From Butyribacter intestini (lineage in GTDB: Bacteria > Bacillota > Clostridia > Lachnospirales > Lachnospiraceae), in assembly GCA_001414325.1 (NCBI GenBank), contig LLKB01000001.1:186001-250000 (forward strand): a DNA stretch of 64,000 bases, written 5' to 3'. Of this stretch, positions 1-64,000 are shown piece by piece. Positions within the stretch are counted from its first letter, which is position 1, and the number at the start of each line of letters is the position of its first letter. Below the pieces are notes generated by a model. That model did no database searches. It was not told where the DNA came from and worked only from the letters and a program-made list of their open reading frames with translations. The position numbers were made by a program, and so were the translations under genes.

Positions 1-512
1 AGGTGCATTTAGAGGAACATATGAAAAAGAAATTTTCACAGCTTTCAGGTGGTATGAAACGGAGGCTGTTGTTTGCACAGGCTGTTCTCGGAAATCCATC
101 ATTGCTTATTCTTGATGAACCGACTGCGGGACTTGACCCGAATGAGCGTATTGCCATGAGAAATCTTATAGCAAAGGAGGCTCTTGACAGGATTGTTATA
201 CTTGCGACGCATATTATAAGCGATGTAGAGTGTGTTGCCGATGAAATCGTACTTATGAAAAAAGGACAGTTAGTGGGGTGTAAAACTCCGGAGGTCTGGC
301 TTGACGATGTGAAACCATATGTGAGGGAATTTGTATGTAAGCCCGGTGAGATTGAAAAGATACAGGAGGATTATGTGGTAAGCAATATGCGTCAGTGTCA
401 GGAGGGTATAAGTATCAGGGTTATTGGAGAAAAATTTGACGGAAATATTTTTAAACTTGCAGAAACATTGCCGACACTTGATGATGTGTACCTTTATTTT
501 GCATCTGTTTAA
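1..512 (+). CDS. ABC transporter ATP-binding protein (5' end outside window)
   Basis: This is the C-terminal part of an ABC ATPase that energises a membrane transporter. The visible reading frame starts with the signature motif LSGGMKRR, followed by Walker B LLILDEPTAGLD and the switch histidine in ATHII. Walker A and the Q-loop lie upstream of the window. After the ATPase core, about 80 residues form a C-terminal extension as in drug/lantibiotic-type (CcmA/NatA-like) ATPases. No permease follows, so the partner must be upstream or elsewhere. The substrate cannot be told. The gene ends 150 bp before the PilZ gene; no clear terminator is seen in that gap. Confidence 0.9.
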   Translation, partial: VHLEEHMKKKFSQLSGGMKRRLLFAQAVLGNPSLLILDEPTAGLDPNERIAMRNLIAKEALDRIVILATHIISDVECVADEIVLMKKGQLVGCKTPEVWLDDVKPYVREFVCKPGEIEKIQEDYVVSNMRQCQEGISIRVIGEKFDGNIFKLAETLPTLDDVYLYFASV

Positions 513-665
513 TTTTATTCCATCAGTCGCATCGCAGGCTTAAACTAATCAATTATCGTTCCGAAAAAAGTTTGTGTAAAGCCGGCATAAATCATTGACA
601 AATATTTGTGCTGGTTTAAAATTGTATTGATGGGGGGGGAAAACGACTTTAGAGAGGAACGAGAG

Positions 666-1325
666 ATGGGAAAAAAATTAAGTGAGATGCAGAGTGGTGC
701 AAAAGTTCATCTGACAGCAAGTGCAGGTCTTAATACACTTGAGTTTGATACGAGCATTGTCCAGGCAGGTGAAGGTCATATAATAGTTGAGCCGATTAAG
801 CATGATGATAAGATTTTAAATTTTTCAAATAATGATATTATTAAGAATATAGTTGTCGAAACTGAACCATTACCGGAGAAGTATATAAATGTCGAGGTAG
901 GGATAACGATGCTCGACAATAAAAAATATCATATAGTCCTTTGTGATAAAGAGGGTATTCAGGTAAACAGGAGAGATGATTTCAGAGTATATGTGGGGAG
1001 TTATGTCAACGCACAGTTAGCGAGCATCAATGTGACTACGGAAGCTATACTTAAGGATGTAAGTATAGGCGGATTTTCGCTTGTTATAAGAAGTGAGGAA
1101 ATAGATGGAATTGTCGGCTGGGTAGGGCAGCAGATAAAAGCAGTTTTTTATCATGGTGGTAAGGAGCGTATTCCGATGGTATTTATAGGAGAGGTTGTCA
1201 GGGAGGAGAGCCTTGAGGACGGCAGGACTGTTGTCGGATGCAAGAGCCTTAGGCAGCCATTTGGTATCGAAAAGTTTATTGCAGAAAAGCAGCGTGATGA
1301 GCTTAGAAGAAAAAATAATGAATAA
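666..1325 (+). CDS. PilZ-domain (YcgR-like) c-di-GMP binding protein
   Basis: Cytosolic protein of 219 residues. The N-terminal half (about residues 1-95) is a YcgR-like beta domain. The C-terminal half is a PilZ domain with the two c-di-GMP motifs: RRDDFR near residue 102 and DVSIGG near residue 131. Such proteins bind c-di-GMP and usually act on flagellar motility or surface behaviour, but no flagellar gene is near. The frame is open from 606, yet the ATG at 666 has a purine-rich Shine-Dalgarno (GAGAGGAACGAGAG) directly upstream, so I chose it. A c-di-GMP phosphodiesterase of the HD-GYP type is encoded at 43423. Confidence 0.85.
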   Translation: MGKKLSEMQSGAKVHLTASAGLNTLEFDTSIVQAGEGHIIVEPIKHDDKILNFSNNDIIKNIVVETEPLPEKYINVEVGITMLDNKKYHIVLCDKEGIQVNRRDDFRVYVGSYVNAQLASINVTTEAILKDVSIGGFSLVIRSEEIDGIVGWVGQQIKAVFYHGGKERIPMVFIGEVVREESLEDGRTVVGCKSLRQPFGIEKFIAEKQRDELRRKNNE

Positions 1326-1330
1326 ATAGG

Positions 1331-1408
1331 ATGATACATAATATAATCAGCAATACAATGAGCAGGCTTAGATATTGCCGATTATATTTTTATGGCTGAA
1401 CTGTTACT
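1331..1408. repeat. Family C palindromic intergenic repeat, degenerate copy
   Basis: The right end, TTTTTATGGCTGAACTGTTACT, matches the ends of the copies at 32007, 41140 and 52014. The core AATACAATGAGCAGGCT resembles the loop side of the 32007 copy. The left arm is degraded. Confidence 0.6.
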
Positions 1409-1530
1409 AAATTTCATTAAATAATCAGTATTTTATTGTTTTTCGCCATACATATATGATATACTTCTGATATAGTTTAACATTGTGATGCAAGGGACTA
1501 TTTATAAAAAGTGAAGAAATGGAGATTATT

Positions 1531-1974
1531 ATGAACGATAGAAATGCAAACTTATTTTTTAACAACAATGGTGAGGAAGTAGCAGTTATCACTCTCAATG
1601 ATGAGGAGGGAAACGAAGTAGAAGCAGCAGTTATGGCTGTTTTTCAGCTTGAGGAGCAGTATCCTGATTATGAATTTGCCGTGCTTATGCCTATGGAACA
1701 GGATGAGGAAGCTATTGAGAGCGGTCAGGGAGAGGTGCTTATCTTCAGATATTTTGAGGATGAGGACGGAGATCCTAATTTTGAACCTATCGAGGATGAC
1801 GATATTGCACAGACAGCAGTTGAGGCTTTCCAGTCTATGATTGACAACGGCGATATAAACATTGAATTCAGCGAGGATGAATCAGAGGATGAAGAAGAGG
1901 TGTCTACAGCTTCAGTTGGTGGAAACTCTATTGACCTCGGAGATGTTGTTGTTCATCTTGATGATTATAAATAG
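1531..1974 (+). CDS. DUF1292 family acidic protein
   Basis: Small, very acidic protein of 147 residues, resembling the DUF1292 (YrzB-like) family of Firmicutes. The core at about residues 10-75 has the family pattern of alternating strands (ITLNDEEGNEVEAAVMAVF, YEFAVLMPME, GEVLIFRYFEDEDG). It is followed by a Glu/Asp-rich tail and a hydrophobic C-terminus. The biochemical function of the family is not established. An ATG at 1519 is in frame, but GGAG at 1521-1524 lies at proper spacing before the ATG at 1531. An intrinsic terminator follows, so it is probably transcribed alone. Confidence 0.75.
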   Translation: MNDRNANLFFNNNGEEVAVITLNDEEGNEVEAAVMAVFQLEEQYPDYEFAVLMPMEQDEEAIESGQGEVLIFRYFEDEDGDPNFEPIEDDDIAQTAVEAFQSMIDNGDINIEFSEDESEDEEEVSTASVGGNSIDLGDVVVHLDDYK

Positions 1975-2005
1975 ACTGAGCGCTATATATATAGTATATA
2001 GACAG

Positions 2006-2032
2006 AGGGACATCTTTTGGGTGTCCCTTTTT
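2006..2032 (+). terminator. Intrinsic terminator after the DUF1292 gene
   Basis: AGGGACA pairs with TGTCCCT across a 9-nt loop and is followed by TTTTT. Confidence 0.85.
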
Positions 2033-2043
2033 CAGATAATATA

Positions 2044-2090
2044 TGTACTCTCGAAACTTTTCGTTCAGAAGATACCGGGAGTACATAATA
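2044..2090 (+). promoter_or_regulatory. Leader hairpin also found before icd
   Basis: GTACTCTCG pairs with CGGGAGTAC (one wobble). The 3' arm and what follows (2067-2090) matches 59186-59209 at 22 of 24 positions. In both places it lies about 20-30 nt ahead of a start codon, which suggests a shared leader element or a dispersed repeat. Confidence 0.45.
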
Positions 2091-2110
2091 TAAGGAAGTG
2101 AGGAAATACG

Positions 2111-2578
2111 ATGAATTTTAGAACAGTTGATGAATTTGAAAAGTTTAATTTTGACGAGGCTCATATAAGTGGGATAGAGATTAAAAGCGGTCATGTATTT
2201 TTATATCTTGACAATGTTATGATAGCTGCTGACAATTCCTGCAACAGGGATATTCGTGAGATGCGTACAAATGACCTTGTATTGAAGCTTCAGGACGGAG
2301 TAGTTACTTCATTTGTTAAAGAGGGAGTGAAAGTTTACAATGCCGATGGTGTGTTCCAGAGGGAGATACCTGACGAGATAATTCCTGTAGATAAGTATCA
2401 GGAGACATTTGACCTGCTTGCAGATAAATATATGCTTGAAGCAACGGTTAAGAGGGATGAAATTGCGGGTGAAAATGTTTATGAGTTTGAGATAGAATAT
2501 GAGGAATTTTCGTATCTGCTTGTAGTGAAAGCAAATCACGATACGCAGGAATGGGATCGTTTTATGAATAAGGAATAG
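2111..2578 (+). CDS. Hypothetical protein, 155 aa
   Basis: I do not recognise this protein. It is soluble and acidic (no signal peptide or membrane segment), with predicted beta strands in the first 80 residues and an alpha/beta C-terminal half ending in EWDRFMNKE. A good Shine-Dalgarno (AAGGAAGTGAGG) precedes the ATG. It sits between a terminator and the PucR-type regulator gene, 43 bp from the latter, so the two could be co-transcribed. Codon use matches its neighbours. No function is proposed. Confidence 0.7.
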   Translation: MNFRTVDEFEKFNFDEAHISGIEIKSGHVFLYLDNVMIAADNSCNRDIREMRTNDLVLKLQDGVVTSFVKEGVKVYNADGVFQREIPDEIIPVDKYQETFDLLADKYMLEATVKRDEIAGENVYEFEIEYEEFSYLLVVKANHDTQEWDRFMNKE

Positions 2579-2621
2579 ACAGAAAAATTTAAGTAAGTTG
2601 ATGCATGGAGGACAGTAAAGA

Positions 2622-3860
2622 ATGACATACGATGAATTATTTCAACTTAAGGGACTGGAAAAGGCAAAGCTTCTTGCAGGCAAGTCTATTCTTGGCAGGG
2701 AGATTTCGGGTGCTCATGTCGTTGAGATAGTAGAGGCACAGGACTGGGTCAAGAGAGGAGAACTCATTTTTGTGAGTGGTGTTGCTTTTCGTGATGTGAA
2801 AAGGGATCTGACAGAAGCAATATGTGAGCTGTCAAAAAAACAGGTGGCTGGTGTTGTGCTTGAGGTTGGACCATATATTAAGGAAGTGACGGATGATATT
2901 ATCGAGCTTGCCAATGAGCTTAATCTTCCGCTGCTGTCACTGCCTTATGAAATTCATGTTTCGGAGATAATTTCACAGATTTATTATGATAAATATAGTA
3001 AAGAGGAGACAAACAAATCCGTTGAAAAATTTATGACGGAACTTCTTTATGAAGATGAAAAGAAAGCATTGGAGAGAATAGAGCTTTTTAAATATAATGC
3101 AGAGAAGAAGCATATCGCTGTTTATGTGAGTGTTGAGGCGGAAGATAACAGCAGTCAGACAAAATCTGTTGAGAAGGTTAATGAAAACGGTGAAAGCAAG
3201 AATGAAAATAGTTCCATTAATTCAAAAAATGACGATATATCGGAACAGCTTTTGAGGGCAGTCAGAATGTCGTTTGTCAGGCAGAACCAGCTTCTTTACC
3301 TGAAAGAGGAAGATGGAGTGGCGGCGGTTATCGAGCTTGAAGCCGGTGATAAGGTTCATAAGCTGATGCGTCAGAAGAGAAAGGAAATTGAGGAAAATCT
3401 CAGATACAGCAGAAAAAATGTCTCTGTAAGCATGGGAATAGGAAAAGTATTTATTGGAGCAGATTCTATTAAAAAGAGTGTTACAGAAGCGAGAAAAGCG
3501 AACAAAGTTATAAAGACAGATGGTGGGACGGGAAATCTCAGATATTATGATGAGATAGGAATATACAGGATATTTTTTAATCTGTCCGATGATAAGGTGC
3601 TTCGCAATCTTTTGACGGAGGCACTTGGAGCAATTATGCAATATGACGATGAAAATGGGAGTGACATGGTTCACACATTGGAGGTTTTTCTGGAACAGGG
3701 CTGCAATATAGCGGCGGCAACGGACGCTCTTTATGTGCATAGAAATACCGTGAAGTATCGCATAAAAAGAATAGAGGAGATAATGAATATAGACCTTAAA
3801 GATGTGACGGTACAGTTTAATCTGCGGCTTGCATTTAAGATAATGCATTATCTGGGATGA
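2622..3860 (+). CDS. PucR family transcriptional regulator
   Basis: DNA-binding regulator of 412 residues. The N-terminal PucR domain (about residues 1-125) holds GREISGAHVVEI and LIFVSGVAF. A middle region with GGDEF-like fold features (about 150-330) is interrupted by a polar stretch near residues 185-205. The C-terminal CdaR/PucR helix-turn-helix (about 340-412) contains YVHRNTVKYRIKRIEEI. Family members sense small nitrogen or carbon compounds and activate catabolic genes. Here the next two genes are a dehydrogenase and an aminotransferase, separated from it by a palindrome at 3909-3929, so control of those genes is likely. Effector unknown. Confidence 0.9.
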   Translation: MTYDELFQLKGLEKAKLLAGKSILGREISGAHVVEIVEAQDWVKRGELIFVSGVAFRDVKRDLTEAICELSKKQVAGVVLEVGPYIKEVTDDIIELANELNLPLLSLPYEIHVSEIISQIYYDKYSKEETNKSVEKFMTELLYEDEKKALERIELFKYNAEKKHIAVYVSVEAEDNSSQTKSVEKVNENGESKNENSSINSKNDDISEQLLRAVRMSFVRQNQLLYLKEEDGVAAVIELEAGDKVHKLMRQKRKEIEENLRYSRKNVSVSMGIGKVFIGADSIKKSVTEARKANKVIKTDGGTGNLRYYDEIGIYRIFFNLSDDKVLRNLLTEALGAIMQYDDENGSDMVHTLEVFLEQGCNIAAATDALYVHRNTVKYRIKRIEEIMNIDLKDVTVQFNLRLAFKIMHYLG

Positions 3861-3908
3861 TTGAGGTCTGGTGTGGCAGGCAGTGTTGATTTTGAAGGTG
3901 AAAAAATG

Positions 3909-3929
3909 ATTTGTCCATAGTGAACAAAT
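3909..3929. promoter_or_regulatory. 21-bp palindrome, candidate operator of the PucR-type regulator
   Basis: The arms ATTTGT and ACAAAT are perfect, and the inner CA/TG pairs also match (17 of 20 positions symmetric around the centre). It lies between the regulator and the dehydrogenase gene, just upstream of an AT-rich stretch (TATATTATGG) that could hold a -10 element. Operator identity is inferred from position and symmetry. Confidence 0.5.
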
Positions 3930-4003
3930 CGGTGCAAAATACTTTGTATATTATGGCTATATGAAACTATCTGACATGATGATATTATATGTTCAACAAA
4001 AAC

Positions 4004-4060
4004 AAAGCAGACGACCAAAGGCGGTTGAGTAATGATAAATGCCTTAGTTGTCTGCTTTTT
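4004..4060 (+). terminator. Hairpin with T-run in the leader of the dehydrogenase gene
   Basis: GCAGACGAC (4007-4015) pairs with GTTGTCTGC (4047-4055), with further pairing inward to GGC/GCC, and CTTTTT follows. It sits 30 nt before the dehydrogenase start. It could end read-through from the regulator gene, or act as an attenuator for the dehydrogenase and aminotransferase genes. Confidence 0.6.
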
Positions 4061-4090
4061 AAATGTAGAATAAATGAATGGAGGGATAAG

Positions 4091-5245
4091 ATGAGCAGTA
4101 ATTTTGTTATGCCTAAGCAGATTATTTCAGGTGCCGGAGCATTAAATGATGCAAAAGATGTTTTTAAGAAAGCCGGAAAGAAAGCACTTATCGTTTCCGG
4201 TAAAGTTATGGAGAAAGTCGGGAATGTCGCAAAAGTAACAAAAATTCTTGATGAATTGTCGATAGAATATGCCATTTATACAGATATAACCGGAGAGCCT
4301 ACTGATGTGATGATTGAGGGCGGCTTAAAAGTTTATAAAGAAGAAAATTGCGATTTTCTTATAGGACTTGGCGGTGGCAGTCCGCTTGACTCAATGAAGG
4401 CTATTGCAGCACTTGTCACAAACCCAGGAAAAATTCCTGATTATATGGGAAAGATTATTACAAATGAAGTACCGCCGATGATAGCTATTCCGACTACAGC
4501 GGGAACAGGTTCAGAAGCGACATGGTTTACTATTATCACAGACAGTGAGAAAGATATAAAAATGCTTCTCAAAGGGCCGGTGCTTATGCCTGATGTTGCG
4601 ATTATTGATTATACATTTACACTGACCTCACCTAAATCGGTGACAGCGGCACCGGGACTCGATGCACTCACCCATGCGATAGAGGGTTACACTTCAAGAA
4701 AGGCTCAGCTGCTTACGGACACATTTGCAGTATCTGCAGTAAAGAGGATTTTCAAATATCTTCCGATTGCATACAATGACGGAAGTAACGAAGAAGCAAG
4801 AGAGCAGATGGCACTTGCGGCACTTGAGGCAGGGGTTGTTATCAACAACTCATCAGTTACGATAGTTCATGGAATGAGCAGACCTATAGGTGCATTGTTT
4901 CATGTGCCGCATGGAATGTCAAATGCAATGCTTATGAAAGAATGTTTTTCATTTGCACTTGACGGAGCATACGAAAGATTTGCAGACCTTGGCAGAGCCA
5001 TTAAGGTTGCGGCAGAGACGGACAGTGACAAAGAAGCAGCAGAAAAGTTTCTGGATGCTGTTGAAAATATCTGTAAAGTCTGTGAAATTCCTACACTTGA
5101 GGAATATGGAGTTGACAGGGAAAAATTCTTCGCATCTGTTGATAAGATGGCGGATGATGCACTGGCAAGCGGAAGTCCCGGAAATACAATTAAAGATGTT
5201 ACAAAAGATGATGTATTAAAAATATATGATGCTTTGTGGAAATAA
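4091..5245 (+). CDS. Iron-containing (group III) alcohol dehydrogenase
   Basis: NAD(P)-dependent reductase/dehydrogenase of 384 residues. The nucleotide motif GGGSPLD is at residues 94-100. Metal ligands by family alignment are Asp191 and His195 (DALTH), His260 (VHGM) and His274 (PHGMSNAM). The residue four after His260, often His in this family, is Arg264. The ATG at 4091 follows GGAGGGATAAG; the longer frame from 3989 runs through the leader hairpin. It is followed 40 bp later by an aminotransferase. The pair suggests that an aldehyde made by transamination is reduced to an alcohol: sulfoacetaldehyde to isethionate, succinate semialdehyde to 4-hydroxybutyrate, or similar. Family sure, substrate open. 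Confidence 0.88.
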   Translation: MSSNFVMPKQIISGAGALNDAKDVFKKAGKKALIVSGKVMEKVGNVAKVTKILDELSIEYAIYTDITGEPTDVMIEGGLKVYKEENCDFLIGLGGGSPLDSMKAIAALVTNPGKIPDYMGKIITNEVPPMIAIPTTAGTGSEATWFTIITDSEKDIKMLLKGPVLMPDVAIIDYTFTLTSPKSVTAAPGLDALTHAIEGYTSRKAQLLTDTFAVSAVKRIFKYLPIAYNDGSNEEAREQMALAALEAGVVINNSSVTIVHGMSRPIGALFHVPHGMSNAMLMKECFSFALDGAYERFADLGRAIKVAAETDSDKEAAEKFLDAVENICKVCEIPTLEEYGVDREKFFASVDKMADDALASGSPGNTIKDVTKDDVLKIYDALWK

Positions 5246-5285
5246 AAGTTAAGGGTACAAGATTTGTGCAGAAAAGAGGTATATT

Positions 5286-6620
5286 ATGAGAGATATGACA
5301 AAGGAAGAGATTAAATCATTAGATAAAGAGCATGTATTACATTCATGGAGTGTTCAGGGAACACTTGACCCGATGGTAGTTACAAAAGCTGAGGGAATTT
5401 ATTTTTATGATGCCGACGGCAATAAATATTATGATATGAGTTCACAGCTTGTAAACTTAAATATCGGTTATGGCAATGAGAAAGTTGCAGATGCAATAGC
5501 AGAGCAGGCTCACAAACTGCCGTTTATCGGACCTGGTTATGCCGTTGATGTAAAATCAGAGCTTGCAAGAAAGATTATCGAGCTTGCACCTGATAATATG
5601 GGAAAAGTATTCTTTACATTAGGCGGTGCAGATGCAAATGAAAATGCATTGAAGATAGCAAGGCTTTATACGGGAAGAAATAAGGTGTTCAGCCGCTATC
5701 GTTCATATCACGGTTCAACAATGGGTGCAGGAAATCTTACAGGTGAACCTAGAAGATTTAACTGTGAGACAAACGGCGTATCCGGATATATTAAATTCTT
5801 CGACCCGTATATCTACAGAGAGCCTATAGAATTTAAGTCAGAAGTAGAGGCAACAAAATATTATCTTGCAAAACTCAGAGAGCAGATAATCTATGAAAAT
5901 CCTGAAACGGTAGCAGCTATCGAATGTGAGACAATTACCGGTTCAAACGGATGTATCATTCCTCCTGACGGTTATCTTCAGGGAATAAGAGATATATGTG
6001 ACGAGTTCGGAATAATGATGATATGTGATGAAGTCATGATGGGCTGGGGCAGAACGGGAGAGTATTTTGCATTCCAGAACTGGGATGTAAAACCTGACCT
6101 TGTATCATTTGCAAAAGGTGTAACCTGCGGATATGCACCGCTCGGAGGTGTAATCGTGTCAAAGAAGATTGCAGAATATTTTGATGACCACAAACTTCTC
6201 TGTGGACTTACATATTCAGGACATCCGCTTTCATGTGCGGCAGGTGTTGCAACACTTGATGTATATAAAGAGGAAAAACTTGTTGAAAATTCAAAGGCAA
6301 TGGGCAAGATACTCGGAGAAATTCTTGAGGAATTAAAGAGAAAGCATCCATGTGTAGGAGATGTCCGTTACAAGGGACTGTTCTCAGCACTTGAACTTGT
6401 AAAGGACAAGGCAACAAAAGAACCGCTTGTTGAGTACAACTCAGACCCGGACAATACAATGGGTAAGATAATCGGTTCACTTAAGAAAAAAGGATTTTCT
6501 ACATATTCACATGAAAATTGCATAATCGTGGCACCTCCGCTTATCATAAAAGAGGATGAACTCAGGGCAGCGATGGATATTATGGATGAAGTGCTTGGTG
6601 AAGTAGATAAAATGATATAA
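5286..6620 (+). CDS. Class III PLP aminotransferase (omega-amino acid or taurine type)
   Basis: Fold-type I aminotransferase of 444 residues. The PLP lysine is Lys277 in SFAKGVTCGYAPLGG. Asp248 in CDEVMMGWGRTG contacts the pyridine nitrogen, and GGADANENALK near 113 binds phosphate. The N-terminal block HVLHSWSVQG with SSQLVNLNIGYG resembles enzymes annotated as taurine-pyruvate or taurine-oxoglutarate aminotransferases; that resemblance is from memory and no search was done. Pairing with an Fe-type dehydrogenase is the arrangement described for taurine nitrogen assimilation in gut bacteria, but GABA or beta-alanine use is also possible. Shine-Dalgarno AGAGG precedes the ATG. A strong terminator ends the unit. 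Confidence 0.88.
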   Translation: MRDMTKEEIKSLDKEHVLHSWSVQGTLDPMVVTKAEGIYFYDADGNKYYDMSSQLVNLNIGYGNEKVADAIAEQAHKLPFIGPGYAVDVKSELARKIIELAPDNMGKVFFTLGGADANENALKIARLYTGRNKVFSRYRSYHGSTMGAGNLTGEPRRFNCETNGVSGYIKFFDPYIYREPIEFKSEVEATKYYLAKLREQIIYENPETVAAIECETITGSNGCIIPPDGYLQGIRDICDEFGIMMICDEVMMGWGRTGEYFAFQNWDVKPDLVSFAKGVTCGYAPLGGVIVSKKIAEYFDDHKLLCGLTYSGHPLSCAAGVATLDVYKEEKLVENSKAMGKILGEILEELKRKHPCVGDVRYKGLFSALELVKDKATKEPLVEYNSDPDNTMGKIIGSLKKKGFSTYSHENCIIVAPPLIIKEDELRAAMDIMDEVLGEVDKMI

Positions 6621-6653
6621 GAAGTTGATTTTTTTATTGATTGCGGTTAATAT

Positions 6654-6684
6654 AAAAAGAGTGTGGTTTTGCCACACTCTTTTT
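6654..6684 (+). terminator. Intrinsic terminator after the aminotransferase gene
   Basis: Perfect 13-bp stem: AAAAAGAGTGTGG with CCACACTCTTTTT, loop TTTTG. It works in both directions. Confidence 0.95.
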
Positions 6685-6795
6685 ACATATAGGGGAACGA
6701 TTAAAATTGAGAAATACAGTTGAGTATTTATTGATTGCTGAGCTGATAAAAATATAACAACAGTATTATAGATTAAGTGACAGGAGGAAAAAATT

Positions 6796-7155
6796 ATGAC
6801 ATTTATCGAAAAGATTGAAAGCATACTTCCGGAGATTGACATTGAAACCGGTATTATGTACTGTGGAGATGACGAGGAACTTTTTGAGGAGGTTGTCGGG
6901 GAGTTTGTCGAGGGGGAGATGACAGCTTCTATTGAGAAGAACTTTAAAAATCAAAATTGGAAAGATTACCAGATTGAAGTTCATGCGGTCAAGGGAACAA
7001 GTCTTACAATAGGTGCTCAAAAACTCCATGAGGAGGCTGCGGATATTGAACAGTCGGTCAAAAATGGGGATGTTGATTTTGCAATGAAGCATCACAGAGT
7101 ATTTATGGAGCATTATGAAGATGTTTTAGAAGGTCTTAAAAAATGTATAGAGTAA
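6796..7155 (+). CDS. HPt (histidine phosphotransfer) domain protein
   Basis: Stand-alone HPt protein of 119 residues, a four-helix bundle that carries phosphate between kinases and receivers. The phospho-accepting residue is His63 in EVHAVKGTS, with the usual helix after it (AQKLHEEAADIEQSVKNG). No other domain is present. The ATG follows AGGAGG. Its last 13 bases overlap the start of the response regulator gene, so the two are translationally coupled. That is unusual, because Bce-type two-component systems normally work by direct kinase-to-regulator transfer. Confidence 0.88.
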   Translation: MTFIEKIESILPEIDIETGIMYCGDDEELFEEVVGEFVEGEMTASIEKNFKNQNWKDYQIEVHAVKGTSLTIGAQKLHEEAADIEQSVKNGDVDFAMKHHRVFMEHYEDVLEGLKKCIE

Positions 7156-7814
7156 TGATTGTTGAAGATGATGATATTATAGCAGGGACGGTTAAAAAAC
7201 ATTTGGAACAGTGGCAGTATGATGTGCATATAGCGGCGGATTTGTCAAATGTTATGGGAGAATTTACCGATTATTCACCGCACATTGTTCTTATGGATAT
7301 AAAACTTCCATTTTACAATGGCTATCATTGGTGCAGTGAGATACGGAGAGTTTCAAAACTTCCTATTATGTTTTTATCATCGGCATCCGATAACATGAAC
7401 ATAGTTATGGCTATGAATATGGGGGCAGATGACTTTATTTCAAAGCCGTTTGACCTTGATGTGCTCACGGTAAAGATACAGGCACTTATAAGAAGAAGTT
7501 ATGACTTTTCGGTGGGCAGCAGTGTTATATCACACAGGGATGCGATACTTAATCTTACAGATGCGACACTTAACTATAAAGATGAACAAATAGAGCTTAC
7601 AAAAAATGAGCTTAAGATTTTACAGACACTTATGGAAAATAAGGAAAAGATAGTATCAAGAGATGACCTTATGGCAAAAATCTGGGAGAGTGATGATTAC
7701 ATAGATGAAAATACACTTTCAGTCAATGTGAACAGGCTTAGAAAAAAACTTAAGGAAATAGGTCTTGATGATTTTATAATGACAAAGAAGGGTCTTGGAT
7801 ATAAACTAAATTAA
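7143..7814 (+). CDS. OmpR-family response regulator (Bce/Van-like)
   Basis: DNA-binding response regulator of 223 residues. Receiver domain about 1-115 with acidic pair Glu9/Asp10/Asp11, phospho-acceptor Asp52 in LMDIKLP and conserved Lys in ISKPF. Winged-helix domain about 130-223 with ELTKNELKILQTLMENK and ENTLSVNVNRLRKKL. It belongs with the kinase gene that follows and the ABC pair after that, the standard layout of peptide-antibiotic sensing modules in Firmicutes. Its start overlaps the HPt gene. The likely target is the promoter ahead of the ABC genes at 9376. Confidence 0.92.
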   Translation: MYRVMIVEDDDIIAGTVKKHLEQWQYDVHIAADLSNVMGEFTDYSPHIVLMDIKLPFYNGYHWCSEIRRVSKLPIMFLSSASDNMNIVMAMNMGADDFISKPFDLDVLTVKIQALIRRSYDFSVGSSVISHRDAILNLTDATLNYKDEQIELTKNELKILQTLMENKEKIVSRDDLMAKIWESDDYIDENTLSVNVNRLRKKLKEIGLDDFIMTKKGLGYKLN

Positions 7815-7896
7815 ATCTTTGATAAATTGAGCATAAATGTACTATCGAAAGTGTAGGTGTATTCAATGTATCAATTATTCATTGTGCCAGGTTAAA

Positions 7897-9201
7897 ATGG
7901 AAAATATTATGAAGATATTTGTATCATATATAAAAACGAATGTATTATGGGTTGTTTTTTGTGCAGTCCTTATATTATTTCAAATGGTATTTATGCGGCT
8001 TTCTGGCATGAAACAAAATGACTGTATATATGGAGTTATTCTTGAAAGTATGGTGTTTATAATAGTCTTTTTTAGTGGCTTTATAAATTATCTTATCAAA
8101 TACAATAAGCTTAAAAGAATATCATTGCTTGATATTGATGAACAGTCTGATATGCCTGAGACTTCAGAATGCGTTGAGCAGTTGTATCAGGAAATCGTAG
8201 AAAATCAGATAATAAGCCGTAAAAAAATAAAAGCAGACAAGGATAAGGCAGACAGTGAAATGCTGCAATATTACGGGATGTGGGTGCATCAGATAAAGAC
8301 ACCGATAGCAGCAATGCGTCTTTTATTGCAGACTGATATATCTGAATTTGCAGCCGATAACGAAAATAAAAGTGAAGAAAATATAAATGCTGCCGGATTA
8401 GATACTGAATATGCAGAAAATATAAATGCTGTCGAATTAAAGAATGAATATAAAGAAAGTATAAATGCCACCGGATTAGACACTGAATATATAGATACAG
8501 ATAACAAAGAGGATGAATTAGAAAAGATATATCTGGGTTTTGGTGAATTAAAAAAAGAATTGTCAAATGAACTTTTTCAGATAGAACAATACACGGAAAT
8601 GGCACTTCAATATCAGCGTGTGCAATCAGAAACAAATGATTTTGTACTTGAAAAAGTAAAACTGGACAAAGTGATAAGAGAGTCGATAAGAAAATATGCA
8701 AAGATATTTATAAGAAAAAAACTTGCCATGAATTATGATGGGACTGACATAACAGTGGTGAGTGATGAAAAATGGCTTGGATTTATAATAGAGCAGCTTT
8801 TATCAAATGCGGTTAAATACACCAAGTCTGGAAGCATAACAATTAGTATTGGAATGAACACATTAAAAACAGATGCGTTAAATAATGTTGATAAAGAAGA
8901 ACTAAAATATAAAAATTGTGAAAATGTTTTTCACAGAATTGAAAAAAGAGTTGAAAAAGAAAGTAAAAGCAGGATAATTTTTGTTGAGATTGCAGATGAG
9001 GGCATAGGCATAAGTGCAGAGGACATACCGAGAGTGTTTGAGAAAGGATATACAGGTTATAACGGACACGAAAATAAAACATCAACCGGTATCGGACTTT
9101 ATCTGTGCAAACAGGCAGCAGATAAACTCGGACACCGATTGGAGATAGAGTCGGAGGAGAAAAAAGGAACAAAAGTGAGAGTGTATCTTACAAAAATGTA
9201 A
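7897..9201 (+). CDS. Bce-type intramembrane-sensing histidine kinase with tandem repeat insert
   Basis: Kinase of 434 residues with two N-terminal membrane helices (about 11-35 and 47-70) and almost no external loop, as in BceS. These kinases sense flux through their partner ABC transporter. The phospho-accepting His131 lies in MWVHQIKTPIAAM. The ATPase domain has the N-box LLSNAVKYT, ADEGIGI and TGIGLYLCK. Two insertions make it longer than usual: three 13-residue repeats in the dimerisation hairpin (DNA 8377-8493) and about 40 Lys/Glu-rich residues in the ATPase domain (about 305-345). The start is uncertain; the ATG at 7897 or 7909 fits the membrane helix better than the open frame from 7837. 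Confidence 0.85.
   Translation: MENIMKIFVSYIKTNVLWVVFCAVLILFQMVFMRLSGMKQNDCIYGVILESMVFIIVFFSGFINYLIKYNKLKRISLLDIDEQSDMPETSECVEQLYQEIVENQIISRKKIKADKDKADSEMLQYYGMWVHQIKTPIAAMRLLLQTDISEFAADNENKSEENINAAGLDTEYAENINAVELKNEYKESINATGLDTEYIDTDNKEDELEKIYLGFGELKKELSNELFQIEQYTEMALQYQRVQSETNDFVLEKVKLDKVIRESIRKYAKIFIRKKLAMNYDGTDITVVSDEKWLGFIIEQLLSNAVKYTKSGSITISIGMNTLKTDALNNVDKEELKYKNCENVFHRIEKRVEKESKSRIIFVEIADEGIGISAEDIPRVFEKGYTGYNGHENKTSTGIGLYLCKQAADKLGHRLEIESEEKKGTKVRVYLTKM
8377..8493 (+). repeat. Three 39-bp in-frame tandem repeats inside the kinase gene
   Basis: Units at 8377, 8416 and 8455 translate to ENINAAGLDTEYA, ENINAVELKNEYK and ESINATGLDTEYI. They have diverged but keep frame and length. Confidence 0.9.
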
Positions 9202-9320
9202 GAAATAAAAGAGAAATGTAAGCTGTTTCGATAGCAGACATTTCTCTTTTTTGTTAGGATAATATCAGAACAGAAAGCAATGCAAGTCATGCGAATTGCG
9301 AATATCAGTTTGACTTGCGG

Positions 9321-9343
9321 ATTATGATAGTTTCGCAAATGTT
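9321..9343. repeat. Family A repeat, half copy
   Basis: ATTATGATAGTTTCGCAAATG matches the right end of the family A elements at 33631 and 49314. It lies directly before the ABC ATPase gene. A separate hairpin (GCAAGTCA with TGACTTGC) lies just upstream. Confidence 0.6.
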
Positions 9344-9375
9344 TAAAAAGCTTTGTTATAAGAAAGGTGGAAGTC

Positions 9376-10146
9376 ATGGAAATATTATCAGTTTCTAATT
9401 TAAAGAAAGTTTACACTACAAGATTTGGGGGCAATCAGGTTCAGGCACTTAAGAATATCAATTTCTCCGTAGACAAAGGTGAGTATGTTGCAGTTATGGG
9501 AGAGTCCGGTTCAGGAAAAACAACATTGTTAAATATTTTGGCGGCACTTGATAAACCTACAGCCGGCAATGTGCTTTTAAACGGAGTAAATCTTTCAACG
9601 GTCAAGGAAAAGGAAATTTCTGCATTTAGGAGGGAGCATCTAGGCTTTGTTTTTCAGGATTTTAACCTGCTAGACAATTTCTCACTTAAAGACAATATAT
9701 ATCTTCCGCTCGTGCTTGCGGGAAAGAAACATAATGAGATGGAAACTAAACTTCGTCCGATAGCAAAAATGCTTGGTATCGAACAGATAATTGAGAAATA
9801 TCCGTATGAGGTTTCCGGCGGACAGAAACAGAGGGCGGCAGTGGCGAGGGCACTTATAACAGAGCCGGAACTTATACTTGCTGATGAGCCGACAGGGGCA
9901 CTTGATTCAAAGGCAACAGATGATCTATTAGGACTTTTTAATGAGATAAACGAAAACGGTCAGACGATAGTTATGGTAACGCACAGCACAAAGGCGGCAA
10001 GCCATGCAAACAGGATTTTATTTATAAAAGATGGTGAAGTATTTCATCAGATATTCAGAGGTGGTCTGTCAAATGAGGAGCTTTATGCAAAGATTTCTGA
10101 TACGCTGACGGTACTTACAACCGGAGGAGACAAAGTGAACGATTAA
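9376..10146 (+). CDS. Bce-type ABC transporter ATP-binding protein
   Basis: ATPase of 256 residues in the MacB/BceA family. Walker A GESGSGKTT, Q-loop FVFQDFNLLDN, signature VSGGQKQRAAVARAL, Walker B LILADEPTGALDS and H-loop VTHSTK are all intact. With the permease that follows, it should form a transporter that both detects and removes cell-wall-active peptides such as bacitracin or lantibiotics (inferred from the family). The ATG at 9376 is five bases after AAGGTGG; a GTG at 9367 lies inside that Shine-Dalgarno and is rejected. Confidence 0.92.
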   Translation: MEILSVSNLKKVYTTRFGGNQVQALKNINFSVDKGEYVAVMGESGSGKTTLLNILAALDKPTAGNVLLNGVNLSTVKEKEISAFRREHLGFVFQDFNLLDNFSLKDNIYLPLVLAGKKHNEMETKLRPIAKMLGIEQIIEKYPYEVSGGQKQRAAVARALITEPELILADEPTGALDSKATDDLLGLFNEINENGQTIVMVTHSTKAASHANRILFIKDGEVFHQIFRGGLSNEELYAKISDTLTVLTTGGDKVND

Positions 10147-10171
10147 GAATTAAAAAAGGGAGTAATCACAG

Positions 10172-12187
10172 ATGGGTAAATTATATTTTAAACTGGCAAA
10201 GACAAATCTGTCTAATAACAAACCGTTTTATATACCATATATAATTTCAAGTATAATTACGGTTGCAATGCTCTATATGATGTCATTTTTAAGTGACAAT
10301 AAAGGACTTAATAAAATAATGGGGGCGGACAGTCTTGCAACCATATTCAGACTTGGTGTCGGAATTATAGTAATATTTTCATATATATTTTTGTTTTACA
10401 CAAACAGTTTCATCATCAAAAGAAGGAAAAAAGAAATAGGTGTTTACAATATTCTCGGAATGGAAAAAAGACATTTATCAAAGGTTCTTTTTGTAGAAAC
10501 TATTTATTCTGCAATAATCTCTCTGGTATGCGGAATTATCGTGGGAATAGTATTTTCTAAATTTATCCTTATGGTCTTATATGGAATTATAGGCATACAC
10601 AAGACAGTAGAATTTTTTGTTAATATACACGGAATTATCTTATGTGTAGTTTCATTTGGAATATTATTTTTGCTGACATTTTTATACAATTTTATGCAGA
10701 TAAAACTGGCAAATCCTATTGAACTTCTTCGTGGCACAAATGTAGGTGAGAGAGAACCAAAAACAAAGATTTTTATGACAATAGTTGGAGTAGTATGCCT
10801 TGCAATAGCTTATTATATAGCGATAACAACTGAGAATCCGCTTAATGTACTTACGCTTTTCTTTGTTGCCGTGCTGCTGGTTATAATCGGAACATTTGCG
10901 TTATTTACGGCGGGAAGTATCGCATTGTTAAAATTACTTAGAAACAATAAAAAGTTTTATTATAATAAGAGACATTTTATGGCAGTTTCAGGTATGCTTT
11001 ACAGAATGAAACAGAATGCGGCAGGACTTGCAAGTATATGTATTCTTTCAACAATGGTGCTTGTAGTAATATCAACAACGGTGAGTATGTATGTCGGAAT
11101 ACAGGATGAACTTATGGCAAGGTATCCTAACGATGTATGTGTCACGGTTGACTATAACAGTGTAATTGACAAAAGCAGTGAAATAGAAAAAGCCATATTT
11201 GATGAAATTGATAGTGCGGAAGTAAAAAATAAAAAAGCGTTTTCGTATTTATCAGTTTTTGTAGGGCAAAAGGGAGATAATTTTACAACTGATAAAGAAC
11301 ATTTATCATATCAGAACTCATATCTCTTTTATATACTTTCAAAAGATGATTTCATCAAAAGGGATAATAGTTTTAAAGATAAAATAGGGAACATTTCAAA
11401 GGGTGAGGCAGTAGTTGTTTTAAATAAAAAATACGATAAAAAAGATATAAAAATATTTGGTAAGAATTATAAAGTTAATAAAAGCTTTGAACATATGGAA
11501 GATAATGATTTATATATGATAAGCACACTTAATGGATTGGGATATATAATTCTTGATAATGATGAAAGTGTGCAGGAATTATATGATATGCAGGAAAAAA
11601 TGCTTGGAAAGGGGGCAAATTACTATACAAATAAAATCAGGTTTGATTTTAAATCCGGAAATAAAAAGCAGAAAGCAGCGGCTTATAAAAAGATAGACAA
11701 TGCAGTCAAGAAGTATTTTAAGGAAAATAAAAATGACAAAAAGGAAATTTCGTCATATTGGGTTGAGAGCAGACAGGAAAATGAGCAGAATTTTTATCTT
11801 TTATATGGTGGACTTTTCTTCCTTGGAATTTTCCTCGGAACAATGTTTTTGATAGTGACGGTAATGATAATATTCTACAAACAGATTACAGAGGGATATG
11901 ACGACAGAGAGCGTTACCAGATACTTGAAAAGGTCGGAATGAGCAGCAGGGAAGTAAAAGATACGATAAAATCACAGATAAGGATAGTATTTGTTCTTCC
12001 GATATTTGCGGCAGCAGTTCATGTGACAGCGGCATTTCCGATGGTAAACAGAATTCTTAAAATGCTAAATCTTAATAATGAAAAATTGTTTGCAGGATGT
12101 CTGGCAGCCACGATAATAGTATTTGCCGTTATCTATTATCTTGTATTTAAGGTGACATCGAGGGCATATTATAAGATAGTAAAATAG
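10172..12187 (+). CDS. Bce-type ABC transporter permease (FtsX family)
   Basis: Membrane protein of 671 residues with the BceB layout. One N-terminal helix and three helices lie within about 15-290, followed by a large extracellular domain (about 315-540) between helices 8 and 9 as in the family, and then the C-terminal FtsX block (about 545-671; FYLLYGGLFFLGIFLGTMFLIVTVMI). The extracellular domain is where peptide antibiotics or lipid-II complexes are thought to be recognised. It is 25 bp downstream of the ATPase gene and closed by a terminator. Confidence 0.92.
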   Translation: MGKLYFKLAKTNLSNNKPFYIPYIISSIITVAMLYMMSFLSDNKGLNKIMGADSLATIFRLGVGIIVIFSYIFLFYTNSFIIKRRKKEIGVYNILGMEKRHLSKVLFVETIYSAIISLVCGIIVGIVFSKFILMVLYGIIGIHKTVEFFVNIHGIILCVVSFGILFLLTFLYNFMQIKLANPIELLRGTNVGEREPKTKIFMTIVGVVCLAIAYYIAITTENPLNVLTLFFVAVLLVIIGTFALFTAGSIALLKLLRNNKKFYYNKRHFMAVSGMLYRMKQNAAGLASICILSTMVLVVISTTVSMYVGIQDELMARYPNDVCVTVDYNSVIDKSSEIEKAIFDEIDSAEVKNKKAFSYLSVFVGQKGDNFTTDKEHLSYQNSYLFYILSKDDFIKRDNSFKDKIGNISKGEAVVVLNKKYDKKDIKIFGKNYKVNKSFEHMEDNDLYMISTLNGLGYIILDNDESVQELYDMQEKMLGKGANYYTNKIRFDFKSGNKKQKAAAYKKIDNAVKKYFKENKNDKKEISSYWVESRQENEQNFYLLYGGLFFLGIFLGTMFLIVTVMIIFYKQITEGYDDRERYQILEKVGMSSREVKDTIKSQIRIVFVLPIFAAAVHVTAAFPMVNRILKMLNLNNEKLFAGCLAATIIVFAVIYYLVFKVTSRAYYKIVK

Positions 12188-12194
12188 GAGTAGT

Positions 12195-12228
12195 GCACAT
12201 CAGGCATATTATGTTTGATGTGCCTTTT
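12195..12228 (+). terminator. Intrinsic terminator after the Bce-type permease gene
   Basis: GCACATCA pairs with TGATGTGC, followed by CTTTT. A second hairpin (AAAGCGGA with TCCGCTTT) lies at 12254-12278; the stretch GCAGGTAGCARAGCGGATT around it recurs at 24546. Confidence 0.85.
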
Positions 12229-12354
12229 GCATTAGTGTTATGAGCAGGTAGCAAAGCGGATTGCGAATGTCCGCTTTACTTTATTAATCTTCAATGTTAC
12301 TATATTGCTATATAACTAATGTTGTGGATTGCTGAAATGTTATTTGTTTGTATA

Positions 12355-12419
12355 GATATTTGCGAAACTATCATAGTCTGTGTAATTAGCATAACATATA
12401 ATTAGTTTCGTAATTACCA
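12355..12419. repeat. Family A palindromic repeat
   Basis: Ends ATTTGCGAAACTATCAT and ATTAGTTTCGTAATTACC are inverted copies of each other. The inner part TAGCATAACATATAAT is shared with the copies at 33631 and 60555. It lies 37 bp before the AAA/PD-(D/E)XK gene. Confidence 0.75.
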
Positions 12420-12456
12420 TTATCTGGTTATAAAAGATAATGAGAAGGAGGATTAT

Positions 12457-14163
12457 ATGGCAAGAACGGTAAGTATAGGAAATCAGGATTTTGAAAAAAT
12501 GATACAGCGTAACTGTTTTTATGTTGATAAAACAGGTTTTATAAAGGAATGGTGGGAAAATGAAGATGAGGTCACTCTTATAACCAGACCACGCCGTTTT
12601 GGAAAAACATTAAATATGAGTATGTTAAAATGCTTTTTCTCAAATAAATATGCAGACAGAGGAGAGTTGTTTGAGGGACTTGAGATATGGGAAGATGAGA
12701 AGTATCGTGAAATTCAGGGAACATATCCGGTGATATTTTTTAGTTTCGCAAAAATAAAGCAGACAACTTATAAAGAGACAATAGAGAAGATAAAAAAGAT
12801 AATTTTTGATTTATATCAGGAGTATGCTTTTATCGGAAAATGGAACGGTCTTACGGACAAGGAAAAAGAAAATTTTAATAATATAAGTTATGATATGAGC
12901 GATGTTATTGCACAGGAAGCAATAGTTGACCTTTCAAATTATTTGAGCAGATATTATGGAAAGAAAGTAATTATACTTCTTGATGAATATGATACGCCTA
13001 TGCAGGAAGCATATGTAAATGGATATTGGGAAGAACTTGTTGCATTTACAAGAAGCCTTTTTAATTCAACATTTAAGACAAATCCGTATTTGGAGCGAGC
13101 GATAATGACCGGTATAACGAGAGTATCGAAAGAGAGTATCTTCTCAGACCTTAACAACCTTGAGGTAGTTACAACACTGACTCCAAAATATGAAACTGCA
13201 TTTGGATTTACAGAAGAAGAAGTGTTTAAGGCATTAGATGAGCAGGGGCTTTCTGGCAAAAAGAATGATGTTAAGATATGGTATGATGGTTTTAGATTTG
13301 GCAGTAAAAATGACATTTATAATCCGTGGTCGATAATAAATTATCTGGATAAGAAAAAAATTGCAATGTATTGGGCGGAGTCAAGTTCAAATGGTTTGAT
13401 AAACAGCTTAGTGCAAAAGGGAAGTTCAAATATAAAAATGATGGTTGAAAAACTTATAAATGGCTCAACTATCAATGTGGTAATAGATGAACAGATAGTA
13501 TTTTCAGAACTTGATTATTCAGAAGATGCCATATGGAGTCTTATGCTTGCAAGCGGTTATTTGAAAGTTATTTCGTCAGAAGAATTAAATCTGATAAGAG
13601 AAAGTGATAATGAGTATGAACTTGCTCTCACAAACCGTGAGATATTGTTTATGTTCAAAAAAATGATACTCCGCTGGTTTAGTCCGGCAAAAAGTGAGAC
13701 AAATGAATTCATAAAGGCACTTATAACTGGAGATATAGAAAGTATGAATGAGTATATGAATGATGTAGCATTACGGACATTCAGTTCATTTGACTCAGGA
13801 AATCATACATCAGATAAAAAAGCACCTGAGAATTTCTTCCATGGCTTTGTTTTAGGACTTATGGTAGACCAGTCAGATAACTATATCATAACCTCAAATC
13901 GTGAGAGTGGTTTCGGACGATATGATATAATGCTTGAACCAAAAGATAAACAGAGTGAAAAATATCCGGGGATTGTCATAGAGTTTAAGGTGATAAATCC
14001 AAGAAGAGAAAATTCACTTGAAGAAACTGTAGAAGCTGCATTAAAACAGATAGAGGAAAAAAACTATGATGCAGAATTGATAAATCGTGGAGTAGATAAA
14101 GAAAATATCCATCATTACGGCTTTGCGTTTAGAAATAAGGAAGTTTTGATAGATGGACGGTAG
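12457..14163 (+). CDS. AAA-ATPase-like / PD-(D/E)XK (DUF1703) protein
   Basis: Protein of 568 residues in a family common in gut Clostridia and Bacteroides. The N-terminal AAA-ATPase-like domain has Walker A RPRRFGKT at 44-51 and a Walker-B-like VIILLDEYDTP. The C-terminal PD-(D/E)XK nuclease-like domain has RYDIMLEPKD followed by VIEFKV. The family has no settled role; mobile-element, toxin or defence links have been suggested. It is a single gene flanked by family A repeat 12355 and a strong terminator. A shorter relative without the ends is the fragment at 29170. Shine-Dalgarno GAAGGAGG precedes the ATG. Confidence 0.88.
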   Translation: MARTVSIGNQDFEKMIQRNCFYVDKTGFIKEWWENEDEVTLITRPRRFGKTLNMSMLKCFFSNKYADRGELFEGLEIWEDEKYREIQGTYPVIFFSFAKIKQTTYKETIEKIKKIIFDLYQEYAFIGKWNGLTDKEKENFNNISYDMSDVIAQEAIVDLSNYLSRYYGKKVIILLDEYDTPMQEAYVNGYWEELVAFTRSLFNSTFKTNPYLERAIMTGITRVSKESIFSDLNNLEVVTTLTPKYETAFGFTEEEVFKALDEQGLSGKKNDVKIWYDGFRFGSKNDIYNPWSIINYLDKKKIAMYWAESSSNGLINSLVQKGSSNIKMMVEKLINGSTINVVIDEQIVFSELDYSEDAIWSLMLASGYLKVISSEELNLIRESDNEYELALTNREILFMFKKMILRWFSPAKSETNEFIKALITGDIESMNEYMNDVALRTFSSFDSGNHTSDKKAPENFFHGFVLGLMVDQSDNYIITSNRESGFGRYDIMLEPKDKQSEKYPGIVIEFKVINPRRENSLEETVEAALKQIEEKNYDAELINRGVDKENIHHYGFAFRNKEVLIDGR

Positions 14164-14196
14164 ATATTTTCGGAACTGAAAATAAAACAGAAAAAT

Positions 14197-14242
14197 AACA
14201 AAGACCGCATATATAAGTGACGATATATACGGTCTTTGTTTT
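14197..14242 (+). terminator. Intrinsic terminator after the AAA/PD-(D/E)XK gene
   Basis: AACAAAGACCG pairs with CGGTCTTTGTT, and the inner ATATAT arms pair as well. TTTT follows. Confidence 0.9.
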
Positions 14243-14275
14243 AAATATTTTATAACTAATAAGTGTTAAGCACAT

Positions 14276-14599
14276 TTATTTTATTCTATAATAATATATA
14301 GGTGGATGTAGTTGATTAGCAATAAATATAACAATTATACAAATTAAAACAATTATTATAGAAATCAAAAATAAAATTTTTAGGTTAATCTGAAATTTTG
14401 GTGTGTCAGATAAAAAAGCAAGTTCTTCATTGATAAATAGCATTTTTAAATCATCAAATGTAGTATCAGGGTGTTCTTCAAGATAACTGAGTATTTCATC
14501 AGTAAGGAGTCTGCGTAATTTACGCCTTTCAGCAAAAGGATATTTATTGAAAGGGTAAGCTTGTTTTACTATTTTTTTTATCTGTCGTGCTGTAATCAT
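14276..14599 (-). CDS. Small HAAS-like membrane protein, copy 2
   Basis: Protein of 107 residues: a helical cytosolic part (about 1-68, with FAERRKLRRLLTDEILSYL and TFDDLKMLFINEELAFL), then one membrane helix (about 72-95) and a short tail. The layout matches the larger protein at 15129 and resembles HAAS/DUF1700-type domains that accompany PadR regulators, where they may report on membrane or ligand state. The match is by pattern only. It is the last gene of the PadR operon, 15 bp after the secreted protein gene, with Shine-Dalgarno GGAGC. Confidence 0.65.
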   Translation of the reverse strand: MITARQIKKIVKQAYPFNKYPFAERRKLRRLLTDEILSYLEEHPDTTFDDLKMLFINEELAFLSDTPKFQINLKILFLISIIIVLICIIVIFIANQLHPPIYYYRIK

Positions 14600-14614
14600 A
14601 TAGCTGCTCCTGTT

Positions 14615-15106
14615 TTATTTAAAATTTCCATATTTTGTACAGGTAATTGTTGTTGTGTGGGATGATACTGAACCATTATATTTTATTTGAATTGTACCAG
14701 TTGCTTTATTATTAGAACCGCCGTGTTTTTCTGAGTAAAATGAATACTTGTTATTTATTATTTTTAGCGAACCAGTGCATGATTTGTATTTTACGGATAC
14801 CCCTTTATTAACGGTAAAATATGCTGTTAGAGTGTAAGTCCAACAAACATTATTGTTATTATCATAATGTTTTATTTTTTTGAAATGAGATTTTGTTTCC
14901 GTAGCAGAAGCGGTACTTAAAAGAAAGTTATGTTCCATAGTCTCAGGATAACAGGTTTCTATATCATAGCTGCCATCATCATAGTAGGTAATAGAGGATG
15001 GTATTTCTGTGGATATACTTTCTGCTGATGCGTTTGTTGACGATAAAAATATAAAGGTAATAGCTAAAACAAGTGGCATTGGTATTTTTAATAATCTCTT
15101 TTTCAT
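14615..15106 (-). CDS. Small secreted protein of the PadR operon
   Basis: Protein of 163 residues with a signal peptide (KKRLLKIPMPLVLAITFIFL, cleavage probably after NASA). The exported part is rich in Thr, Ser, Lys and Tyr and in predicted beta strands (NNVCWTYTLTAYFTVN, SVKYKSCTGSLKI). Three cysteines (CYPE, CWTY, KSCTG) plus a late ITCTK could form disulfides. I recognise no enzyme motif. Small secreted beta proteins of this kind next to PadR occur in many Firmicutes without a known role; a bacteriocin-like or signalling role is possible but unproven. The start at 15106 has AAGGAGAAC; the frame open from 15151 lacks one. Confidence 0.7.
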   Translation of the reverse strand: MKKRLLKIPMPLVLAITFIFLSSTNASAESISTEIPSSITYYDDGSYDIETCYPETMEHNFLLSTASATETKSHFKKIKHYDNNNNVCWTYTLTAYFTVNKGVSVKYKSCTGSLKIINNKYSFYSEKHGGSNNKATGTIQIKYNGSVSSHTTTITCTKYGNFK

Positions 15107-15128
15107 AATAGTTCTCCTTATACATAAA

Positions 15129-15584
15129 TTATTTAGCATAGTCAGTTCCAAAATTGTAAGTTTTTATTGCAGGTGGATCTGTCTCATGGGTAAAAGGATT
15201 TATATTATTGTCAATCTCATCAGGAGCCCCCTGTATTTCAATATCATATCCTCTTGAATAATCCCATTTACCATAAAAGTATTTAGCAGTATGTACTATA
15301 AGAAATATACTGACTGTAATAATAGAAAATACGGTTATTCTACGAAATGCTTTTTTGACTGTAGCAGTTTTTGAAGGTATTTCGGAGAAAGTGCTTAATT
15401 CCTGAGGATTTCCAAATGTAAGTTGTAAATCTTCATATGTATAGTCTGTATTTTCCTTTGTATATGTTGTTAAAGAGTCCTTTAACTGTTCTATAAATAG
15501 TTTTTTTGATTTATAATTGCCATGATAGCCTTTTTTAACATCATGGAGATATTTTTTAAGTGCTTTATTTTTTTTATGTTTCAT
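15129..15584 (-). CDS. HAAS-like single-pass membrane protein, copy 1
   Basis: Protein of 151 residues. The N-terminal basic and helical part (about 1-75) has FIEQLKDSL and YTYEDLQLTFGNPQEL, close in pattern to HAAS/DUF1700 domains. One membrane helix follows (about 82-100) and then a 50-residue outside or periphery tail. It is the gene after padR, so by analogy it should modulate the regulator or sense the exported product. Its N-terminal and membrane layout is repeated in the gene at 14276, so the operon carries two such partners. Shine-Dalgarno AGAGGAA. Confidence 0.65.
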   Translation of the reverse strand: MKHKKNKALKKYLHDVKKGYHGNYKSKKLFIEQLKDSLTTYTKENTDYTYEDLQLTFGNPQELSTFSEIPSKTATVKKAFRRITVFSIITVSIFLIVHTAKYFYGKWDYSRGYDIEIQGAPDEIDNNINPFTHETDPPAIKTYNFGTDYAK

Positions 15585-15648
15585 AATTTTTCCTCTTATA
15601 TTTTATAGTGCCCGTAGTTGTGTTTATATATTAAAAATCAGATTTCAG

Positions 15649-16002
15649 TCAGGAGATGGTTCCGGTTTTCTGCATAATCAAACTGATTGCCTGTGTTATT
15701 GTATTGTATTCATCAATGATTTTTTGCAGATATTCGCGACCGGCATCGGTAATAAGGTAGTAAACTCTGGTTCTTTTGATGCCCACCTTGACCTGTTCAA
15801 AGCTTAGGTAACCATTTTGTGTGAGACGATATAATGTCGGATACATGGTAGTCTCCTTAAGCTCATACTTTCCCTCGCTAAAGTCAGAAAGTTCCTGAGA
15901 AAGCTGATAGCCATATTTTTGTTCTTTTTGCAAAAGCAATAATAGAACTAATTCTATGGTTCCATGTTTTATATTATTTTTGTTTCTCGTTGTTTTCGGC
16001 AT
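15649..16002 (-). CDS. PadR family transcriptional regulator
   Basis: Winged-helix regulator of 117 residues. The family pattern is clear: IKHGTIELVLLLLLQKEQKYGYQLSQEL, then ETTMYPTLYRLTQNGYL and GIKRTRVYYLITDAGREYL, with the C-terminal dimerisation helix EYNTITQAI. PadR proteins usually repress their own operon and release on ligand or stress. The second ATG (16002) has AAAGGTGA at good spacing and is chosen over 16008. It heads the leftward operon of two HAAS-like proteins and a secreted protein. The shared gap with the rightward secretion cluster suggests it may control both. Confidence 0.9.
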   Translation of the reverse strand: MPKTTRNKNNIKHGTIELVLLLLLQKEQKYGYQLSQELSDFSEGKYELKETTMYPTLYRLTQNGYLSFEQVKVGIKRTRVYYLITDAGREYLQKIIDEYNTITQAISLIMQKTGTIS

Positions 16003-16079
16003 AATCATTCACCTTTCTGTGAACAGTGTACTATATTTAATGCAATATGTCATCATTTTTCAAAAAGATATAGCACACT

Positions 16080-16180
16080 ATTTAATAATATTACAATTAA
16101 TTTTATATGTCAATATAAACTATAATAAATAGTATAGCATAAATACCTTTTAGTAAATAGTATTTGACAAATAATATAAA
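16080..16180. promoter_or_regulatory. Repeated AAATAGTAT boxes between padR and the secretion cluster
   Basis: TAAATAGTAT occurs twice in direct orientation (around 16124-16134 and 16155-16165), and an inverted ACTATTTA lies at 16078-16085. Such AT-rich repeated boxes fit PadR-type operators, but this is inference. The rest of the 350-bp gap 16009-16358 holds no gene that I can support. Confidence 0.35.
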
Positions 16181-16358
16181 AAGTGATAATGTTTTGAATT
16201 GGGAGAAAGATATATGTGTATTTTGAGGGAAAATTACAAAGAAGGAGGAATGTCTGGAAAAAATAAAGTTTAAGGTAACTGAAAAATTTATTATTTTAAA
16301 AATGTCAAACGAAACAAATTGACTTATAGTGTGGAGTGAGGATAGAATGGAGGAAAGT

Positions 16359-16826
16359 ATGATATACAGTAAGATATTAAAAAGGATAACAGCAGTAGCT
16401 GTTGCATCATCCATTGTTTTAAGTGGAAGTGTTTATGCAGGAGCGTCAAGTTATGAGAATAAGGAGTATTCTTATGATTATCAAAAAGATGGAGATTATA
16501 AGGATACAACACCTAGAATTAAAAATTATAATGGCAGCAATAAACCACATGGTTATGTATATGCTATAGCATCATATGGAATACCATCATCAGTTATGGT
16601 AAGAGGTACAAATGATGCTGGAAAGAAATCTAAGAAGTTTAGCGAATATGTTACTATTCCTATATATTCGCATACCTGTATAGTAAACTGGTTTAAAAAA
16701 GACAGTACATATACTAAAGTTGCATTGAGGGTGCGTACAAATTCTAATAAAGGTGCTACATATGGTTGCTGGAGTCCTGATTCGTCAAAGAAGTATCCAC
16801 ATGTTGTTGGTAGTGAAAAGTCATAA
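16359..16826 (+). CDS. Small secreted protein heading an ABC transporter cluster
   Basis: Protein of 155 residues with a signal peptide (residues about 1-27, ending SGSVYA). The mature part is about 128 residues, rich in Lys, Ser, Tyr and Gly, with beta-strand patterns (YVYAIASYGIPSSVMV, YVTIPIYSHTCIVNW, KVALRVRTNSN) and two cysteines. It has no enzyme motif. The size and context (secreted small protein, anchored protein, two permeases and an ATPase) recall lactococcin-972-like or DUF2712-type loci, but no family match can be claimed. The ATG at 16359 is five bases after GGAGG; longer frames from 16329 lack a Shine-Dalgarno. Confidence 0.7.
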   Translation: MIYSKILKRITAVAVASSIVLSGSVYAGASSYENKEYSYDYQKDGDYKDTTPRIKNYNGSNKPHGYVYAIASYGIPSSVMVRGTNDAGKKSKKFSEYVTIPIYSHTCIVNWFKKDSTYTKVALRVRTNSNKGATYGCWSPDSSKKYPHVVGSEKS

Positions 16827-16895
16827 AAATAATTACTAAAACGATAATAATATAGCGTATAATAAGGTGGGAACTTAAGAAGGAGAAGTGGTAAA

Positions 16896-18155
16896 ATGAA
16901 CAAAAAATTAAGATACATAGCTATGACTTTTGTCAGCATTATTTTGGTATGTTGTTATATGGTGCGTATATCATATGTAAACAAAGACAATGCTAAGGCT
17001 GAGGTTGAATATGTTTCGGACAGTAAATCTGTGCAGGCAGGAAATCTTAAAATTGAGGTGGCGGAGCAGAAGTTATATGATGTGGCAGAATATGTTAAAG
17101 AATATCCTGAAATCAGGGATTTATATACATATAAAGGAAGTTATTATGAAAAATTTGATGGGGGAAATGATGTTTTACGCTCATATAAGAAAATCTTTTT
17201 TATTGTTCTAAAAGTTACAAATACAGGTGATAAGACAGAAGAAATCCCATATTTTGAATATAAACTGTATGTTGATAAAAATTATGCTTTTGATTTTTTA
17301 CCGACAGAGGTGGAATACATAAATAAGGCTTCGGGGATAGGCGTAAAATCCCAATGTTCATATAAGGTTAAACTGGTATATCAGATAAGCGACAGGGTTT
17401 TTGATAAAGACATTTATAAAAATATGCAAAATATGGATAACTCTATTATGGTATCGGGGTATCCTGTGATGAAAAATATAAAATTGTCGCATACAGAATA
17501 TGTAAAAGCGGATGATGATGCGAAACTTATCTATGAGGACCTCGTTAAAAATGATACCGAGGAAGTCTCATTGCCTGACACTAAGGAGAACACCATATTA
17601 AAACAGGATGAACCATATGTAAAAAATGGTATTAAGGTATATGCGGAGTCTTGTGAGATATATCGGAAAAAGTTTAGTGGATATAAGGAACTTGGCGAGG
17701 ATGTTGATGGAGAACCGTTTAACAAAGCCTGCATTGGGAAAGATGATAAAATAATCTGGTCTGACAGGTATGGCAACAAGAAAGCAGATTTTAGTATTGT
17801 TGTTGTGAATTTCACATTTGTCAATGACACAAAAAGCGACAGATCAATATACTTTTATCCAATGTTACATAATTATATCGGAAAAATGACTACAGAATTT
17901 TATTTTATGAGTATGGACAAAAATGTTAAGTATAAAAAATACAGTTCAATTTATACGGTTGGTGCCGGTTCTGAGGTCAATGTAAAGAGTATATTCTATC
18001 TGGCTGAAAATCATAACGATAAGGATAAATCTTATAGGTATTATATTGGGGATGATAGTAAAAAGCTGTATATAAGTTTAGCGGATGCTGACAGTGAAAA
18101 TTATAATCTGGAAAAAGGTCAGGCAGCCGGTGGAATATTTATGAGGGTGAGGTGA
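16896..18155 (+). CDS. Membrane-anchored protein with two Ig-like (DUF4352-type) domains
   Basis: Protein of 419 residues with one N-terminal membrane anchor (about 6-27) and an outside part made of two similar beta-sandwich halves. Half one, about 45-190, has FFIVLKVTNTGDKTEEIPYFEYKLYV. Half two, about 235-415, has FSIVVVNFTFVNDTKSDRSIYFYP. These motifs are typical of DUF4352/DUF5027-like extracellular domains whose ligands are mostly unknown. It lies 69 bp after the secreted-protein gene, has AAGGAGAAG before its ATG, and ends 4 bp before the first permease gene. A receptor or immunity-like role beside the transporter is possible. Confidence 0.7.
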   Translation: MNKKLRYIAMTFVSIILVCCYMVRISYVNKDNAKAEVEYVSDSKSVQAGNLKIEVAEQKLYDVAEYVKEYPEIRDLYTYKGSYYEKFDGGNDVLRSYKKIFFIVLKVTNTGDKTEEIPYFEYKLYVDKNYAFDFLPTEVEYINKASGIGVKSQCSYKVKLVYQISDRVFDKDIYKNMQNMDNSIMVSGYPVMKNIKLSHTEYVKADDDAKLIYEDLVKNDTEEVSLPDTKENTILKQDEPYVKNGIKVYAESCEIYRKKFSGYKELGEDVDGEPFNKACIGKDDKIIWSDRYGNKKADFSIVVVNFTFVNDTKSDRSIYFYPMLHNYIGKMTTEFYFMSMDKNVKYKKYSSIYTVGAGSEVNVKSIFYLAENHNDKDKSYRYYIGDDSKKLYISLADADSENYNLEKGQAAGGIFMRVR

Positions 18156-18159
18156 TAAA

Positions 18160-19026
18160 ATGTTTCGATTTGAATTGAAAAGATGTATGAAGGGTAGAGG
18201 TTTCAAAGCGGCTTTTTTAATCTCACTTATATTGGCGGCAGGTCATTTTACTGCATTTTGTATATGTTTTTTGCATAATGAATATGGTGGTATCATAACG
18301 GATAAAGAAGCTGTTAAGTTGTTAAAGGCAGGTCAGAGTGTGCTTGGAATATATCCTGCAAATATTTTTGAGGGATTTATAGGCGGTGAACAGTACACTT
18401 TTTGGAATGGAGTTTATTTTTATCTGTTGCCGATAATTGCCGTATTGCCGTTTGGGACAAGCTTTTTTGAAGATGAGGACTCAGGATATTTAAAAAATAT
18501 ATATATCAAAAAGAAGAAAGAGATTTATCTGGTATGTAAGTTCATAGTTACATTTATTTCAGGGGGAATTGCAGCGGGACTTCCTTATGTCTTTAGCTTT
18601 ATGATGAATTTACTTTATGTTCCGGCAATAAAACCAAATCAGCTTGCAAGACATAATTTTGTCAATCAGCTAAACAATATGTCTGACTGGTATTATGAAA
18701 AACCGTTTCTTTATTTTGGAGTATATCTGCTTATCATAATGCTTTGTGGCGGTGTTTTTGCAACATTATCGTTATGTGTTTCATTTGCCGCTAAAAATAG
18801 TCTTTTTGTAATGTTTTTTCCATTTTTATTTAACATTTCATTTGATTATGTCGCAATGGAATTAAAAATAGAAAAATATGTTCCGTCCAATATTATGAAT
18901 CCTATGATGACAGAGTATATAAAGGGAAGAAGTATGTTTTCTGTATTTACTGAGATTTTTGCCGCAATACTGTTGTGCTTCGGATTTTTCGTTGTGCTGA
19001 ATAAAAAGCGGGAGCGGATAGTGTGA
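18160..19026 (+). CDS. ABC-2 type permease, first subunit
   Basis: Integral membrane protein of 288 residues with about six helices (around 17-38, 88-105, 125-150, 185-212, 215-232, 260-280). The topology, with a long outside segment after helix one, is that of ABC-2 permeases, such as those of peptide export or self-immunity systems. Its ATG directly follows the stop of the upstream gene, so they are translationally coupled. With the ATPase at 19141 and the permease at 19783 it would make a heteromeric exporter. Confidence 0.75.
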   Translation: MFRFELKRCMKGRGFKAAFLISLILAAGHFTAFCICFLHNEYGGIITDKEAVKLLKAGQSVLGIYPANIFEGFIGGEQYTFWNGVYFYLLPIIAVLPFGTSFFEDEDSGYLKNIYIKKKKEIYLVCKFIVTFISGGIAAGLPYVFSFMMNLLYVPAIKPNQLARHNFVNQLNNMSDWYYEKPFLYFGVYLLIIMLCGGVFATLSLCVSFAAKNSLFVMFFPFLFNISFDYVAMELKIEKYVPSNIMNPMMTEYIKGRSMFSVFTEIFAAILLCFGFFVVLNKKRERIV

Positions 19027-19140
19027 AAAATTGTTAAATGGTAAAGATTTGGACGGTATGGAATGCAATCATTGTTTATTGCAATATGGATGTGAAAAAT
19101 AGTAAATATGTGCTGATTATAAGATTGGGAGGGAGAAGTT

Positions 19141-19776
19141 TTGAAAATAGAGATTAAAGACCTTTATAAGGAAATAAAGAAGAATGTTATTCTTGACAAT
19201 GTAAATATAACGCTTACAGGCGGAAAGATATATGGTATTCAGGGAAAAAACGGATGTGGAAAGACGATGCTCATGCGCAGTATAGCAGGACTTGTGATAC
19301 CGACACGCGGAAGTATAATCATAAATGGAAAAGTGCTTCATAGGGATATTTCAATACCTGAAAGTATAGGGGTTCTTATTGAAAACCCGTCTTTTTTGCC
19401 AAGATATTCGGGATATGAAAATCTGAAAATGCTCGCAATGCTTGATGATAAGGTGTCTGATGGAGAGATAAAAGATTTGTTGGAGAAAGTCGGGCTTAAA
19501 GATGCGGCAGATAAAAAGTTTGGAAAATATTCACTTGGAATGAAACAAAGACTTGGCATTGCGGCTGCCATTATGGGAAGTCCTGAGATCGTACTTCTCG
19601 ATGAGCCGATAAATGCGATTGATGGCGAGGGAGTTGAGCAGATAAGACAGTTGATACTTGGACTGCGTGATGAAAACAGGGTAGTTCTGGTTGCCTGCCA
19701 TGATAAAGAGGAAATGCAGTTGCTTGCAGATGATATTATTTGTATGCAGCAGGGCAGGATTGTTGAAAAGGGGTGA
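19141..19776 (+). CDS. ABC transporter ATP-binding protein
   Basis: ATPase of 211 residues. Walker A GKNGCGKT, signature YSLGMKQRLGIAAA, Walker B EIVLLDEPINAID and the switch VACHDK are present. It lacks the C-terminal extension seen in the ATPase at position 1. The start is a TTG at 19141, supported by GGGAGGGAG just upstream. The protein sits between two permease genes in the secretion cluster and most likely powers both. Confidence 0.88.
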   Translation: MKIEIKDLYKEIKKNVILDNVNITLTGGKIYGIQGKNGCGKTMLMRSIAGLVIPTRGSIIINGKVLHRDISIPESIGVLIENPSFLPRYSGYENLKMLAMLDDKVSDGEIKDLLEKVGLKDAADKKFGKYSLGMKQRLGIAAAIMGSPEIVLLDEPINAIDGEGVEQIRQLILGLRDENRVVLVACHDKEEMQLLADDIICMQQGRIVEKG

Positions 19777-19782
19777 CGGATA

Positions 19783-20619
19783 GTGAAAATAATGAAGATG
19801 TTTAAGCATGATTGGCTGGAGGGAATATGGCACAGAAAACTTTATCTTATACTTTCGGTTCTGGCAGCATTTTTTTCCTGCACGGGGATACACTCATCAA
19901 TTATAGAACATCAGAAAACGGAAAATATATCAAACGGTACATTTATGGATTATTGGATTTATCTTGTAGATGGCTGTCAAGCATATAAATTTGACTGGTA
20001 TAATTCATTTGTAATTCCGATAAGATGGATATGTTTTATTACTTTTTTGCTTATCGGTGTCAACAATTATATGTTGAGTGATTTAAAAGGATGGGGTTAT
20101 CAGGTTCTTGTTCATTCTAAGAGCAGGTTAAACTGGTGGATAAGCAAGCTGATGTGGAGTATAAGTTATACATTATGCTATTTTTTTGTGAGTTTTTGTA
20201 CTGTACTTATCTATTGTATTTTAAGGAATGTTGCTGTAAATTTTAAACCGACTTTGGATATTATGAAATCACAGGCAACCGAGTCTTTTATGAAATTTGG
20301 GAATAGAAATTTATATGTGGCGGTGTTAATCCTGCCATTACTTATGGCATTGTTTTTAAGTATTATACAGATGGTGTTAAGTTTGTATATCAGACCGGTG
20401 TATGTATTTATTATAATGTTTATATGGCTTGTAGCATCTGCCTATAAGAAGTCGTGGCTGCTGGTTGGGAATCTTGGTATGCCATACCGTATGAAGCCTG
20501 TACTTAAAAGTGGATTTAGTACGGTTCAGTGTTTTTTTGTTCTGATAGCTGCAAGTTTGATATGTATTATATGGGGTTATCTGAAATTTAGAAAAAGAGA
20601 TATATTTGAGAAAGAGTAA
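19783..20619 (+). CDS. ABC-2 type permease, second subunit
   Basis: Membrane protein of 278 residues with about six helices (near 22-37, 84-98, 122-146, 178-205, 208-223, 245-265). Its sequence differs from the permease at 18160 but has the same length and topology, so the transporter is probably asymmetric. It starts at GTG 19783, 6 bp after the ATPase stop, preceded by AAAAGGGGTGA. It ends one base before the convergent regulator remnant. Confidence 0.75.
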   Translation: MKIMKMFKHDWLEGIWHRKLYLILSVLAAFFSCTGIHSSIIEHQKTENISNGTFMDYWIYLVDGCQAYKFDWYNSFVIPIRWICFITFLLIGVNNYMLSDLKGWGYQVLVHSKSRLNWWISKLMWSISYTLCYFFVSFCTVLIYCILRNVAVNFKPTLDIMKSQATESFMKFGNRNLYVAVLILPLLMALFLSIIQMVLSLYIRPVYVFIIMFIWLVASAYKKSWLLVGNLGMPYRMKPVLKSGFSTVQCFFVLIAASLICIIWGYLKFRKRDIFEKE

Positions 20620-21005
20620 TCAGTCAAGCATATCTCTTACCATAAAAGCAAGCCGCAATTGTATGCAGTTGTCGAGGTCAGATATATCCATGTCGAGTAT
20701 ATCCTGTACTTTGTTTAATCTGTAATTTATTGAATTGCGGTGCACATAAAAGTGTTCCGCAGTTTTTTGCACACTGCCGTTATTTTCAAGATAATATTTT
20801 AAAACTTCAAGTATATTGCTGTCGTTATTTTTATCATATTCTATAAGCTCACCGAGAGTGTCATTATAATAATCTTTAAAAACCTCTTTATCTGTTATGC
20901 TCATAAGTAGATTGTAAATTCCTAAGTCTTCAAAATGTAGAAAGATTTTAGATGTGGCTGTGCATTGATGATTTTTAATCGTTAGTGTACAGCCTGTTTT
21001 TAATG
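20620..21005 (-). pseudogene. C-terminal remnant of a PucR-type regulator
   Basis: The last 94 residues of the frame are an intact PucR/CdaR C-terminal helix-turn-helix (FYVHRNSINYRLNKVQDILDMD, ending LRLAFMVRDMLD). The frame continues upstream of the ATG at 20904 without a stop and includes FEDLGIYNLL, a block that in full-length regulators belongs to the same protein (compare YDEIGIYRIFF in the gene at 2622). No start codon with a Shine-Dalgarno is seen, and the sequence runs into a family B repeat at about 21006. I read it as a truncated gene. A small expressed DNA-binding protein from 20904 cannot be excluded. Confidence 0.65.
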
Positions 21006-21070
21006 TATAGGAAAATGTTCGTAATGTAGTGTGACACCAGGAGCAAAACGCTGTTTTTGCTATTTTTTTC
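21006..21070 (+). repeat. Family B repeat with built-in terminator hairpin, copy 1
   Basis: TAGGAAAATGTTCGTAATGT, GTGACACC and GAGCAAAACGCTG-TTTTTGCTATTTTTTT match the copies at 47067 and 49421. The AGCAAAA / TTTTGCT arms with a T-run form an intrinsic-terminator-like hairpin. The copy lies exactly where the regulator remnant loses homology. Confidence 0.65.
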
Positions 21071-21182
21071 AGTTAATTATAAACAACTTTTTGTCTTTTT
21101 TGTGAATTTCGGGGGTAGATTTGGACGGATTTTGGGTCGATTCGTGCAGGGTATCACAATAAAAGAGTGGCGGGTAGTATAA

Positions 21183-21240
21183 TGTGATGCAAGGGTCAAA
21201 AGCAGATAGCAATGAAGCAATCCGTGGCATTGTTTTGGGG
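21183..21240. repeat. Family D repeat fragment
   Basis: TGATGCAAGGGTCAAAAG resembles the arms at 24683. It is followed by GCAATGAAGCAATCCGTGGC, which also occurs at about 53188. It lies just before the CAP protein gene. Confidence 0.55.
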
Positions 21241-21264
21241 ATTAAGAAAGGAGATGTGATAAGT

Positions 21265-24200
21265 ATGAAGAAGCGTATTATGTCGCTGTTATTGGTTTTG
21301 GTTATGTTTTTTAGTGTTTTGCCGATTATGCCGGCACGCAGGTCTGCAGCGAAGGAAACAGAGACTTTATTTGACAGATACATTCCGGTCAACCAGGCAT
21401 ATTCTGCAAAGGTAAGTCCGTTCAGCGTTACGGAAGGAGTAAGTTACAGTTTTTCTATCGGTACCAGATTTAAGGATGAAACAGCAGAGACCATTATATT
21501 TGCGGATGAACTTAAGCGAAGTGAGATGCAGGGACAGTTTTTTAAGATAAATTATCTTGGTACTGTTGGAACTTTGAAAAAGGCTGATATAATGAAATAT
21601 TTCGACCTCAAAGAAAATGACTATCTGCAGGTAATGGGGGATCCTAATGCAGTGATTTATGAGAATACGAGGAAGTGGCTTACAAAGGACAGCATCATTA
21701 TTTCTGTTGACCTTTATGACGAAGACAAAAACTTTGTCAGAACTGTTAGTCCGGCTGCGGCTATCATGGCAGCAGGACCTGACGGACAGTTTGTTACCTG
21801 TTCCATGCCGCAGGGATATACCTGTTCCATTTTTTTCTCAACACAGGACAATCTGTTTAAAGGAACAGACGATAAGAGTTCAAGTGTTTATACGCATTTT
21901 AATGCTGAACATATATGGCTGGAGGACAAAAGTGTTGCGGATAATTTTATAAGTTCTACAGACAGTAAATTAGATTATAAATATACACAAAATGCTGAGC
22001 TTAAGGGCACACCACAGTACATGACAAACAACATATTAAGTGTCAATGAATTTATTGCTCCTGATAATACATATTATCAGGTCGGACACAAAAAAGGTGA
22101 TGTAGATCCAAGTGTCATGAACAAAGTTGAGAATGTTACGGATTACTCGGAGAATGTTATTTCGGTGGCTGACGGAGTTACAAGGAGAACAGTTTTAGCT
22201 TCAGATGGTACACTCTATGGTATTTCAAGCAATTATGAAATGAAAGAGCTTGCAAAAGGTGTTAAACAGGCGGGTATGCTGCATTATCTGACAAATGACG
22301 GAGAAGTAAAAGAAATCAAAAGCGGAAAGACAATAGCGGCTGACTGTAAAGCATTTTCTGAACACCGCTATGGCAGAGTTATCGGTGTATTGAAAAATGA
22401 CGGCGTTTTCACGATGGGTTACACATACCTCGGCGAAGAAAAATATTATAAAAAGGGACTTGTATATGGAGAGCTGAAAAATGTAAAGACTATCGTTCCG
22501 GGTGGTGTATGTACTAAAAACGGTAAATTCTATCGCTGGGTAGAAGATGTTGAAATCGGTGGATATACGATGGATCCAAGTAAGGGGTCATTTTCACAAT
22601 CTTATACACTTAATCTTAAACTTGAACTTTTAACATCGAATGCAGTGCGTGTTTTTCCGTATGAGTATTACACAAGGCAGAAAGATTCAATCAACTCAGC
22701 GACTGGAACTATTGAAGTTGCAAAGACCGGTTTTGTTGAAAATGCTGACGGTCAGATGTGGGCATTTGGTTTACAGGATACTGAAAATATGGGTACTATG
22801 ACGGATAGTAAAGGTACAAAGTCTCTTATAAGACATATATTTCCAGTGTATCAGAGCATAAAAACTTCAGGATTTGACAATGGAAACTTTGCCGGATTTG
22901 TGCCTGAGGACAGCAATGTTGTATCTATGCTCGTAAACAATCATTGTTCTAATGAAAGACCTGTTGTACTTAAGTCAGGAGTTGATTATCTCACAGATGT
23001 ACCGGGCGGTTACAGAGGACTTGATGGTTATGCATATGTGTTTGACAATGATGTAGATGATGGCACGCCTATAAGAAGTTTTAAAAAGAAATCAACTGCG
23101 TTTCATTATCTTCACGACAGAAGTGAGATATTTAGTGCAATCAATACTACAACAGGAAGAAAAACAATGCCTAATCTTAATCTTTTGCCAAATGTTGCGA
23201 GAAGTTCTTACCGGATGGATAATAAGAGTGGAAACACAATTCTGCTTGAACGCACAGATGGTTCTATGTGGATGACACAGATTTATCCTGCGGCATCGGC
23301 AGCAGCAATGGCTGCGAAACTTGGCGGATGGGAATGTTCAAATGCGATTCAGATTACTAAGGCGGTTAAAAAGAAAACATCAACGGTTGATTATGTAAAT
23401 CTTGTGAGTAAGAATGTACTGGAACAAAATTTTCCGGCAATCAAAAAAGGTACACCGGTTGAAACAGATGCACCTAAGTATATGAGTTCAAAATATTATT
23501 CCCAGATTACGGTCGGTAAAGCGGATGCATATTCGCGTGAAGGAAAAAAATTTCTGCTGCTCATTACAAAGACAGACTGCGTTTATTCAAAAAAGATGAA
23601 GAAAATCATAAAATCTGCCATAGAAAAGGCGAAGGTTCCTATTTATGGATGTGTTGACAATTATTCATCCCTGGAATTTGTCTGGAATTATACAAAGTCA
23701 GATTCTCTTGATATGCCTTGTTTTGTTTTGGTAAATGGAGACAATAATGTAAAGATTTACAATGGAGTCCGCACAAAGAGCAAAGTAAACTCGATACTTA
23801 AAGCGGCAAAGAAGATAGGTGCAGCAAATGATAAGTTATCGACAGCGGCTGCCGAAGTGCAGACAAAGTATCCAAACAATGAGATTTCGGTTGATAACAA
23901 TGAATGGGGTGTTCTAAAATCCATAAATAAAGAAAGATTTGCGAATAAACTTCCGCTGTTTACTATGCCTGAGGCTTTGCAGAAAGCGTGCGATACCCGT
24001 GAAGAAGAGATTGTATTGCTGTATGACCATACCCGTCCAAATGGCAAAACAGCATACTCTGCAATTTCGGAAGAATTTACGCATCAAAATGAAGCTGAAA
24101 ACATAGCAGAAGGTCAGCACAGTGCAGCTAAAGTCGTGTCTGACTGGATGAATGTTAAGCGTGACCGTGCAAATATACTCAATGCAAAATTTGGATATAT

Positions 24201-24465
24201 TGGTGTCGGATATATGAATACGGACCCGGCTTATTGGGTACAGATGTTTACGGACTGTACAGGTTATGAATCGGTGACTACAAGTGCAGGAACAATGAAG
24301 TTTAAGAATATCAAAGCCATGCAGAAAGAGTATCTTATCTGCACGGACAAAAATGGAGTTAAATCATATATGCCTTTAGATGCAAGTGTTATGAGTAAGA
24401 AGGGAAATAAATACACGCTTAAATTAACCGGAAAGAATGTCACATTGACAGTGAAAGGTAAGTAA
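21265..24465 (+). CDS. Large secreted protein: propeller-like region, thioredoxin-like domain, CAP domain
   Basis: Exported protein of 1066 residues with a signal peptide (KKRIMSLLLVLVMFFSVLPI, cleaved near residue 25-29). Residues about 280-460 have repeated SDGTLYGISS / NDGEVKEI / NDGVFTMGY strands like an RCC1-type propeller. A thioredoxin-like domain (about 755-860) has FLLLITKTDCVYSKKM with a single redox Cys. The C-terminal CAP/SCP domain (about 890-1020) has INKERFANKLPLF, HTRPNG, HQNEAENIAEG and GYIGVGYM. CAP domains in gut bacteria are mostly uncharacterised outside proteins. The ATG at 21265 has AAAGGAGATGTG; the open frame from 21184 runs through a repeat. Confidence 0.8.
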   Translation: MKKRIMSLLLVLVMFFSVLPIMPARRSAAKETETLFDRYIPVNQAYSAKVSPFSVTEGVSYSFSIGTRFKDETAETIIFADELKRSEMQGQFFKINYLGTVGTLKKADIMKYFDLKENDYLQVMGDPNAVIYENTRKWLTKDSIIISVDLYDEDKNFVRTVSPAAAIMAAGPDGQFVTCSMPQGYTCSIFFSTQDNLFKGTDDKSSSVYTHFNAEHIWLEDKSVADNFISSTDSKLDYKYTQNAELKGTPQYMTNNILSVNEFIAPDNTYYQVGHKKGDVDPSVMNKVENVTDYSENVISVADGVTRRTVLASDGTLYGISSNYEMKELAKGVKQAGMLHYLTNDGEVKEIKSGKTIAADCKAFSEHRYGRVIGVLKNDGVFTMGYTYLGEEKYYKKGLVYGELKNVKTIVPGGVCTKNGKFYRWVEDVEIGGYTMDPSKGSFSQSYTLNLKLELLTSNAVRVFPYEYYTRQKDSINSATGTIEVAKTGFVENADGQMWAFGLQDTENMGTMTDSKGTKSLIRHIFPVYQSIKTSGFDNGNFAGFVPEDSNVVSMLVNNHCSNERPVVLKSGVDYLTDVPGGYRGLDGYAYVFDNDVDDGTPIRSFKKKSTAFHYLHDRSEIFSAINTTTGRKTMPNLNLLPNVARSSYRMDNKSGNTILLERTDGSMWMTQIYPAASAAAMAAKLGGWECSNAIQITKAVKKKTSTVDYVNLVSKNVLEQNFPAIKKGTPVETDAPKYMSSKYYSQITVGKADAYSREGKKFLLLITKTDCVYSKKMKKIIKSAIEKAKVPIYGCVDNYSSLEFVWNYTKSDSLDMPCFVLVNGDNNVKIYNGVRTKSKVNSILKAAKKIGAANDKLSTAAAEVQTKYPNNEISVDNNEWGVLKSINKERFANKLPLFTMPEALQKACDTREEEIVLLYDHTRPNGKTAYSAISEEFTHQNEAENIAEGQHSAAKVVSDWMNVKRDRANILNAKFGYIGVGYMNTDPAYWVQMFTDCTGYESVTTSAGTMKFKNIKAMQKEYLICTDKNGVKSYMPLDASVMSKKGNKYTLKLTGKNVTLTVKGK

Positions 24466-24609
24466 TAAGCATTTGATGATGTATTAGGGAGTACATCATT
24501 AGTGAATATATTATAGTAAGTCAGGCTTATGATTTAACAATATCAGGCAGGTAGCAGAGCGGATTTAGAATACCTGCTTGATAAATGAAAAAAATGAATA
24601 TTTATAGAT

Positions 24610-24650
24610 AAAATGTGCTGTTGCCATAAAAAGACATCAGCACATTTTTT
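24610..24650 (+). terminator. Intrinsic terminator after the CAP protein gene
   Basis: AAATGTGCTG pairs with CAGCACATTT, followed by TTT. A second hairpin without a T-run (GATGATGTA with TACATCATT) lies at 24477-24502. Confidence 0.85.
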
Positions 24651-24682
24651 GCTATTATTGTGAGTTAAAGTTACAATAAAAT

Positions 24683-24720
24683 TGATGTTGGGGTCAAAAG
24701 GTATTTTGCCCCTTGCATCA
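24683..24720. repeat. Family D palindromic repeat
   Basis: TGATGTTGGGGTCAAAAGG and its reverse-complement arm (TTTTGCCCCTTGCATCA) form a 38-bp imperfect palindrome. The same unit occurs on the other strand at 53211. Confidence 0.65.
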
Positions 24721-24763
24721 TAAAAGTATAGCTATGAAGAAAAATTTTTATTAAGTGTTTGTA

Positions 24764-26722
24764 TCAGTCTTTATCGGCTGCAATGGGAAAAACGATGATT
24801 ACATTGAACTGGTCGCCATCAATTTTTATTTTAAATGTGCCACCGCAGGCATTTGTAAATTCTTTGGCTATCGAAAGTCCAAGTCCGTTTCCTTCTGTGT
24901 TTCTTGCCTTGTCACCGCGGCTGAATCTTTCGAGTATTTCTTCCTCCGTGAAATCCATTTCATAAGATGAAGTGTTTTTGAGTATAAGTTTCACTGTACT
25001 TTCTTCGGTGGTTTCAGTTATAAAAATCCGTGTTCCTTTTAGTGAATATTTAAGTGCATTTCCTATAATGTTCTGCATTACACGGTAAAGTCTGCTTCCA
25101 TCCGAATTTATGAAAATATCTTTTTCAGGCATTTTTAATTTAATGTCAAGTCCGCTTTTTTGCACGGCATCATCCATATCGGTGAGAGTCTGGACGATGA
25201 GTTTGTTAAGGCTTAAATTTGTTTTTTTAATTACAAGTTCACCACTTGCCGTCTTTGCAAGTTCAAATACATCAAATACCATTTTCTTTAAATGAATGGC
25301 TTTTTTTGAGATTATTTCTATATAATCTACTGCTTCAGGCGGCAGGTCGTCGCGTCTTTCAAGCAGGTCAACATAGCTTATGATTGATGTGAGCGGAGTT
25401 TTAAGGTCGTGTGAGACATTTGTTATAAGTTCCGTTTTCATGCGTTCACTTTTTACCTTTTCGGCGAGACTTTTCTCAAATCCTGCACCTATATTTGAAA
25501 GTTTTAATATTGACTCATAAAATGTGCTGTCTGCTGCGTCTGCCGTATCAAATTTGTAGTTTCCATTGTAGATTTCATCAATATCTTTCTCAAGCAGGCT
25601 GCAGGAGCTTATGACTTTTGATGAAAAATAGTGGTAGATTGCAAAAATTAAAACATATATTACAAAACAGCCGCAGCACAGTCTGCAGTAACTGTCACTT
25701 GTCACATAATAAGCAAGATTATACCATTTATCCGGAACCCAGTCAGAAAGCGTATTTAATGAGTAACCGACTGGTATAAGATTTATAAAATATTCTCTTA
25801 GCATTGTAAATATAATAAGAAAAACGGCAATCAGTGCAACCAATATAGTTGAGCTTATAAAAAGGAATTTAACGCCTTTTTTGGTGCACAGCGCATAATA
25901 TATATGCCCCGTAATAAATATCCGTATATTGTGAAGAAATTTTCTCAATGCCTTTGCGTAAAATGTTATATATCCTTTCATGAAAAGATGGATATACAAA
26001 AGATAAAGTGCTGATATGACGGCAAGCGTTGTTATTATCTTTATACAGGTGCAAAGGGTCTGCCATTGTGATTTTTGAGCGTTAAATATATCAGTGTTAT
26101 ATATCAGTAATATTACTGCTGAATCGCCTGTTTCATAGTCAAACACATCTTCATAGTCATAATCGTTTGTTTCGAGAATATCCGAATGAATAAGGTTCGT
26201 ATTATTTGAAACGGCGACTACACGTGTTGTTGATGTATCAAACTTTTCAGTAATACATTTTGTGAGTGCATCTTTTCGCTGGATATTGTAGGTCTGGAGC
26301 ATCAATTTGTTCTGCTTTATAGTAGTTGAAAGCTGCTGCATCTTTAAATTTATCTCATTGTTGCAGGCTTCGTGGTCGATGAAGATATCGACATTTTCAC
26401 TTATATACATTTTTGCATACAGATAAGAAAAATCCCTGCCCATTTCCTTACTCTTTTTCGCACCGTCAACGGCATTGTTTTCGTAGCTGCATATTTTTTT
26501 AATATCTTTGCATATCTGTCTTGCGTATGCAGCCGAGCGTCCATATTCAGTTTCAGATAAAGCATCACGGTAAATTCCGTTTCGTGCAAATAATATCAAT
26601 AATATTCCGGTAATGATAAGAATAAATACAGAAATGTAAGTTAATATTGATATACTTTTCTTTTTTGACCTGAGTACGGGCAGTTTTTTAGTTTTAGTTA
26701 TATTTTTCAATTTTATAGCCAA
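24764..26722 (-). CDS. Membrane sensor histidine kinase
   Basis: Kinase of up to 652 residues. A first membrane helix lies at about 24-46, then an outside domain (about 47-215), then three further helices (about 220-245, 280-310, 340-370), so the sensor has four membrane passes. The kinase core has the H-box NVSHDLKTPLTSIISYVD, N-box IIGNALKYS, RFSRGDKARN and GNGLGLSIAK. It pairs with the response regulator gene upstream, which its start overlaps by 29 bp. That start is a TTG and not well supported; a somewhat later start is possible. The signal is unknown. It is transcribed away from the CAP protein gene's terminator. Confidence 0.9.
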   Translation of the reverse strand: MAIKLKNITKTKKLPVLRSKKKSISILTYISVFILIITGILLILFARNGIYRDALSETEYGRSAAYARQICKDIKKICSYENNAVDGAKKSKEMGRDFSYLYAKMYISENVDIFIDHEACNNEINLKMQQLSTTIKQNKLMLQTYNIQRKDALTKCITEKFDTSTTRVVAVSNNTNLIHSDILETNDYDYEDVFDYETGDSAVILLIYNTDIFNAQKSQWQTLCTCIKIITTLAVISALYLLYIHLFMKGYITFYAKALRKFLHNIRIFITGHIYYALCTKKGVKFLFISSTILVALIAVFLIIFTMLREYFINLIPVGYSLNTLSDWVPDKWYNLAYYVTSDSYCRLCCGCFVIYVLIFAIYHYFSSKVISSCSLLEKDIDEIYNGNYKFDTADAADSTFYESILKLSNIGAGFEKSLAEKVKSERMKTELITNVSHDLKTPLTSIISYVDLLERRDDLPPEAVDYIEIISKKAIHLKKMVFDVFELAKTASGELVIKKTNLSLNKLIVQTLTDMDDAVQKSGLDIKLKMPEKDIFINSDGSRLYRVMQNIIGNALKYSLKGTRIFITETTEESTVKLILKNTSSYEMDFTEEEILERFSRGDKARNTEGNGLGLSIAKEFTNACGGTFKIKIDGDQFNVIIVFPIAADKD

Positions 26723-27401
26723 TTCCCCACACCACCTTTAAATATTTTGGCTCGCTTGGATTTATTTCAATCTTTTCGCGAATTCGTCTTATATGTACCA
26801 TAACCGTATTTTCAACACTGTAGGCAGTTTCATTCCATATATGTTCATATATTTCTTCTGCTGAAAATACCCGTCCAAGATTGTGCATAAGATAATTGAC
26901 AATCTTGTATTCTTTTGCCGTAAGCTTAACTGCCCCGCCATCGACAAAAAGCTGTTTTTTTGTGACATTCAGTTCAAGACCGAGATTAGTTATGATTTCT
27001 TCGTTTGAAGAAATATTGCCGTATGAACCGAGTTTTAAGTATCTCCTTGTCTGTGACTTTACTCTTGCCAGAAGCTCTGACGGAGCATACGGTTTTGATA
27101 TATAATCATCCGCACCCATTGAAAGACCGAGAACAATATCACTTTCCTGCGTTTTTGCTGACAGCAATATAATAGGAATGTTTTTTTCGTTTCGTATCTT
27201 CATGGTAGTTGTAAGTCCGTCCTGATTTGGCATCATAATGTCAAGTATTATGAGATGAACCGTATTCTGATTTAAAATATCTATAGCATCTAAACCGTCA
27301 TAAGCCTTTAAGGTTTTGTAACCCTCGCTTTCTAACAGTTTGCATATAGCATTAACAATTTCTCTGTCATCATCAACGACAAGTATATTTATAGTTTCCA
27401 T
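26694..27401 (-). CDS. OmpR-family response regulator
   Basis: Response regulator of 235 residues. Receiver about 1-120 with Asp9/Asp10/Asp11 and phospho-acceptor Asp54 in LIILDIMMPNQDG, and Lys in ISKPYAPSE. Winged helix about 135-232 with VKLTAKEYKIVNYLMHN and VMVHIRRIREKIE. The start has AAAGGAGATTCC. It is the first gene of a two-gene unit with the kinase. The promoter must lie in the 306-bp gap 27402-27707 shared with the divergent DUF4143 ATPase gene, but I cannot place it firmly. Confidence 0.93.
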   Translation of the reverse strand: METINILVVDDDREIVNAICKLLESEGYKTLKAYDGLDAIDILNQNTVHLIILDIMMPNQDGLTTTMKIRNEKNIPIILLSAKTQESDIVLGLSMGADDYISKPYAPSELLARVKSQTRRYLKLGSYGNISSNEEIITNLGLELNVTKKQLFVDGGAVKLTAKEYKIVNYLMHNLGRVFSAEEIYEHIWNETAYSVENTVMVHIRRIREKIEINPSEPKYLKVVWGIGYKIEKYN

Positions 27402-27626
27402 AGGAATCTCCTTTGCTTAAGCTTAAGTATGATTATATATTAAACTAAAAGTCTGATATTTTCCAAAGATATTTCTTACGAATTTCTTAAATGATGATGT
27501 ATTGTGGAAGTTTTTTATTTACCGGACCAGAGTCAGCCGACAGCTTTTTTATTTACAAAAATTGTAGAAAAGATATTCATGCCAAATAATGTAGAAAATA
27601 TAAAAATATTCGTGTAAAATAATGTT

Positions 27627-27668
27627 AAAATTCCTGTAAAAATCATTGATTTTCACAGGAATTTTATT
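27627..27668 (+). terminator. Strong hairpin upstream of the DUF4143 ATPase gene
   Basis: AAAATTCCTGTAAAAAT pairs with ATTTTCACAGGAATTTT (one mismatch). Because the flanking genes diverge, it does not end an annotated gene. It may end a small transcript, or act as a leader hairpin for the gene at 27708. Confidence 0.5.
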
Positions 27669-27707
27669 TATACTATAGTCAGTATCTTTGAGAACGGGGG
27701 GCTGGTT

Positions 27708-29003
27708 ATGTATAGGAAGATTGCAGAATTTTTAGAAAATTGGAAAGAAAGCGAGCATCGTAAGCCGCTTATTTTACAGGGAGCAAGGCAGGTTGGCAAG
27801 ACATATTCCATACTTGAGTTTGGGCGTACAAATTATGAAAATGTCGCTTATTTTAATTTTGAGACTAATCCGAAATTAAATGAAACTTTTGAGGAAAATA
27901 TCAGTCCGGATTATCTTATACCGATTTTATCACATATTGCAGGACAGACTATTATAAGAGAAAAAACGCTTATAGTGTTTGACGAAGTGCAGCTTTGCGA
28001 GAGGGCATTGACTTCTTTGAAATATTTTTGTGAGGATGCTCCTGATTATCATATAATCGTGGCAGGGAGTCTGCTTGGTGTAGCAGTCAACAGGGCAAAG
28101 TTTTCGTTTCCGGTCGGAAAGGTGGATATGAAAACTCTTTATCCTATGGATATGGAAGAATTTATGTTGGCTATGGGGGAGGATAGTCTTGTAGAAAAGA
28201 TAAGAGAGTGCTTCGAGACAGACAGTCCGATGCCGTCGGCACTACATGATGCAGCAATGCAGTTATACCGCCAATATCTTGTGGTTGGTGGGATGCCTGA
28301 ATGTGTAATGCTTTTTAAAGAAACTAGGGATTATATACTTGTTCGTCATACACAGGACACGATACTTGCAAGTTATCTGAATGATATGAGTAAGTATAAT
28401 AATTTGAATGAAATCAAAAAAACAAGGCTTGCATATGATAATATCACTGTCCAGCTTTCAAAGAGGAATACACGCTTTCAATATAAACTTATTAAGAAAG
28501 GCGGACGGGCTTCCGAGTTTGAAAATGCTATTGAATGGCTTTGTCTGTCCGGTATAGTATCGCAGGTTTACAAGGTGGAGCAGATTAAAAAGCCGTTAGA
28601 AAATTATCGTGATATTGATGCTTTTAAAATTTATGTATCGGATTTGGGACTGCTTTGTGCAAAAAAAGATTTGGCTGCGAACGATATTTTATATATGGTG
28701 GAGGAACTTAATGATTTTAAGGGCGGTATGGCAGAAAATTATGTCAATGTGCAGCTTAGCATAAATGGTTATAACACATATTATTGGGAGTCGGCGCGTG
28801 GAGCTGAGGTGGATTTTATTATTCAGCGTGACGGCAGACTTATTCCTATAGAGGTGAAATCAGCTGACAATACCAGAGCAAAGAGTTTAAAAATTTATAT
28901 GGACACTTATAAGCCTGGCTATGCCATAAAGATTTCAGCAAAGAATTTTGCATTTGAGGATAATAAAAAAATTGTTCCATTGTATGCGGCATTTTGCATC
29001 TAA
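27708..29003 (+). CDS. AAA_14 / DUF4143 family ATPase
   Basis: Protein of 431 residues. N-terminal AAA domain with Walker A QGARQVGKT (near residue 19-28), Walker-B-like LIVFDEVQLCERA and the AGSLLGV sensor. C-terminal DUF4143 domain (about 205-370) ends in a PD-(D/E)XK-like block: YYWESARGAEVDFIIQRDGRLIPIEVKSADN. The family is widespread, often in several copies, and has no agreed function. It is a single gene with GGGGG before the ATG. The ATPase fragment at 29170 follows it. Confidence 0.88.
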   Translation: MYRKIAEFLENWKESEHRKPLILQGARQVGKTYSILEFGRTNYENVAYFNFETNPKLNETFEENISPDYLIPILSHIAGQTIIREKTLIVFDEVQLCERALTSLKYFCEDAPDYHIIVAGSLLGVAVNRAKFSFPVGKVDMKTLYPMDMEEFMLAMGEDSLVEKIRECFETDSPMPSALHDAAMQLYRQYLVVGGMPECVMLFKETRDYILVRHTQDTILASYLNDMSKYNNLNEIKKTRLAYDNITVQLSKRNTRFQYKLIKKGGRASEFENAIEWLCLSGIVSQVYKVEQIKKPLENYRDIDAFKIYVSDLGLLCAKKDLAANDILYMVEELNDFKGGMAENYVNVQLSINGYNTYYWESARGAEVDFIIQRDGRLIPIEVKSADNTRAKSLKIYMDTYKPGYAIKISAKNFAFEDNKKIVPLYAAFCI

Positions 29004-29169
29004 TTGTAAATTTTATAACTACAAATATCAAAATAAAATATAACATTATTATATATTGTTATGTTATACTTAACAAAAGAGAAATAAGATGTCGGATAAC
29101 CAAAACTGTTTGGAGGTGGCAAGATGGGGAGATTTGTAAATCCGGGCAATGTTTAAGGGTAGTGAGCTG

Positions 29170-29695
29170 TATGATGAAAGAAAAGTTTAAAAGCTACTGG
29201 TCGCAGACCGGAACTTATGAAGCGGTAGTTCCGTTGATAAATATGGATTTTGACGGCTTGAGGTCATCAGTGATTGAGATGCTTTCGGGAAATGCTGCCC
29301 CGGTTGATATATCATCTTTTCAGAATGATGCGGTTAATTTTACAAATAAGGACGATATACTGACATATCTTATTCATCTTGGTTATCTTGGGTATGATGA
29401 GGATAAAAGGATAGCGTTTATTCCAAATGAGGAGATAAGACAGGAATTTACAAAAGCGGTCAAAAGGAAACAGTGGAATGAACTGATTGAATTTCAGAAA
29501 AAATCGGATGAATTATTAAATGCAACGCTTGATTTAGAAGAAGATGCCGTGGCTGAACTGATTGAGCAGGTTCACATGGAGTATGCTTCTTCTATACGGT
29601 ATAATGACGAAAATTCTTTGAGCAGTGTTCTGACGATAGGTTATCTGAGTGCCATGAAATATTATTTTAAGCCTGTAAGACAATTTAATCAATGA
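29170..29695 (+). pseudogene. Fragment of an AAA/DUF1703-type protein
   Basis: About 175 residues from KEKFKSYWSQTGTYEAV to KYYFKPVRQFNQ match in pattern the region between the ATPase core and the nuclease domain of proteins like that at 12457. YWSQTG is the usual block after the Walker B part, and LSAMKYYFKPVR the block just before the nuclease motif. Walker A and PD-(D/E)XK are both missing, the frame upstream (28994-29160) has no likeness to the family, and no Shine-Dalgarno is seen. I read it as a gene that has lost both ends. Confidence 0.7.
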
Positions 29696-29731
29696 TTATG
29701 ATAGTTGTTTAACAATTACCTATATAAAATA

Positions 29732-29771
29732 AACAGCGGCAGGAGTAACACAGTACTCCTGCCGTTGTTTT
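29732..29771. terminator. Bidirectional terminator between the fragment and thrS
   Basis: AACAGCGGCAGGAGTA pairs with TACTCCTGCCGTTGTT. T-rich tracts lie on both sides, serving the rightward fragment and leftward thrS. Confidence 0.9.
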
Positions 29772-29794
29772 GTGTATTTTAAGCTCAGTTATTA

Positions 29795-31567
29795 CTACAT
29801 CCCGATATGTGTTCTGAGTTTGCCCTTAATCTCAGTGTCAAGTTTCTCAACAAACTCATCGAGTGGAAGAACAGTAGTCTTTTTCTCACCGTGGAGACGG
29901 AATGAAACTGTTCTTTCGTCTTTCTCATTAAATCCGACAACGAGAAGATAAGGTACTTTCTGAATCTGTCCTTCACGCATACGGTAACCGAGTTTTTCTG
30001 AACGGTCATCGAGGTCTACACGGACTTTGTTTGCTTTGAGTGCGTCACATATTTCTTTTGCGTAAGCGTTAAGTGAGTCATCATCTGTCTTAACAGGCAT
30101 TACACGAACCTGCACAGGAGCAAGCCATGTAGGAAGATTTCCTTTTGTCTCCTCAAGAATGTATGCCATAAAGCGGTCGAGTGAACCAAGTATTGCACGG
30201 TGAAGTACAACAGGTGTTTTCTTTTCGCCGTCTCTGTCAATGTATGAGAGGTTGAATTTTGCAGGGAGACAGAAGTCAAGCTGGCAGGTAGAAAGTGTAA
30301 TCTCATTTCCGACAGCAGGCTGAACATTAACATCAAGTTTAGGTCCGTAGAAAGCAGCCTCTCCGATTTCCTCAGTATATTCAATGCCGAGTCCGTTCAT
30401 TACGTCACGAAGTGCAGATTCTGCCTTGTTCCACATCTCATCATCATCGTGGTATTTTTCTTTGTTCTCAGGGTCGCGAAGTGAGAGTACACAGCGGTAA
30501 TTTTCAATACCAAAGTCTTTGTATGTGCTGAAAATGAGGTCTACAACCTTTGTAAACTCATCTTTTATCTGTTCAGGTGTTACAAAGAGATGGGCATCGT
30601 TCTGGCAGAAATGTCTTCCACGCTCAATTCCCTTTAATGTTCCGCTTGATTCATAACGGAAGTCATGTGCAATCTCACCGATGCGAATAGGGAGGTCTTT
30701 ATATGAATGTCTTTTGTTTGCATATATCATCATGTGGTGAGGACAGTTCATCGGACGAAGTACAAATGATTCACCTTCCATTTCCATAGGAGGGAACATA
30801 TTTTCTTTGTAGTGATCCCAATGACCTGATGTTTTGTAGAGGTTTACTGTACCTACACATGGAGTCATAACATGGAGATAACCGAGGTCTCTTTCTTTAT
30901 CTTTAATGTAGTTTTCAAGTTCCTGCCAGATTGTATATCCCTTTGGTAAGAACATAGGAAGTCCGCGGCCTACAAGGTCATCGACCATGAAAAGGTTCAT
31001 GTCTTTACCAATTTTTCTGTGGTCTCTCTCTTTTGCTTCTTCGAGAAGTGTGAGGTGATTTTCAAGTTCCTCTGGAGTTGGGAAACATACACCGTAAATT
31101 CTCTGGAGAACCTTATTGTTGCTGTCACCTTTCCAGTAAGCACCTGAATGGCGGATAAGCTTAAAGTTGCGGCAGAGCTTTACATTGTCTACATGAGGTC
31201 CGCGGCAGAGATCTGTGAAATCGCCCTGGTCGTAAACCGTAATATTTCCATCCTCAAGGTCAGAGATGAGGTCAAGTTTATATTCATCGTCCTTAAACAT
31301 CTCTAAGGCTTCTGCTTTAGAAACTTCTCGGCGGAAAATCTTCTTTCCTGATTTTGCGATTTTTTTCATTTCTTTTTCAATCTTAGCGATGTCATCATCA
31401 TGGATAACATCCTCGCCGAGATCTACATCATAGTAAAATCCCTCAGCTACTACAGGTCCAACCCAGAATTTTGCCTGTGGGTAAATATGTTTGATAGCCT
31501 GTGCCATAAGATGAGCACATGAATGGTTTAATGTGTTTAACTGTTCGTCATTTTTAAAGTTTACCAT
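29795..31567 (-). CDS. thrS: Threonine-tRNA ligase
   Basis: Class II aminoacyl-tRNA synthetase of 590 residues that charges tRNA-Thr. The editing domain has HSCAHLMAQA near the N-terminus and LCRGPH. The catalytic core has motif 2 FRYESSGTLKGIERGRHF, zinc ligands in RPMNCPHHMM and motif 3 HRAILGSLDRF. The C-terminal anticodon-binding domain has YRMREGQIQKVPYLLVVG. The usual N-terminal TGS domain is absent, so the protein begins at the editing domain. The ATG at 31567 has AAAGGAGAT; the frame open to 31603 runs into the leader terminator. Expression is controlled by a Thr T-box. Confidence 0.97.
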   Translation of the reverse strand: MVNFKNDEQLNTLNHSCAHLMAQAIKHIYPQAKFWVGPVVAEGFYYDVDLGEDVIHDDDIAKIEKEMKKIAKSGKKIFRREVSKAEALEMFKDDEYKLDLISDLEDGNITVYDQGDFTDLCRGPHVDNVKLCRNFKLIRHSGAYWKGDSNNKVLQRIYGVCFPTPEELENHLTLLEEAKERDHRKIGKDMNLFMVDDLVGRGLPMFLPKGYTIWQELENYIKDKERDLGYLHVMTPCVGTVNLYKTSGHWDHYKENMFPPMEMEGESFVLRPMNCPHHMMIYANKRHSYKDLPIRIGEIAHDFRYESSGTLKGIERGRHFCQNDAHLFVTPEQIKDEFTKVVDLIFSTYKDFGIENYRCVLSLRDPENKEKYHDDDEMWNKAESALRDVMNGLGIEYTEEIGEAAFYGPKLDVNVQPAVGNEITLSTCQLDFCLPAKFNLSYIDRDGEKKTPVVLHRAILGSLDRFMAYILEETKGNLPTWLAPVQVRVMPVKTDDDSLNAYAKEICDALKANKVRVDLDDRSEKLGYRMREGQIQKVPYLLVVGFNEKDERTVSFRLHGEKKTTVLPLDEFVEKLDTEIKGKLRTHIGM

Positions 31568-31602
31568 TGATTTTATCTCCTTTTTTGATTTTTGGGAAAA
31601 CA

Positions 31603-31910
31603 AAAAACACCTTTAGATATAATATAATCATATCTAAGGGTGCTTACGCACGTTTCCACCTTAATTTTTAACTCAGAAAAGTACATCCGTTTAAATTATG
31701 CTAATAACATCAATTAAATAATTGGAATGTCTTTTACAGCTTATAACGCAGCTACACGGTCACGCTTCAAAATATTTTGAGATAAATATTTCTTCTACGC
31801 ACGGCTCGGGAGTGGTTTTCATGAAATCTGCCCATAAACGGCTTACAGCAAAATGCCGTTCTCTCTGGATGGCAGGATAACATTACTTGTTCCGTCATCG
31901 CCTTTAAAAA
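31603..31910 (-). promoter_or_regulatory. T-box riboswitch (Thr specifier) of thrS
   Basis: Read on the minus strand, stem I starts with GGCGATGACGGAACAAGTA and has AGAGAGAACGG. The specifier ACC (minus complement of 31814-31816) lies in GAAAACCACTCC. The T-box AAGGTGGAAACGTGCG is at 31647-31662. The terminator is CACCCTTAGATAT with ATATCTAAAGGTG followed by TTTTTTG at 31603-31642. Uncharged tRNA-Thr should stabilise the antiterminator and turn on thrS. Confidence 0.92.
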
Positions 31911-31965
31911 TATATAAATATTTGTCTGCTACATATTTAGCAATGTTCTTTGAAAAACTTCATTT

Positions 31966-31994
31966 ATTTTAACATAAAGTTTTTGCAAATTCAA
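31966..31994 (-). promoter_or_regulatory. thrS promoter
   Basis: On the minus strand, TTGAAT and TAAAAT are separated by 17 bp, about 60 bp before stem I of the T-box. Confidence 0.7.
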
Positions 31995-32006
31995 TAGGTT
32001 AATTTG

Positions 32007-32090
32007 TCTGTTACCATAAAAAGGTACTTAACAATACAATGAACAAGCTCATTGTATTGCCAATTATCTTTTTATGGCTGAACTGTTACT
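32007..32090. repeat. Family C palindromic repeat
   Basis: Ends CTGTTACCATAAAAAGGTA and TCTTTTTATGGCTGAACTG face each other. The inner AACAATACAATGA / TCATTGTATTG arms make a long hairpin. Same ends as 41140 and 1331. Confidence 0.8.
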
Positions 32091-32178
32091 TTTTATGTGC
32101 ATAATAAAACAGAAATTTCCACATAATAACTTCAAAGCATATTCATAGAAAAAAAGAAATGGAGGAAATAACCGGGAT

Positions 32179-32724
32179 ATGAAAGCAACGGGAATTGTAC
32201 GAAGAATAGATGATTTAGGAAGAGTTGTTATTCCAAAGGAGATAAGGCGTACTTTGCGTATCAGAGAGGGAGATCCGCTGGAGATATATACTGACAGAGA
32301 AGGAGAGGTTATTCTTAAAAAATATTCGATGATAGGCGATATAGGACAGTTTGCAAAACAATATGCTGATGCACTGTCACAGACAACAGGTTATCTTGTA
32401 ATAGTGACGGACAGGGATATGGTTATTGCGGCTTCGAGCGGAGTGAAAAAAGATATGGTGGGAAAGCATATAAGCAGGGAACTTGAAAAGGCAGCTCTTG
32501 ACAGAAAGATAATCCTGACAGACAGCAGTAAAAAGGAGTTTTGCAGGGTGGCAGATGACATGGAGGGAGATTATATTGAAGCAATAGCTCCTATTATATG
32601 TAATGGTGATGTGGCAGGTTCTATTGTTTTTCTTAATAAAAATACAGAACGAAAATTTGGGGAAACAGAGCAAAAAATGATAGCTGTTGCGGCAAGTTTT
32701 TTAGGCAAACAGATGGAGGGGTGA
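32179..32724 (+). CDS. spoVT: Stage V sporulation protein T
   Basis: Transcription factor of 181 residues, near the usual SpoVT length. The N-terminal AbrB/SpoVT swapped-hairpin DNA-binding domain (about 1-50) reads MKATGIVRRIDDLGRVVIPK. The C-terminal GAF-like domain (about 55-180) ends VAASFLGKQME. In spore formers it adjusts forespore gene expression. The ATG has GGAGGAAATAACC upstream, a rather long spacing. It is followed by HU, as in several Firmicutes. Confidence 0.95.
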   Translation: MKATGIVRRIDDLGRVVIPKEIRRTLRIREGDPLEIYTDREGEVILKKYSMIGDIGQFAKQYADALSQTTGYLVIVTDRDMVIAASSGVKKDMVGKHISRELEKAALDRKIILTDSSKKEFCRVADDMEGDYIEAIAPIICNGDVAGSIVFLNKNTERKFGETEQKMIAVAASFLGKQMEG

Positions 32725-32785
32725 CATTAAATATGAAAAAAGGCTAAAAAACCTTGATTTTATGGGATTTTTAGCATAAAAAACC

Positions 32786-32814
32786 TTGACAAAAGGGGAT
32801 AATGAGGGTATAAA
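32786..32814 (+). promoter_or_regulatory. Promoter of the HU gene
   Basis: TTGACA at 32786 and TATAAA at 32809 are separated by 17 bp, about 50 bp before the ATG, with a strong GAGGAGGA ribosome site. Confidence 0.85.
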
Positions 32815-32863
32815 TAGATTTGTAAGTTTTTACGGAAATACAAATATCGAGGAGGATTTATCC

Positions 32864-33139
32864 ATGAACAAAACAGAGTTAGTAGCAGCTATAGCTGAAA
32901 AAGCAGAACTTTCAAAGAAAGATTCAGAAAAAGCTTTAAAGGCATTTATTGATGTGGTTACAGATGAATTAAAGGCTGGAGAGAAGATTCAGTTAGTAGG
33001 ATTCGGTACATTTGAAGTTGCTGAGAGAGCAGCAAGAGAAGGAAGAAACCCTACTACAGGTGCTACAATAAAGATTCCTGCTTCTAAGGCTCCTAAGTTT
33101 AAAGCTGGTAAGGCTTTAAAGGACGCTGTAAACAAATAA
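32864..33139 (+). CDS. hup: HU family DNA-binding protein
   Basis: Histone-like protein of 91 residues that bends and compacts DNA. It has the full HU pattern: [39 protein letters not shown] and [18 protein letters not shown]. The ATG at 32864 follows GAGGAGGA and the promoter at 32786, whose -35 lies on an upstream in-frame codon, ruling out the longer frame. It has its own terminator. Confidence 0.97.
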
Positions 33140-33175
33140 GATAAGATTTGTATTTTGAGGCAGACTTGAATTTGA

Positions 33176-33252
33176 GGGCAGGTTCTAAGTACAACGAGTA
33201 ATTATAATATTCAAATATTTGATTTTCGTTGTATCTGAACCCGCCCTTTTTC
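33176..33252 (+). terminator. Intrinsic terminator after HU
   Basis: GGGCAGGTTC pairs with GAACCCGCCC (one mismatch) and ACAACGA with TCGTTGT inside; CTTTTTCT follows. Confidence 0.8.
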
Positions 33253-33352
33253 TAAAATATTGTGAAATATATTTTTGATACCCGTGATTTGTGTTTGGGC
33301 ACACACGACACAAATCTCATATGAAAAAATGTGTGCAGAAATGAGATATAGT
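33253..33352 (+). promoter_or_regulatory. Conserved leader with hairpin and possible pseudoknot before rqcP
   Basis: GATTTGTGT (33286-33294) pairs with ACACAAATC (33308-33316). The loop contains GCACACA (33299-33305), which can pair with TGTGTGC (33330-33336) just before the start region. A near copy, in the same relation to a start codon, lies at 51788-51882 on the minus strand. In the second copy the stem keeps pairing although some bases differ. No known riboswitch class is recognised. Confidence 0.6.
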
Positions 33353-33592
33353 ATGAGATTAGATAAATATTTAAAGGTTTCAAGACTTATCAAAAGAAGA
33401 CCGGTAGCAAATGAAGCGTGTGATGCCGGCAGGATTACGGTAAACGGAAAGGTTGCAAAAGCATCCTTGAATGTTAAACCGGGAGACATCATTGAGATAA
33501 GTTTTGGTGATAAACAGGTTAAAGTAGAGGTGCTTAGCATCGAGGAAACATATAATAAGGAAGCGGCAAAAGAGCTTTACAAAATGTTGTAA
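33353..33592 (+). CDS. rqcP: RNA-binding S4 domain protein RqcP
   Basis: Protein of 79 residues with a single S4 RNA-binding domain (MRLDKYLKVSRLIKRRPVANE, ACDAGRITVNGKVAK). RqcP (YabO, HslR-like) works with RqcH in ribosome-associated quality control, adding Ala tails to stalled nascent chains on 50S subunits. It stands just before yabP, as in Bacillus. No clear Shine-Dalgarno is seen; ATG 33353 matches the family start, and ATG 33341 is an alternative. The ribosome site region is part of the repeated leader element. Confidence 0.9.
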   Translation: MRLDKYLKVSRLIKRRPVANEACDAGRITVNGKVAKASLNVKPGDIIEISFGDKQVKVEVLSIEETYNKEAAKELYKML

Positions 33593-33615
33593 TAAAAAAC
33601 ACTCTCCGGCATATA

Positions 33616-33628
33616 TTGATTTATAAAA
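33616..33628 (+). repeat. 13-bp direct repeat flanking the family A element (left)
   Basis: TTGATTTATAAAA also occurs at 33843-33855, immediately outside the other end of the element, like a target duplication. Confidence 0.6.
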
Positions 33629-33842
33629 TAGGTAATTGCGAAACTAACTATATGTTGTGTCAATTGCACAGCTATAACAAATAATATCGTCGGCACGCTT
33701 TCGCTATGTTGTCGTTCGTAGCAGTACATAAATCAGCAAAAAACGCTGATTAAGTGCTGACGACGACAAAAATGCCGACTAACACTATTTGTTATATCTG
33801 CACAATTTAATCAAGATTTATGATAGTTTCGCAAACGCCTAA
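33629..33842. repeat. Family A element, long copy with nested insert
   Basis: Outer inverted ends TAGGTAATTGCGAAACTA and TAGTTTCGCAAACGCCTA. Inside lie CAATTGCACAG and CTGCACAATTTAATC, then a second inverted pair CTATAACAAATA / TATTTGTTATAT, and within that a palindrome bounded by GTCGGCA and TGCCGAC (33690-33780). No open reading frame. A non-autonomous, MITE-like element is the simplest reading. Confidence 0.75.
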
Positions 33843-33876
33843 TTGATTTATAAAAAGATGCAAGGAGGGTGTTTTT

Positions 33877-34182
33877 TTGGAAGAGAAAAGTTTACAGCGA
33901 CAGGGCGGTGTGGCAAAGGGAGTACATAAAGTGTATCTGAATGCACGAAAGTCGGCTGTTATGTCAGGGGTTAAGGATGTGCTTTCGTTTGATGCAAAGG
34001 AAGTATATTTAGAAACGGAACAGGGAGTTCTTCTTATAAAAGGTGACGAACTTCATGTAAACCGTCTTTCACTTGAAAAAGGTGAGGTTGATGTTGACGG
34101 CAGGATAGATAGTTTTGCGTATTCTGATGTTGAGGAAGCTGGAAAGAAAGCAGCATCATTTCTTGGGAGACTTTTTCAATGA
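33877..34182 (+). CDS. yabP: Sporulation protein YabP
   Basis: Protein of 101 residues of the YabP family, needed for spore coat/cortex formation in Bacillus. The pattern is typical: LNARKSAVMSGVKDVLSFDAKEVYLET and LLIKGDELHVNRLSLEKGEVDVDG. The start is a TTG at 33877, six T's after AAGGAGGGTG. It overlaps yabQ by 4 bp (ATGA), so the two are coupled. A family A element separates it from rqcP. Confidence 0.92.
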   Translation: MEEKSLQRQGGVAKGVHKVYLNARKSAVMSGVKDVLSFDAKEVYLETEQGVLLIKGDELHVNRLSLEKGEVDVDGRIDSFAYSDVEEAGKKAASFLGRLFQ

Positions 34183-34529
34183 GTGAGATTATACATGGAC
34201 AGGTTTTGTATCTGCTCGCAAGCACCTGCTGCGGCATGGTGTGTATGTTCTTGTACGGCTTTGTCAGGATTTTTGAATTATTTTTGAAAAAGAATATGAT
34301 TTTAAAGATAATCATTGATGTTTTATTCTGGATGGCACTGTCGATTCCCGTTTTTTATATTTTTTATGAGATAAATTCCGGAATAATAAGATGGTATGGT
34401 GTATTTATGCTATTTGCAGGGATGATTTTATATGAAAAGGGAATATATACTCCGGCAAAGAAAATTATTGAAAAAATCATAAAAAAGGTGTATGATAAGA
34501 ACATATTTAAAAGTCGTAAAAGCCTTTAG
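34179..34529 (+). CDS. yabQ: Spore cortex biosynthesis protein YabQ
   Basis: Membrane protein of 116 residues with three helices (about 8-30, 40-63, 68-88) and a basic C-terminal tail. The family works in spore cortex formation at the forespore membrane. It overlaps yabP by 4 bp and its 3' end lies just ahead of divIC, the order seen in Bacillus and Clostridia. Confidence 0.85.
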   Translation: MSEIIHGQVLYLLASTCCGMVCMFLYGFVRIFELFLKKNMILKIIIDVLFWMALSIPVFYIFYEINSGIIRWYGVFMLFAGMILYEKGIYTPAKKIIEKIIKKVYDKNIFKSRKSL

Positions 34530-34560
34530 AACAGGCGTTTGCGGAAAGGATGGTGATAAC

Positions 34561-34872
34561 ATGGCACGCCAGCATTATGGTCATAAAAAACATATGAATA
34601 AATTTACGATTACAGGGATTATAGTATTATGTGCAGTGCTTTGTTTTACTGTTCTTTATCATAAGTCAGCATTAGATGCAAAGTGCAGAGAGTACAAATC
34701 CCAGATTTCTGAACTTAAAAAAGAGAAAAAAAGTGTTGATGAACGCAAAGAAGATCTTAAAGAGTTTGAGAAGTATGTAGACACGGACGAGTATGTAGAG
34801 CAGATTGCGAGAGAGCGTCTGGGTCTGGTATATAAGGGTGAGGTTATCTTTGAACCTGATGACTCAAAGTGA
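34561..34872 (+). CDS. divIC: Septum formation initiator DivIC
   Basis: FtsB/DivIC family protein of 103 residues: a basic N-terminus, one membrane helix (about 17-37), then a coiled coil (about 40-75, CREYKSQISELKKEKKSV) and the family end TDEYVEQIARERLGLVYKGE. It joins FtsL and DivIB in the divisome. The ATG at 34561 follows AAGGATGGTGAT; the frame from 34492 overlaps yabQ and is not used. Confidence 0.92.
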   Translation: MARQHYGHKKHMNKFTITGIIVLCAVLCFTVLYHKSALDAKCREYKSQISELKKEKKSVDERKEDLKEFEKYVDTDEYVEQIARERLGLVYKGEVIFEPDDSK

Positions 34873-34907
34873 GCTAAGATTGCGAAACATTAAAATGACA
34901 TATTAAG

Positions 34908-34955
34908 GGCTGTTTGTTTTATGATTTTACTTCATAATAAAACAGTTCTTTTTTT
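34908..34955 (+). terminator. Probable terminator after divIC
   Basis: GGCTGTTTGTTTTAT pairs imperfectly with ATAATAAAACAGTTC, followed by a run of seven T. Confidence 0.6.
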
Positions 34956-34966
34956 GAGGTTGAGTT

Positions 34967-34995
34967 TTGACAAAATATGCCAATTTGATTATATA
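34967..34995 (+). promoter_or_regulatory. Promoter of spoIIE
   Basis: TTGACA at 34967 and TATATA at 34990 with a 17-bp spacer, 47 bp before the ATG. Sigma-A type by sequence; Spo0A boxes were not identified. Confidence 0.65.
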
Positions 34996-35041
34996 TACTT
35001 TCTTTTATAAATTTGCCGGCAGGCGTGAAAAGGAGAGTATA

Positions 35042-36865
35042 ATGAAGTATATCGGGAAAAAACTTTTTTTGCAGATGATAATAGGTTTTTTTGCAGGTCA
35101 GGTAGGAATATGTGGTATGTGTGTACTCGGAGTGGCATATTTTGCGGCGGTGTTTGAAAAGGCTAAGGCGAGACTTCTTCTGGCATTTTGCGTTATCGCA
35201 GGAATGTTTTTGGGTCTTCCTATGGAAATGGCATTGTGCGGCAGCATGGTCATATTGTCGATGCTCCTTATATACGATACGCTGGAAAGACAGAGAATAC
35301 GCATAAAGACGATTCATGCGGCACTTATTGCAGCGGTAACATTTCTTATTTACGGTGGACTAAAGCTGTATATGTTTCCTTATAACGAGTATGATATAGC
35401 TCTTTTGATGTTTGGGACAGGTCTTGTGCTGTCGCTCACGAAGTTATTTAGCGAGATAGTTTGTTATGTTAAAGGCGGAAAAAGTTCAGGAGATAAGGAA
35501 TATGAAAATATAATCGGCAACAGGCTCAATGATTTTTCTCATGTTTTTGACAGGATTTCCATAATGATGTCAGATGGGACAGAGGAAAACAGGTATATGG
35601 AGAGCCGTGATATAAGAAAGATTTTCAGGGAAATGTCAGAAAATGTGTGCACCAGATGTGAAAAGTATGAGGAGTGCTCAGGTCAGACGGCTATATGCCG
35701 ACCGGAGAAATTTAAGACACTTAGTGTATCGCCTGACGGCTGCATAACGCTTGAGCAGATGCCGGTTGAGTTCGCAAGGGAGTGTATTCACTGTGACAGA
35801 TTTTTGGAGGAGGCAAATCAAAATCTTTATATAGCAAGAAATATTATAGGGTACAGAAACAGGGTGAAACAGAGCAGAAAAGCTGTTGCAAATCAGATGA
35901 AAGAGATAAGTGCGGCAGTAAAAAATATGCTTGACAGTTTACCGAGGATGCAGCGGCTTTCAATAGAGCTTGAAGAAGCTTTTGAAAAAGAATTTAGAAA
36001 GAAAAGGGTTATATGTAAAAATATATATGCCTATGAAAAACAGGACGGGCAGATAGAGATAATCATGAATGCGAGAACTGTGAAAGGCAGGCTTGTAACT
36101 GCTACGGAGTTATCTAAGATAATGAGTAATATCATGCAGAAAAGGCTGAAACCGTCAGATGCATCAAGAAAGGTAATAGATACCGGGTTTGGCGAATATA
36201 TTTTTGTTGAGGAGACAAAATATAAGGTGCTCACAGGAGTTGCAAGGCTCACAAAAGATGGCCAGTCAGTGTCAGGAGATACTTTTTCAATGATAAATCT
36301 TCCGAGCGGTGAGCTTTTGATGGCATTGTCGGACGGAATGGGAAGTGGGACAAGTGCGTTTGATGACAGTAAAAATGTTATAGAACTTCTGGAACAAATG
36401 TCGGAGGCAGGATTTTCGCAGACATCAGCGATAAGGCTTATAAATTCGCTGTATATGTCTGACCAGGAATTTGAAAATTATGCGACACTTGACATTTCTC
36501 TTATAAATCTGTATAAGGGAGAGTGCAGTTTTTTGAAAAACGGTGCTGTGGGTACATATGTGCTTAATCAGGGAAAGATGTACTGTATAGAGGGTCAGTC
36601 GCTGCCTATGGGTGTGGTATCTGATGCAGAGCCATATATAGGCAAGATGAGTCTGTATCCGGGAGATTATGTTATAATGATGACAGATGGTGTTGCGGAT
36701 ATGTTTTCGCAGGAAAGATACAATTTGGAAAAATTTATTAAACAGATAGAGATTGTCAATCCGGGGGATATGGCTCAGGCTATTGTTGATGAAGCGGTAA
36801 GCAGAAATAAAGGAGCCGTGTCTGATGATATGAGTGTTATAGTCGCCGGAGTATGGGAGAACTAG
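35042..36865 (+). CDS. spoIIE: Stage II sporulation protein E-like phosphatase
   Basis: Membrane-bound PP2C-type phosphatase of 607 residues that in spore formers dephosphorylates SpoIIAA and so releases sigma-F. The N-terminal membrane part (about 1-140) has roughly four or five helices, fewer than the ten of Bacillus SpoIIE. The middle region (about 165-390) carries a cysteine-rich block (CTRCEKYEECSGQTAIC and later CIHC). The C-terminal PP2C domain has MALSDGMGSGTSAFDDS, YATLDISLINLY and MTDGVADM. The ATG at 35042 has AAAAGGAGAG. Its neighbour tilS is 3 bp downstream. Confidence 0.9.
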   Translation: MKYIGKKLFLQMIIGFFAGQVGICGMCVLGVAYFAAVFEKAKARLLLAFCVIAGMFLGLPMEMALCGSMVILSMLLIYDTLERQRIRIKTIHAALIAAVTFLIYGGLKLYMFPYNEYDIALLMFGTGLVLSLTKLFSEIVCYVKGGKSSGDKEYENIIGNRLNDFSHVFDRISIMMSDGTEENRYMESRDIRKIFREMSENVCTRCEKYEECSGQTAICRPEKFKTLSVSPDGCITLEQMPVEFARECIHCDRFLEEANQNLYIARNIIGYRNRVKQSRKAVANQMKEISAAVKNMLDSLPRMQRLSIELEEAFEKEFRKKRVICKNIYAYEKQDGQIEIIMNARTVKGRLVTATELSKIMSNIMQKRLKPSDASRKVIDTGFGEYIFVEETKYKVLTGVARLTKDGQSVSGDTFSMINLPSGELLMALSDGMGSGTSAFDDSKNVIELLEQMSEAGFSQTSAIRLINSLYMSDQEFENYATLDISLINLYKGECSFLKNGAVGTYVLNQGKMYCIEGQSLPMGVVSDAEPYIGKMSLYPGDYVIMMTDGVADMFSQERYNLEKFIKQIEIVNPGDMAQAIVDEAVSRNKGAVSDDMSVIVAGVWEN

Positions 36866-36868
36866 ACG

Positions 36869-38296
36869 ATGAATAAATATATTTACAAAAGGGTAAAATC
36901 ATTTTGTGATGATAACGGCCTTATAGAAAAAAACGATAGCATCGTGACAGGATTGTCTGGCGGTGCGGATTCCGTGTTTTTGTTTTTATATCTGATACAC
37001 ATAAAAAAAGAGTATAATCTGAAATTGTGTTTTGTTCATGTAAATCACGGAATAAGGGGTAGTGAAGCCGGAAATGACCAGCATTTTGTAGAGGAACTAT
37101 GTAAAAGAGAAAATGTGATGTATAAAGTTTTTTACAAGGATATTCCACAGATGGCAGATGAATTGTCAATGACTGAGGAAGAGGCGGGAAGAGTGTACCG
37201 CTATGAATGTTTTGATAAGATGCGAAAGGAACTTGGTTACAATAAGATAGCCGTGGCACATCATCAGGACGACCAGGCGGAAACGGTATTATTCCAGCTT
37301 ATAAGAGGAAGCGGATTCAGGGGACTTGGCGGTATGAAAGCAAAAAACGGCTGCATCATAAGACCGCTGCTCTCGGTAAAAAAGCAGGAGATACTTGATT
37401 ATCTCGATGAAAGCGGTCAGAATTACTGTATAGATTCCACGAATAATGATGACGAGTATGCGAGAAACCAGATAAGACACCATCTTATACCATATCTTCA
37501 GGAAAATCTTCAAAAAGAGACAGTTAGTCATATCGCAAAAACAGCATCATATCTTCAGGATGTTACAGAGTTTATCGATATACAGACTGATGCTGTATGG
37601 GACAGAGTCATAGTGTGTAAGGAGTCATTTCCTAAAGAGATAAGAGCGGGGCTTAGTGAGATGAAAAAGCTGCATATCGTATTGCAAAGGGAGATTTTTA
37701 TGCGTATGATAGAATTTATGTCCGGCAGAAGAAAGGATATAACTGCAAGGCATATAGACTCTCTTATTAGGCTGCTAAACGGTCAGACAGGGAGAAAAAT
37801 AGACCTCCCATACGATATAATTGTTGCAAAATATTATGACTTTGTGCTGATGTCCCACAAGGATAAATGGTATCACAGTTCACATAGTCCTCAGGAGATA
37901 TATGAAGAAAGAATATCCGAGGGACAGGAGTACAATGTTACATTTACAAATAATACAAGTCATACGATTCGTTTCCATTTAGAAGAAAATGACTTAATGA
38001 CAGACATTATCAAAAAAAATGACTGTACGAAATGGTTTGATTATGCTAAGATAAAAAATATGCCTAAGTTGAGATGCCCTAAAGAGGGGGATTATATGTG
38101 GCTTAGAACGGATGGAGCAAAGAAAAAGCTGAGCAGGGTGCTTATAGACAGCAAAGTGCCGGCTGACGAGAGAAAAGATATACTTGTGCTTGCGGAAGGA
38201 AGTCATATTTTATGGATTCCGGAGCTTGCAAGATGCAGTGCATATTATTACATTGATGAAAATACTAAAAAAGTGCTTTGTGCGAGCATTTATTAG
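36869..38296 (+). CDS. tilS: tRNA(Ile)-lysidine synthase
   Basis: PP-loop ATPase of 475 residues that turns C34 of tRNA-Ile(CAU) into lysidine. PP-loop SGGADS is at about 30-35, followed by FVHVNHGIRGSEAGND and AVAHHQDDQAETVLF. The C-terminal domain holds CPKEGDYMWLR and SRVLIDSKVPADER. It starts 3 bp after spoIIE and is followed by hpt, the conserved spoIIE-tilS-hpt-ftsH order. Confidence 0.95.
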   Translation: MNKYIYKRVKSFCDDNGLIEKNDSIVTGLSGGADSVFLFLYLIHIKKEYNLKLCFVHVNHGIRGSEAGNDQHFVEELCKRENVMYKVFYKDIPQMADELSMTEEEAGRVYRYECFDKMRKELGYNKIAVAHHQDDQAETVLFQLIRGSGFRGLGGMKAKNGCIIRPLLSVKKQEILDYLDESGQNYCIDSTNNDDEYARNQIRHHLIPYLQENLQKETVSHIAKTASYLQDVTEFIDIQTDAVWDRVIVCKESFPKEIRAGLSEMKKLHIVLQREIFMRMIEFMSGRRKDITARHIDSLIRLLNGQTGRKIDLPYDIIVAKYYDFVLMSHKDKWYHSSHSPQEIYEERISEGQEYNVTFTNNTSHTIRFHLEENDLMTDIIKKNDCTKWFDYAKIKNMPKLRCPKEGDYMWLRTDGAKKKLSRVLIDSKVPADERKDILVLAEGSHILWIPELARCSAYYYIDENTKKVLCASIY

Positions 38297-38308
38297 AGAA
38301 AGGCGGAA

Positions 38309-38842
38309 ATGATGAAGGAAGAAATTAGTGTTATGTATTCGGAGGAGGTTCTGAATAAGAAAATCGGGGAGATGGCAGAGCAGATAAGCAAAGATTATGA
38401 AGGAAAGTCGATTCATCTTATATGCATACTTAAAGGCAGTATCTTCTTTTGCTGTGAACTGGCAAAAAGGCTTACGGTGCCTGTAACTATTGATTTTATG
38501 TCAGCTTCAAGCTATGGCAATGAGACAAAAAGTACGGGTAAACTTAAGATAAATAAGGATCTTGATGAGGAGATTGACGGACTTCACTGCCTCATAGTCG
38601 AGGATATAATTGATTCAGGAAATACACTTAGCATGACAAAGAAAATGCTTGAGGGAAGAAACCCTGCAAGCCTTAAGCTTTGCACATTGCTCGATAAGCC
38701 TGACAGACGGGAAACGGAAGTTAATGTGGATTATACAGGCTTTACGATACCGGATGCGTTTGTTGTAGGATTTGGACTTGATTATGCCCAGAAATATCGA
38801 AATCTTCCTTATATTGGGATTTTGGATTTCGTTGAGGAATAA
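38309..38842 (+). CDS. hpt: Hypoxanthine phosphoribosyltransferase
   Basis: Purine salvage enzyme of 177 residues making IMP/GMP from hypoxanthine/guanine and PRPP. The PRPP motif is LIVEDIIDSGNT (about 98-109), with the flexible loop near SASSYGNETKSTG and VVGFGLDYAQKYRNLPYIG at the end. Two ATG codons in a row (38309, 38312); the second has the better distance from AAAGGCGG. Between tilS and ftsH as in Bacillus. Confidence 0.95.
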   Translation: MMKEEISVMYSEEVLNKKIGEMAEQISKDYEGKSIHLICILKGSIFFCCELAKRLTVPVTIDFMSASSYGNETKSTGKLKINKDLDEEIDGLHCLIVEDIIDSGNTLSMTKKMLEGRNPASLKLCTLLDKPDRRETEVNVDYTGFTIPDAFVVGFGLDYAQKYRNLPYIGILDFVEE

Positions 38843-38938
38843 AATGATGCAAGTGTCAATGGACATATATTGTATCAGTTGATTTCAAAATATTTTTTGA
38901 AACTAACATCATAGAATAAAAGGTAGAGGAGACAATTC

Positions 38939-40834
38939 ATGAAGAAACAGATGAAGATGAGTGGAATAGGTTTTTATTTGCTTGTTCTGGCTGTGATTTT
39001 TTGTGCAGTTTATTTTTCAGGCAACATAGAAAGCAGTTCCAGTGATTCTTATAGCATTGCTAATCTTAAAAAAGACCTCGGCAACGGTAATGTCACGAGT
39101 GCTTCCATAAGCCAGAACCAGGAGATACCGACAGGTGAGGTTGTAGTCAAATTGAAATCAGGAAAAAATGTTGATTTTTATGTATCAGATGTAAAAGATG
39201 TGCAGGAACTTTTAGACCAGTGGAATGTATCGTACAAACTTGGTGATGTAAAAAAGACATCATGGGTAATAACGACACTTCTTCCGTATGGTCTTGGTTT
39301 TGTCGCAATATTTTTGCTGTTTTCATTTCTGTCTGCACAATCTGCAAATTCAGGCGGCGGAAATTCAAAGATGATGAATTTTGGAAAAAGCAGAGCCAGA
39401 AGAATAGACCCTGAAGAACCGCACGCAAAGAGATTTAAGGATGTTGCAGGTCTTAAGGAGGAAAAGGAAGAACTTGAGGAGATAGTTGACTTTCTGGCAA
39501 ATCCCGGAAGATATACAGATGTAGGAGCACGTATTCCTAAAGGAATCATCCTTGTTGGACCTCCGGGAACAGGTAAGACACTTCTTGCAAAAGCAGTGGC
39601 AGGAGAGGCAGGAGTACCGTTTTTCAGCCTTTCAGGTTCAGATTTTGTGGAGATGTTTGTTGGTGTCGGTGCATCGAGAGTAAGAGATATGTTTGCGGAA
39701 GCAAAGAAAAATGCACCTTGTATTGTGTTTATCGACGAGATAGATGCCGTTGCAAGAAAGAGAGGTTCAGGTCTTGGCGGCGGTCATGATGAGCGTGAGC
39801 AGACACTTAACCAGATGCTTGTTGAGATGGACGGATTTGGTGTAAACGAGGGAATAATCGTTATGGCTGCTACAAACCGTGTAGATATACTTGACCCTGC
39901 TATTTTAAGACCGGGAAGATTTGACAGAAAAGTTACTGTCGGCAGACCTGATGTAAGAGGAAGAGAAGAAATCCTGGAGGTTCATGCAAAGGGCAAGCCG
40001 CTTGGCGATGATGTTGACCTTAAGAAGATTGCACGCACTACAGTAGGTTTTACGGGTGCTGACCTTGAAAACCTTTTGAACGAGTCGGCTATCGTCTGTG
40101 CAAAAGAGGGCAGAAAGTTCATTGAACAGGAAGATATAAGCAAATCATTTATAAAGATAGGCATAGGCAAGGAAAAGAAGAGTAAGATAATCTCAGAGAA
40201 AGACCAGAAGATTACGGCTTACCATGAGGCAGGTCATGCTATACTTTTCCATGTACTTCCTGATGTGGGACCGGTTCACATGGTATCCATAATACCTACC
40301 GGCTCAGGGGCAGCAGGCTATACGATGCCTCTTCCGGAGCGTGATGAGACTTTTATGACAAAGGGAAAGATGAAGCAGGACATCATTGCAAGTCTTGGAG
40401 GAAGAATTGCGGAGTCGCTTATATTTGATGACATCACAACAGGTGCATCACAGGATATAAAACAGGCGACAAGTACAGCTAAGGCGATGGTTACGAAATA
40501 TGGATTTTCAGAAAATGTCGGCATGATAAATTATGCTGATGAGGATGAAGTGTTTATAGGTCGAGATTTTGGACGCACAAGCAGAGACTACAGTGAAGAT
40601 GTTGCAAAGACTATCGACAACGAAGTAAAAGCAATAATAGATGATGCATATGCACAGGCAAAATCAATACTTGAGGAACATATGGATGTGCTTCATAAAT
40701 GTGCGAAACTTCTTCTTGAGAAAGAAAGGATAGACAGAGAAGAATTTGAAGCATTATTTGAGCCGGACGGAGTTGTACTTGAAAAGAAAGAAGCTGTTTC
40801 AGAAGAGGTTGATGTAGAACCTGACAGTTTGTAA
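38939..40834 (+). CDS. ftsH: ATP-dependent zinc metalloprotease FtsH
   Basis: Membrane AAA+ protease of 631 residues. Two helices (about 8-27 and 110-133) flank an outside domain. The AAA domain has Walker A GPPGTGKT (207-214), Walker [10 protein letters not shown] and [22 protein letters not shown]. The zinc site is HEAGH at 429-433. It degrades misfolded and regulatory membrane proteins. Shine-Dalgarno GTAGAGGAGA precedes the ATG. Confidence 0.97.
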
Positions 40835-41100
40835 GGAATTTAGTTTGTTCTGTGGAACTATGAAAAAAAGTCATTACGCTATATTGTAAATGTGCACAAT
40901 AGAAAAGACTGAAAATGACTTTTGATTGACAAAAATGATAAATGCGAAAAAATCATGGCAAATATGCACAAAAACTTCTTTAAAAAATATACCAAGTTTG
41001 TGCACACTTATTTATACAACCTGTTATACTAATAATCGTAAACCCCAATACATTATATAGTTTTTGCTACACCCCATAAGTAACAAAAATACCTTCTCCA

Positions 41101-41132
41101 AAAGAGAGATTGCAATCGCAATCTCTCTTTTA
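41101..41132 (+). terminator. Intrinsic terminator in the gap after ftsH
   Basis: AAAAGAGAGATTGC pairs perfectly with GCAATCTCTCTTTT, loop AATC. It is 266 bp after the ftsH stop; the stretch 40835-41100 shows no gene that I can support, only AT-rich sequence and a TATACT near 41025 without a good -35. Confidence 0.9.
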
Positions 41133-41139
41133 CTTTGCG

Positions 41140-41226
41140 TAACAGTTCAGCCCCAAAAAACAAGTCAATAATACATTGAGCGAGCTCATGTATTATTGAC
41201 TTATCTTTTTTGGGCTGAACTGTTAC
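41140..41226. repeat. Family C palindromic repeat, best-preserved copy
   Basis: Perfect ends GTAACAGTTCAGCCC and GGGCTGAACTGTTAC, inner arms AAGTCAATAATACATGA-like on both sides, length 87 bp, no coding capacity. Confidence 0.85.
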
Positions 41227-41255
41227 TACTTTGCAAAAATATAGTTATGGTTTCG

Positions 41256-41285
41256 TTGACCTTGCAGTTAAATGTATGGTATAAT
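41256..41285 (+). promoter_or_regulatory. Promoter of the SEC-C protein gene
   Basis: TTGACC at 41256 and TATAAT at 41280 with an 18-bp spacer. Confidence 0.75.
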
Positions 41286-41334
41286 GTGCCTTAGTAAAGA
41301 ACAAAGAAAACAGGAAAGCAGGAAAGGAATTATT

Positions 41335-41841
41335 ATGGGATTATTACAGGATTGGAGAGAATACGCATATGGCGTAGAGATTAATTCAAAAGCAGGAAAG
41401 GCGATTTGGGATAAATATTTTAAAGAGGAGAAAGCTATATATGAACAGCTTCTTGCAAATCCATCAGATGTAGTTACAGGAACAGTCAGGGAACTTGCAG
41501 AAAAGTATGGCATGGAATTAAACTATATGGTTGGATTTTTAGATGGCATAAATGAAAGCCTTAAAGAGCCAAATCCTATCGAGGACATGACTGCTGATAC
41601 GGTAGTTAAGCTTGACATAGACCTTGAGAAACTTTATTACAACATGGTTGAAGCAAAGGCAGAGTGGTTATATGAACTTCCACAGTGGAACACACTTCTC
41701 TCTGTAGAAAGGCGTAAAGAAATTTATCGTGAACAGAAAAAGTCAGGAACTATTGTTAAAAACAAGAAGGTTGGAAGAAATGACCCTTGTCCTTGCGGAA
41801 GCGGTAAAAAATATAAATATTGCTGTGGTGCAAATAAATAG
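41335..41841 (+). CDS. SEC-C metal-binding domain protein
   Basis: Protein of 168 residues. A helical body (about 1-140) is followed by the C-terminal SEC-C zinc motif [19 protein letters not shown], best known from the end of SecA. The body has no recognised domain beyond a general likeness to SEC-C proteins annotated in Clostridia. A role in protein targeting or as an adaptor is possible, not shown. The ATG at 41335 has GGAAAGGAATT and lies 50 bp after the promoter. Confidence 0.85.
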
Positions 41842-41925
41842 TAATAAACTCTTTTTTGCATGACGGTTTGCAAGCTGCCTTCATTGTTACATATGAGGGC
41901 TGCTGCTATAATGGAGGTGTCCGGT

Positions 41926-43416
41926 GTGAATGAAGAATATAAGACAGGCACAGACAGATACAAAGCATTGTTCAGCCAGACGAACAATATGATACTTTAT
42001 TTTGACGCAGACGGAACGGTCTGTGAAAAAAATGATGCAGTGTGTAGAAATCTTGGATGCGATATGGATGAGACTATCTGTATTCAGGATATATTCAGGA
42101 CTTGCATGACGGTCAAAGACGGTTGTATAGACCTTATAGGTCATAAGTATGGTGTCAGTTTTGAAACAGTGGCATACAGGAAAAACCAGACTTGTTTTTC
42201 GGTTGTTGCATATCTTGCCAGACTTCCTGAGAATACAGGCTGCTATGGATTTTGTATAATACATGATATAGTACAGCAGAAAGAAGCAAAAAAAGAACTT
42301 AGGACAGCACAGATAGAAGTTGAGGAGAGTCATAAAGAGCGTAATGAGATGGTTGCAAATGTTACACATGAGCTTAGGACCCCTGTAAATGGAGTTCTGG
42401 GACTTGCACAAAATCTCCTTGATACTGAGCTTGATTCAGAACAGCGTGAAAATGTAGAACTTATAGAGCAATGCTGCAGAAATATGATAAAGATCATAAA
42501 CAATATCCTTGATTTTTCAAAATTGCAAGCCGGTAAGTTTACGATAGAATACACAGAATTTGATTTTTACCGCATGATGGATAATGTTGTAAAGTTAAAC
42601 AGACCACAGGCAGAGTCAAAAGGACTTAAGCTTATCTGTAATGTAGGTGAGGATATACCAGAGGTTCTTATAGGTGATGAGCTTAGAGTGACTCAGGTTT
42701 TAAACAATCTTTTGTCCAATTCAATAAAATTTACATCACTGGGTCAGATAAATCTTAATGTTGTGAAAAGTGTTGAGACGGGTGAAGAGATAGAGCTCTT
42801 TTTCATGGTTACGGATACAGGAATAGGAATATCGGAGCAGGAAAAAGATAAACTGTTCAAGAGCTTTTCACAGGTGGATGCATCTATCACACGAAAATTT
42901 GGTGGCACGGGTCTTGGACTAAGCATCGTTAAAAGTCTTGTTGAAATGATGGGTGGAGATATAAATGTTGAGAGTGAAAAAGGAAAAGGAAGTACATTTT
43001 CATTTTCAATAAAAGTGAAAAAAGTAGTATTACAGGAATCTGAAAACAGTATCGGGAACAATGCAAATGAAACAGAAAAGAAAGAATATTCATTTAATTA
43101 TGGAGATGCATTGTCTGCTGAGCCGGAGGAAACAGAAAATAAATTATATAAACTCGGCTCGGATGAAAATATGAAAGCAATTACCGATACTTGTGAAAAG
43201 CTTGTCCTCTGTATCGAAATGGAAAACTGGAACAAGGCAAACGGTTTTGCGGATACCATAAAAACGCTTGTGGCTGATGACCCTATGAATTTAAAAAGAA
43301 AGGCATTCAGACTTCAGATGACGGTCAGAAAAGGCGACCATGAGGCAGCTTTAAATGATTACAATGTTCTCAAAGAGGCTATAGAGGAGTTTAGATTACA
43401 GTTGGAAAGGCGGTGA
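41926..43416 (+). CDS. Soluble PAS-domain histidine kinase
   Basis: Cytosolic kinase of 497 residues. PAS domain about 10-125 (LFSQTNNMILYFDADGTV), short coiled coil, H-box NVTHELRTPVNGVLGLAQN, ATPase with LLSNSIKFT, DTGIGISEQEKDKLFKSFSQ and GTGLGLSIVKSLVEMMGG. A C-terminal helical region of about 80 residues follows. No membrane helix. The GTG at 41926 is preferred because GGAGGTG lies six bases before it; ATG 41911 overlaps that site. Its stop is 6 bp before the HD-GYP regulator gene. It likely feeds a relay with the next two genes. Confidence 0.88.
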   Translation: MNEEYKTGTDRYKALFSQTNNMILYFDADGTVCEKNDAVCRNLGCDMDETICIQDIFRTCMTVKDGCIDLIGHKYGVSFETVAYRKNQTCFSVVAYLARLPENTGCYGFCIIHDIVQQKEAKKELRTAQIEVEESHKERNEMVANVTHELRTPVNGVLGLAQNLLDTELDSEQRENVELIEQCCRNMIKIINNILDFSKLQAGKFTIEYTEFDFYRMMDNVVKLNRPQAESKGLKLICNVGEDIPEVLIGDELRVTQVLNNLLSNSIKFTSLGQINLNVVKSVETGEEIELFFMVTDTGIGISEQEKDKLFKSFSQVDASITRKFGGTGLGLSIVKSLVEMMGGDINVESEKGKGSTFSFSIKVKKVVLQESENSIGNNANETEKKEYSFNYGDALSAEPEETENKLYKLGSDENMKAITDTCEKLVLCIEMENWNKANGFADTIKTLVADDPMNLKRKAFRLQMTVRKGDHEAALNDYNVLKEAIEEFRLQLERR

Positions 43417-43422
43417 TTTAGC

Positions 43423-44505
43423 GTGGCATCGAACATACATGTGAATGAACAGCCAAATATACTGATAGTGGATGATATATCTACTAATCTTGTTATTCTT
43501 TCCGAAATGATAAAGCAGACCGGATGTATTCCAAGACCGGTCACAAGTGTCAGGCAGGCACAGACAGCCATAGAAAGAAAGACACCACAGCTTATATTGC
43601 TGGATATATCCATGCCTGACACGGATGGATTTGAATTTTGTGCCATGCTGAAAGCTGACATAAAAACCAGGGATATACCGATTATATTTATCTCAGCACT
43701 TGATTCTGTTGAAGATAAGATAAAAGGGTTTAAACTTGGAGCTGTCGATTATATAGCAAAGCCTTTTGAAAAAGAGGAAGTAACATTAAGGTTAAATACA
43801 CATCTTAAGATATACAAAATGCAGCAGGAGATGGAGTCGTATAACAAAAAACTTCATCAGGTAGTAAATGAGCAGATAACGAGAGTTAATGAAGAACAGA
43901 AAAATGTACTTGCAGCACTTGCAGAAATCTTAAAAATGCGTGCAAACATTTATGAGAGAGGAATTGATAAGGTTTCGGCAAACAGTCGTATGCTTGCCAT
44001 AAGTCTTCAATTTTCACCTAAGTTTGATAAGGAAATATCGAGTGCTTTCGTTGATAAGATAGAGACTGCTTCTTTGTTACATGATATAGGTATGCTTTCC
44101 GTAAACGATGCAGTTGCATATAAAAACACCAATCTTACAGCAGATGAGCTGGAAGGTATAAGGCGGCATACGGTGGTTGGAGCAGATTATTTGCAAAAGA
44201 TAAATACGGACAAAAATAAAAACGGTTATCTTGAGATGGCAGTCGAAATAGCAAAATATCATCATGAGAACTGGGATGGAACAGGCTATCCGGAGGGACT
44301 CTCAGGCACAGATATACCCCTTTCTGCGAGGATAGTAGCGGTCATAGATACATTTATGGCATTGAACAGTGAAAGAAGCTACAGAGACGCATATACGCGG
44401 GAGGAGAGTGTTGAGATTATAAAGAGTGAAGCCGGCAGGAGATTTGATCCGGATATAATAGATATATTCAGTAAGATTCAGAAACAGTTATCCTGTGAGC
44501 TGTAA
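43423..44505 (+). CDS. Response regulator with HD-GYP phosphodiesterase domain
   Basis: Protein of 360 residues. Receiver about 8-125 with phospho-acceptor Asp in LILLDISMPDTDG. Coiled linker about 128-165. HD-GYP domain about 170-355 with LLHDIGMLSV, RRHTVVGADYL, KYHHENWDGTGYPEGLSG and DTFMALNSERSYRD. HD-GYP domains break c-di-GMP to pGpG or GMP, so phosphorylation here probably changes c-di-GMP levels. Start GTG after GGCGGTGAT. A PilZ receptor is encoded at 666. Confidence 0.93.
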   Translation: MASNIHVNEQPNILIVDDISTNLVILSEMIKQTGCIPRPVTSVRQAQTAIERKTPQLILLDISMPDTDGFEFCAMLKADIKTRDIPIIFISALDSVEDKIKGFKLGAVDYIAKPFEKEEVTLRLNTHLKIYKMQQEMESYNKKLHQVVNEQITRVNEEQKNVLAALAEILKMRANIYERGIDKVSANSRMLAISLQFSPKFDKEISSAFVDKIETASLLHDIGMLSVNDAVAYKNTNLTADELEGIRRHTVVGADYLQKINTDKNKNGYLEMAVEIAKYHHENWDGTGYPEGLSGTDIPLSARIVAVIDTFMALNSERSYRDAYTREESVEIIKSEAGRRFDPDIIDIFSKIQKQLSCEL

Positions 44506-44562
44506 GAAAAACAGGAGAGACATAAATACAGTACATAATTTATACAGGCAGGAGGAAAGGCA

Positions 44563-45846
44563 ATGGACTCTATGATGGGAATATTTTATGAAGAAAGTTC
44601 AAGGCTTGTAGAAGAGTTAAAGAGAAATTTTTCAGAATATATTGGTAAAGATATATATGGTCAGGAACTCATACAGGAAATTTTCCGTGCAGTCCATACA
44701 ATAAAAGCTGATGCCACAATGATGCTGTTTGACGGTATAGCGGCATTAAGTAAAAAATTTGAAAGATTATTGTACTGTTTTAGAAATGGTCCTAAGGTGA
44801 TTGAGGATACAGAGCGTTTTGACGGTGTGTTTTGCGGATATGTAGATTTTGTTGAACAGGAGCTTGATAAAATTGCTCAAGGGGAAGCACTGGAAAATGT
44901 ACCGGAAGAACTGTCAAAAAATATTTCTGAATATGTAGACAATCTTAAGGAACAGTATGAACTTGATGAATCTCAGATAACAGGTAAAAAGACGGCTGAT
45001 AAAAAGGAAAAAGCGAAAAGACAGATATATTATATTCCGGGGGCTCAGGTACCGGTGGAGAAATCGGATAAAGAAGAAAAAAGGGTAGTAAAATATGAAA
45101 ATAAGGACTTAAATGGAGTCATAGTCATAAAAAAGTCGGATTTAAATAAAATTCAGCTAAACATTACGAAAATGGGCAGTGTGATAAAGACGCTTAAGAA
45201 AGTATCTGACAGGGAAAATTATGAACTAGTACTGCCTGAGATAAACAGTCTTGTTGAGATAAATAAAGAACTTAGCAATGTGGCTAAAGGTTTTACAAAA
45301 GGGGATTTTACTGCTGTGGCGGAAAAGATGGAAATTCTTGTCGATGAGATGTCTGCGGCTTTAAACAAAAATGTCCGTCTTTTAGTTAAAGGCGAGGATA
45401 TTATGATAGACAAGTATAAACGCGACAAGATTTCAACGGCACTTATTCACATGATAAGAAATTCGGTTGACCACGGAATTGAGGATTTAGAAACAAGAGA
45501 GAGGCTTGGCAAAACACCGGTAGGTCTGATAAAAATAAAATTTCAAAATGAAAATGAAAATATCATGATAACAGTCGAAGATGATGGTGCAGGTATAAAC
45601 AGCGGAAAAGTTATTGAAGCAGCTCAAAAAGCAGGTGTATTAAAAAAGAAACCGGAAGAGTATAAAAAAGAAGAAATAATGGAGCTTTTATTGGTGAATG
45701 GCATAAGCACAACTGATATTCCTAATGATTATTCAGGAAGAGGGGTTGGAATGGATGTTATAAATCATTCAATAAAGGAAATCGGAGGAAAGTTAAATAT
45801 AACTTCAGAAGAAGGATTTGGAACTAAAATAGAAATGGAAGTATAA
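44563..45846 (+). CDS. CheA-like protein: HPt and ATPase domains, no CheW domain
   Basis: Protein of 427 residues. The N-terminal HPt domain (about 1-110) has FRAVHTIKADATMM with its phospho-accepting His. A lysine-rich linker and short dimerisation-like helices (about 190-270) follow, then a CheA-type ATPase domain (MIRNSVDHGIEDLETRERLG, VEDDGAGIN, SGRGVGMDVINHSI). It ends at GFGTKIEMEV, right after the ATPase, so the CheW-like receptor-coupling domain of CheA is missing. It follows the kinase and HD-GYP genes, 57 bp after the latter, with GGAGGAAAGG. It may act as a second phosphodonor. Confidence 0.88.
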   Translation: MDSMMGIFYEESSRLVEELKRNFSEYIGKDIYGQELIQEIFRAVHTIKADATMMLFDGIAALSKKFERLLYCFRNGPKVIEDTERFDGVFCGYVDFVEQELDKIAQGEALENVPEELSKNISEYVDNLKEQYELDESQITGKKTADKKEKAKRQIYYIPGAQVPVEKSDKEEKRVVKYENKDLNGVIVIKKSDLNKIQLNITKMGSVIKTLKKVSDRENYELVLPEINSLVEINKELSNVAKGFTKGDFTAVAEKMEILVDEMSAALNKNVRLLVKGEDIMIDKYKRDKISTALIHMIRNSVDHGIEDLETRERLGKTPVGLIKIKFQNENENIMITVEDDGAGINSGKVIEAAQKAGVLKKKPEEYKKEEIMELLLVNGISTTDIPNDYSGRGVGMDVINHSIKEIGGKLNITSEEGFGTKIEMEV

Positions 45847-45854
45847 AATTAAAA

Positions 45855-45880
45855 GCTGTCCTGTATGGACAGCCTTTATA
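45855..45880 (+). terminator. Intrinsic terminator after the CheA-like gene
   Basis: GCTGTCC pairs with GGACAGC around TGTAT, followed by CTTTATAT. It ends the three-gene signalling unit. Confidence 0.75.
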
Positions 45881-45900
45881 TCCTATGTGTATCGGACAGA

Positions 45901-46140
45901 TCAGATAAGCTGCATTTGGACATCTTTTGTTAAGACATCTGTATAGCTGAAAGATACTGTCTGTACTGTATCATCTAATTTGTTTTCAACTTCAACAAGG
46001 AAGATGCTTGGATAAGTCTCGCTGATAACACCCTCTGTAATATCAATCTTATGTCTTCCGCGGTTGGCACGGATTTTAACTCTGTTTCCGACATTTTTAT
46101 CAACCGAAGATTTAACTTTTCTTATATCTGCTTGACTCAT
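45901..46140 (-). CDS. veg: Veg family protein
   Basis: Protein of 79 residues of the Veg family (KVKSSVDKNVGNRVKIRANRG, GVISETYPSIFLVEV). In Bacillus, Veg is abundantly made and promotes biofilm matrix expression by working against SinR; the mechanism in this organism is unknown. It has a strong promoter at 46206-46234 and stands alone. Confidence 0.93.
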   Translation of the reverse strand: MSQADIRKVKSSVDKNVGNRVKIRANRGRHKIDITEGVISETYPSIFLVEVENKLDDTVQTVSFSYTDVLTKDVQMQLI

Positions 46141-46205
46141 GTTTCACCTGTTCCTTTCAAAAAAGACTGGTATGACACCAATCTGTACAAAACGCTACAA
46201 GTAAA

Positions 46206-46234
46206 ATTATACCATAAAATAAAGTATAAGTCAA
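46206..46234 (-). promoter_or_regulatory. veg promoter
   Basis: On the minus strand, TTGACT and TATAAT with a 17-bp spacer, near consensus. Confidence 0.88.
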
Positions 46235-46326
46235 TTTAGGTGCTGTTCGTAAATATATGATTGACATGAACAATAAGTTAATTTAACATAATTAAAGAAT
46301 TTTAAAATACCGCATAAGGAGGTGGA

Positions 46327-47007
46327 ATGTTGAAACATATAATGATAGACCTTGAGATGAACAAAATAAAAAAACAGTACAGAGATGATAAGAAACTGGC
46401 AAATGAACTTATTGAGATTGGTGCCGTGAAGATGGATGATGATTTTAATGAAGTTGACAGGTATCAGTCTTATGTTATGCCTGATTATGGAAAAATGGAT
46501 TCTCATATTATCAAATTGACCGGGATAACGGATGAAAAACTTGAGGGTGCACCGGGATTTAAAGATGCCATGCAGGATTTTGAAAAGTGGATAGGTGGTG
46601 GTGCAGTGACATTTTATTCATGGAGCATGGCAGATATAAGGCAGTTTCAGACGGAGTCGGCATTTAAGGAATATCAGTCGGAGACACTCCGTAAGATGGA
46701 GAAAAACTGGATTGATTTCCAAGAAGAGTATAGCAGGCTGCTCGGAATAGACAAAAGGATTAAGCTTAAGCAGGCAGTATCATCGGCTGATTATGATTTT
46801 AAAGGGGCACAGCATACTGCACTTGCTGATGCGGTAAATACGGCTGAGATATTAAAGTTATCAAAGAATCCACAGGAATTTGAGCGTGTTATGAAACCGA
46901 TACTTGACTTGTTCAGAAAAGATCAGGGAGGCTCGACACTGATTGATATGTGTCCGGAATTTTTTGCGGAAGCATTAAAAAAGGATGAAACAAAAAAGAA
47001 GGAATAG
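46327..47007 (+). CDS. DEDDh-type 3'-5' exonuclease
   Basis: Exonuclease-family protein of 226 residues. Exo I MIDLEMN (about 6-12, Asp8/Glu10), Exo II near FYSWSMADIRQF (about 98-109), Exo III HTALADAVNTAEIL (about 161-174; His161, Asp165). It resembles KapD/ERI1-like proteins more than DnaQ of the replisome. Substrate (RNA or DNA) unknown. AAGGAGGTGG precedes the ATG; a TTG one codon later is an alternative. The terminator overlaps its last codons. Confidence 0.88.
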   Translation: MLKHIMIDLEMNKIKKQYRDDKKLANELIEIGAVKMDDDFNEVDRYQSYVMPDYGKMDSHIIKLTGITDEKLEGAPGFKDAMQDFEKWIGGGAVTFYSWSMADIRQFQTESAFKEYQSETLRKMEKNWIDFQEEYSRLLGIDKRIKLKQAVSSADYDFKGAQHTALADAVNTAEILKLSKNPQEFERVMKPILDLFRKDQGGSTLIDMCPEFFAEALKKDETKKKE

Positions 47008-47034
47008 ATAATCAAATATCTATTCCTTCTTTTT
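46993..47034 (+). terminator. Intrinsic terminator overlapping the exonuclease stop
   Basis: An 18-bp perfect stem from AAAAAGAAGGAATAGATA with its reverse complement, loop ATCAAA. It contains the gene's stop codon. Confidence 0.95.
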
Positions 47035-47066
47035 ATAACTATATATATGAATTATTAACTTATATA

Positions 47067-47143
47067 GCAATTCTTGGAGGGCAAAACGCTGTTTTTTAGT
47101 TTTTTATGGAATTAGGAAAATGTTGTAATATAGCGGTGTCCTT
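47067..47143. repeat. Family B repeat, copy at the 3' end of the protease gene
   Basis: GCAATTCTTGGAGGGCAAAACGC, GTTTTTTAGTTTTTTA, TAGGAAAATGTTGTAATATAG and GGTGTCC match the copies at 21006 and 49421. It ends two bases before the stop codon of the leftward protease gene. Confidence 0.6.
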
Positions 47144-47144
47144 T

Positions 47145-49283
47145 TTACCTGACTGTTACGCGTACGCGGGCTTTTTTACCGTTAAATGCTTTTAATGTGA
47201 TAGTTGTTCTGCCGCGTCTTTTTGCTTTTACTTTTCCTTTTGAATTTACGGTAGCAACAGATTTTCTTGAAGATGAGAATTTAATCTTTTTACTGTAATA
47301 ACCTTTTGAAAATCTGACTTTGACCGTAAAGGAATGACCGCGGCGCACAGTTTTTCTCTTGTAAGGACGGCTTGAAATACGCTTTGGTGCCTTGTAAACA
47401 TTAACTGAGTAAGTGGCAATGTTTCCGTCATTTGATATTGCGGTAATGCGTGCACTTCCTTTTGAAAGTCCTTTTATCTTACCGGTAGTCTTATTTACTG
47501 AAACAACTTTGTTGTTGCTGCTCTTGTAGCTTATACTTGAGCTGTCTGTTTTCGTAGAAAGTTTTGCTTTAAGTGTATAAGTTTCTCCTTTTCCGATTTT
47601 TACTGATTTTTTTGAGAAGGAAACTTTAGTGTTTGTAGCAGCAATACCGTTTGAGGTAAATGCTTTTATAGGAATATTGTTTAAAGTTCTGTCATCATAT
47701 GTGGCACAGTCTATCCATGAATTGTCGTTGTAAAGATAACTCTGTCCCGGTTCGCTGGCATAAGAGTAAAGCACACCGCTGTTTAACTCACTTCTTCCCT
47801 CTATAGGGATATAAGCCTGATTTTTTGTTGAAGCATCATATTTATATGTAATCGCAACGGCAAATTTACTTCCCGGAGAAAGAGTGCAGCTTGTTGGAAG
47901 TTTTATGGTGTGATAACCATTGTAATCTGCTGTACCTGATATGGTGCAGGCACTTGCTAAAGTACCGGTGTCAGGAGTGGTTCCGGTGAGGTTTTTATAA
48001 ATTTTAATCGTGTATTTCTGATTGTCGCTTATCGTGTAAAATGAAACGGCATTTAATGTCTCTTCAAATGATGAACTGCTTGTAAAGACATTTGCACCGG
48101 TAAAGTCATTTCCGGGAATACTTACTGCATCAGACCAGCCGTTTCCGTCATACTGATATATATTTTCATAGTTTGCTGTAGTTTCAACTGCCATTGTGTA
48201 AATATCACTTATTGACGGTTCTTCGTATGAGAGCCAGAAATATCCGCCGTCATTGTACTTTGTTCCGTAGCTGTTAGCTATAAGCCACGCGCCGTTTGAG
48301 GATGGACGACTGCCCTCCTTGAAGTTGTCTTTTGAGTAACTGTCATCCCATCCGATAATGGTTACGCAGTGATTTGCAGCCTGTTTTGCAATATTTCCGG
48401 TGTATGTAGTCTGATAATAAGATTTACCGGAATTTGTGTTTGTCTCAAAACCTGATGCATCGTAGTAGAGTGATGCATTTAATGCACCCTGGTTCATTAT
48501 GGCTTTTTTGATAGTGCTTCTTGTAGTGTAGTCAAGACAATCTGCATTCTGGAGATGAACATATGAATCATATCGCAAAGATTCACCGTTTGCCGTCATA
48601 GTATTTATCATTTCCTGCTCTTTGTCTGTTGTATCAGCGTTAAAAGGTGCTGCTTCTTCTTTTTCGGCACCTGACCATGCGGCAAGAGTGAATATGGCTG
48701 AAAGTGCATTTCCGCCTGCATCGTAAGCGTTTAAGGTCTGTCCCTGACCAAATGGGTTAAATACATCTGATGGAAGGTCTGTACCCTTAATAGAGCATCC
48801 GTCACCATACATAGGGCTTTGTGTGTTTGTAATAGGATTGTATGAATACCAGGTAAGATGGCTTTCTGAATAGTCAGCAGTTTCAATGGTGTTAAGTCCG
48901 TTTAATATAGAGTTTGATTCCATGGCTTTTACGGCGGCAAAAGCCCAGCAGCTTCCTGTAACACCCTGGTCTTTGATAGAGGTTGTCTGTCCGTAATTTC
49001 TAAGATCATATGATGATGGGACAGAAGTTGCCTTTTTTCGTGTTGAAGGAAGGGAAGCGGAAGAACCGTTAAAATCAATTTTTTTGCCGTTTTCATCAAC
49101 ATATGAATAACGGAGAAGTCCGTCGTTGTTTTTTGAGACAACTCTTGACATTACAGACATATTGTCTATGCTTTTTTTGGTTGTTGTTTTCGCATCTGTC
49201 TGCACGGGAGCGTTTAAGCCTGCTATTGCAACACCTGCTGCGAGTGCACCGCAGAATACTTTTTTTAAGTAAATGTTTTTCAT
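47145..49283 (-). CDS. Secreted papain-family (C1) protease with BIG2 domains
   Basis: Exported protein of 712 residues. Signal peptide about 1-31. Catalytic domain about 65-345, with Gln/Cys in SIKDQGVTGSCWAFAA, His in NHCVTIIGWDD and Asn in GAWLIANSYGTKY. A jelly-roll-like region (about 350-520) is followed by two BIG2-type Ig-like domains (about 535-620, KVSFSKKSVKIGKGETYTL, and 625-712). The very basic last domain may bind the cell wall. The ATG at 49283 has AAAGGATT. Likely a surface protease for host or dietary protein. Confidence 0.9.
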   Translation of the reverse strand: MKNIYLKKVFCGALAAGVAIAGLNAPVQTDAKTTTKKSIDNMSVMSRVVSKNNDGLLRYSYVDENGKKIDFNGSSASLPSTRKKATSVPSSYDLRNYGQTTSIKDQGVTGSCWAFAAVKAMESNSILNGLNTIETADYSESHLTWYSYNPITNTQSPMYGDGCSIKGTDLPSDVFNPFGQGQTLNAYDAGGNALSAIFTLAAWSGAEKEEAAPFNADTTDKEQEMINTMTANGESLRYDSYVHLQNADCLDYTTRSTIKKAIMNQGALNASLYYDASGFETNTNSGKSYYQTTYTGNIAKQAANHCVTIIGWDDSYSKDNFKEGSRPSSNGAWLIANSYGTKYNDGGYFWLSYEEPSISDIYTMAVETTANYENIYQYDGNGWSDAVSIPGNDFTGANVFTSSSSFEETLNAVSFYTISDNQKYTIKIYKNLTGTTPDTGTLASACTISGTADYNGYHTIKLPTSCTLSPGSKFAVAITYKYDASTKNQAYIPIEGRSELNSGVLYSYASEPGQSYLYNDNSWIDCATYDDRTLNNIPIKAFTSNGIAATNTKVSFSKKSVKIGKGETYTLKAKLSTKTDSSSISYKSSNNKVVSVNKTTGKIKGLSKGSARITAISNDGNIATYSVNVYKAPKRISSRPYKRKTVRRGHSFTVKVRFSKGYYSKKIKFSSSRKSVATVNSKGKVKAKRRGRTTITLKAFNGKKARVRVTVR

Positions 49284-49313
49284 AGTGTAAATCCTTTCAC
49301 ATAATTTATGTAA

Positions 49314-49393
49314 TAGGTATTTGCGAAAATAATTATATGTTGTGTTATAGATGCACAATTTAATCTCACATTATGATAGTTTCGCAATTACCT
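49314..49393. repeat. Family A palindromic repeat
   Basis: Ends TAGGTATTTGCGAAAATA and TAGTTTCGCAATTACCTA. The inner TTATATGTTGTGTT...GATGCACAATTTAATC is shared with 33629. Imperfect flanking repeat ATTTATGTAAT / ATTTGCGTAAT. Confidence 0.8.
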
Positions 49394-49420
49394 AAATTTG
49401 CGTAATAAAATATTTATTTG

Positions 49421-49542
49421 TGAGTAAAACGCTGGTTTTGCTCTTTTTTAAAGCATAGGAAAATGCTCGTAAAGTAGTGTGGCACCAACAAGAATTGCGA
49501 AGCAATTCTTGTGGAGCAAAACGCCGGTTTTGCTCTTTTTTA
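49421..49542 (+). repeat. Family B repeat, about 1.5 units
   Basis: GTAAAACGCTGGTTTTGCTCTTTTTT, then GCATAGGAAAATGCTCGTAA, GTGGCACCAACAAGAATTGC and again GAGCAAAACGCCGGTTTTGCTCTTTTTT-like. Each unit carries a terminator-type hairpin. Confidence 0.75.
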
Positions 49543-49735
49543 TTTTACAGTAAAATCAGCTTGGATACAATAACCTTGTACACTGCATATATAAGAATAG
49601 CAGAAATACCTTAAACAAAGTATAAATATTTTATGAAACTTTTTTAATATGTAAAAAATATACATGACTTTATGCTACAATATCATTATGTCAGAAAAGT
49701 TGCATGAATAATATAGAAAGGGATTGGAATAAAAA

Positions 49736-50863
49736 TTGGAAGAAAATAATAGGGAGTTAAGAAAAAAGATATGTGTTCACCTGGCTGTATGCCTGGCATT
49801 TATACTTATTGCAATATTTGCAATACCGCCGCTGTTTCGACTGTGTCTGCCGCTGATAGTGGCATGGTTTATAGCAATGATTGCAAATCCGCTTGTAAGA
49901 TTTCTTGAAAACAAGATAAAGATAATGAGAAAACATGGAACTGTAATAGTTATAGTGCTTGTTCTTGCACTGATATGTGCGGCTATATATGGTATTATTT
50001 CGTTTATTGTTGTGCAGACGAGTCTGCTTATAGATGACCTGCCAAGCGTATATGAGTCAGTAGTAAACAATATCCAGCAGGCGATGAGCGTCCTTCACGA
50101 AAAGATAAATATAATTCCGGCAGATGTACAGAGTATGTTGGGAAAGAAAAATGTGCAGCTCAACGAGTATATACTAACTGCGTTAAAATCACTTAAGACA
50201 AGTCCGGTATCGACAGTCGGAAATGTTGCAAGTTCGCTCATTGACTTCTTTGTATTATTGATACTTACACTTATGATGACATATTTCTTTGTGGCAGACC
50301 ACGACAAGATAAAAGAAGAAGTTGCAGCTCATATGCCGGAGTCGATAAAAAAAGGCTGGCAGATGATAAGGGATATTATCGTAAAGGCTATAGGTGGGTA
50401 CCTTAAAGCCTGCTTTCAGATAATGATAGTAGTATTTGTGATACTGTTTACAATTTTTTTGATAATGGGACAAAAATATGCGGCACTTATCGCACTTATT
50501 ACGGCATTTCTGGATTTTCTTCCTTTTTTGGGAACGGGAATAATTCTTACACCGTGGGCAATTTATGAGATAATAACAGGTGATTATAAAGCAGCGGTAA
50601 TACTTGTGGCAGCATACTTTATTTCTTTGTTTGTGCATCGAATACTTGAACCTAAGCTTATAGGAGACAGTGTGGGTATGAGTCCGTTTTTGACACTTAT
50701 ATCAATGTTTATTTTTTACAGGCTTATAGGTATGCTCGGACTTATAGTTGGTATTCCGATAGCAATGGTATTGCAGGCATTTTATGAGGGTGGAGTATTT
50801 GACAATACGATTCGCGGCATAAAGATACTTGTAAAAGATATAAATGAATATAGAAAATTTTAG
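49736..50863 (+). CDS. AI-2E family transporter
   Basis: Membrane protein of 375 residues with about eight helices (N-terminal pair about 12-55, then about 63-88, and a C-terminal block about 165-360). It has the AI-2E/PerM family pattern: FLPFLGTGIILTPWAIYEI, HRILEPKLIGDSVGMSPFLTL and LIVGIPIAMVLQAFYEGG. Members have been linked to autoinducer export or Na+/H+ transport. The start is TTG 49736 after AAAGGGATTGG. It is monocistronic and ends at a strong terminator. Confidence 0.9.
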   Translation: MEENNRELRKKICVHLAVCLAFILIAIFAIPPLFRLCLPLIVAWFIAMIANPLVRFLENKIKIMRKHGTVIVIVLVLALICAAIYGIISFIVVQTSLLIDDLPSVYESVVNNIQQAMSVLHEKINIIPADVQSMLGKKNVQLNEYILTALKSLKTSPVSTVGNVASSLIDFFVLLILTLMMTYFFVADHDKIKEEVAAHMPESIKKGWQMIRDIIVKAIGGYLKACFQIMIVVFVILFTIFLIMGQKYAALIALITAFLDFLPFLGTGIILTPWAIYEIITGDYKAAVILVAAYFISLFVHRILEPKLIGDSVGMSPFLTLISMFIFYRLIGMLGLIVGIPIAMVLQAFYEGGVFDNTIRGIKILVKDINEYRKF

Positions 50864-50871
50864 ATGAAAAT

Positions 50872-50911
50872 AAGAGGTCACGGAATATCTTGAGATAATC
50901 CGTGACCTCTT
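50872..50911. terminator. Bidirectional terminator between the AI-2E and VanZ-like genes
   Basis: AAGAGGTCACGGA pairs with TCCGTGACCTCTT. It lies between convergent genes. Confidence 0.88.
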
Positions 50912-50920
50912 GGTTTAAAA

Positions 50921-51787
50921 TTAAAAATGATATTTTTTCTGCTGTGCTCTGCTTATCATAAAATCGCGTGTGGCAATAGTCTGGAAAGCACCGTTCATAA
51001 TGTGGAATAAGACAACACCGATGAAAATACCTATAAGGGAGAATACGCAGTCATCAATATCTCCACGGCCAAGTCCTGTCATATACTGTGCGGCTTCAAG
51101 GGCAGCAGGGAAAAGGATGTATATGATTATCCTAAACACAAAATTTAATTTTCTGAGTGCAACCCTGCAAAGATAACCGAAAGGAATACCCAGGCAGACA
51201 AGCTGTAATGCATAAAAGACAAATTCATTTATGCTTTTACCTGCTTTGAATGTGTGTTCAATGTAAGTTCCGGTAGCCATAAAAGGTATAAAGTTGTGTG
51301 CACCGAATTTGAGGCTGTGATATGGCGGGACAATAGGTGTTATAAAATATTGTTTTGCAATCACGAAAATATATATCAGTGTAAAGAAAATGCACATACG
51401 ATTGAAAAATTTATGGTAGCCGTCAAATCTTGGCCCTCTGTCAAACAGGTCACGAAGCGTGCAATAAAGGAAAGGAATAATCCAGTTTGCAAGTACAAGA
51501 CATGGGAGCCAGAAATCAAAACATATCCATTCATTTGGTTGAATGACATATATAGCTATGGCAAAGACAAGCGTTGAAACAGTCATACTTGCTGCGTGTA
51601 AAAAGTTGTAATCATAATTCAGAGATGACTCTAAGAAAAAATGTGCAAGAAGTACTGATGCAACTCCGGCAAATATAACAGACACATAGTGCATAGGTAC
51701 AAGGTAGTAGAGACACATTGTAGTGATAAGTGAAAGCAGACTCAGTAAAAGTACAAGACTGCTTATGTTTACGGTTCTTTTGTTCAT
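50921..51787 (-). CDS. VanZ-like membrane protein
   Basis: Integral membrane protein of 288 residues with about eight helices. The C-terminal part (about 200-265) carries the VanZ signature (AALEAAQYMTGLGRGDIDDCVFSLIGIFIG). The N-terminal half is a separate helical module, so the protein is longer than minimal VanZ. VanZ-type proteins confer low-level teicoplanin or lipoglycopeptide tolerance in some bacteria; most members are unstudied. ATG 51787 has GAGG at the right distance. The leader upstream (51788-51882) matches that of rqcP. Confidence 0.82.
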   Translation of the reverse strand: MNKRTVNISSLVLLLSLLSLITTMCLYYLVPMHYVSVIFAGVASVLLAHFFLESSLNYDYNFLHAASMTVSTLVFAIAIYVIQPNEWICFDFWLPCLVLANWIIPFLYCTLRDLFDRGPRFDGYHKFFNRMCIFFTLIYIFVIAKQYFITPIVPPYHSLKFGAHNFIPFMATGTYIEHTFKAGKSINEFVFYALQLVCLGIPFGYLCRVALRKLNFVFRIIIYILFPAALEAAQYMTGLGRGDIDDCVFSLIGIFIGVVLFHIMNGAFQTIATRDFMISRAQQKKYHF

Positions 51788-51882
51788 AATAATCCTCATT
51801 TCTGCACACATTTTTTGTACTTATCAGGTTTGTGCCGGGTGTGCACGGACACAAATCCTGCGTGATTTTTCACATTATTTTG
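51788..51882 (-). promoter_or_regulatory. Conserved leader with hairpin and possible pseudoknot before the VanZ-like gene
   Basis: On the minus strand, the stem GGATTTGTGTC / GGCACAAACC (51827-51858) has GCACAC in its loop, which can pair with GTGTGC (51804-51809) just ahead of GAAATGAGG, the Shine-Dalgarno. AAAAAATGTGTGCAGAAATG is identical to the rqcP leader. Confidence 0.6.
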
Positions 51883-52013
51883 AAAGAAGATTTTGGATGC
51901 TGTTATAGAACAAAGCATATCTTCTATAGACTATTTATAATAATAAGCTGAAATAAAAATAAGTCAATACGAATTGGAAAGAGTTTACAAATTTTGTGGG
52001 CAGGTGCATCAAT

Positions 52014-52132
52014 TGTAACAGTTCAGCCCTTCATTTATTACATTCGTAAACCTGCCAGCAAGCTGTCAGTCGCTGCTATGCAGCTTGAGTTTACTTCATT
52101 TCATAAATGAAAGGCTATTCAGCCATAAAAAA
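52014..52132. repeat. Family C palindromic repeat, longer copy
   Basis: Left end TGTAACAGTTCAGCCC with CTTCATTTAT; right end ATAAATGAAAGGCTATTCAGCC. The inside differs from the other copies and has its own hairpin (CAAGCTG / CAGCTTG). Confidence 0.65.
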
Positions 52133-52147
52133 AATTAAAAAAAAGTG

Positions 52148-52176
52148 TTGACATATGTTTCGTTGTCTGGTATAGT
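52148..52176 (+). promoter_or_regulatory. Promoter of the tRNA pair
   Basis: TTGACA and TATAGT with a 17-bp spacer, 46 bp before tRNA-Val. Confidence 0.9.
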
Positions 52177-52221
52177 AAGGAAGTCGCGTGAGACAAGACA
52201 AAAACACACGACATCGAAAAA

Positions 52222-52294
52222 GGGATCTTAGCTCAGCTGGGAGAGCATCTGCCTTACAAGCAGAGGGTCACAGGTTCGAGCCCTGTAGGTCCCA
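52222..52294 (+). tRNA. tRNA-Val (anticodon TAC)
   Basis: Complete cloverleaf of 73 nt: acceptor GGGATCT with AGGTCCC, D arm GCTC/GAGC, anticodon loop CTTACAA, T arm CACAG-GTTCGAGC-CTGT. CCA is not encoded. Confidence 0.95.
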
Positions 52295-52327
52295 TTACAG
52301 TGAGTTTTCACTGATATAATTTAATAT

Positions 52328-52401
52328 GGCGGGATAGCTCAGTTGGCTAGAGCACACGGTTCATACCCGTGGTGTCGTGGGTTCAAATCCCTCTCCCGCT
52401 A
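52328..52401 (+). tRNA. tRNA-Met (anticodon CAT), elongator type
   Basis: Cloverleaf of 74 nt: acceptor GGCGGGA with TCCCGCT, anticodon stem CACGG/CCGTG with loop TTCATAC. The T stem (GTGGG with CCCTC) has one mismatch. The loop and body match elongator Met tRNAs of Firmicutes. CCA is not encoded. Confidence 0.92.
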
Positions 52402-52407
52402 CTATAT

Positions 52408-52440
52408 AATCCCCTGAAACATATGCTTCAGGGGATTTTC
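52408..52440 (+). terminator. Intrinsic terminator after the tRNAs
   Basis: AATCCCCTGAA pairs with TTCAGGGGATT, followed by TTTC. Confidence 0.92.
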
Positions 52441-52583
52441 GTATATTTATGGTTCGTTTGTTTTTGTACCGAAAATAGTATGGTGTGGCTAATCGTAATG
52501 ATAACAGTGTGAATGGTAAATGTAATGTTATTATAATAATTTTATGTAAGTGCGGATGATATTGCACGGAAATGAGGTTTAAT

Positions 52584-53129
52584 ATGAGAGTAGGAATGGG
52601 TTATGATGTTCATAAATTAGTCGAGGGGCGTGCCCTTATATTAGGCGGTGTGAATATACCATATGAAAAAGGGCTTCTTGGACATTCGGATGCAGATGTG
52701 CTTCTCCATGCTATTATGGATGCACTTCTGGGTGCGGCCGCACTCGGAGATATAGGAAAACATTTTCCTGATACGGATGACAGATATAAGGGAATATCAA
52801 GCATAAAACTTCTTGGTGAGGTTGGAAAGCTTCTTGATGAGGAGTGTTATATTATAGAAAATATTGATGCGACCGTGATAGCACAGCGTCCGAAACTTCG
52901 GGATTATATTGACACTATGCGGGAAAATATAGCAAAAACGCTTAATATCGAAGTTCGCAGGGTAAATGTAAAGGCAACAACCGAGGAGGGACTTGGCTTT
53001 ACGGGAACAGGTGAGGGTATCTCATCACAGGCTGTATGTTCACTGTCCTCAATGTTTGATTATTCGGTGGACATGACAAAAACAAACCCGGCAGGTTGTG
53101 CCGGGTGTAAAGGATGTATGAAAAAATGA
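52584..53129 (+). CDS. ispF: 2-C-methyl-D-erythritol 2,4-cyclodiphosphate synthase with Cys-rich tail
   Basis: MEP isoprenoid pathway enzyme of 181 residues. Metal ligands Asp8 and His10 (GYDVHKL), [20 protein letters not shown] and the C-terminal [16 protein letters not shown] are present. The normal family end falls near residue 157. Here about 24 residues follow, ending [14 protein letters not shown] with three Cys in a CxxCxxC pattern. The matching DNA (CCCGGCAGGTTGTGCCGGG) is also a hairpin. ATG 52584 follows GAGGTTTAAT; the ATG at 52572 overlaps that site. Confidence 0.93.
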
Positions 53130-53186
53130 TCCGCTAAACACCGACAATAAAATTGGAGGTGTTTGCAGGATTGCGAAAATTGCACG

Positions 53187-53247
53187 GCAATGAAGCAATC
53201 CGTGGCATTAGTTGGTGTCAAAATACCTTTTGACATCAACATCATGA
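53187..53247. repeat. Family D palindromic repeat
   Basis: GCAATGAAGCAATCCGTGGC followed by GTTGGTGTCAAAATACC and GGT-side arm TTTTGACATCAACATCA. The same parts occur at 21183 and, reversed, at 24683. It lies between ispF and bioY. Confidence 0.65.
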
Positions 53248-53249
53248 CA

Positions 53250-53810
53250 TTAATCTATGGCATTGTTTAATATTTTTCTGAATGAAGGAGCAATAAAAGC
53301 GGCAACAATGGCTTTCACGGTATCGAGTGCGATAAATGGTACAAAGCCTGCGATAAATGCCGCTTTAAAATTGATTCCTCCGATTATCATTATCCATAAA
53401 GTTCCGAAAAGGTCTACAAATACTGCTGAAACAATAGCTGCTATTGTGAAATATATTCTGCTGTATGTGCGTTTACAGACGATTGGAAGTACAATTGCGA
53501 TAATTACAAAAGCGAAAGAGTATCCGCCGTACTGACCGAGCAGGTATCCGATTCCACCCTGACCGCCGATAAATACAGGTACACCGACAGCACCGAGTAA
53601 AAGCCATACAAGAGATATGAAGAATGACTGTTCAATGGCAAAGACAAGTCCGATAAGTGTCACTACAAAGTTAAGTGCCGTGATATGGCTTCCGTTTGGA
53701 AGAGGGATGCTTATGTATGCCGATACGCAGAGTACGGCGGCAAAAAGTGCCATAAGCACGAGATTCTGGGTTGTAAAAGTTGTTTTGTTCTTAGTTATTG
53801 AGTTATTCAT
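53250..53810 (-). CDS. bioY: Biotin transporter BioY (ECF S component)
   Basis: Membrane protein of 186 residues with about six helices and the BioY signature GQGGIGYLLGQYGGY and PNGSHITALNFVVTLIGL. It captures biotin and works with an ECF energising module (EcfA/T), not encoded here. The start at 53810 follows AGGAGG. Its promoter (53902-53930) is overlaid by a BirA-like operator shared with the divergent hotdog/thiolase/ligase genes. Confidence 0.93.
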   Translation of the reverse strand: MNNSITKNKTTFTTQNLVLMALFAAVLCVSAYISIPLPNGSHITALNFVVTLIGLVFAIEQSFFISLVWLLLGAVGVPVFIGGQGGIGYLLGQYGGYSFAFVIIAIVLPIVCKRTYSRIYFTIAAIVSAVFVDLFGTLWIMIIGGINFKAAFIAGFVPFIALDTVKAIVAAFIAPSFRKILNNAID

Positions 53811-53833
53811 TTGTTTCCTCCTAAATAAGTGTT

Positions 53834-53888
53834 ATTAAGTGTTTGCGAAACTATAATTAAAGATTATAATGGTTTCGCAAACATTTAA
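53834..53888. repeat. Family A palindromic repeat, minimal copy
   Basis: GTTTGCGAAACTATAAT and ATTATAATGGTTTCGCAAAC form an almost perfect palindrome of 54 bp in the bioY leader. Confidence 0.8.
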
Positions 53889-53901
53889 TTATTTATTTGC
53901 A

Positions 53902-53930
53902 AGTATATAGATGTAAAATTAGATTGTCAA
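53902..53930 (-). promoter_or_regulatory. bioY promoter
   Basis: On the minus strand TTGACA (53925-53930) and TATACT (53902-53907), spacer 17 bp. The -35 lies in the left BirA half-site. Confidence 0.85.
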
Positions 53931-53954
53931 CCTAAAAATTATATGGGTTGACAT
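53923..53954. promoter_or_regulatory. BirA-like biotin operator
   Basis: TTGTCAACC and GGTTGACAT form inverted half-sites 13 bp apart, close to the known BirA pattern (TTGTwAACC, about 14 bp, GGTTwACAA). Each half-site contains the -35 of one of two divergent promoters. Confidence 0.72.
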
Positions 53955-53976
53955 AAATAAGACAAAATTATATACT
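53948..53976 (+). promoter_or_regulatory. Promoter of the hotdog-thiolase-ligase genes
   Basis: TTGACA (53948-53953) and TATACT (53971-53976), spacer 17 bp. The -35 lies in the right BirA half-site. It is a mirror image of the bioY promoter. Confidence 0.85.
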
Positions 53977-54105
53977 TTTTTTGGAAGTTTTTGAGATACA
54001 ATTATGCATATCGACAAAATATATCTAAGGTGTGAATGGTAATAGTTGATATGCTACAGGGATAAAATATACAGAAATTAAATTTTTGCGGTTAAGAGGA
54101 TTTAT

Positions 54106-55047
54106 ATGGAACATGGATTGTTAAGAAGATATTTTGCAGCTTTTTCTAAAATCCCGGGTTTTTCAAACTGGGTCATAGCAAAAGCAAGTCTTGAATTAAA
54201 AAAGCCTGAAATAAAAAATATTTGTCTTAGGACAGAAATAGGACATTCAGAAATGGGAAATAAGTATGCTGAACCGGGATGTTCTGAAATATCTAATAAG
54301 TGTAATCAGACAGAAACAGGACATTCTGAAATGGATAATGGGGATTGTGATAGAAACAGGTATGATGCTGATAAAGTTAAGTGCCGTTTAAGTGACTGTA
54401 TATATTATAACGATGAGCTGGCAGCAGAAATTTTAAGGCAGAAAAAGAATTATGCACTTATGTCGGTTAGTGAGAGTTTTTTGGATGGTTCTAAAATTAG
54501 ACTTGATATACATCTTATAAAACTAATAAGCAGCAGTGAAAATACATTTAACTCACCAGCGGATAGGATAAAAGACAGCATTACGGATAGTGATGCAAAA
54601 GATAAAGAGCATATAAGTGACGAATACATGGGAGTGGAAAGTAACGGAAAAATTTGTGATATGCTTTTTGGAAATAAAGAGATAATTGATTTTGTGGAGA
54701 GCGTGGATGATAAAAATCCGATACACAGAAATGAGAAAGCAGTAGTACCCGGATTTCTTATTATGGAAAAATTTCTTGAAGATAAAGATTTGTTTGGAAA
54801 AGAAACAGATAAAGATATTTTTGACTTAAAAAAAAGACGAAAAGAAAATAAAACCACTTATGACAATAAAAAAATGGAGTCTGCATTTAAGATTGAGATA
54901 AAATATATTCTTCCGGTTTTTGCAGGTGAGAGGATATATTTGTATAGAGATGGAAATATGATTACGGGAATGGTGCAAAGAAGCGGTTGTGGCAGCGATG
55001 AGAACAAAGGAATTAAAGTGTTTGAGATAAAATGCAAGGGAGATTAA
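54106..55047 (+). CDS. Probable hotdog-fold (MaoC-like) protein with repeat insert
   Basis: Protein of 313 residues. The clearest likeness is NPIHRNEKAVVPGFLIMEKFL (about 204-224), which follows the MaoC/hotdog hydratase pattern N-P-I-H...A..PG, and a C-terminal IKYILPVFAGERIYLY strand pair. The N-terminus (about 1-35) is a separate block. Between lie polar, low-complexity stretches, including three degenerate 13-residue repeats (DNA 54232-54351). It could dehydrate or hydrate an acyl thioester in a biotin-related acyl pathway together with the next two genes. Family call moderate, activity unproven. Shine-Dalgarno AAGAGGATT. Confidence 0.55.
   Translation: MEHGLLRRYFAAFSKIPGFSNWVIAKASLELKKPEIKNICLRTEIGHSEMGNKYAEPGCSEISNKCNQTETGHSEMDNGDCDRNRYDADKVKCRLSDCIYYNDELAAEILRQKKNYALMSVSESFLDGSKIRLDIHLIKLISSSENTFNSPADRIKDSITDSDAKDKEHISDEYMGVESNGKICDMLFGNKEIIDFVESVDDKNPIHRNEKAVVPGFLIMEKFLEDKDLFGKETDKDIFDLKKRRKENKTTYDNKKMESAFKIEIKYILPVFAGERIYLYRDGNMITGMVQRSGCGSDENKGIKVFEIKCKGD
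54232..54351 (+). repeat. Degenerate 39-bp-type in-frame repeats
   Basis: TEIGHSEMGNKY, AEPGCSEISNKCNQ and TETGHSEMDNGD are three related units of 12-14 residues. The DNA keeps GACATTC-GAAATGG in units one and three. Confidence 0.7.
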
Positions 55048-55180
55048 AAAAGCAGGCATACAGATAGTGTGTTTAACGGATTTGAGTTAAAATGTAAGAG
55101 GAAGTTATAAAAATTTTAAATATAGGCTTCTGGGTGCTTCATAAGTGTGGAACACGGCAGAAACAGAGAATGGAGTATTT

Positions 55181-56314
55181 ATGGCATATATAATTGACGG
55201 GCTGAGGAGTTATATAGGGATTGAAAACAGTATGTATAGACATATATCTGCAGAGCAGCTTGGTGCAGGTGTGCTTGACAGGCTGGCAGAGAGGACGGGG
55301 ATAGATAAAGTTGACTGTATCATTGCCGGAAATGCTGTTGGTGCAGGAGGAAATATAGCAAGAGTCATGTCACTTTCGACGGTGTTTGGGGTGGAAACTC
55401 CGGCGTTTACGGTTGATATGCAATGTGGTTCATCTTTGGAGAGTATAGCACTTGCGGCGGCAAAGATAGATGCAGGACAGGCAGATATTGTTATTGCCGG
55501 AGGATTTGAGAGTAGTTCGACTGCACCGAAAAGAGCATATAATTCTAATCATCCGGACTATGCAGAGTTTGGAGATGAATGGTATAAGGTGGCGAAGTTT
55601 ATGCCGGGTACACACCGTCAGACTGCGATGTTAGAGGGTGCGGAACTTACGGCGGCAGACGAAAAAATATCACGGGAAGAAATGAATGAATGGATACTTA
55701 GAAGCCACAGGCTTGCAAAAGAAGCAAGAGATAAAGGTGTTTTAAAGGACATTGTCGTGAGTGTGACAGACGGATGTGATAAAGATGAGGGAATCCGTGA
55801 CAGGATGAGTGAGAAACTGCTGAACAGACTGCCAGCCATACTTGAAAATGGAAATATAATAACGGCAGGAAATGCGTGTCTTACAAATGACGGTGCGGCT
55901 TTTGTGATTTTGTGCTCGGAAAAGTATGTCAGGGAAAATAATTGTGAAATCAAGGGAGAATTTATCGATATTGCGGAGACAGGAGGAACACCTGATCGGA
56001 GTCCTAAGTCATGTATAGCCGCAATAGAGAAAATTCTTAAAAGAAACAGCTTAAGTCCGCAGGATATTGATGTTTATGAATGTAATGAAGCATTTGCCGT
56101 TATAGATGTATTGTTTGCAAGGACTTTTCCGGAGCAGGTATCAAAATATAATGTTTTCGGTGGTGCACTTGCCTACGGTCATCCCTATGGAGCTTCAGGA
56201 GCGATTATAACACTTCATGCATTAAGGGCATTAGAGTTAAAAGGCGGCGGATATGCCGTGTGTGGTATTGCGGCGGCTGGCGGGGTAGGAAGTGCGATAT
56301 TATTGAAAAAATAG
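55181..56314 (+). CDS. Thiolase-family protein (YhfS-like acyl-CoA acetyltransferase)
   Basis: Thiolase of 377 residues. The nucleophile Cys is in VDMQCGSSLESIALAA (near residue 84); the C-terminal NEAFA, the His of GGALAYGHPYGASGA and the second Cys of YAVCGIAAAGGVG complete the catalytic set. It can make or cleave a 3-ketoacyl-CoA. Position behind a BirA-like operator and beside an acyl-CoA ligase matches yhfS of Bacillus (recalled, not searched). ATG 55181 has GAATGGAG. The 130-bp gap before it contains a partial copy (55079-55111) of the preceding gene's end. Confidence 0.88.
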   Translation: MAYIIDGLRSYIGIENSMYRHISAEQLGAGVLDRLAERTGIDKVDCIIAGNAVGAGGNIARVMSLSTVFGVETPAFTVDMQCGSSLESIALAAAKIDAGQADIVIAGGFESSSTAPKRAYNSNHPDYAEFGDEWYKVAKFMPGTHRQTAMLEGAELTAADEKISREEMNEWILRSHRLAKEARDKGVLKDIVVSVTDGCDKDEGIRDRMSEKLLNRLPAILENGNIITAGNACLTNDGAAFVILCSEKYVRENNCEIKGEFIDIAETGGTPDRSPKSCIAAIEKILKRNSLSPQDIDVYECNEAFAVIDVLFARTFPEQVSKYNVFGGALAYGHPYGASGAIITLHALRALELKGGGYAVCGIAAAGGVGSAILLKK

Positions 56315-56373
56315 GGGATTGTGGAAACCAGACTTATATAAGTTATGATAGTTTAAAGGACAGGGGAAAGAAA

Positions 56374-57687
56374 ATGAATTATTATAAGATGCTATGTGAA
56401 AAAGATGAAAATAAACTTGCTTTTGTAGAGGACGGAATTCCATATACATATGAAGAACTTGAAAAAGCGGCAGATGAATATGCAGAAAAGATAAAAATAA
56501 ATGCGGATGGAAATTATGGAACCGCAGTTAAAGGAATGTGGCAAAAACTTGGACAGTGCACGGAGTCCGGACGAAAAGTTTATATGATAAAAAGTGAGTC
56601 TTTTTTGGAACAGCTTATATTATTTATTGCGTGCAATAAAAATGGAGATATACCGATGATAGTCCAAAAAGATATGACACAACTGCCTGAAATCAATGAG
56701 ATACCGGATGAGGTCTGTATGGCGGTAATGACATCGGGGACGACAGGCGTGCCAAAGATACTTTACAGAACATATGAGAGCTGGGCTGATTTCTTTCCTA
56801 TACAAAATGAGATATTCGGGATTGGTGAAAACAGCAGATTGTTTGTGCAGGGAAGTCTTGCTTTTACGGGCAATCTAAATCTTGTGATGGCACAGCTATA
56901 TGCAGGGGCAGTTACCATTGTGGAAAACAGGTTTAATCCAAAACAGTGGGAAAAGACCATAAAACAGTGGGAAGCAGACACTATCTATCTTATTCCATCA
57001 AAATTAATGTGCATACCGGAGTGTTTTAAGGAGAAGAATGTTAATATAAAAATGATATTGTCTGGTTCGCAGAGTCTGGGAAGAAAAGATGCAGAAAGTT
57101 TAAAAAAGATATTTCCAGATACGAAAGTTATTTTGTATTATGGTGCAAGCGAGTTGAATTATATATCATATGTAACGGATGAGAATATGACGGAAAAGAG
57201 AAATCTTATAGGTAAGCCGTTTCCGAAAGTTGATGTCAGCGTAAAAGAAGGGGAGATATATGTCACAAATGATTTTCATGTGTATGGAGTGAAATGTCCG
57301 TTTACGCTTAAAGACAGAGGATATATGGATGATTGTGGCAATCTGTATTTTGACGGGCGTTCAGATGATATAGTGGGGATAAGGGGCAGGAAAGTTTCAA
57401 AAGCGAAGATAGAAGCGGCGGTGAGCGAAAAAGAGGAAATAAGCGAGGCTGTTGTGATATTGGAAAAGGACAGAGATATACTCACGCTTTATGTGGCACT
57501 TAAAGAGAGTGTAAAAGGTAAATATTTAAAAAATGATAAGAAACGGGATGAGTTAGAGAAAGAAATATATGCTTTTTTGCGAAAAAAACTTGCCCACTTT
57601 GAGATGCCGAGAAGAATAATTATTCTCGATGATATGCCGCACAATAAGGACACGGGAAAGATTGATAAAAAACAGTTATTAAAATAA
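56374..57687 (+). CDS. AMP-dependent acyl-CoA synthetase/ligase (YhfT-like)
   Basis: Adenylate-forming enzyme of 437 residues, short for the family. P-loop MTSGTTGVPKILYR, A5 YYGASELNYISYV, A7/A8 LKDRGYMDDCGNLYFDGRSDDIVGIRGRKVSKAKIE and the C-terminal lysine in NKDTGKIDKKQ are present. It should activate a carboxylic acid to an acyl-CoA. It starts 59 bp after the thiolase gene with GGACAGGGGAAAG. With the thiolase and bioY it recalls the BirA-regulated yhfUTS genes of Bacillus subtilis, of unknown role but thought to link to biotin or pimelate. Confidence 0.9.
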   Translation: MNYYKMLCEKDENKLAFVEDGIPYTYEELEKAADEYAEKIKINADGNYGTAVKGMWQKLGQCTESGRKVYMIKSESFLEQLILFIACNKNGDIPMIVQKDMTQLPEINEIPDEVCMAVMTSGTTGVPKILYRTYESWADFFPIQNEIFGIGENSRLFVQGSLAFTGNLNLVMAQLYAGAVTIVENRFNPKQWEKTIKQWEADTIYLIPSKLMCIPECFKEKNVNIKMILSGSQSLGRKDAESLKKIFPDTKVILYYGASELNYISYVTDENMTEKRNLIGKPFPKVDVSVKEGEIYVTNDFHVYGVKCPFTLKDRGYMDDCGNLYFDGRSDDIVGIRGRKVSKAKIEAAVSEKEEISEAVVILEKDRDILTLYVALKESVKGKYLKNDKKRDELEKEIYAFLRKKLAHFEMPRRIIILDDMPHNKDTGKIDKKQLLK

Positions 57688-57732
57688 AAATGAAAAAATC
57701 GCAGCCTTCCTTAAATGAAAAATTTATCTATG

Positions 57733-58752
57733 TTACTTTGTTACAGTGACGGTACAAGAAGCAGATGCACCATCTTCCGATGCGGTTATGATGGTCGTGC
57801 CTGCTTTTTTTGCTTTAACTACACCTTTTTGATTTATCGTGGCAATACTTGTTTTCTTAGAAGTCCATGTCGGAGCGTTGCCTGACGAAACAGAAGCAGT
57901 GAGAGTCTTAGTTTCGCCTGGTTTTAGTTTTAATGATGAATGGTTGAGTTTTATGACAGGAGATTTAACTTCGATACTGCATATTTTTTTAACACCGTCA
58001 ACAGTGGCACTAATGACCGCACTGCCGTGTTTGTGGGCAGTGACAAGACCGTTCTCATCTACGGAAACTATACTTTGCTTGTTTGATTTCCAGACGGGTG
58101 CAAGACCTGATGAGACTTCACACTTTATTGAAGCTGACTGATTTTTATAAAGAGACAGAGAAGAATGTGAAAGTTTAACTGTCGGTGTCTTTACTTTGAC
58201 TTTACACAAAGCCGTTGAAGTGTCAGCTTTTACGGTGATTATCGCATCACCCGGTTTGCAGCCTGTTATATTGCCCGAATCGTCAACTGCGGCAACGCTT
58301 GTTTTGTTACTCTTATAAGTAATCTGTGATTTTGTGGAAGATTTTACATCTAATCTGAAATTTTCACCGTGTTCTATTGAAACAGATTTTTTGGATAAAA
58401 CAAGCTTTGTTTTGCTTACTGTTATCTTACAACTGACCTCAGTTTTTTTTGATTTGACATTTATTTTGCAAGTTCCGGGAGATTTCGCCGTAATCTCGCC
58501 AAGCGAAGTTACGGAAGCAATCTTACTGCTCGTGCTCTTATATGTCGGAATACTGCCGTTTGAGGTGAATGCGGCAAGATAAAAAGTGTCACCTATCTTA
58601 AGCGTTCTGTTGTAACTTGTCAAAATGATGACGGGATATTGTGATGCTGCTAAGACACTGTCAGGCATGATGCCGATACAGATTGCAGCAATAAGAAATA
58701 AAGTTATAAGTTTATTGTGAAAAAATAATTTTTTTGAATCGGTCGATTTCAT
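57733..58752 (-). CDS. Secreted protein of BIG2 Ig-like repeats
   Basis: Exported protein of 339 residues. Signal peptide about 1-34 (LITLFLIAAICIGIMPDSVLA). Then four Ig-like BIG2-type domains of roughly 75 residues: YKSTSSKIASVTSLGEITAKSPG, YKSNKTSVAAVDDSGNITG, WKSNKQSIVSVDENGLVTAHKHG and WTSKKTSIATINQKGVVKAKKAG. No catalytic domain or anchor is seen. It may be an adhesin-like or wall-associated spacer protein. ATG 58752 follows AAGGAGGG. It converges on the ligase gene. Confidence 0.88.
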   Translation of the reverse strand: MKSTDSKKLFFHNKLITLFLIAAICIGIMPDSVLAASQYPVIILTSYNRTLKIGDTFYLAAFTSNGSIPTYKSTSSKIASVTSLGEITAKSPGTCKINVKSKKTEVSCKITVSKTKLVLSKKSVSIEHGENFRLDVKSSTKSQITYKSNKTSVAAVDDSGNITGCKPGDAIITVKADTSTALCKVKVKTPTVKLSHSSLSLYKNQSASIKCEVSSGLAPVWKSNKQSIVSVDENGLVTAHKHGSAVISATVDGVKKICSIEVKSPVIKLNHSSLKLKPGETKTLTASVSSGNAPTWTSKKTSIATINQKGVVKAKKAGTTIITASEDGASASCTVTVTK

Positions 58753-59185
58753 AATACCCTCCTTAACGGAAGGCTGCGATAATATTGTTATGCTGCTGTT
58801 CACATCAAAACAGGCAGTTATAACACTTGCTGTGCCCTGTATGTGAATATGATTGATAGCAACAGGCAGCACATATCCGTATCGTAAACGGCAGGGGATA
58901 AAAAGTCAATAAAATATGAAAAAAACTGTGAAATATGACAAAGAAACTTATGTGGATTTGTGAAAAATGACTAAAAATTGACTGGGTAAAAAGAAAAAAG
59001 ATTAGACATTTATTGTCGAAGTTGAGACATTGACTGACAGCCACACTTCACAAAATAAAAAAAATATGATAAAATACTTAAGTGACAGGCTGTGCAGATG
59101 CGTATTGCCGTTAAGCAAAGCGGGAACGGTACGACGGGAAAATGGAAACAGTATATCGGAAATGCAGCCGAAATGACTCGTTTCG

Positions 59186-59226
59186 AGAAGATGCCGAGAG
59201 TACATAATAGAATATCGGAGGGTTAA
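59186..59226 (+). promoter_or_regulatory. Leader element of icd shared with 2067-2090
   Basis: AGAAGATGCCGAGAGTACAT matches the leader ahead of 2111 with two differences, then GGAGGG precedes the ATG. The rest of the gap 58753-59185 shows a possible AATATGATAAAAT -10 near 59065 but nothing firm. Confidence 0.4.
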
Positions 59227-60441
59227 ATGATGGACAAAATTAGAATGACAACGCCACTTGTAGAGATGGACGGGGATGAGATGACACGTATTCTTTGGAA
59301 GATTATTAAAGATGAACTTTTACTTCCATATATAGATTTAAAGACAGAATATTATGATCTTGGTCTTGAGCACCGCAATGAGACAGACGACCAGGTTACT
59401 ATTGATTCTGCTGAAGCTACAAAAAAATACGGTGTTGCTGTTAAATGTGCGACTATTACACCAAATGCAGCAAGAATGACAGAATATGATCTTAAAGAGA
59501 TGTGGAAGTCACCAAACGGTACTATCAGAGCCTCTCTCGATGGAACAGTATTTCGTGCACCTATTCAGGTTAAAGGAATCACTCCTTGTGTAAAGAACTG
59601 GGAGAAACCTATCACACTTGCGAGACACGCATACGGTGATGTATATAAGAATACAGAGATTAAAGTACCGGGAGCGGGAAAAGCAGAGCTTGTATTTACG
59701 GGCGAGGACGGAAAAGAAATACGCAAGACTATTCAGGAATTTGACGGACCGGGCATCATCCAGGGAATACATAATACTGACAAATCTATCACAAGTTTTG
59801 CAAAGGCTTGTTTCAATTATGCACTTGATACAAAACAGGATTTATGGTTTGCCACAAAAGATACTATTTCAAAGATTTATGATCACAACTTTAAGGACAT
59901 ATTTAATGACCTTTATGAAGCAGAATATAAGGATAAATTTGAAGCAGCAGGCATAGAATATTTCTATACGCTTATCGATGATGCAGTAGCACGTGTTATG
60001 AAAGCAAAAGGCGGATTTATCTGGGCTTGTAAGAACTATGATGGCGATGTTATGAGTGATATGGTATCATCAGCCTGCGGTTCACTTGCAATGATGACAT
60101 CAGTGCTTGTATCACCTTCAGGAGTATATGAGTATGAAGCTGCTCATGGAACAGTTCAGAGACATTATTATAAGCACCTCAAAGGTGAGGAGACATCTAC
60201 GAACTCTGTTGCAACGATATTTGCATGGACGGGAGCACTCCGCAAGAGAGGTGAGCTTGACAACATTCCTGAGCTTATGACATTTGCAGAAAAGCTTGAA
60301 AAAGCAACACTTGGAACAATCGAGTCAGGAAAGATGACAAAAGATCTTGCACTTATCACATCACTTGAGAATGTAACGGTACTTAACAGTCAGGATTTTA
60401 TCAAGGCAATCAAAGAAAACCTTGACAAAGAACTTGCATAG
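59227..60441 (+). CDS. icd: NADP-dependent isocitrate dehydrogenase
   Basis: Enzyme of 404 residues converting isocitrate to 2-oxoglutarate and CO2. The sequence [63 protein letters not shown] and [14 protein letters not shown] marks the homodimeric, eukaryote-like type II class rather than the E. coli type. NADP use is inferred from the class. Shine-Dalgarno GGAGGG; ATG 59230 is one codon on. Single gene with its own terminator, supplying 2-oxoglutarate for glutamate synthesis. Confidence 0.95.
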
Positions 60442-60505
60442 ATATTGTTCACTCGAAAGCGTGGCCGGGTTGTCAGGTCATGCACAATGTAATTAGATTT
60501 TAAAT

Positions 60506-60545
60506 GGCACCCTTAAAGTTTTGGATTTTGTAGGGTGCCTGTTTT
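60506..60545 (+). terminator. Intrinsic terminator after icd
   Basis: GGCACCC pairs with GGGTGCC, followed by TGTTTT. Confidence 0.75.
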
Positions 60546-60554
60546 AAAATGTAT

Positions 60555-60615
60555 TATCATAATCCTTGATTAGATTGTGCAATTAACACAACATATAATT
60601 AGTTTCGCAATTATC
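60555..60615. repeat. Family A repeat, left end truncated
   Basis: TATCATAATC, GATTGTGCAATTAACACAAC and ATAATTAGTTTCGCAATTATC match the 33629 element; the left GCGAAAC end is missing. It lies 30 bp before the MYG1-like gene. Confidence 0.7.
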
Positions 60616-60645
60616 TGAGTACATTAAAAAAAGGAGGTTTTTATT

Positions 60646-61536
60646 ATGAGTTTTGTTGTAGATGAAAAAATATTTGAGGGAAAAGTTGAGCTTCCTTCAA
60701 AAGCTTTTACGCATGGTGCAAAATTTCATTCAGATGATGTTTTTGCAACAGCATTTCTTGAAATGATAAAACCTGATATTGAGGTGATAAGGGGATTTGA
60801 AGTTCCGAAAGACTTTGACGGTATCATATATGATATTGGCAGAGGCAAGTTTGATCATCACCAGAAAGATAAGGAGTACAGAGAAAACGGCTGTCCGTAT
60901 GCGGCGTTCGGTCTTTTGTGGAGAGAGTTCGGAGCGGCGTGTGTCGGCGAAGAAGAAGCGGCAAGGTTTGATGAAAAATTTATACAGCCACTTGATGAGT
61001 CTGACAATACGGGATGTGACAATGATATAGCAAAGATAATAGGTGAGTTTAATCCGGGATGGGATACTGAGCAGGATTATGACGGCTGCTTTAAAAAAGC
61101 CGTAGAATTTGCAAAAGTGATACTTGTAAATCATTTTAATGCGGTCGCAGGAATATTGAGGGCAACCGAACTTGTAAAGGCTGACATGGAAAAATGTGAT
61201 GGCGAGGTACTCGTGTTATCTAAATTTGCTCCGTGGAAAAATGCAGTTATTGACAGCGGATATAAATATGTTGTCTATCCGTCAAACAGAGGTGGTTACA
61301 GTGTGCAGGGAGTTCCGTTAAGTGCGGATGACAATACGCTTGTATGCGATTTTCCTGAGGAATGGTGCGGAAAGGACGCAGATGAATTAAGGCAGATAAG
61401 TGGTATAAAAACGCTTAGATTTTGTCATCCGAATGGGTTTCTTGCGGCAGCAGATACACTTGAGGATGCGGTTAAAGCGGCAAGACTTTCACTTGAAATT
61501 TCATACGGTGGTATAAATATGCTTACGCAGGGATAA
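60646..61536 (+). CDS. MYG1 family (DHH-like) metal-dependent hydrolase
   Basis: Protein of 296 residues with the MYG1/UPF0160 pattern: THGAKFHSDDVFATAFL (metal ligands), YDIGRGKFDHHQ, CPYAAFGLLWREFG, DNTGCDND and the C-terminal FCHPNGFLAAADTLEDAVKAA. Related proteins are exonucleases acting on RNA in eukaryotes; the bacterial role is not settled. AAAGGAGG precedes the ATG. Single gene. Confidence 0.9.
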   Translation: MSFVVDEKIFEGKVELPSKAFTHGAKFHSDDVFATAFLEMIKPDIEVIRGFEVPKDFDGIIYDIGRGKFDHHQKDKEYRENGCPYAAFGLLWREFGAACVGEEEAARFDEKFIQPLDESDNTGCDNDIAKIIGEFNPGWDTEQDYDGCFKKAVEFAKVILVNHFNAVAGILRATELVKADMEKCDGEVLVLSKFAPWKNAVIDSGYKYVVYPSNRGGYSVQGVPLSADDNTLVCDFPEEWCGKDADELRQISGIKTLRFCHPNGFLAAADTLEDAVKAARLSLEISYGGINMLTQG

Positions 61537-61633
61537 AATTGGGAGGTTAGATTAAAAATTTTAAAGCAGTGTGTGTGCATACATTATTTTTATGGAAATG
61601 AATAGATAAGTTTCACATTATAGTTATTTGATT

Positions 61634-61670
61634 AAAAAATGTCGGAAATTTTTGGTTTCCGACATTTTTT
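61634..61670. terminator. Bidirectional terminator between the MYG1-like and GH3 genes
   Basis: AAAAAATGTCGGAAA pairs with TTTCCGACATTTTTT between convergent genes. Confidence 0.95.
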
Positions 61671-61687
61671 GAGTAATCCGTCACACT

Positions 61688-63988
61688 TTATTTTTCAGAT
61701 TCATTTATTGCCTTAATTGTCTGCTGTATATCTTCATATTTTAATTCATCAGGTGTAAATGAAAGTGTTGAGTGAATAGGGACACCGCCAAAACCGCATT
61801 TAAGGTCTTTTAATTCTTCTTCTAATGTCTTTTCAGAGTCCTCTTTATGCTGTGCTTTTACACATTTCATAAGCATATCGTCAAGAGGAGCTTTGTTTTT
61901 GGCAAATCGTTCTACATCCTCGCAGGTTGCAGCCTTGTTTACGACAAACGGAATTGTTACTGTAGATAAGACAGATACTTTCTTTGCTTCTTTTATATCT
62001 CTTGATGATGCTCCGATAAGTATCTTATAATCACCTGACGGTGCATACCAGTCGTGTATTGTTTCATTATAATATGCCCATGCTCTGAATCCGAGAGTGA
62101 ATGTGACCGTTTTTGTCTCGCCGGGAACAAGTTTTACTTTGGCAAAATTCCTTAATTCTTTAACCGGTCTGTTATCTTCATCTATATGATTTTCAATGTA
62201 AAGCTGCACGATTTCGGCACCCTCGACTTCGCCGATGTTCGTTATATCAACGCTGACTGTTACATTATCGTTATCTTTAAATGAAAAATTATTTTCTGAT
62301 GCACTCTTACCGTTTATTTTCATATTATCATATCTGAATTTAGTATAGCTTAATCCGTAGCCAAATGGGAAAAGTATATCCATTTTCTTCTTATCATAAT
62401 ATCTGTAACCGATAAAAATTCCTTCGTTGTAATTTACCTTATCTCTGTTGCCTGGGAAGTTTAAGTATGCAGGTGTGTCCTCAATACGGAGAGGGAAAGA
62501 CTCTGCAAGTTTTCCGGATGGATTGGCCACTCCGAACAAAAGATTGACGGCTGCTGCTCCTGAGGCTTCTCCGGCGAGATACATTTCAAGAACGGCATTT
62601 ACTTTGTCAAGCCACGGCATAGTAATGGAAGAACCATTGTGCAGCACAACAACAACATTTTTCTGTACCTTGCATATTTCCTCTATAAGCTCGTTCTGGC
62701 ATTTAGGCATATCAATATGTTTTCTGTCAAAGCCTTCATTTTCAAATGCGTCCGGAAGTCCGGCAAAAATCACGGCAATATCCGCATTTTTTGCAGCATT
62801 AACCGCCTCGTTTAAAAGTGTCTCGTCAGTAATGTCATTATCGGTATTATAACCTTTAGCATATGTAACATCAGCAAACTGTTTTGCCGAATTTAATGCA
62901 CTGTCTATTTTATGGCAGTTTATGTGGCTTGAACCGCCACCCTGAATACGGGGCTTGTCAGCAAATTCGCCGATAAATGCAATCTTCTGGTTTTTGCTGA
63001 GTGGGAGTGCACCGTTATTTTTTAAAAGAACGGCACAGTTTTCAGCAGTTTCCTTTGCAATCTCATGATGCCATTCCATATCGTATTTAAAACCGGAATG
63101 TTTATCCTTTGAGATAAGTGACTTATCAACAAGTGTGAGTATTCGCCTGACGGCAGTATCTAAAGTTTCCATATCAAGCGAGCCATTATTTACGGCTTTC
63201 ACGATAAGTTTATCTGTTTCACCGTGGCTTGACGGCATTTCAAGGTCTAGTCCTGCCTTAAGAGCCTTTACTCTGTCATTCATTGCACCCCAGTCAGTCA
63301 TGACAAGCCCCTTAAACCCCCATTTGTCTCTCAATGTATCAGTGAGGAGCATTTTATTTTCGCATGAATACTCGCCATTTATCTGATTGTAGCTGCACAT
63401 TATAGTCCACGGCTGAGCCTGTTTTACGACTTTTTCAAAAGCAGTAAGATAAATCTCGTTGAGCGTACGCTCGTCAATCTCGGCACTTATGCTCATTCTG
63501 CGCCATTCCTGATTGTTTGCGGCAAAATGTTTAAGACTTGTACCAATGTCATTTTTCTGCACACCATTTACAAAAGCAGCACCCATCTCGCCGGCAAGAT
63601 AAGGGTCCTCAGAAAAATATTCAAAATTTCGTCCGCATAAAGGTGAGCGTTTCATATTAATGCCCGGTCCGAGCAAAACAGATATATCTTCACTCTGACA
63701 CTCTTTACCAAGAGCATTTCCAACATTTTCTATAAGCTCCCTGTCAAAAGAGCAGGCGAGGGCAGAAGCGGTTGGAAAGCAGATGGCTTCAATACTGTCA
63801 AGAAGTCCGAAATGTGCAGGACTGTCATCCTCTTTTCTTAGTCCGTGAGGACCATCCGAAACCATAGCCGAAGGAAGGTTGAGTCTGTCAATCCTTTTTG
63901 TGTGCCAGGCATCAGCGGCAGAGCAAAGAGAAGCTTTTTCTTCAAGTGTCATCTCTGAAATAAGTTTGTCAATATTGATTTTTTCCAT
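61688..63988 (-). CDS. Glycoside hydrolase family 3 beta-glucosidase
   Basis: Enzyme of 766 residues without a signal peptide, so probably cytosolic. GH3 N-terminal barrel about 1-310 (MVSDGPHGLRKE, SLKHFAANNQEWRR, nucleophile Asp in GLVMTDWGAMND), C-terminal alpha/beta domain about 330-540 (IAFIGEFADKPRIQGGGSSH, EGFDRKHIDMP), fibronectin-III-like domain about 585-660 and a 90-residue tail. It likely splits beta-glucosides from plant fibre. The gene is complete, its start lying 12 bp inside the window edge; only part of its upstream region is visible. Confidence 0.93.
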   Translation of the reverse strand: MEKINIDKLISEMTLEEKASLCSAADAWHTKRIDRLNLPSAMVSDGPHGLRKEDDSPAHFGLLDSIEAICFPTASALACSFDRELIENVGNALGKECQSEDISVLLGPGINMKRSPLCGRNFEYFSEDPYLAGEMGAAFVNGVQKNDIGTSLKHFAANNQEWRRMSISAEIDERTLNEIYLTAFEKVVKQAQPWTIMCSYNQINGEYSCENKMLLTDTLRDKWGFKGLVMTDWGAMNDRVKALKAGLDLEMPSSHGETDKLIVKAVNNGSLDMETLDTAVRRILTLVDKSLISKDKHSGFKYDMEWHHEIAKETAENCAVLLKNNGALPLSKNQKIAFIGEFADKPRIQGGGSSHINCHKIDSALNSAKQFADVTYAKGYNTDNDITDETLLNEAVNAAKNADIAVIFAGLPDAFENEGFDRKHIDMPKCQNELIEEICKVQKNVVVVLHNGSSITMPWLDKVNAVLEMYLAGEASGAAAVNLLFGVANPSGKLAESFPLRIEDTPAYLNFPGNRDKVNYNEGIFIGYRYYDKKKMDILFPFGYGLSYTKFRYDNMKINGKSASENNFSFKDNDNVTVSVDITNIGEVEGAEIVQLYIENHIDEDNRPVKELRNFAKVKLVPGETKTVTFTLGFRAWAYYNETIHDWYAPSGDYKILIGASSRDIKEAKKVSVLSTVTIPFVVNKAATCEDVERFAKNKAPLDDMLMKCVKAQHKEDSEKTLEEELKDLKCGFGGVPIHSTLSFTPDELKYEDIQQTIKAINESEK

Positions 63989-64000
63989 AAAATTAAATCC

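Follow-up and report, generated by a model that had tools for sequence, protein, structure and literature searches.

The yhfUTS operon of Bacillus subtilis presumably encodes an acyl-CoA ligase in yhfT and a thiolase homologue in yhfS. BirA was shown by EMSA to bind at this operon (PMC4016012), and in Staphylococcus a yhfS-yhfT ligase-thiolase pair is likewise described as BirA-controlled (PMC6391492). Both genes are established members of the BirA regulon that bear putative enzyme names only in these sources (PMC6391492, PMC4016012). The staphylococcal genes vraC and vraP are reported to come after vraA-vraB (PMC10620731), and we infer that vraA-vraB and yhfS-yhfT of Staphylococcus are the same operon. 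Two further systems concern biotin supply: BioB-only (A1) auxotrophs possess BirA and BioB without BioF and BioD, a combination that was read as dethiobiotin salvage (PMC6593275), and BioZ, a FabH-like condensing enzyme, leads to 3-ketopimeloyl-ACP (PMC11089781).

Here we describe a locus in a 64,000-nucleotide stretch of DNA from Butyribacter intestini (the window). It has in common with B. subtilis yhfUTS a bioY homologue (a paralogue in B. subtilis), a ligase and a thiolase at a BirA-type operator; unlike yhfUTS, the locus is divergent, contains an extra hotdog gene and encodes enzymes that fall far below the cut-offs of the curated NCBIfam equivalogs. The host shares BirA and BioB without matched BioF or BioD with the BioB-only (A1) auxotrophs, whereas the ligase, thiolase and hotdog are not mentioned in the accessible part of PMC6593275 and the module also occurs where bioB is unmatched. 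The likeness to the BioZ route is the recruitment of a condensing enzyme into biotin metabolism; the difference is that the window enzyme has a thiolase-type sequence and the host has no bioF match. From the sequence we propose, with a probability of roughly 0.36, that the locus is a BirA-repressed biotin-acquisition module which elongates vitamers with short side chains to biotin. Its role would be side-chain repair of biotin vitamers and not de novo synthesis, which is our best guess and is unproven. In a search that did not reach subscription papers or preprints, we found no description of a ligase-thiolase-hotdog-reductase set as a biotin pathway.

Genes of the Divergent Locus

The gene of the biotin (vitamer) S-component, bioY, is located on the minus strand at 53250..53810 (Pfam BioY, 103 bits), and its product groups in a tree among the module-linked BioYs of the genus. 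Opposite to it, on the plus strand, are the genes of a probable hotdog (MaoC-like) dehydratase/hydratase of 313 aa with a long insert (54106..55047, assigned from a motif and relatives), a thiolase-fold enzyme (55145..56314, Pfam Thiolase_N/C) and a short acyl-CoA ligase of 437 aa (56374..57687, Pfam AMP-binding), so that the arrangement of bioY against a three-gene unit, as given in the sequence-only reading, is supported by Pfam for three of the products and through relatives for the hotdog. Judged by comparison with relatives, the ATG at 55181 is the probable start of the thiolase, and the ligase probably begins at 56374 rather than 56260. The SG[TS]T and YYGxSE motifs and the C-terminal Lys of the ligase are kept across 7 aligned relatives. 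The window thiolase passes the subfamily TIGR01930 (347 against a cut-off of 240.55). The curated equivalogs PRK06690 and PRK07638, which we take to be the YhfS thiolase and the YhfT ligase, respectively, are not reached by the window enzymes (233.7 versus 498 bits for the thiolase and 139 versus 518 bits for the ligase). The suggested kinship to yhfS/yhfT is favored indirectly by Bacilli loci with a bioY-ligase-thiolase order, several of them with BirA sites, and is qualified by the missed equivalog cut-offs.

Operator and Promoter-Like Sites

A near-perfect BirA-type operator, TTGTCAACC-N13-GGTTGACAT, an inverted-repeat match to which no strand is assigned, is located at 53924..53954. With up to 3 mismatches allowed, this is the only such place in the window (2 matches, both strands of the one place, against a shuffle mean of 0.06), and in the host genome it is the sole exact match and also the sole site at up to 1 mismatch. 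At 3 mismatches there is no excess in the host genome, with 13 rows for the operator versus 15 for the reversed control pattern, and therefore a candidate BirA site near the host bioB, at C1:1432201, is only suggestive. That site keeps the symmetric core GTCAACC-N13-GGTTGAC.

Two mirror-image promoter-like sites, each TTGACA-17-TATACT with 11/12 positions matched, point outward, one towards bioY (53902..53930, minus strand) and the other towards the enzyme operon (53948..53976, plus strand). The -35 box of each lies in an operator half-site, as expected from the earlier description of a BirA-like operator across two promoters; promoter-like sites are common there, 7 being found over 551 bases where shuffled sequence gave 3.1 on average. 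In the host BirA, Pfam matches a DNA-binding domain (HTH_11, 59.7 bits) together with BPL and BPL_C. Because the operator is conserved and the host BirA has the HTH domain, the predicted control of the locus by BirA is well supported at the sequence level.

Distribution of the Module

The module thiolase is held by 21 of the 28 genomes of the genus and by 15 of the 398 genomes of the phylum sample; it mostly adjoins bioY and the ligase gene and often the hotdog gene too. The bioY-hotdog-thiolase-ligase linkage recurs in several gene orders and families, spread over diverse Gram-positive and related bacteria, and in 6 of the 21 module genomes of the genus bioB is inside the same divergent locus. 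Of 59 module loci, 39 have a BirA-type site with up to 3 mismatches in their upstream DNA, where 0.70 would be expected from resampled upstream DNA, while 20 loci, among them 11 of the 18 from Bacilli, have no site within 3 mismatches; left out of this test were near-duplicates (L003-L005, L007-L009, L011, L014), three loci of the genus that lie at the end of a contig (L097, L098, L100) and L017, L261 and L262, and the bioY starts of L088 and L091 were moved downstream since the called ORFs overran the operator. No hotdog was matched next to the thiolase in 9 of the 21 genus loci (L088, L090, L091, L094, L098, L100-L103), two of which (L098 and L100) start close to the end of a contig, nor beside the thiolase in C. 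difficile or G440. In the BioY tree, none of the non-module BioYs from outside the genus, which number only 6, falls within the two module BioY groups, the grouping being of limited resolution.

Staphylococcal-type loci differ from the window locus in that the set has no adjoining bioY, which is separate there, and no BirA site was found upstream (L255, L257-L259). In L257-L259 the genes follow a vraA-vraB-vraC-vraP-like order, and the last of them carries the hotdog motif. These loci would fit a different explanation, according to which we are dealing with general genes of fatty-acid or membrane adjustment, controlled by BirA since lipid synthesis needs biotin and having no specific vitamer chemistry. 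The ligase and the thiolase belong to generic families, and a cell-wall effect is reported for vraC/vraP (PMC10620731). Recurrent association with bioY across several families, and with bioB within the genus, argues against this explanation, which we consider unlikely.

Dehydratases and Reductases

Pfam gives no match for the 313-aa protein of the window itself, and its hotdog nature is suggested by the matches of its relatives. It contains a D-x-N-P-I-H motif at about 54709-54726, and the catalytic motif D-x-N-x-[IL]-H is found in the window and in all 34 hotdog rows listed, from 31 distinct loci; its Asn is absent from 3 of 9 Bacilli dehydratase halves. When six hotdog relatives were compared with Pfam MaoC, three scored 13.8-15.3 against a cut-off of 27 bits and three were unmatched. 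Among the matches of the family profile are HTD2 and R-specific enoyl-CoA hydratase (3ir3, 2.4e-4; 1iq6, 3.5e-4), which the window family resembles also in the D-N-H motif and from which it differs by scores below the MaoC cut-off and by a long divergent N-terminal half. The predicted structure has a pLDDT of 82.9 for one hotdog relative and of 39.8 for the window hotdog itself, and the fold matches of the relative include, from rank 4 onward, acyl thioesterases of the same fold. The addition of a hotdog to a yhfS/yhfT-type pair is real, but as a local novelty it is rejected, since the protein recurs in the loci of relatives.

No reductase adjoins the window operon. In four genus loci (L090, L094, L100, L102; two in the Pfam run) a trans-2-enoyl-CoA reductase comes after the ligase, and the neighbors of other modules include an Oxidored_FMN enzyme with a divergent SDR (L115), a FabA-like protein below the Pfam cut-off (L118), a pair of FAS1_DH-like and MaoC-like proteins with an SDR in Bacilli (L119, L243, L244, L245), an SDR (L246, L247, L248, L252) and an NMO-family protein (L253, L256). 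Since a ketoreductase or an enoyl reductase joins the set in some relatives, their gene content suggests a two-carbon elongation cycle.

The reactions may also be imagined in the opposite direction, with hydration and cleavage serving to shorten or detoxify biotin-like acids, such as longer-chain or unsaturated analogues. The steroid hydratase Shy, which has a MaoC-type hotdog, would be a precedent. In a complex with the thiolase-like aldolase Sal it is reported to cleave side chains (PMC12329534), and most Bacilli modules have no matched adjoining enoyl reductase. However, the trans-2-enoyl-CoA reductase at four genus loci implies the reductive direction, the nucleophilic Cys kept by the module thiolases is a Gly in Sal (PMC12329534), and the degradation of biotin-like acids under biotin scarcity makes little sense, which leaves this direction distinctly unlikely.

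Active Site of the Thiolase

The window thiolase retains the nucleophile Cys94, NEAF and GHP and has Ala at the position of the second catalytic Cys (ORF residue 376). There is a Cys three residues before the column of the second Cys. In the alignment of module-type thiolases the nucleophile Cys is present in 74 of 74 rows, and the Glu of NEAF and the His of GHP in all 72 rows with letters, the other 2 being gaps. The second catalytic Cys (CxG) is found in 0 of 64 distinct module-type thiolases (41 Ala, 23 Gly) versus 27 of 27 ordinary thiolases (a 28th, L028, was removed by the motif filter), a count that includes loci without adjoining bioY or without ligase, takes the single sequence of L009 and L106 once, keeps one further module-type thiolase with a gap at this position outside the 64 and leaves out 8 of the 74 rows, namely six second fetches, a duplicate row of L119 and L261, a thiolase without adjoining ligase or bioY and the sole row that has the second Cys. 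In thiolases this residue is the base that takes a proton from the substrate (PMC3406046). Because it is missing, plain acetyl-CoA thiolase chemistry is doubtful for the module enzymes, and they would need a malonyl donor or some different chemistry. The condensation/cleavage step ascribed to the window enzyme earlier therefore carries the lost Cys as a caveat.

The same loss bears on a biotin-sparing bypass, in which low biotin would induce acyl elongation from acetyl-CoA by reverse β-oxidation, without the biotin-dependent acetyl-CoA carboxylase. A ligase, a thiolase, a dehydratase and, at some loci, an SDR or trans-2-enoyl-CoA reductase would suit such a bypass, the enzymes resemble those of Euglena mitochondria, where chains are built with trans-2-enoyl-CoA reductase (PMC6334954), and genomes both with and without bio genes would be accounted for. 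Nevertheless, the Cys that serves as the acetyl-CoA-activating base is lost in all 64 distinct thiolases scored and the linkage to bioB is not predicted, and we hold the bypass to be more unlikely still.

Biotin Genes of Module-Bearing Genomes

The host has a lone bioB at C1:1432621, outside the window, and no match to bioF (E 1e-50) or bioD was found in the host or in any of the 28 genomes of the genus, some of which are incomplete. Of the marks of BioB-only (A1) auxotrophs that were searched, bioB and birA are present in the host and bioF and bioD are unmatched. The bioF and bioD searches covered 80 genomes: 37 with the module, 7 other members of the genus, 34 bioB-bearing controls and 2 behind loci. 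The expected co-occurrence of the set with bioB is seen in the phylum sample, where bioB is present in 12 of 15 module genomes versus 93 of 383 others (p=1.5e-5, uncorrected for kinship), and not clearly within the genus (11 of the 21 genomes with the module versus 3 of the 7 without it). A BioB-only state is not established as a mark of the module: in the phylum sample, bioF over the cut-off and bioD are both missing from 7 of the 12 module genomes with bioB, versus 11 of 34 chosen bioB-bearing controls.

The module occurs together with bioF, bioD and bioW in G377, G440, G511 and G527, with bioB and no bioF or bioD match in G000, G282, G310, G355, G459 and G494 (G343 has bioB and bioF matches below the cut-off only), and with no match to bioB, bioF or bioD in G477, G531, G547, G559 and G570, which are 97-99% complete. 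Every module genome in which both bioF and bioD were matched (4 of 4) also carries BioW. An unrecognised route to pimeloyl-CoA, also envisaged in the sequence-only reading, is chemically possible with a ligase, condensation and dehydration and agrees with the frequency of bioB in the phylum sample, but the 0/28 counts of bioF and bioD in the genus and the BioW already at hand in those four genomes make it very improbable, and for the host it is rejected as largely refuted. Salvage of a biotin precursor, the other route suggested, fits better, with the amendment that the useful product may be biotin itself.

Proposed Function

The proposed salvage of vitamers by side-chain elongation builds on the operator, the promoter-like sites, BirA, the gene content, its recurrence and the active-site residues, all of which are seen in the DNA. 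At low biotin, BirA would leave the operator and both bioY and the enzyme operon would be turned on, a step for which the sequence evidence is strong. BioY would then import biotin and biotin-like acids, the ligase would convert the imported acid to a CoA thioester, the thiolase-fold enzyme would add a two-carbon unit, a ketoreductase would reduce the 3-keto group, the MaoC-like hotdog would remove water and an enoyl reductase would close one elongation cycle. The likely substrates would be vitamers that have lost part of the side chain, bisnorbiotin or, ahead of BioB, bisnor-dethiobiotin, and the product would be biotin. The direction, the substrate, the reductases in the host and the release of the thioester we infer. 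Biotin is favored as the product because the module is found in genomes with bioF, bioD and bioW, in genomes with bioB but without matched bioF or bioD, and in genomes where none of bioB, bioF and bioD was matched, and biotin would help in all three cases.

Operator conservation, linkage to bioY and bioB, enzymes of the elongation type and the D-x-N-x-[IL]-H motif argue for salvage, as does the report that only about half of what binds avidin in human serum is biotin (PMC10670868). The loss of the second Cys, the hotdog or operator missing at some loci and the lack of a reductase beside the window operon weaken it. Possible but doubtful is the wider idea that many families carry a BirA-controlled biotin repair, to which yhfS/yhfT belong and in which a dedicated BioY imports, for example, bisnorbiotin that is extended by two carbons without the second Cys, dehydrated and reduced to biotin.

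The frequent company of a dehydratase, in places with a ketoreductase or an enoyl reductase, and the lost thiolase Cys narrow the chemistry of yhfS/yhfT-type pairs. If the salvage reading is true, biotin auxotrophs would have a source of the vitamin that nutrition models may ignore.

Operator and distribution of the module

A pattern search places a BirA-type operator, TTGTCAACC-N13-GGTTGACAT, at 53924-53954 of the window, where it is the sole place with three or fewer mismatches; as shuffled sequence yields a mean of only 0.06 matches, the BirA-like operator proposed in the sequence-only reading is borne out far above chance. It is also the only site with at most one mismatch in the 3.6-Mb host genome, whose BirA (1252-2253 of the birA locus L209) has HTH_11, BPL and BPL_C domains. 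To the left of the operator lies bioY (53250-53810, minus strand) and to the right, on the plus strand, a 313-aa ORF (54106-55047), the thiolase (55145-56314) and a 437-aa acyl-CoA ligase (56374-57687). The divergent promoters described in the same reading are recovered as two flanking promoter-like sites, each 11/12, and since both -35 boxes lie within the half-sites, a single bound repressor dimer could shut both.

In 400 bp of upstream DNA from each of 59 module loci, sites with at most three mismatches were found at 39 (0.70 expected from resampled upstream DNA) and with at most two at 30 (0.00 expected). All 18 genus loci tested are among the latter, including the window, which is not an independent case, the consensus having been picked with it and known BirA boxes in view. 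The 20 loci with no site at three or fewer mismatches in these 400 bp comprise 11 of the 18 from Bacilli, together with L013, L015, L104, L107, L109-L111, L118 and L119; L110 and L111 have a three-mismatch site within the gene set, ahead of bioY. At the Bacilli locus L244 (8309-9420), birA diverges from bioY over a perfect site, an arrangement in which BirA may regulate its own gene.

Profile A2, built from the module thiolase, separates module thiolases (at least 463 bits) from ordinary ones (at most 225 bits) in the family sample, where 3 of 150 genomes carry the former; at E 1e-85 it finds them in 15 of 398 phylum-sample genomes and, within the genus, in 21 of 28. The gene order is bioY-ligase-hotdog-thiolase in Anaerovibrio, bioY-thiolase-ligase in C. 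difficile and hotdog-bioY-thiolase-ligase at further loci, while in the genus bioY diverges from the enzyme genes. BioY, ligase and hotdog genes were matched at 18, 19 and 12 of the 21 genus loci, some of which are cut by contig ends, and at 13, 15 and 13 of 16 loci from the family and phylum samples (L104-L119). In one genome the ligase is broken into two reading frames (L111, 3608-5040).

Transporter and enzymes

In a tree of 56 BioYs, all module BioYs fall into two groups, of 12 rows (support 98/97) and 38 rows (87/90), and six BioYs that come from other genera and are not linked to a module belong to neither. The tree does not settle whether the two groups form one clade without any of these six. 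Three genomes (G343, G377, G440) carry both kinds, one inside and one outside the module groups, and two non-module BioYs from thiolase-less genomes of the genus (L154, L172) are nested among module BioYs. A transporter dedicated to the module is possible; co-inheritance of bioY with the module would look the same in the tree.

The nucleophilic Cys is kept in 74 of 74 module-type thiolase rows, and NEAF and GHP in all 72 with letters. The second catalytic Cys, which passages of PMC3406046 and PMC4595758 describe as the base that deprotonates the substrate, is present in 27/27 ordinary thiolases and in none of the 64 distinct module-type ones scored (41 Ala, 23 Gly; one further sequence is gapped). 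The only Cys among non-reference rows is that of L261, which has no adjoining ligase or bioY and was excluded as a generic thiolase. The missing Cys weakens plain acetyl-CoA condensation, and a biotin-sparing bypass through the module enzymes is weakened on the same ground. An active site with nucleophile, His and Asn and no base is like that of decarboxylating FabH-type enzymes, and the module enzyme may accordingly use a malonyl donor or a different acceptor.

The 313-aa protein of the window has no Pfam match, and three of six relatives have sub-threshold MaoC matches. Against solved structures the family profile matches 3-hydroxyacyl-thioester dehydratase 2 (3ir3, E 2.4e-4) and R-specific enoyl-CoA hydratase (1iq6, E 3.5e-4); D-x-N-x-[IL]-H occurs in all 34 rows listed, from 31 distinct loci; and a model of an Anaerovibrio member (pLDDT 82.9) has HtdX, itaconyl-CoA hydratase and MaoC-like dehydratases among its matches, but acyl thioesterases as well. 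The suspected MaoC-like hotdog identity is likely, as is a dehydratase/hydratase role. The window protein bears a long insert, which compact relatives lack, with two near-copies, TEIGHSEM and TETGHSEM (54235-54345).

Further enzymes adjoin some modules. A trans-2-enoyl-CoA reductase gene neighbours the ligase gene, in the same orientation, at L090, L094, L100 and L102 (by Pfam at the first two); at L115 this place is taken by an Oxidored_FMN enzyme, with a divergent SDR across the site, and at L118 the end of the ligase and a FabA-like protein (16.8 bits against a cut-off of 23) overlap. The Bacilli loci L243 and L244 read site-bioY-ligase-thiolase-FAS1_DH-like-MaoC-like-SDR, and the first gene of L253, which has a perfect site, and of L256, which has none, encodes a protein of the NMO family, which includes FabK. 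Nine Bacilli dehydratase proteins all keep the motif Asp and His, and six the Asn. That unlike families take the places for dehydration, ketoreduction and enoyl reduction suggests that the modules share a requirement for an elongation cycle, but most of them, that of the window included, have no adjoining reductase.

Staphylococcal-type loci (L257, 6070-6731; L258, 4471-5153; L259, 4445-5058) have the order ligase-thiolase-small-small, the same as vraA-vraB-vraC-vraP. Their first small protein has no Pfam match. The last has a D.NPIH motif and a hotdog-profile match, so a two-part dehydratase may be what VraC/VraP form, a pair with a reported effect on the cell wall.

Biotin genes and proposed role

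The host has a single bioB, distant from the window, and no bioF or bioD match; neither gene was matched in any of the 28 genus genomes (completeness 60-99.6%). The CCGTCAACC-N13-GGTTGACAT ahead of host bioB is only suggestive as a BirA-type site, three-mismatch sites being at background level in this genome. In 6 of 21 genus module genomes bioB lies within the divergent locus, ahead of hotdog or thiolase. In the phylum sample bioB goes with the module (12/15 module genomes vs 93/383 without it; Fisher p 1.5e-5, uncorrected for kinship), but within the genus it shows no clear enrichment (11/21 vs 3/7). In four module genomes bioF and bioD score over cut-off, each time with BioW at the bioF locus, and five module genomes (G477, G531, G547, G559, G570; 97-99% complete) have no bioB, bioF or bioD match.

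As a function that would serve in all of these settings, supply of pimeloyl-CoA, one of the roles first proposed for the locus, is unlikely, and so is supply of dethiobiotin alone. The module would then yield biotin, save biotin or stand apart from biotin chemistry.

Three module genomes have a small hydrophobic protein ahead of bioW (L144, 7236-7715; L148, 8136-8636; L150, 2073-2579), which could be a pimelate transport component; the one tested had no NCBIfam match. An apparent BioW-BioF fusion forms a single 637-aa frame (L146, 9136-11049).

Ligase-thiolase operons under BirA are already known from B. subtilis (PMC4016012) and S. aureus (PMC6391492), the passages concerned giving no reaction for the two enzymes, and BioB-only salvage is described from genome surveys (PMC6593275). 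A joint description of the recurrent dehydratase, the reductases, the missing Cys and the bioB-containing operon was not found in the literature searched. The most likely role is import of a vitamer and its two-carbon elongation to biotin upon BirA release. When biotin is scarce, BirA would leave the operator and BioY would take up a biotin-like acid, its candidate substrate. Bisnorbiotin is a natural candidate: biotin accounts for no more than about half of what binds avidin in human serum, according to a passage of PMC10670868. The ligase, the thiolase-fold enzyme, a ketoreductase, the hotdog protein and an enoyl reductase would together lengthen the acid by two carbons, and the product would be biotin, reached via BioB where the vitamer is without sulfur.
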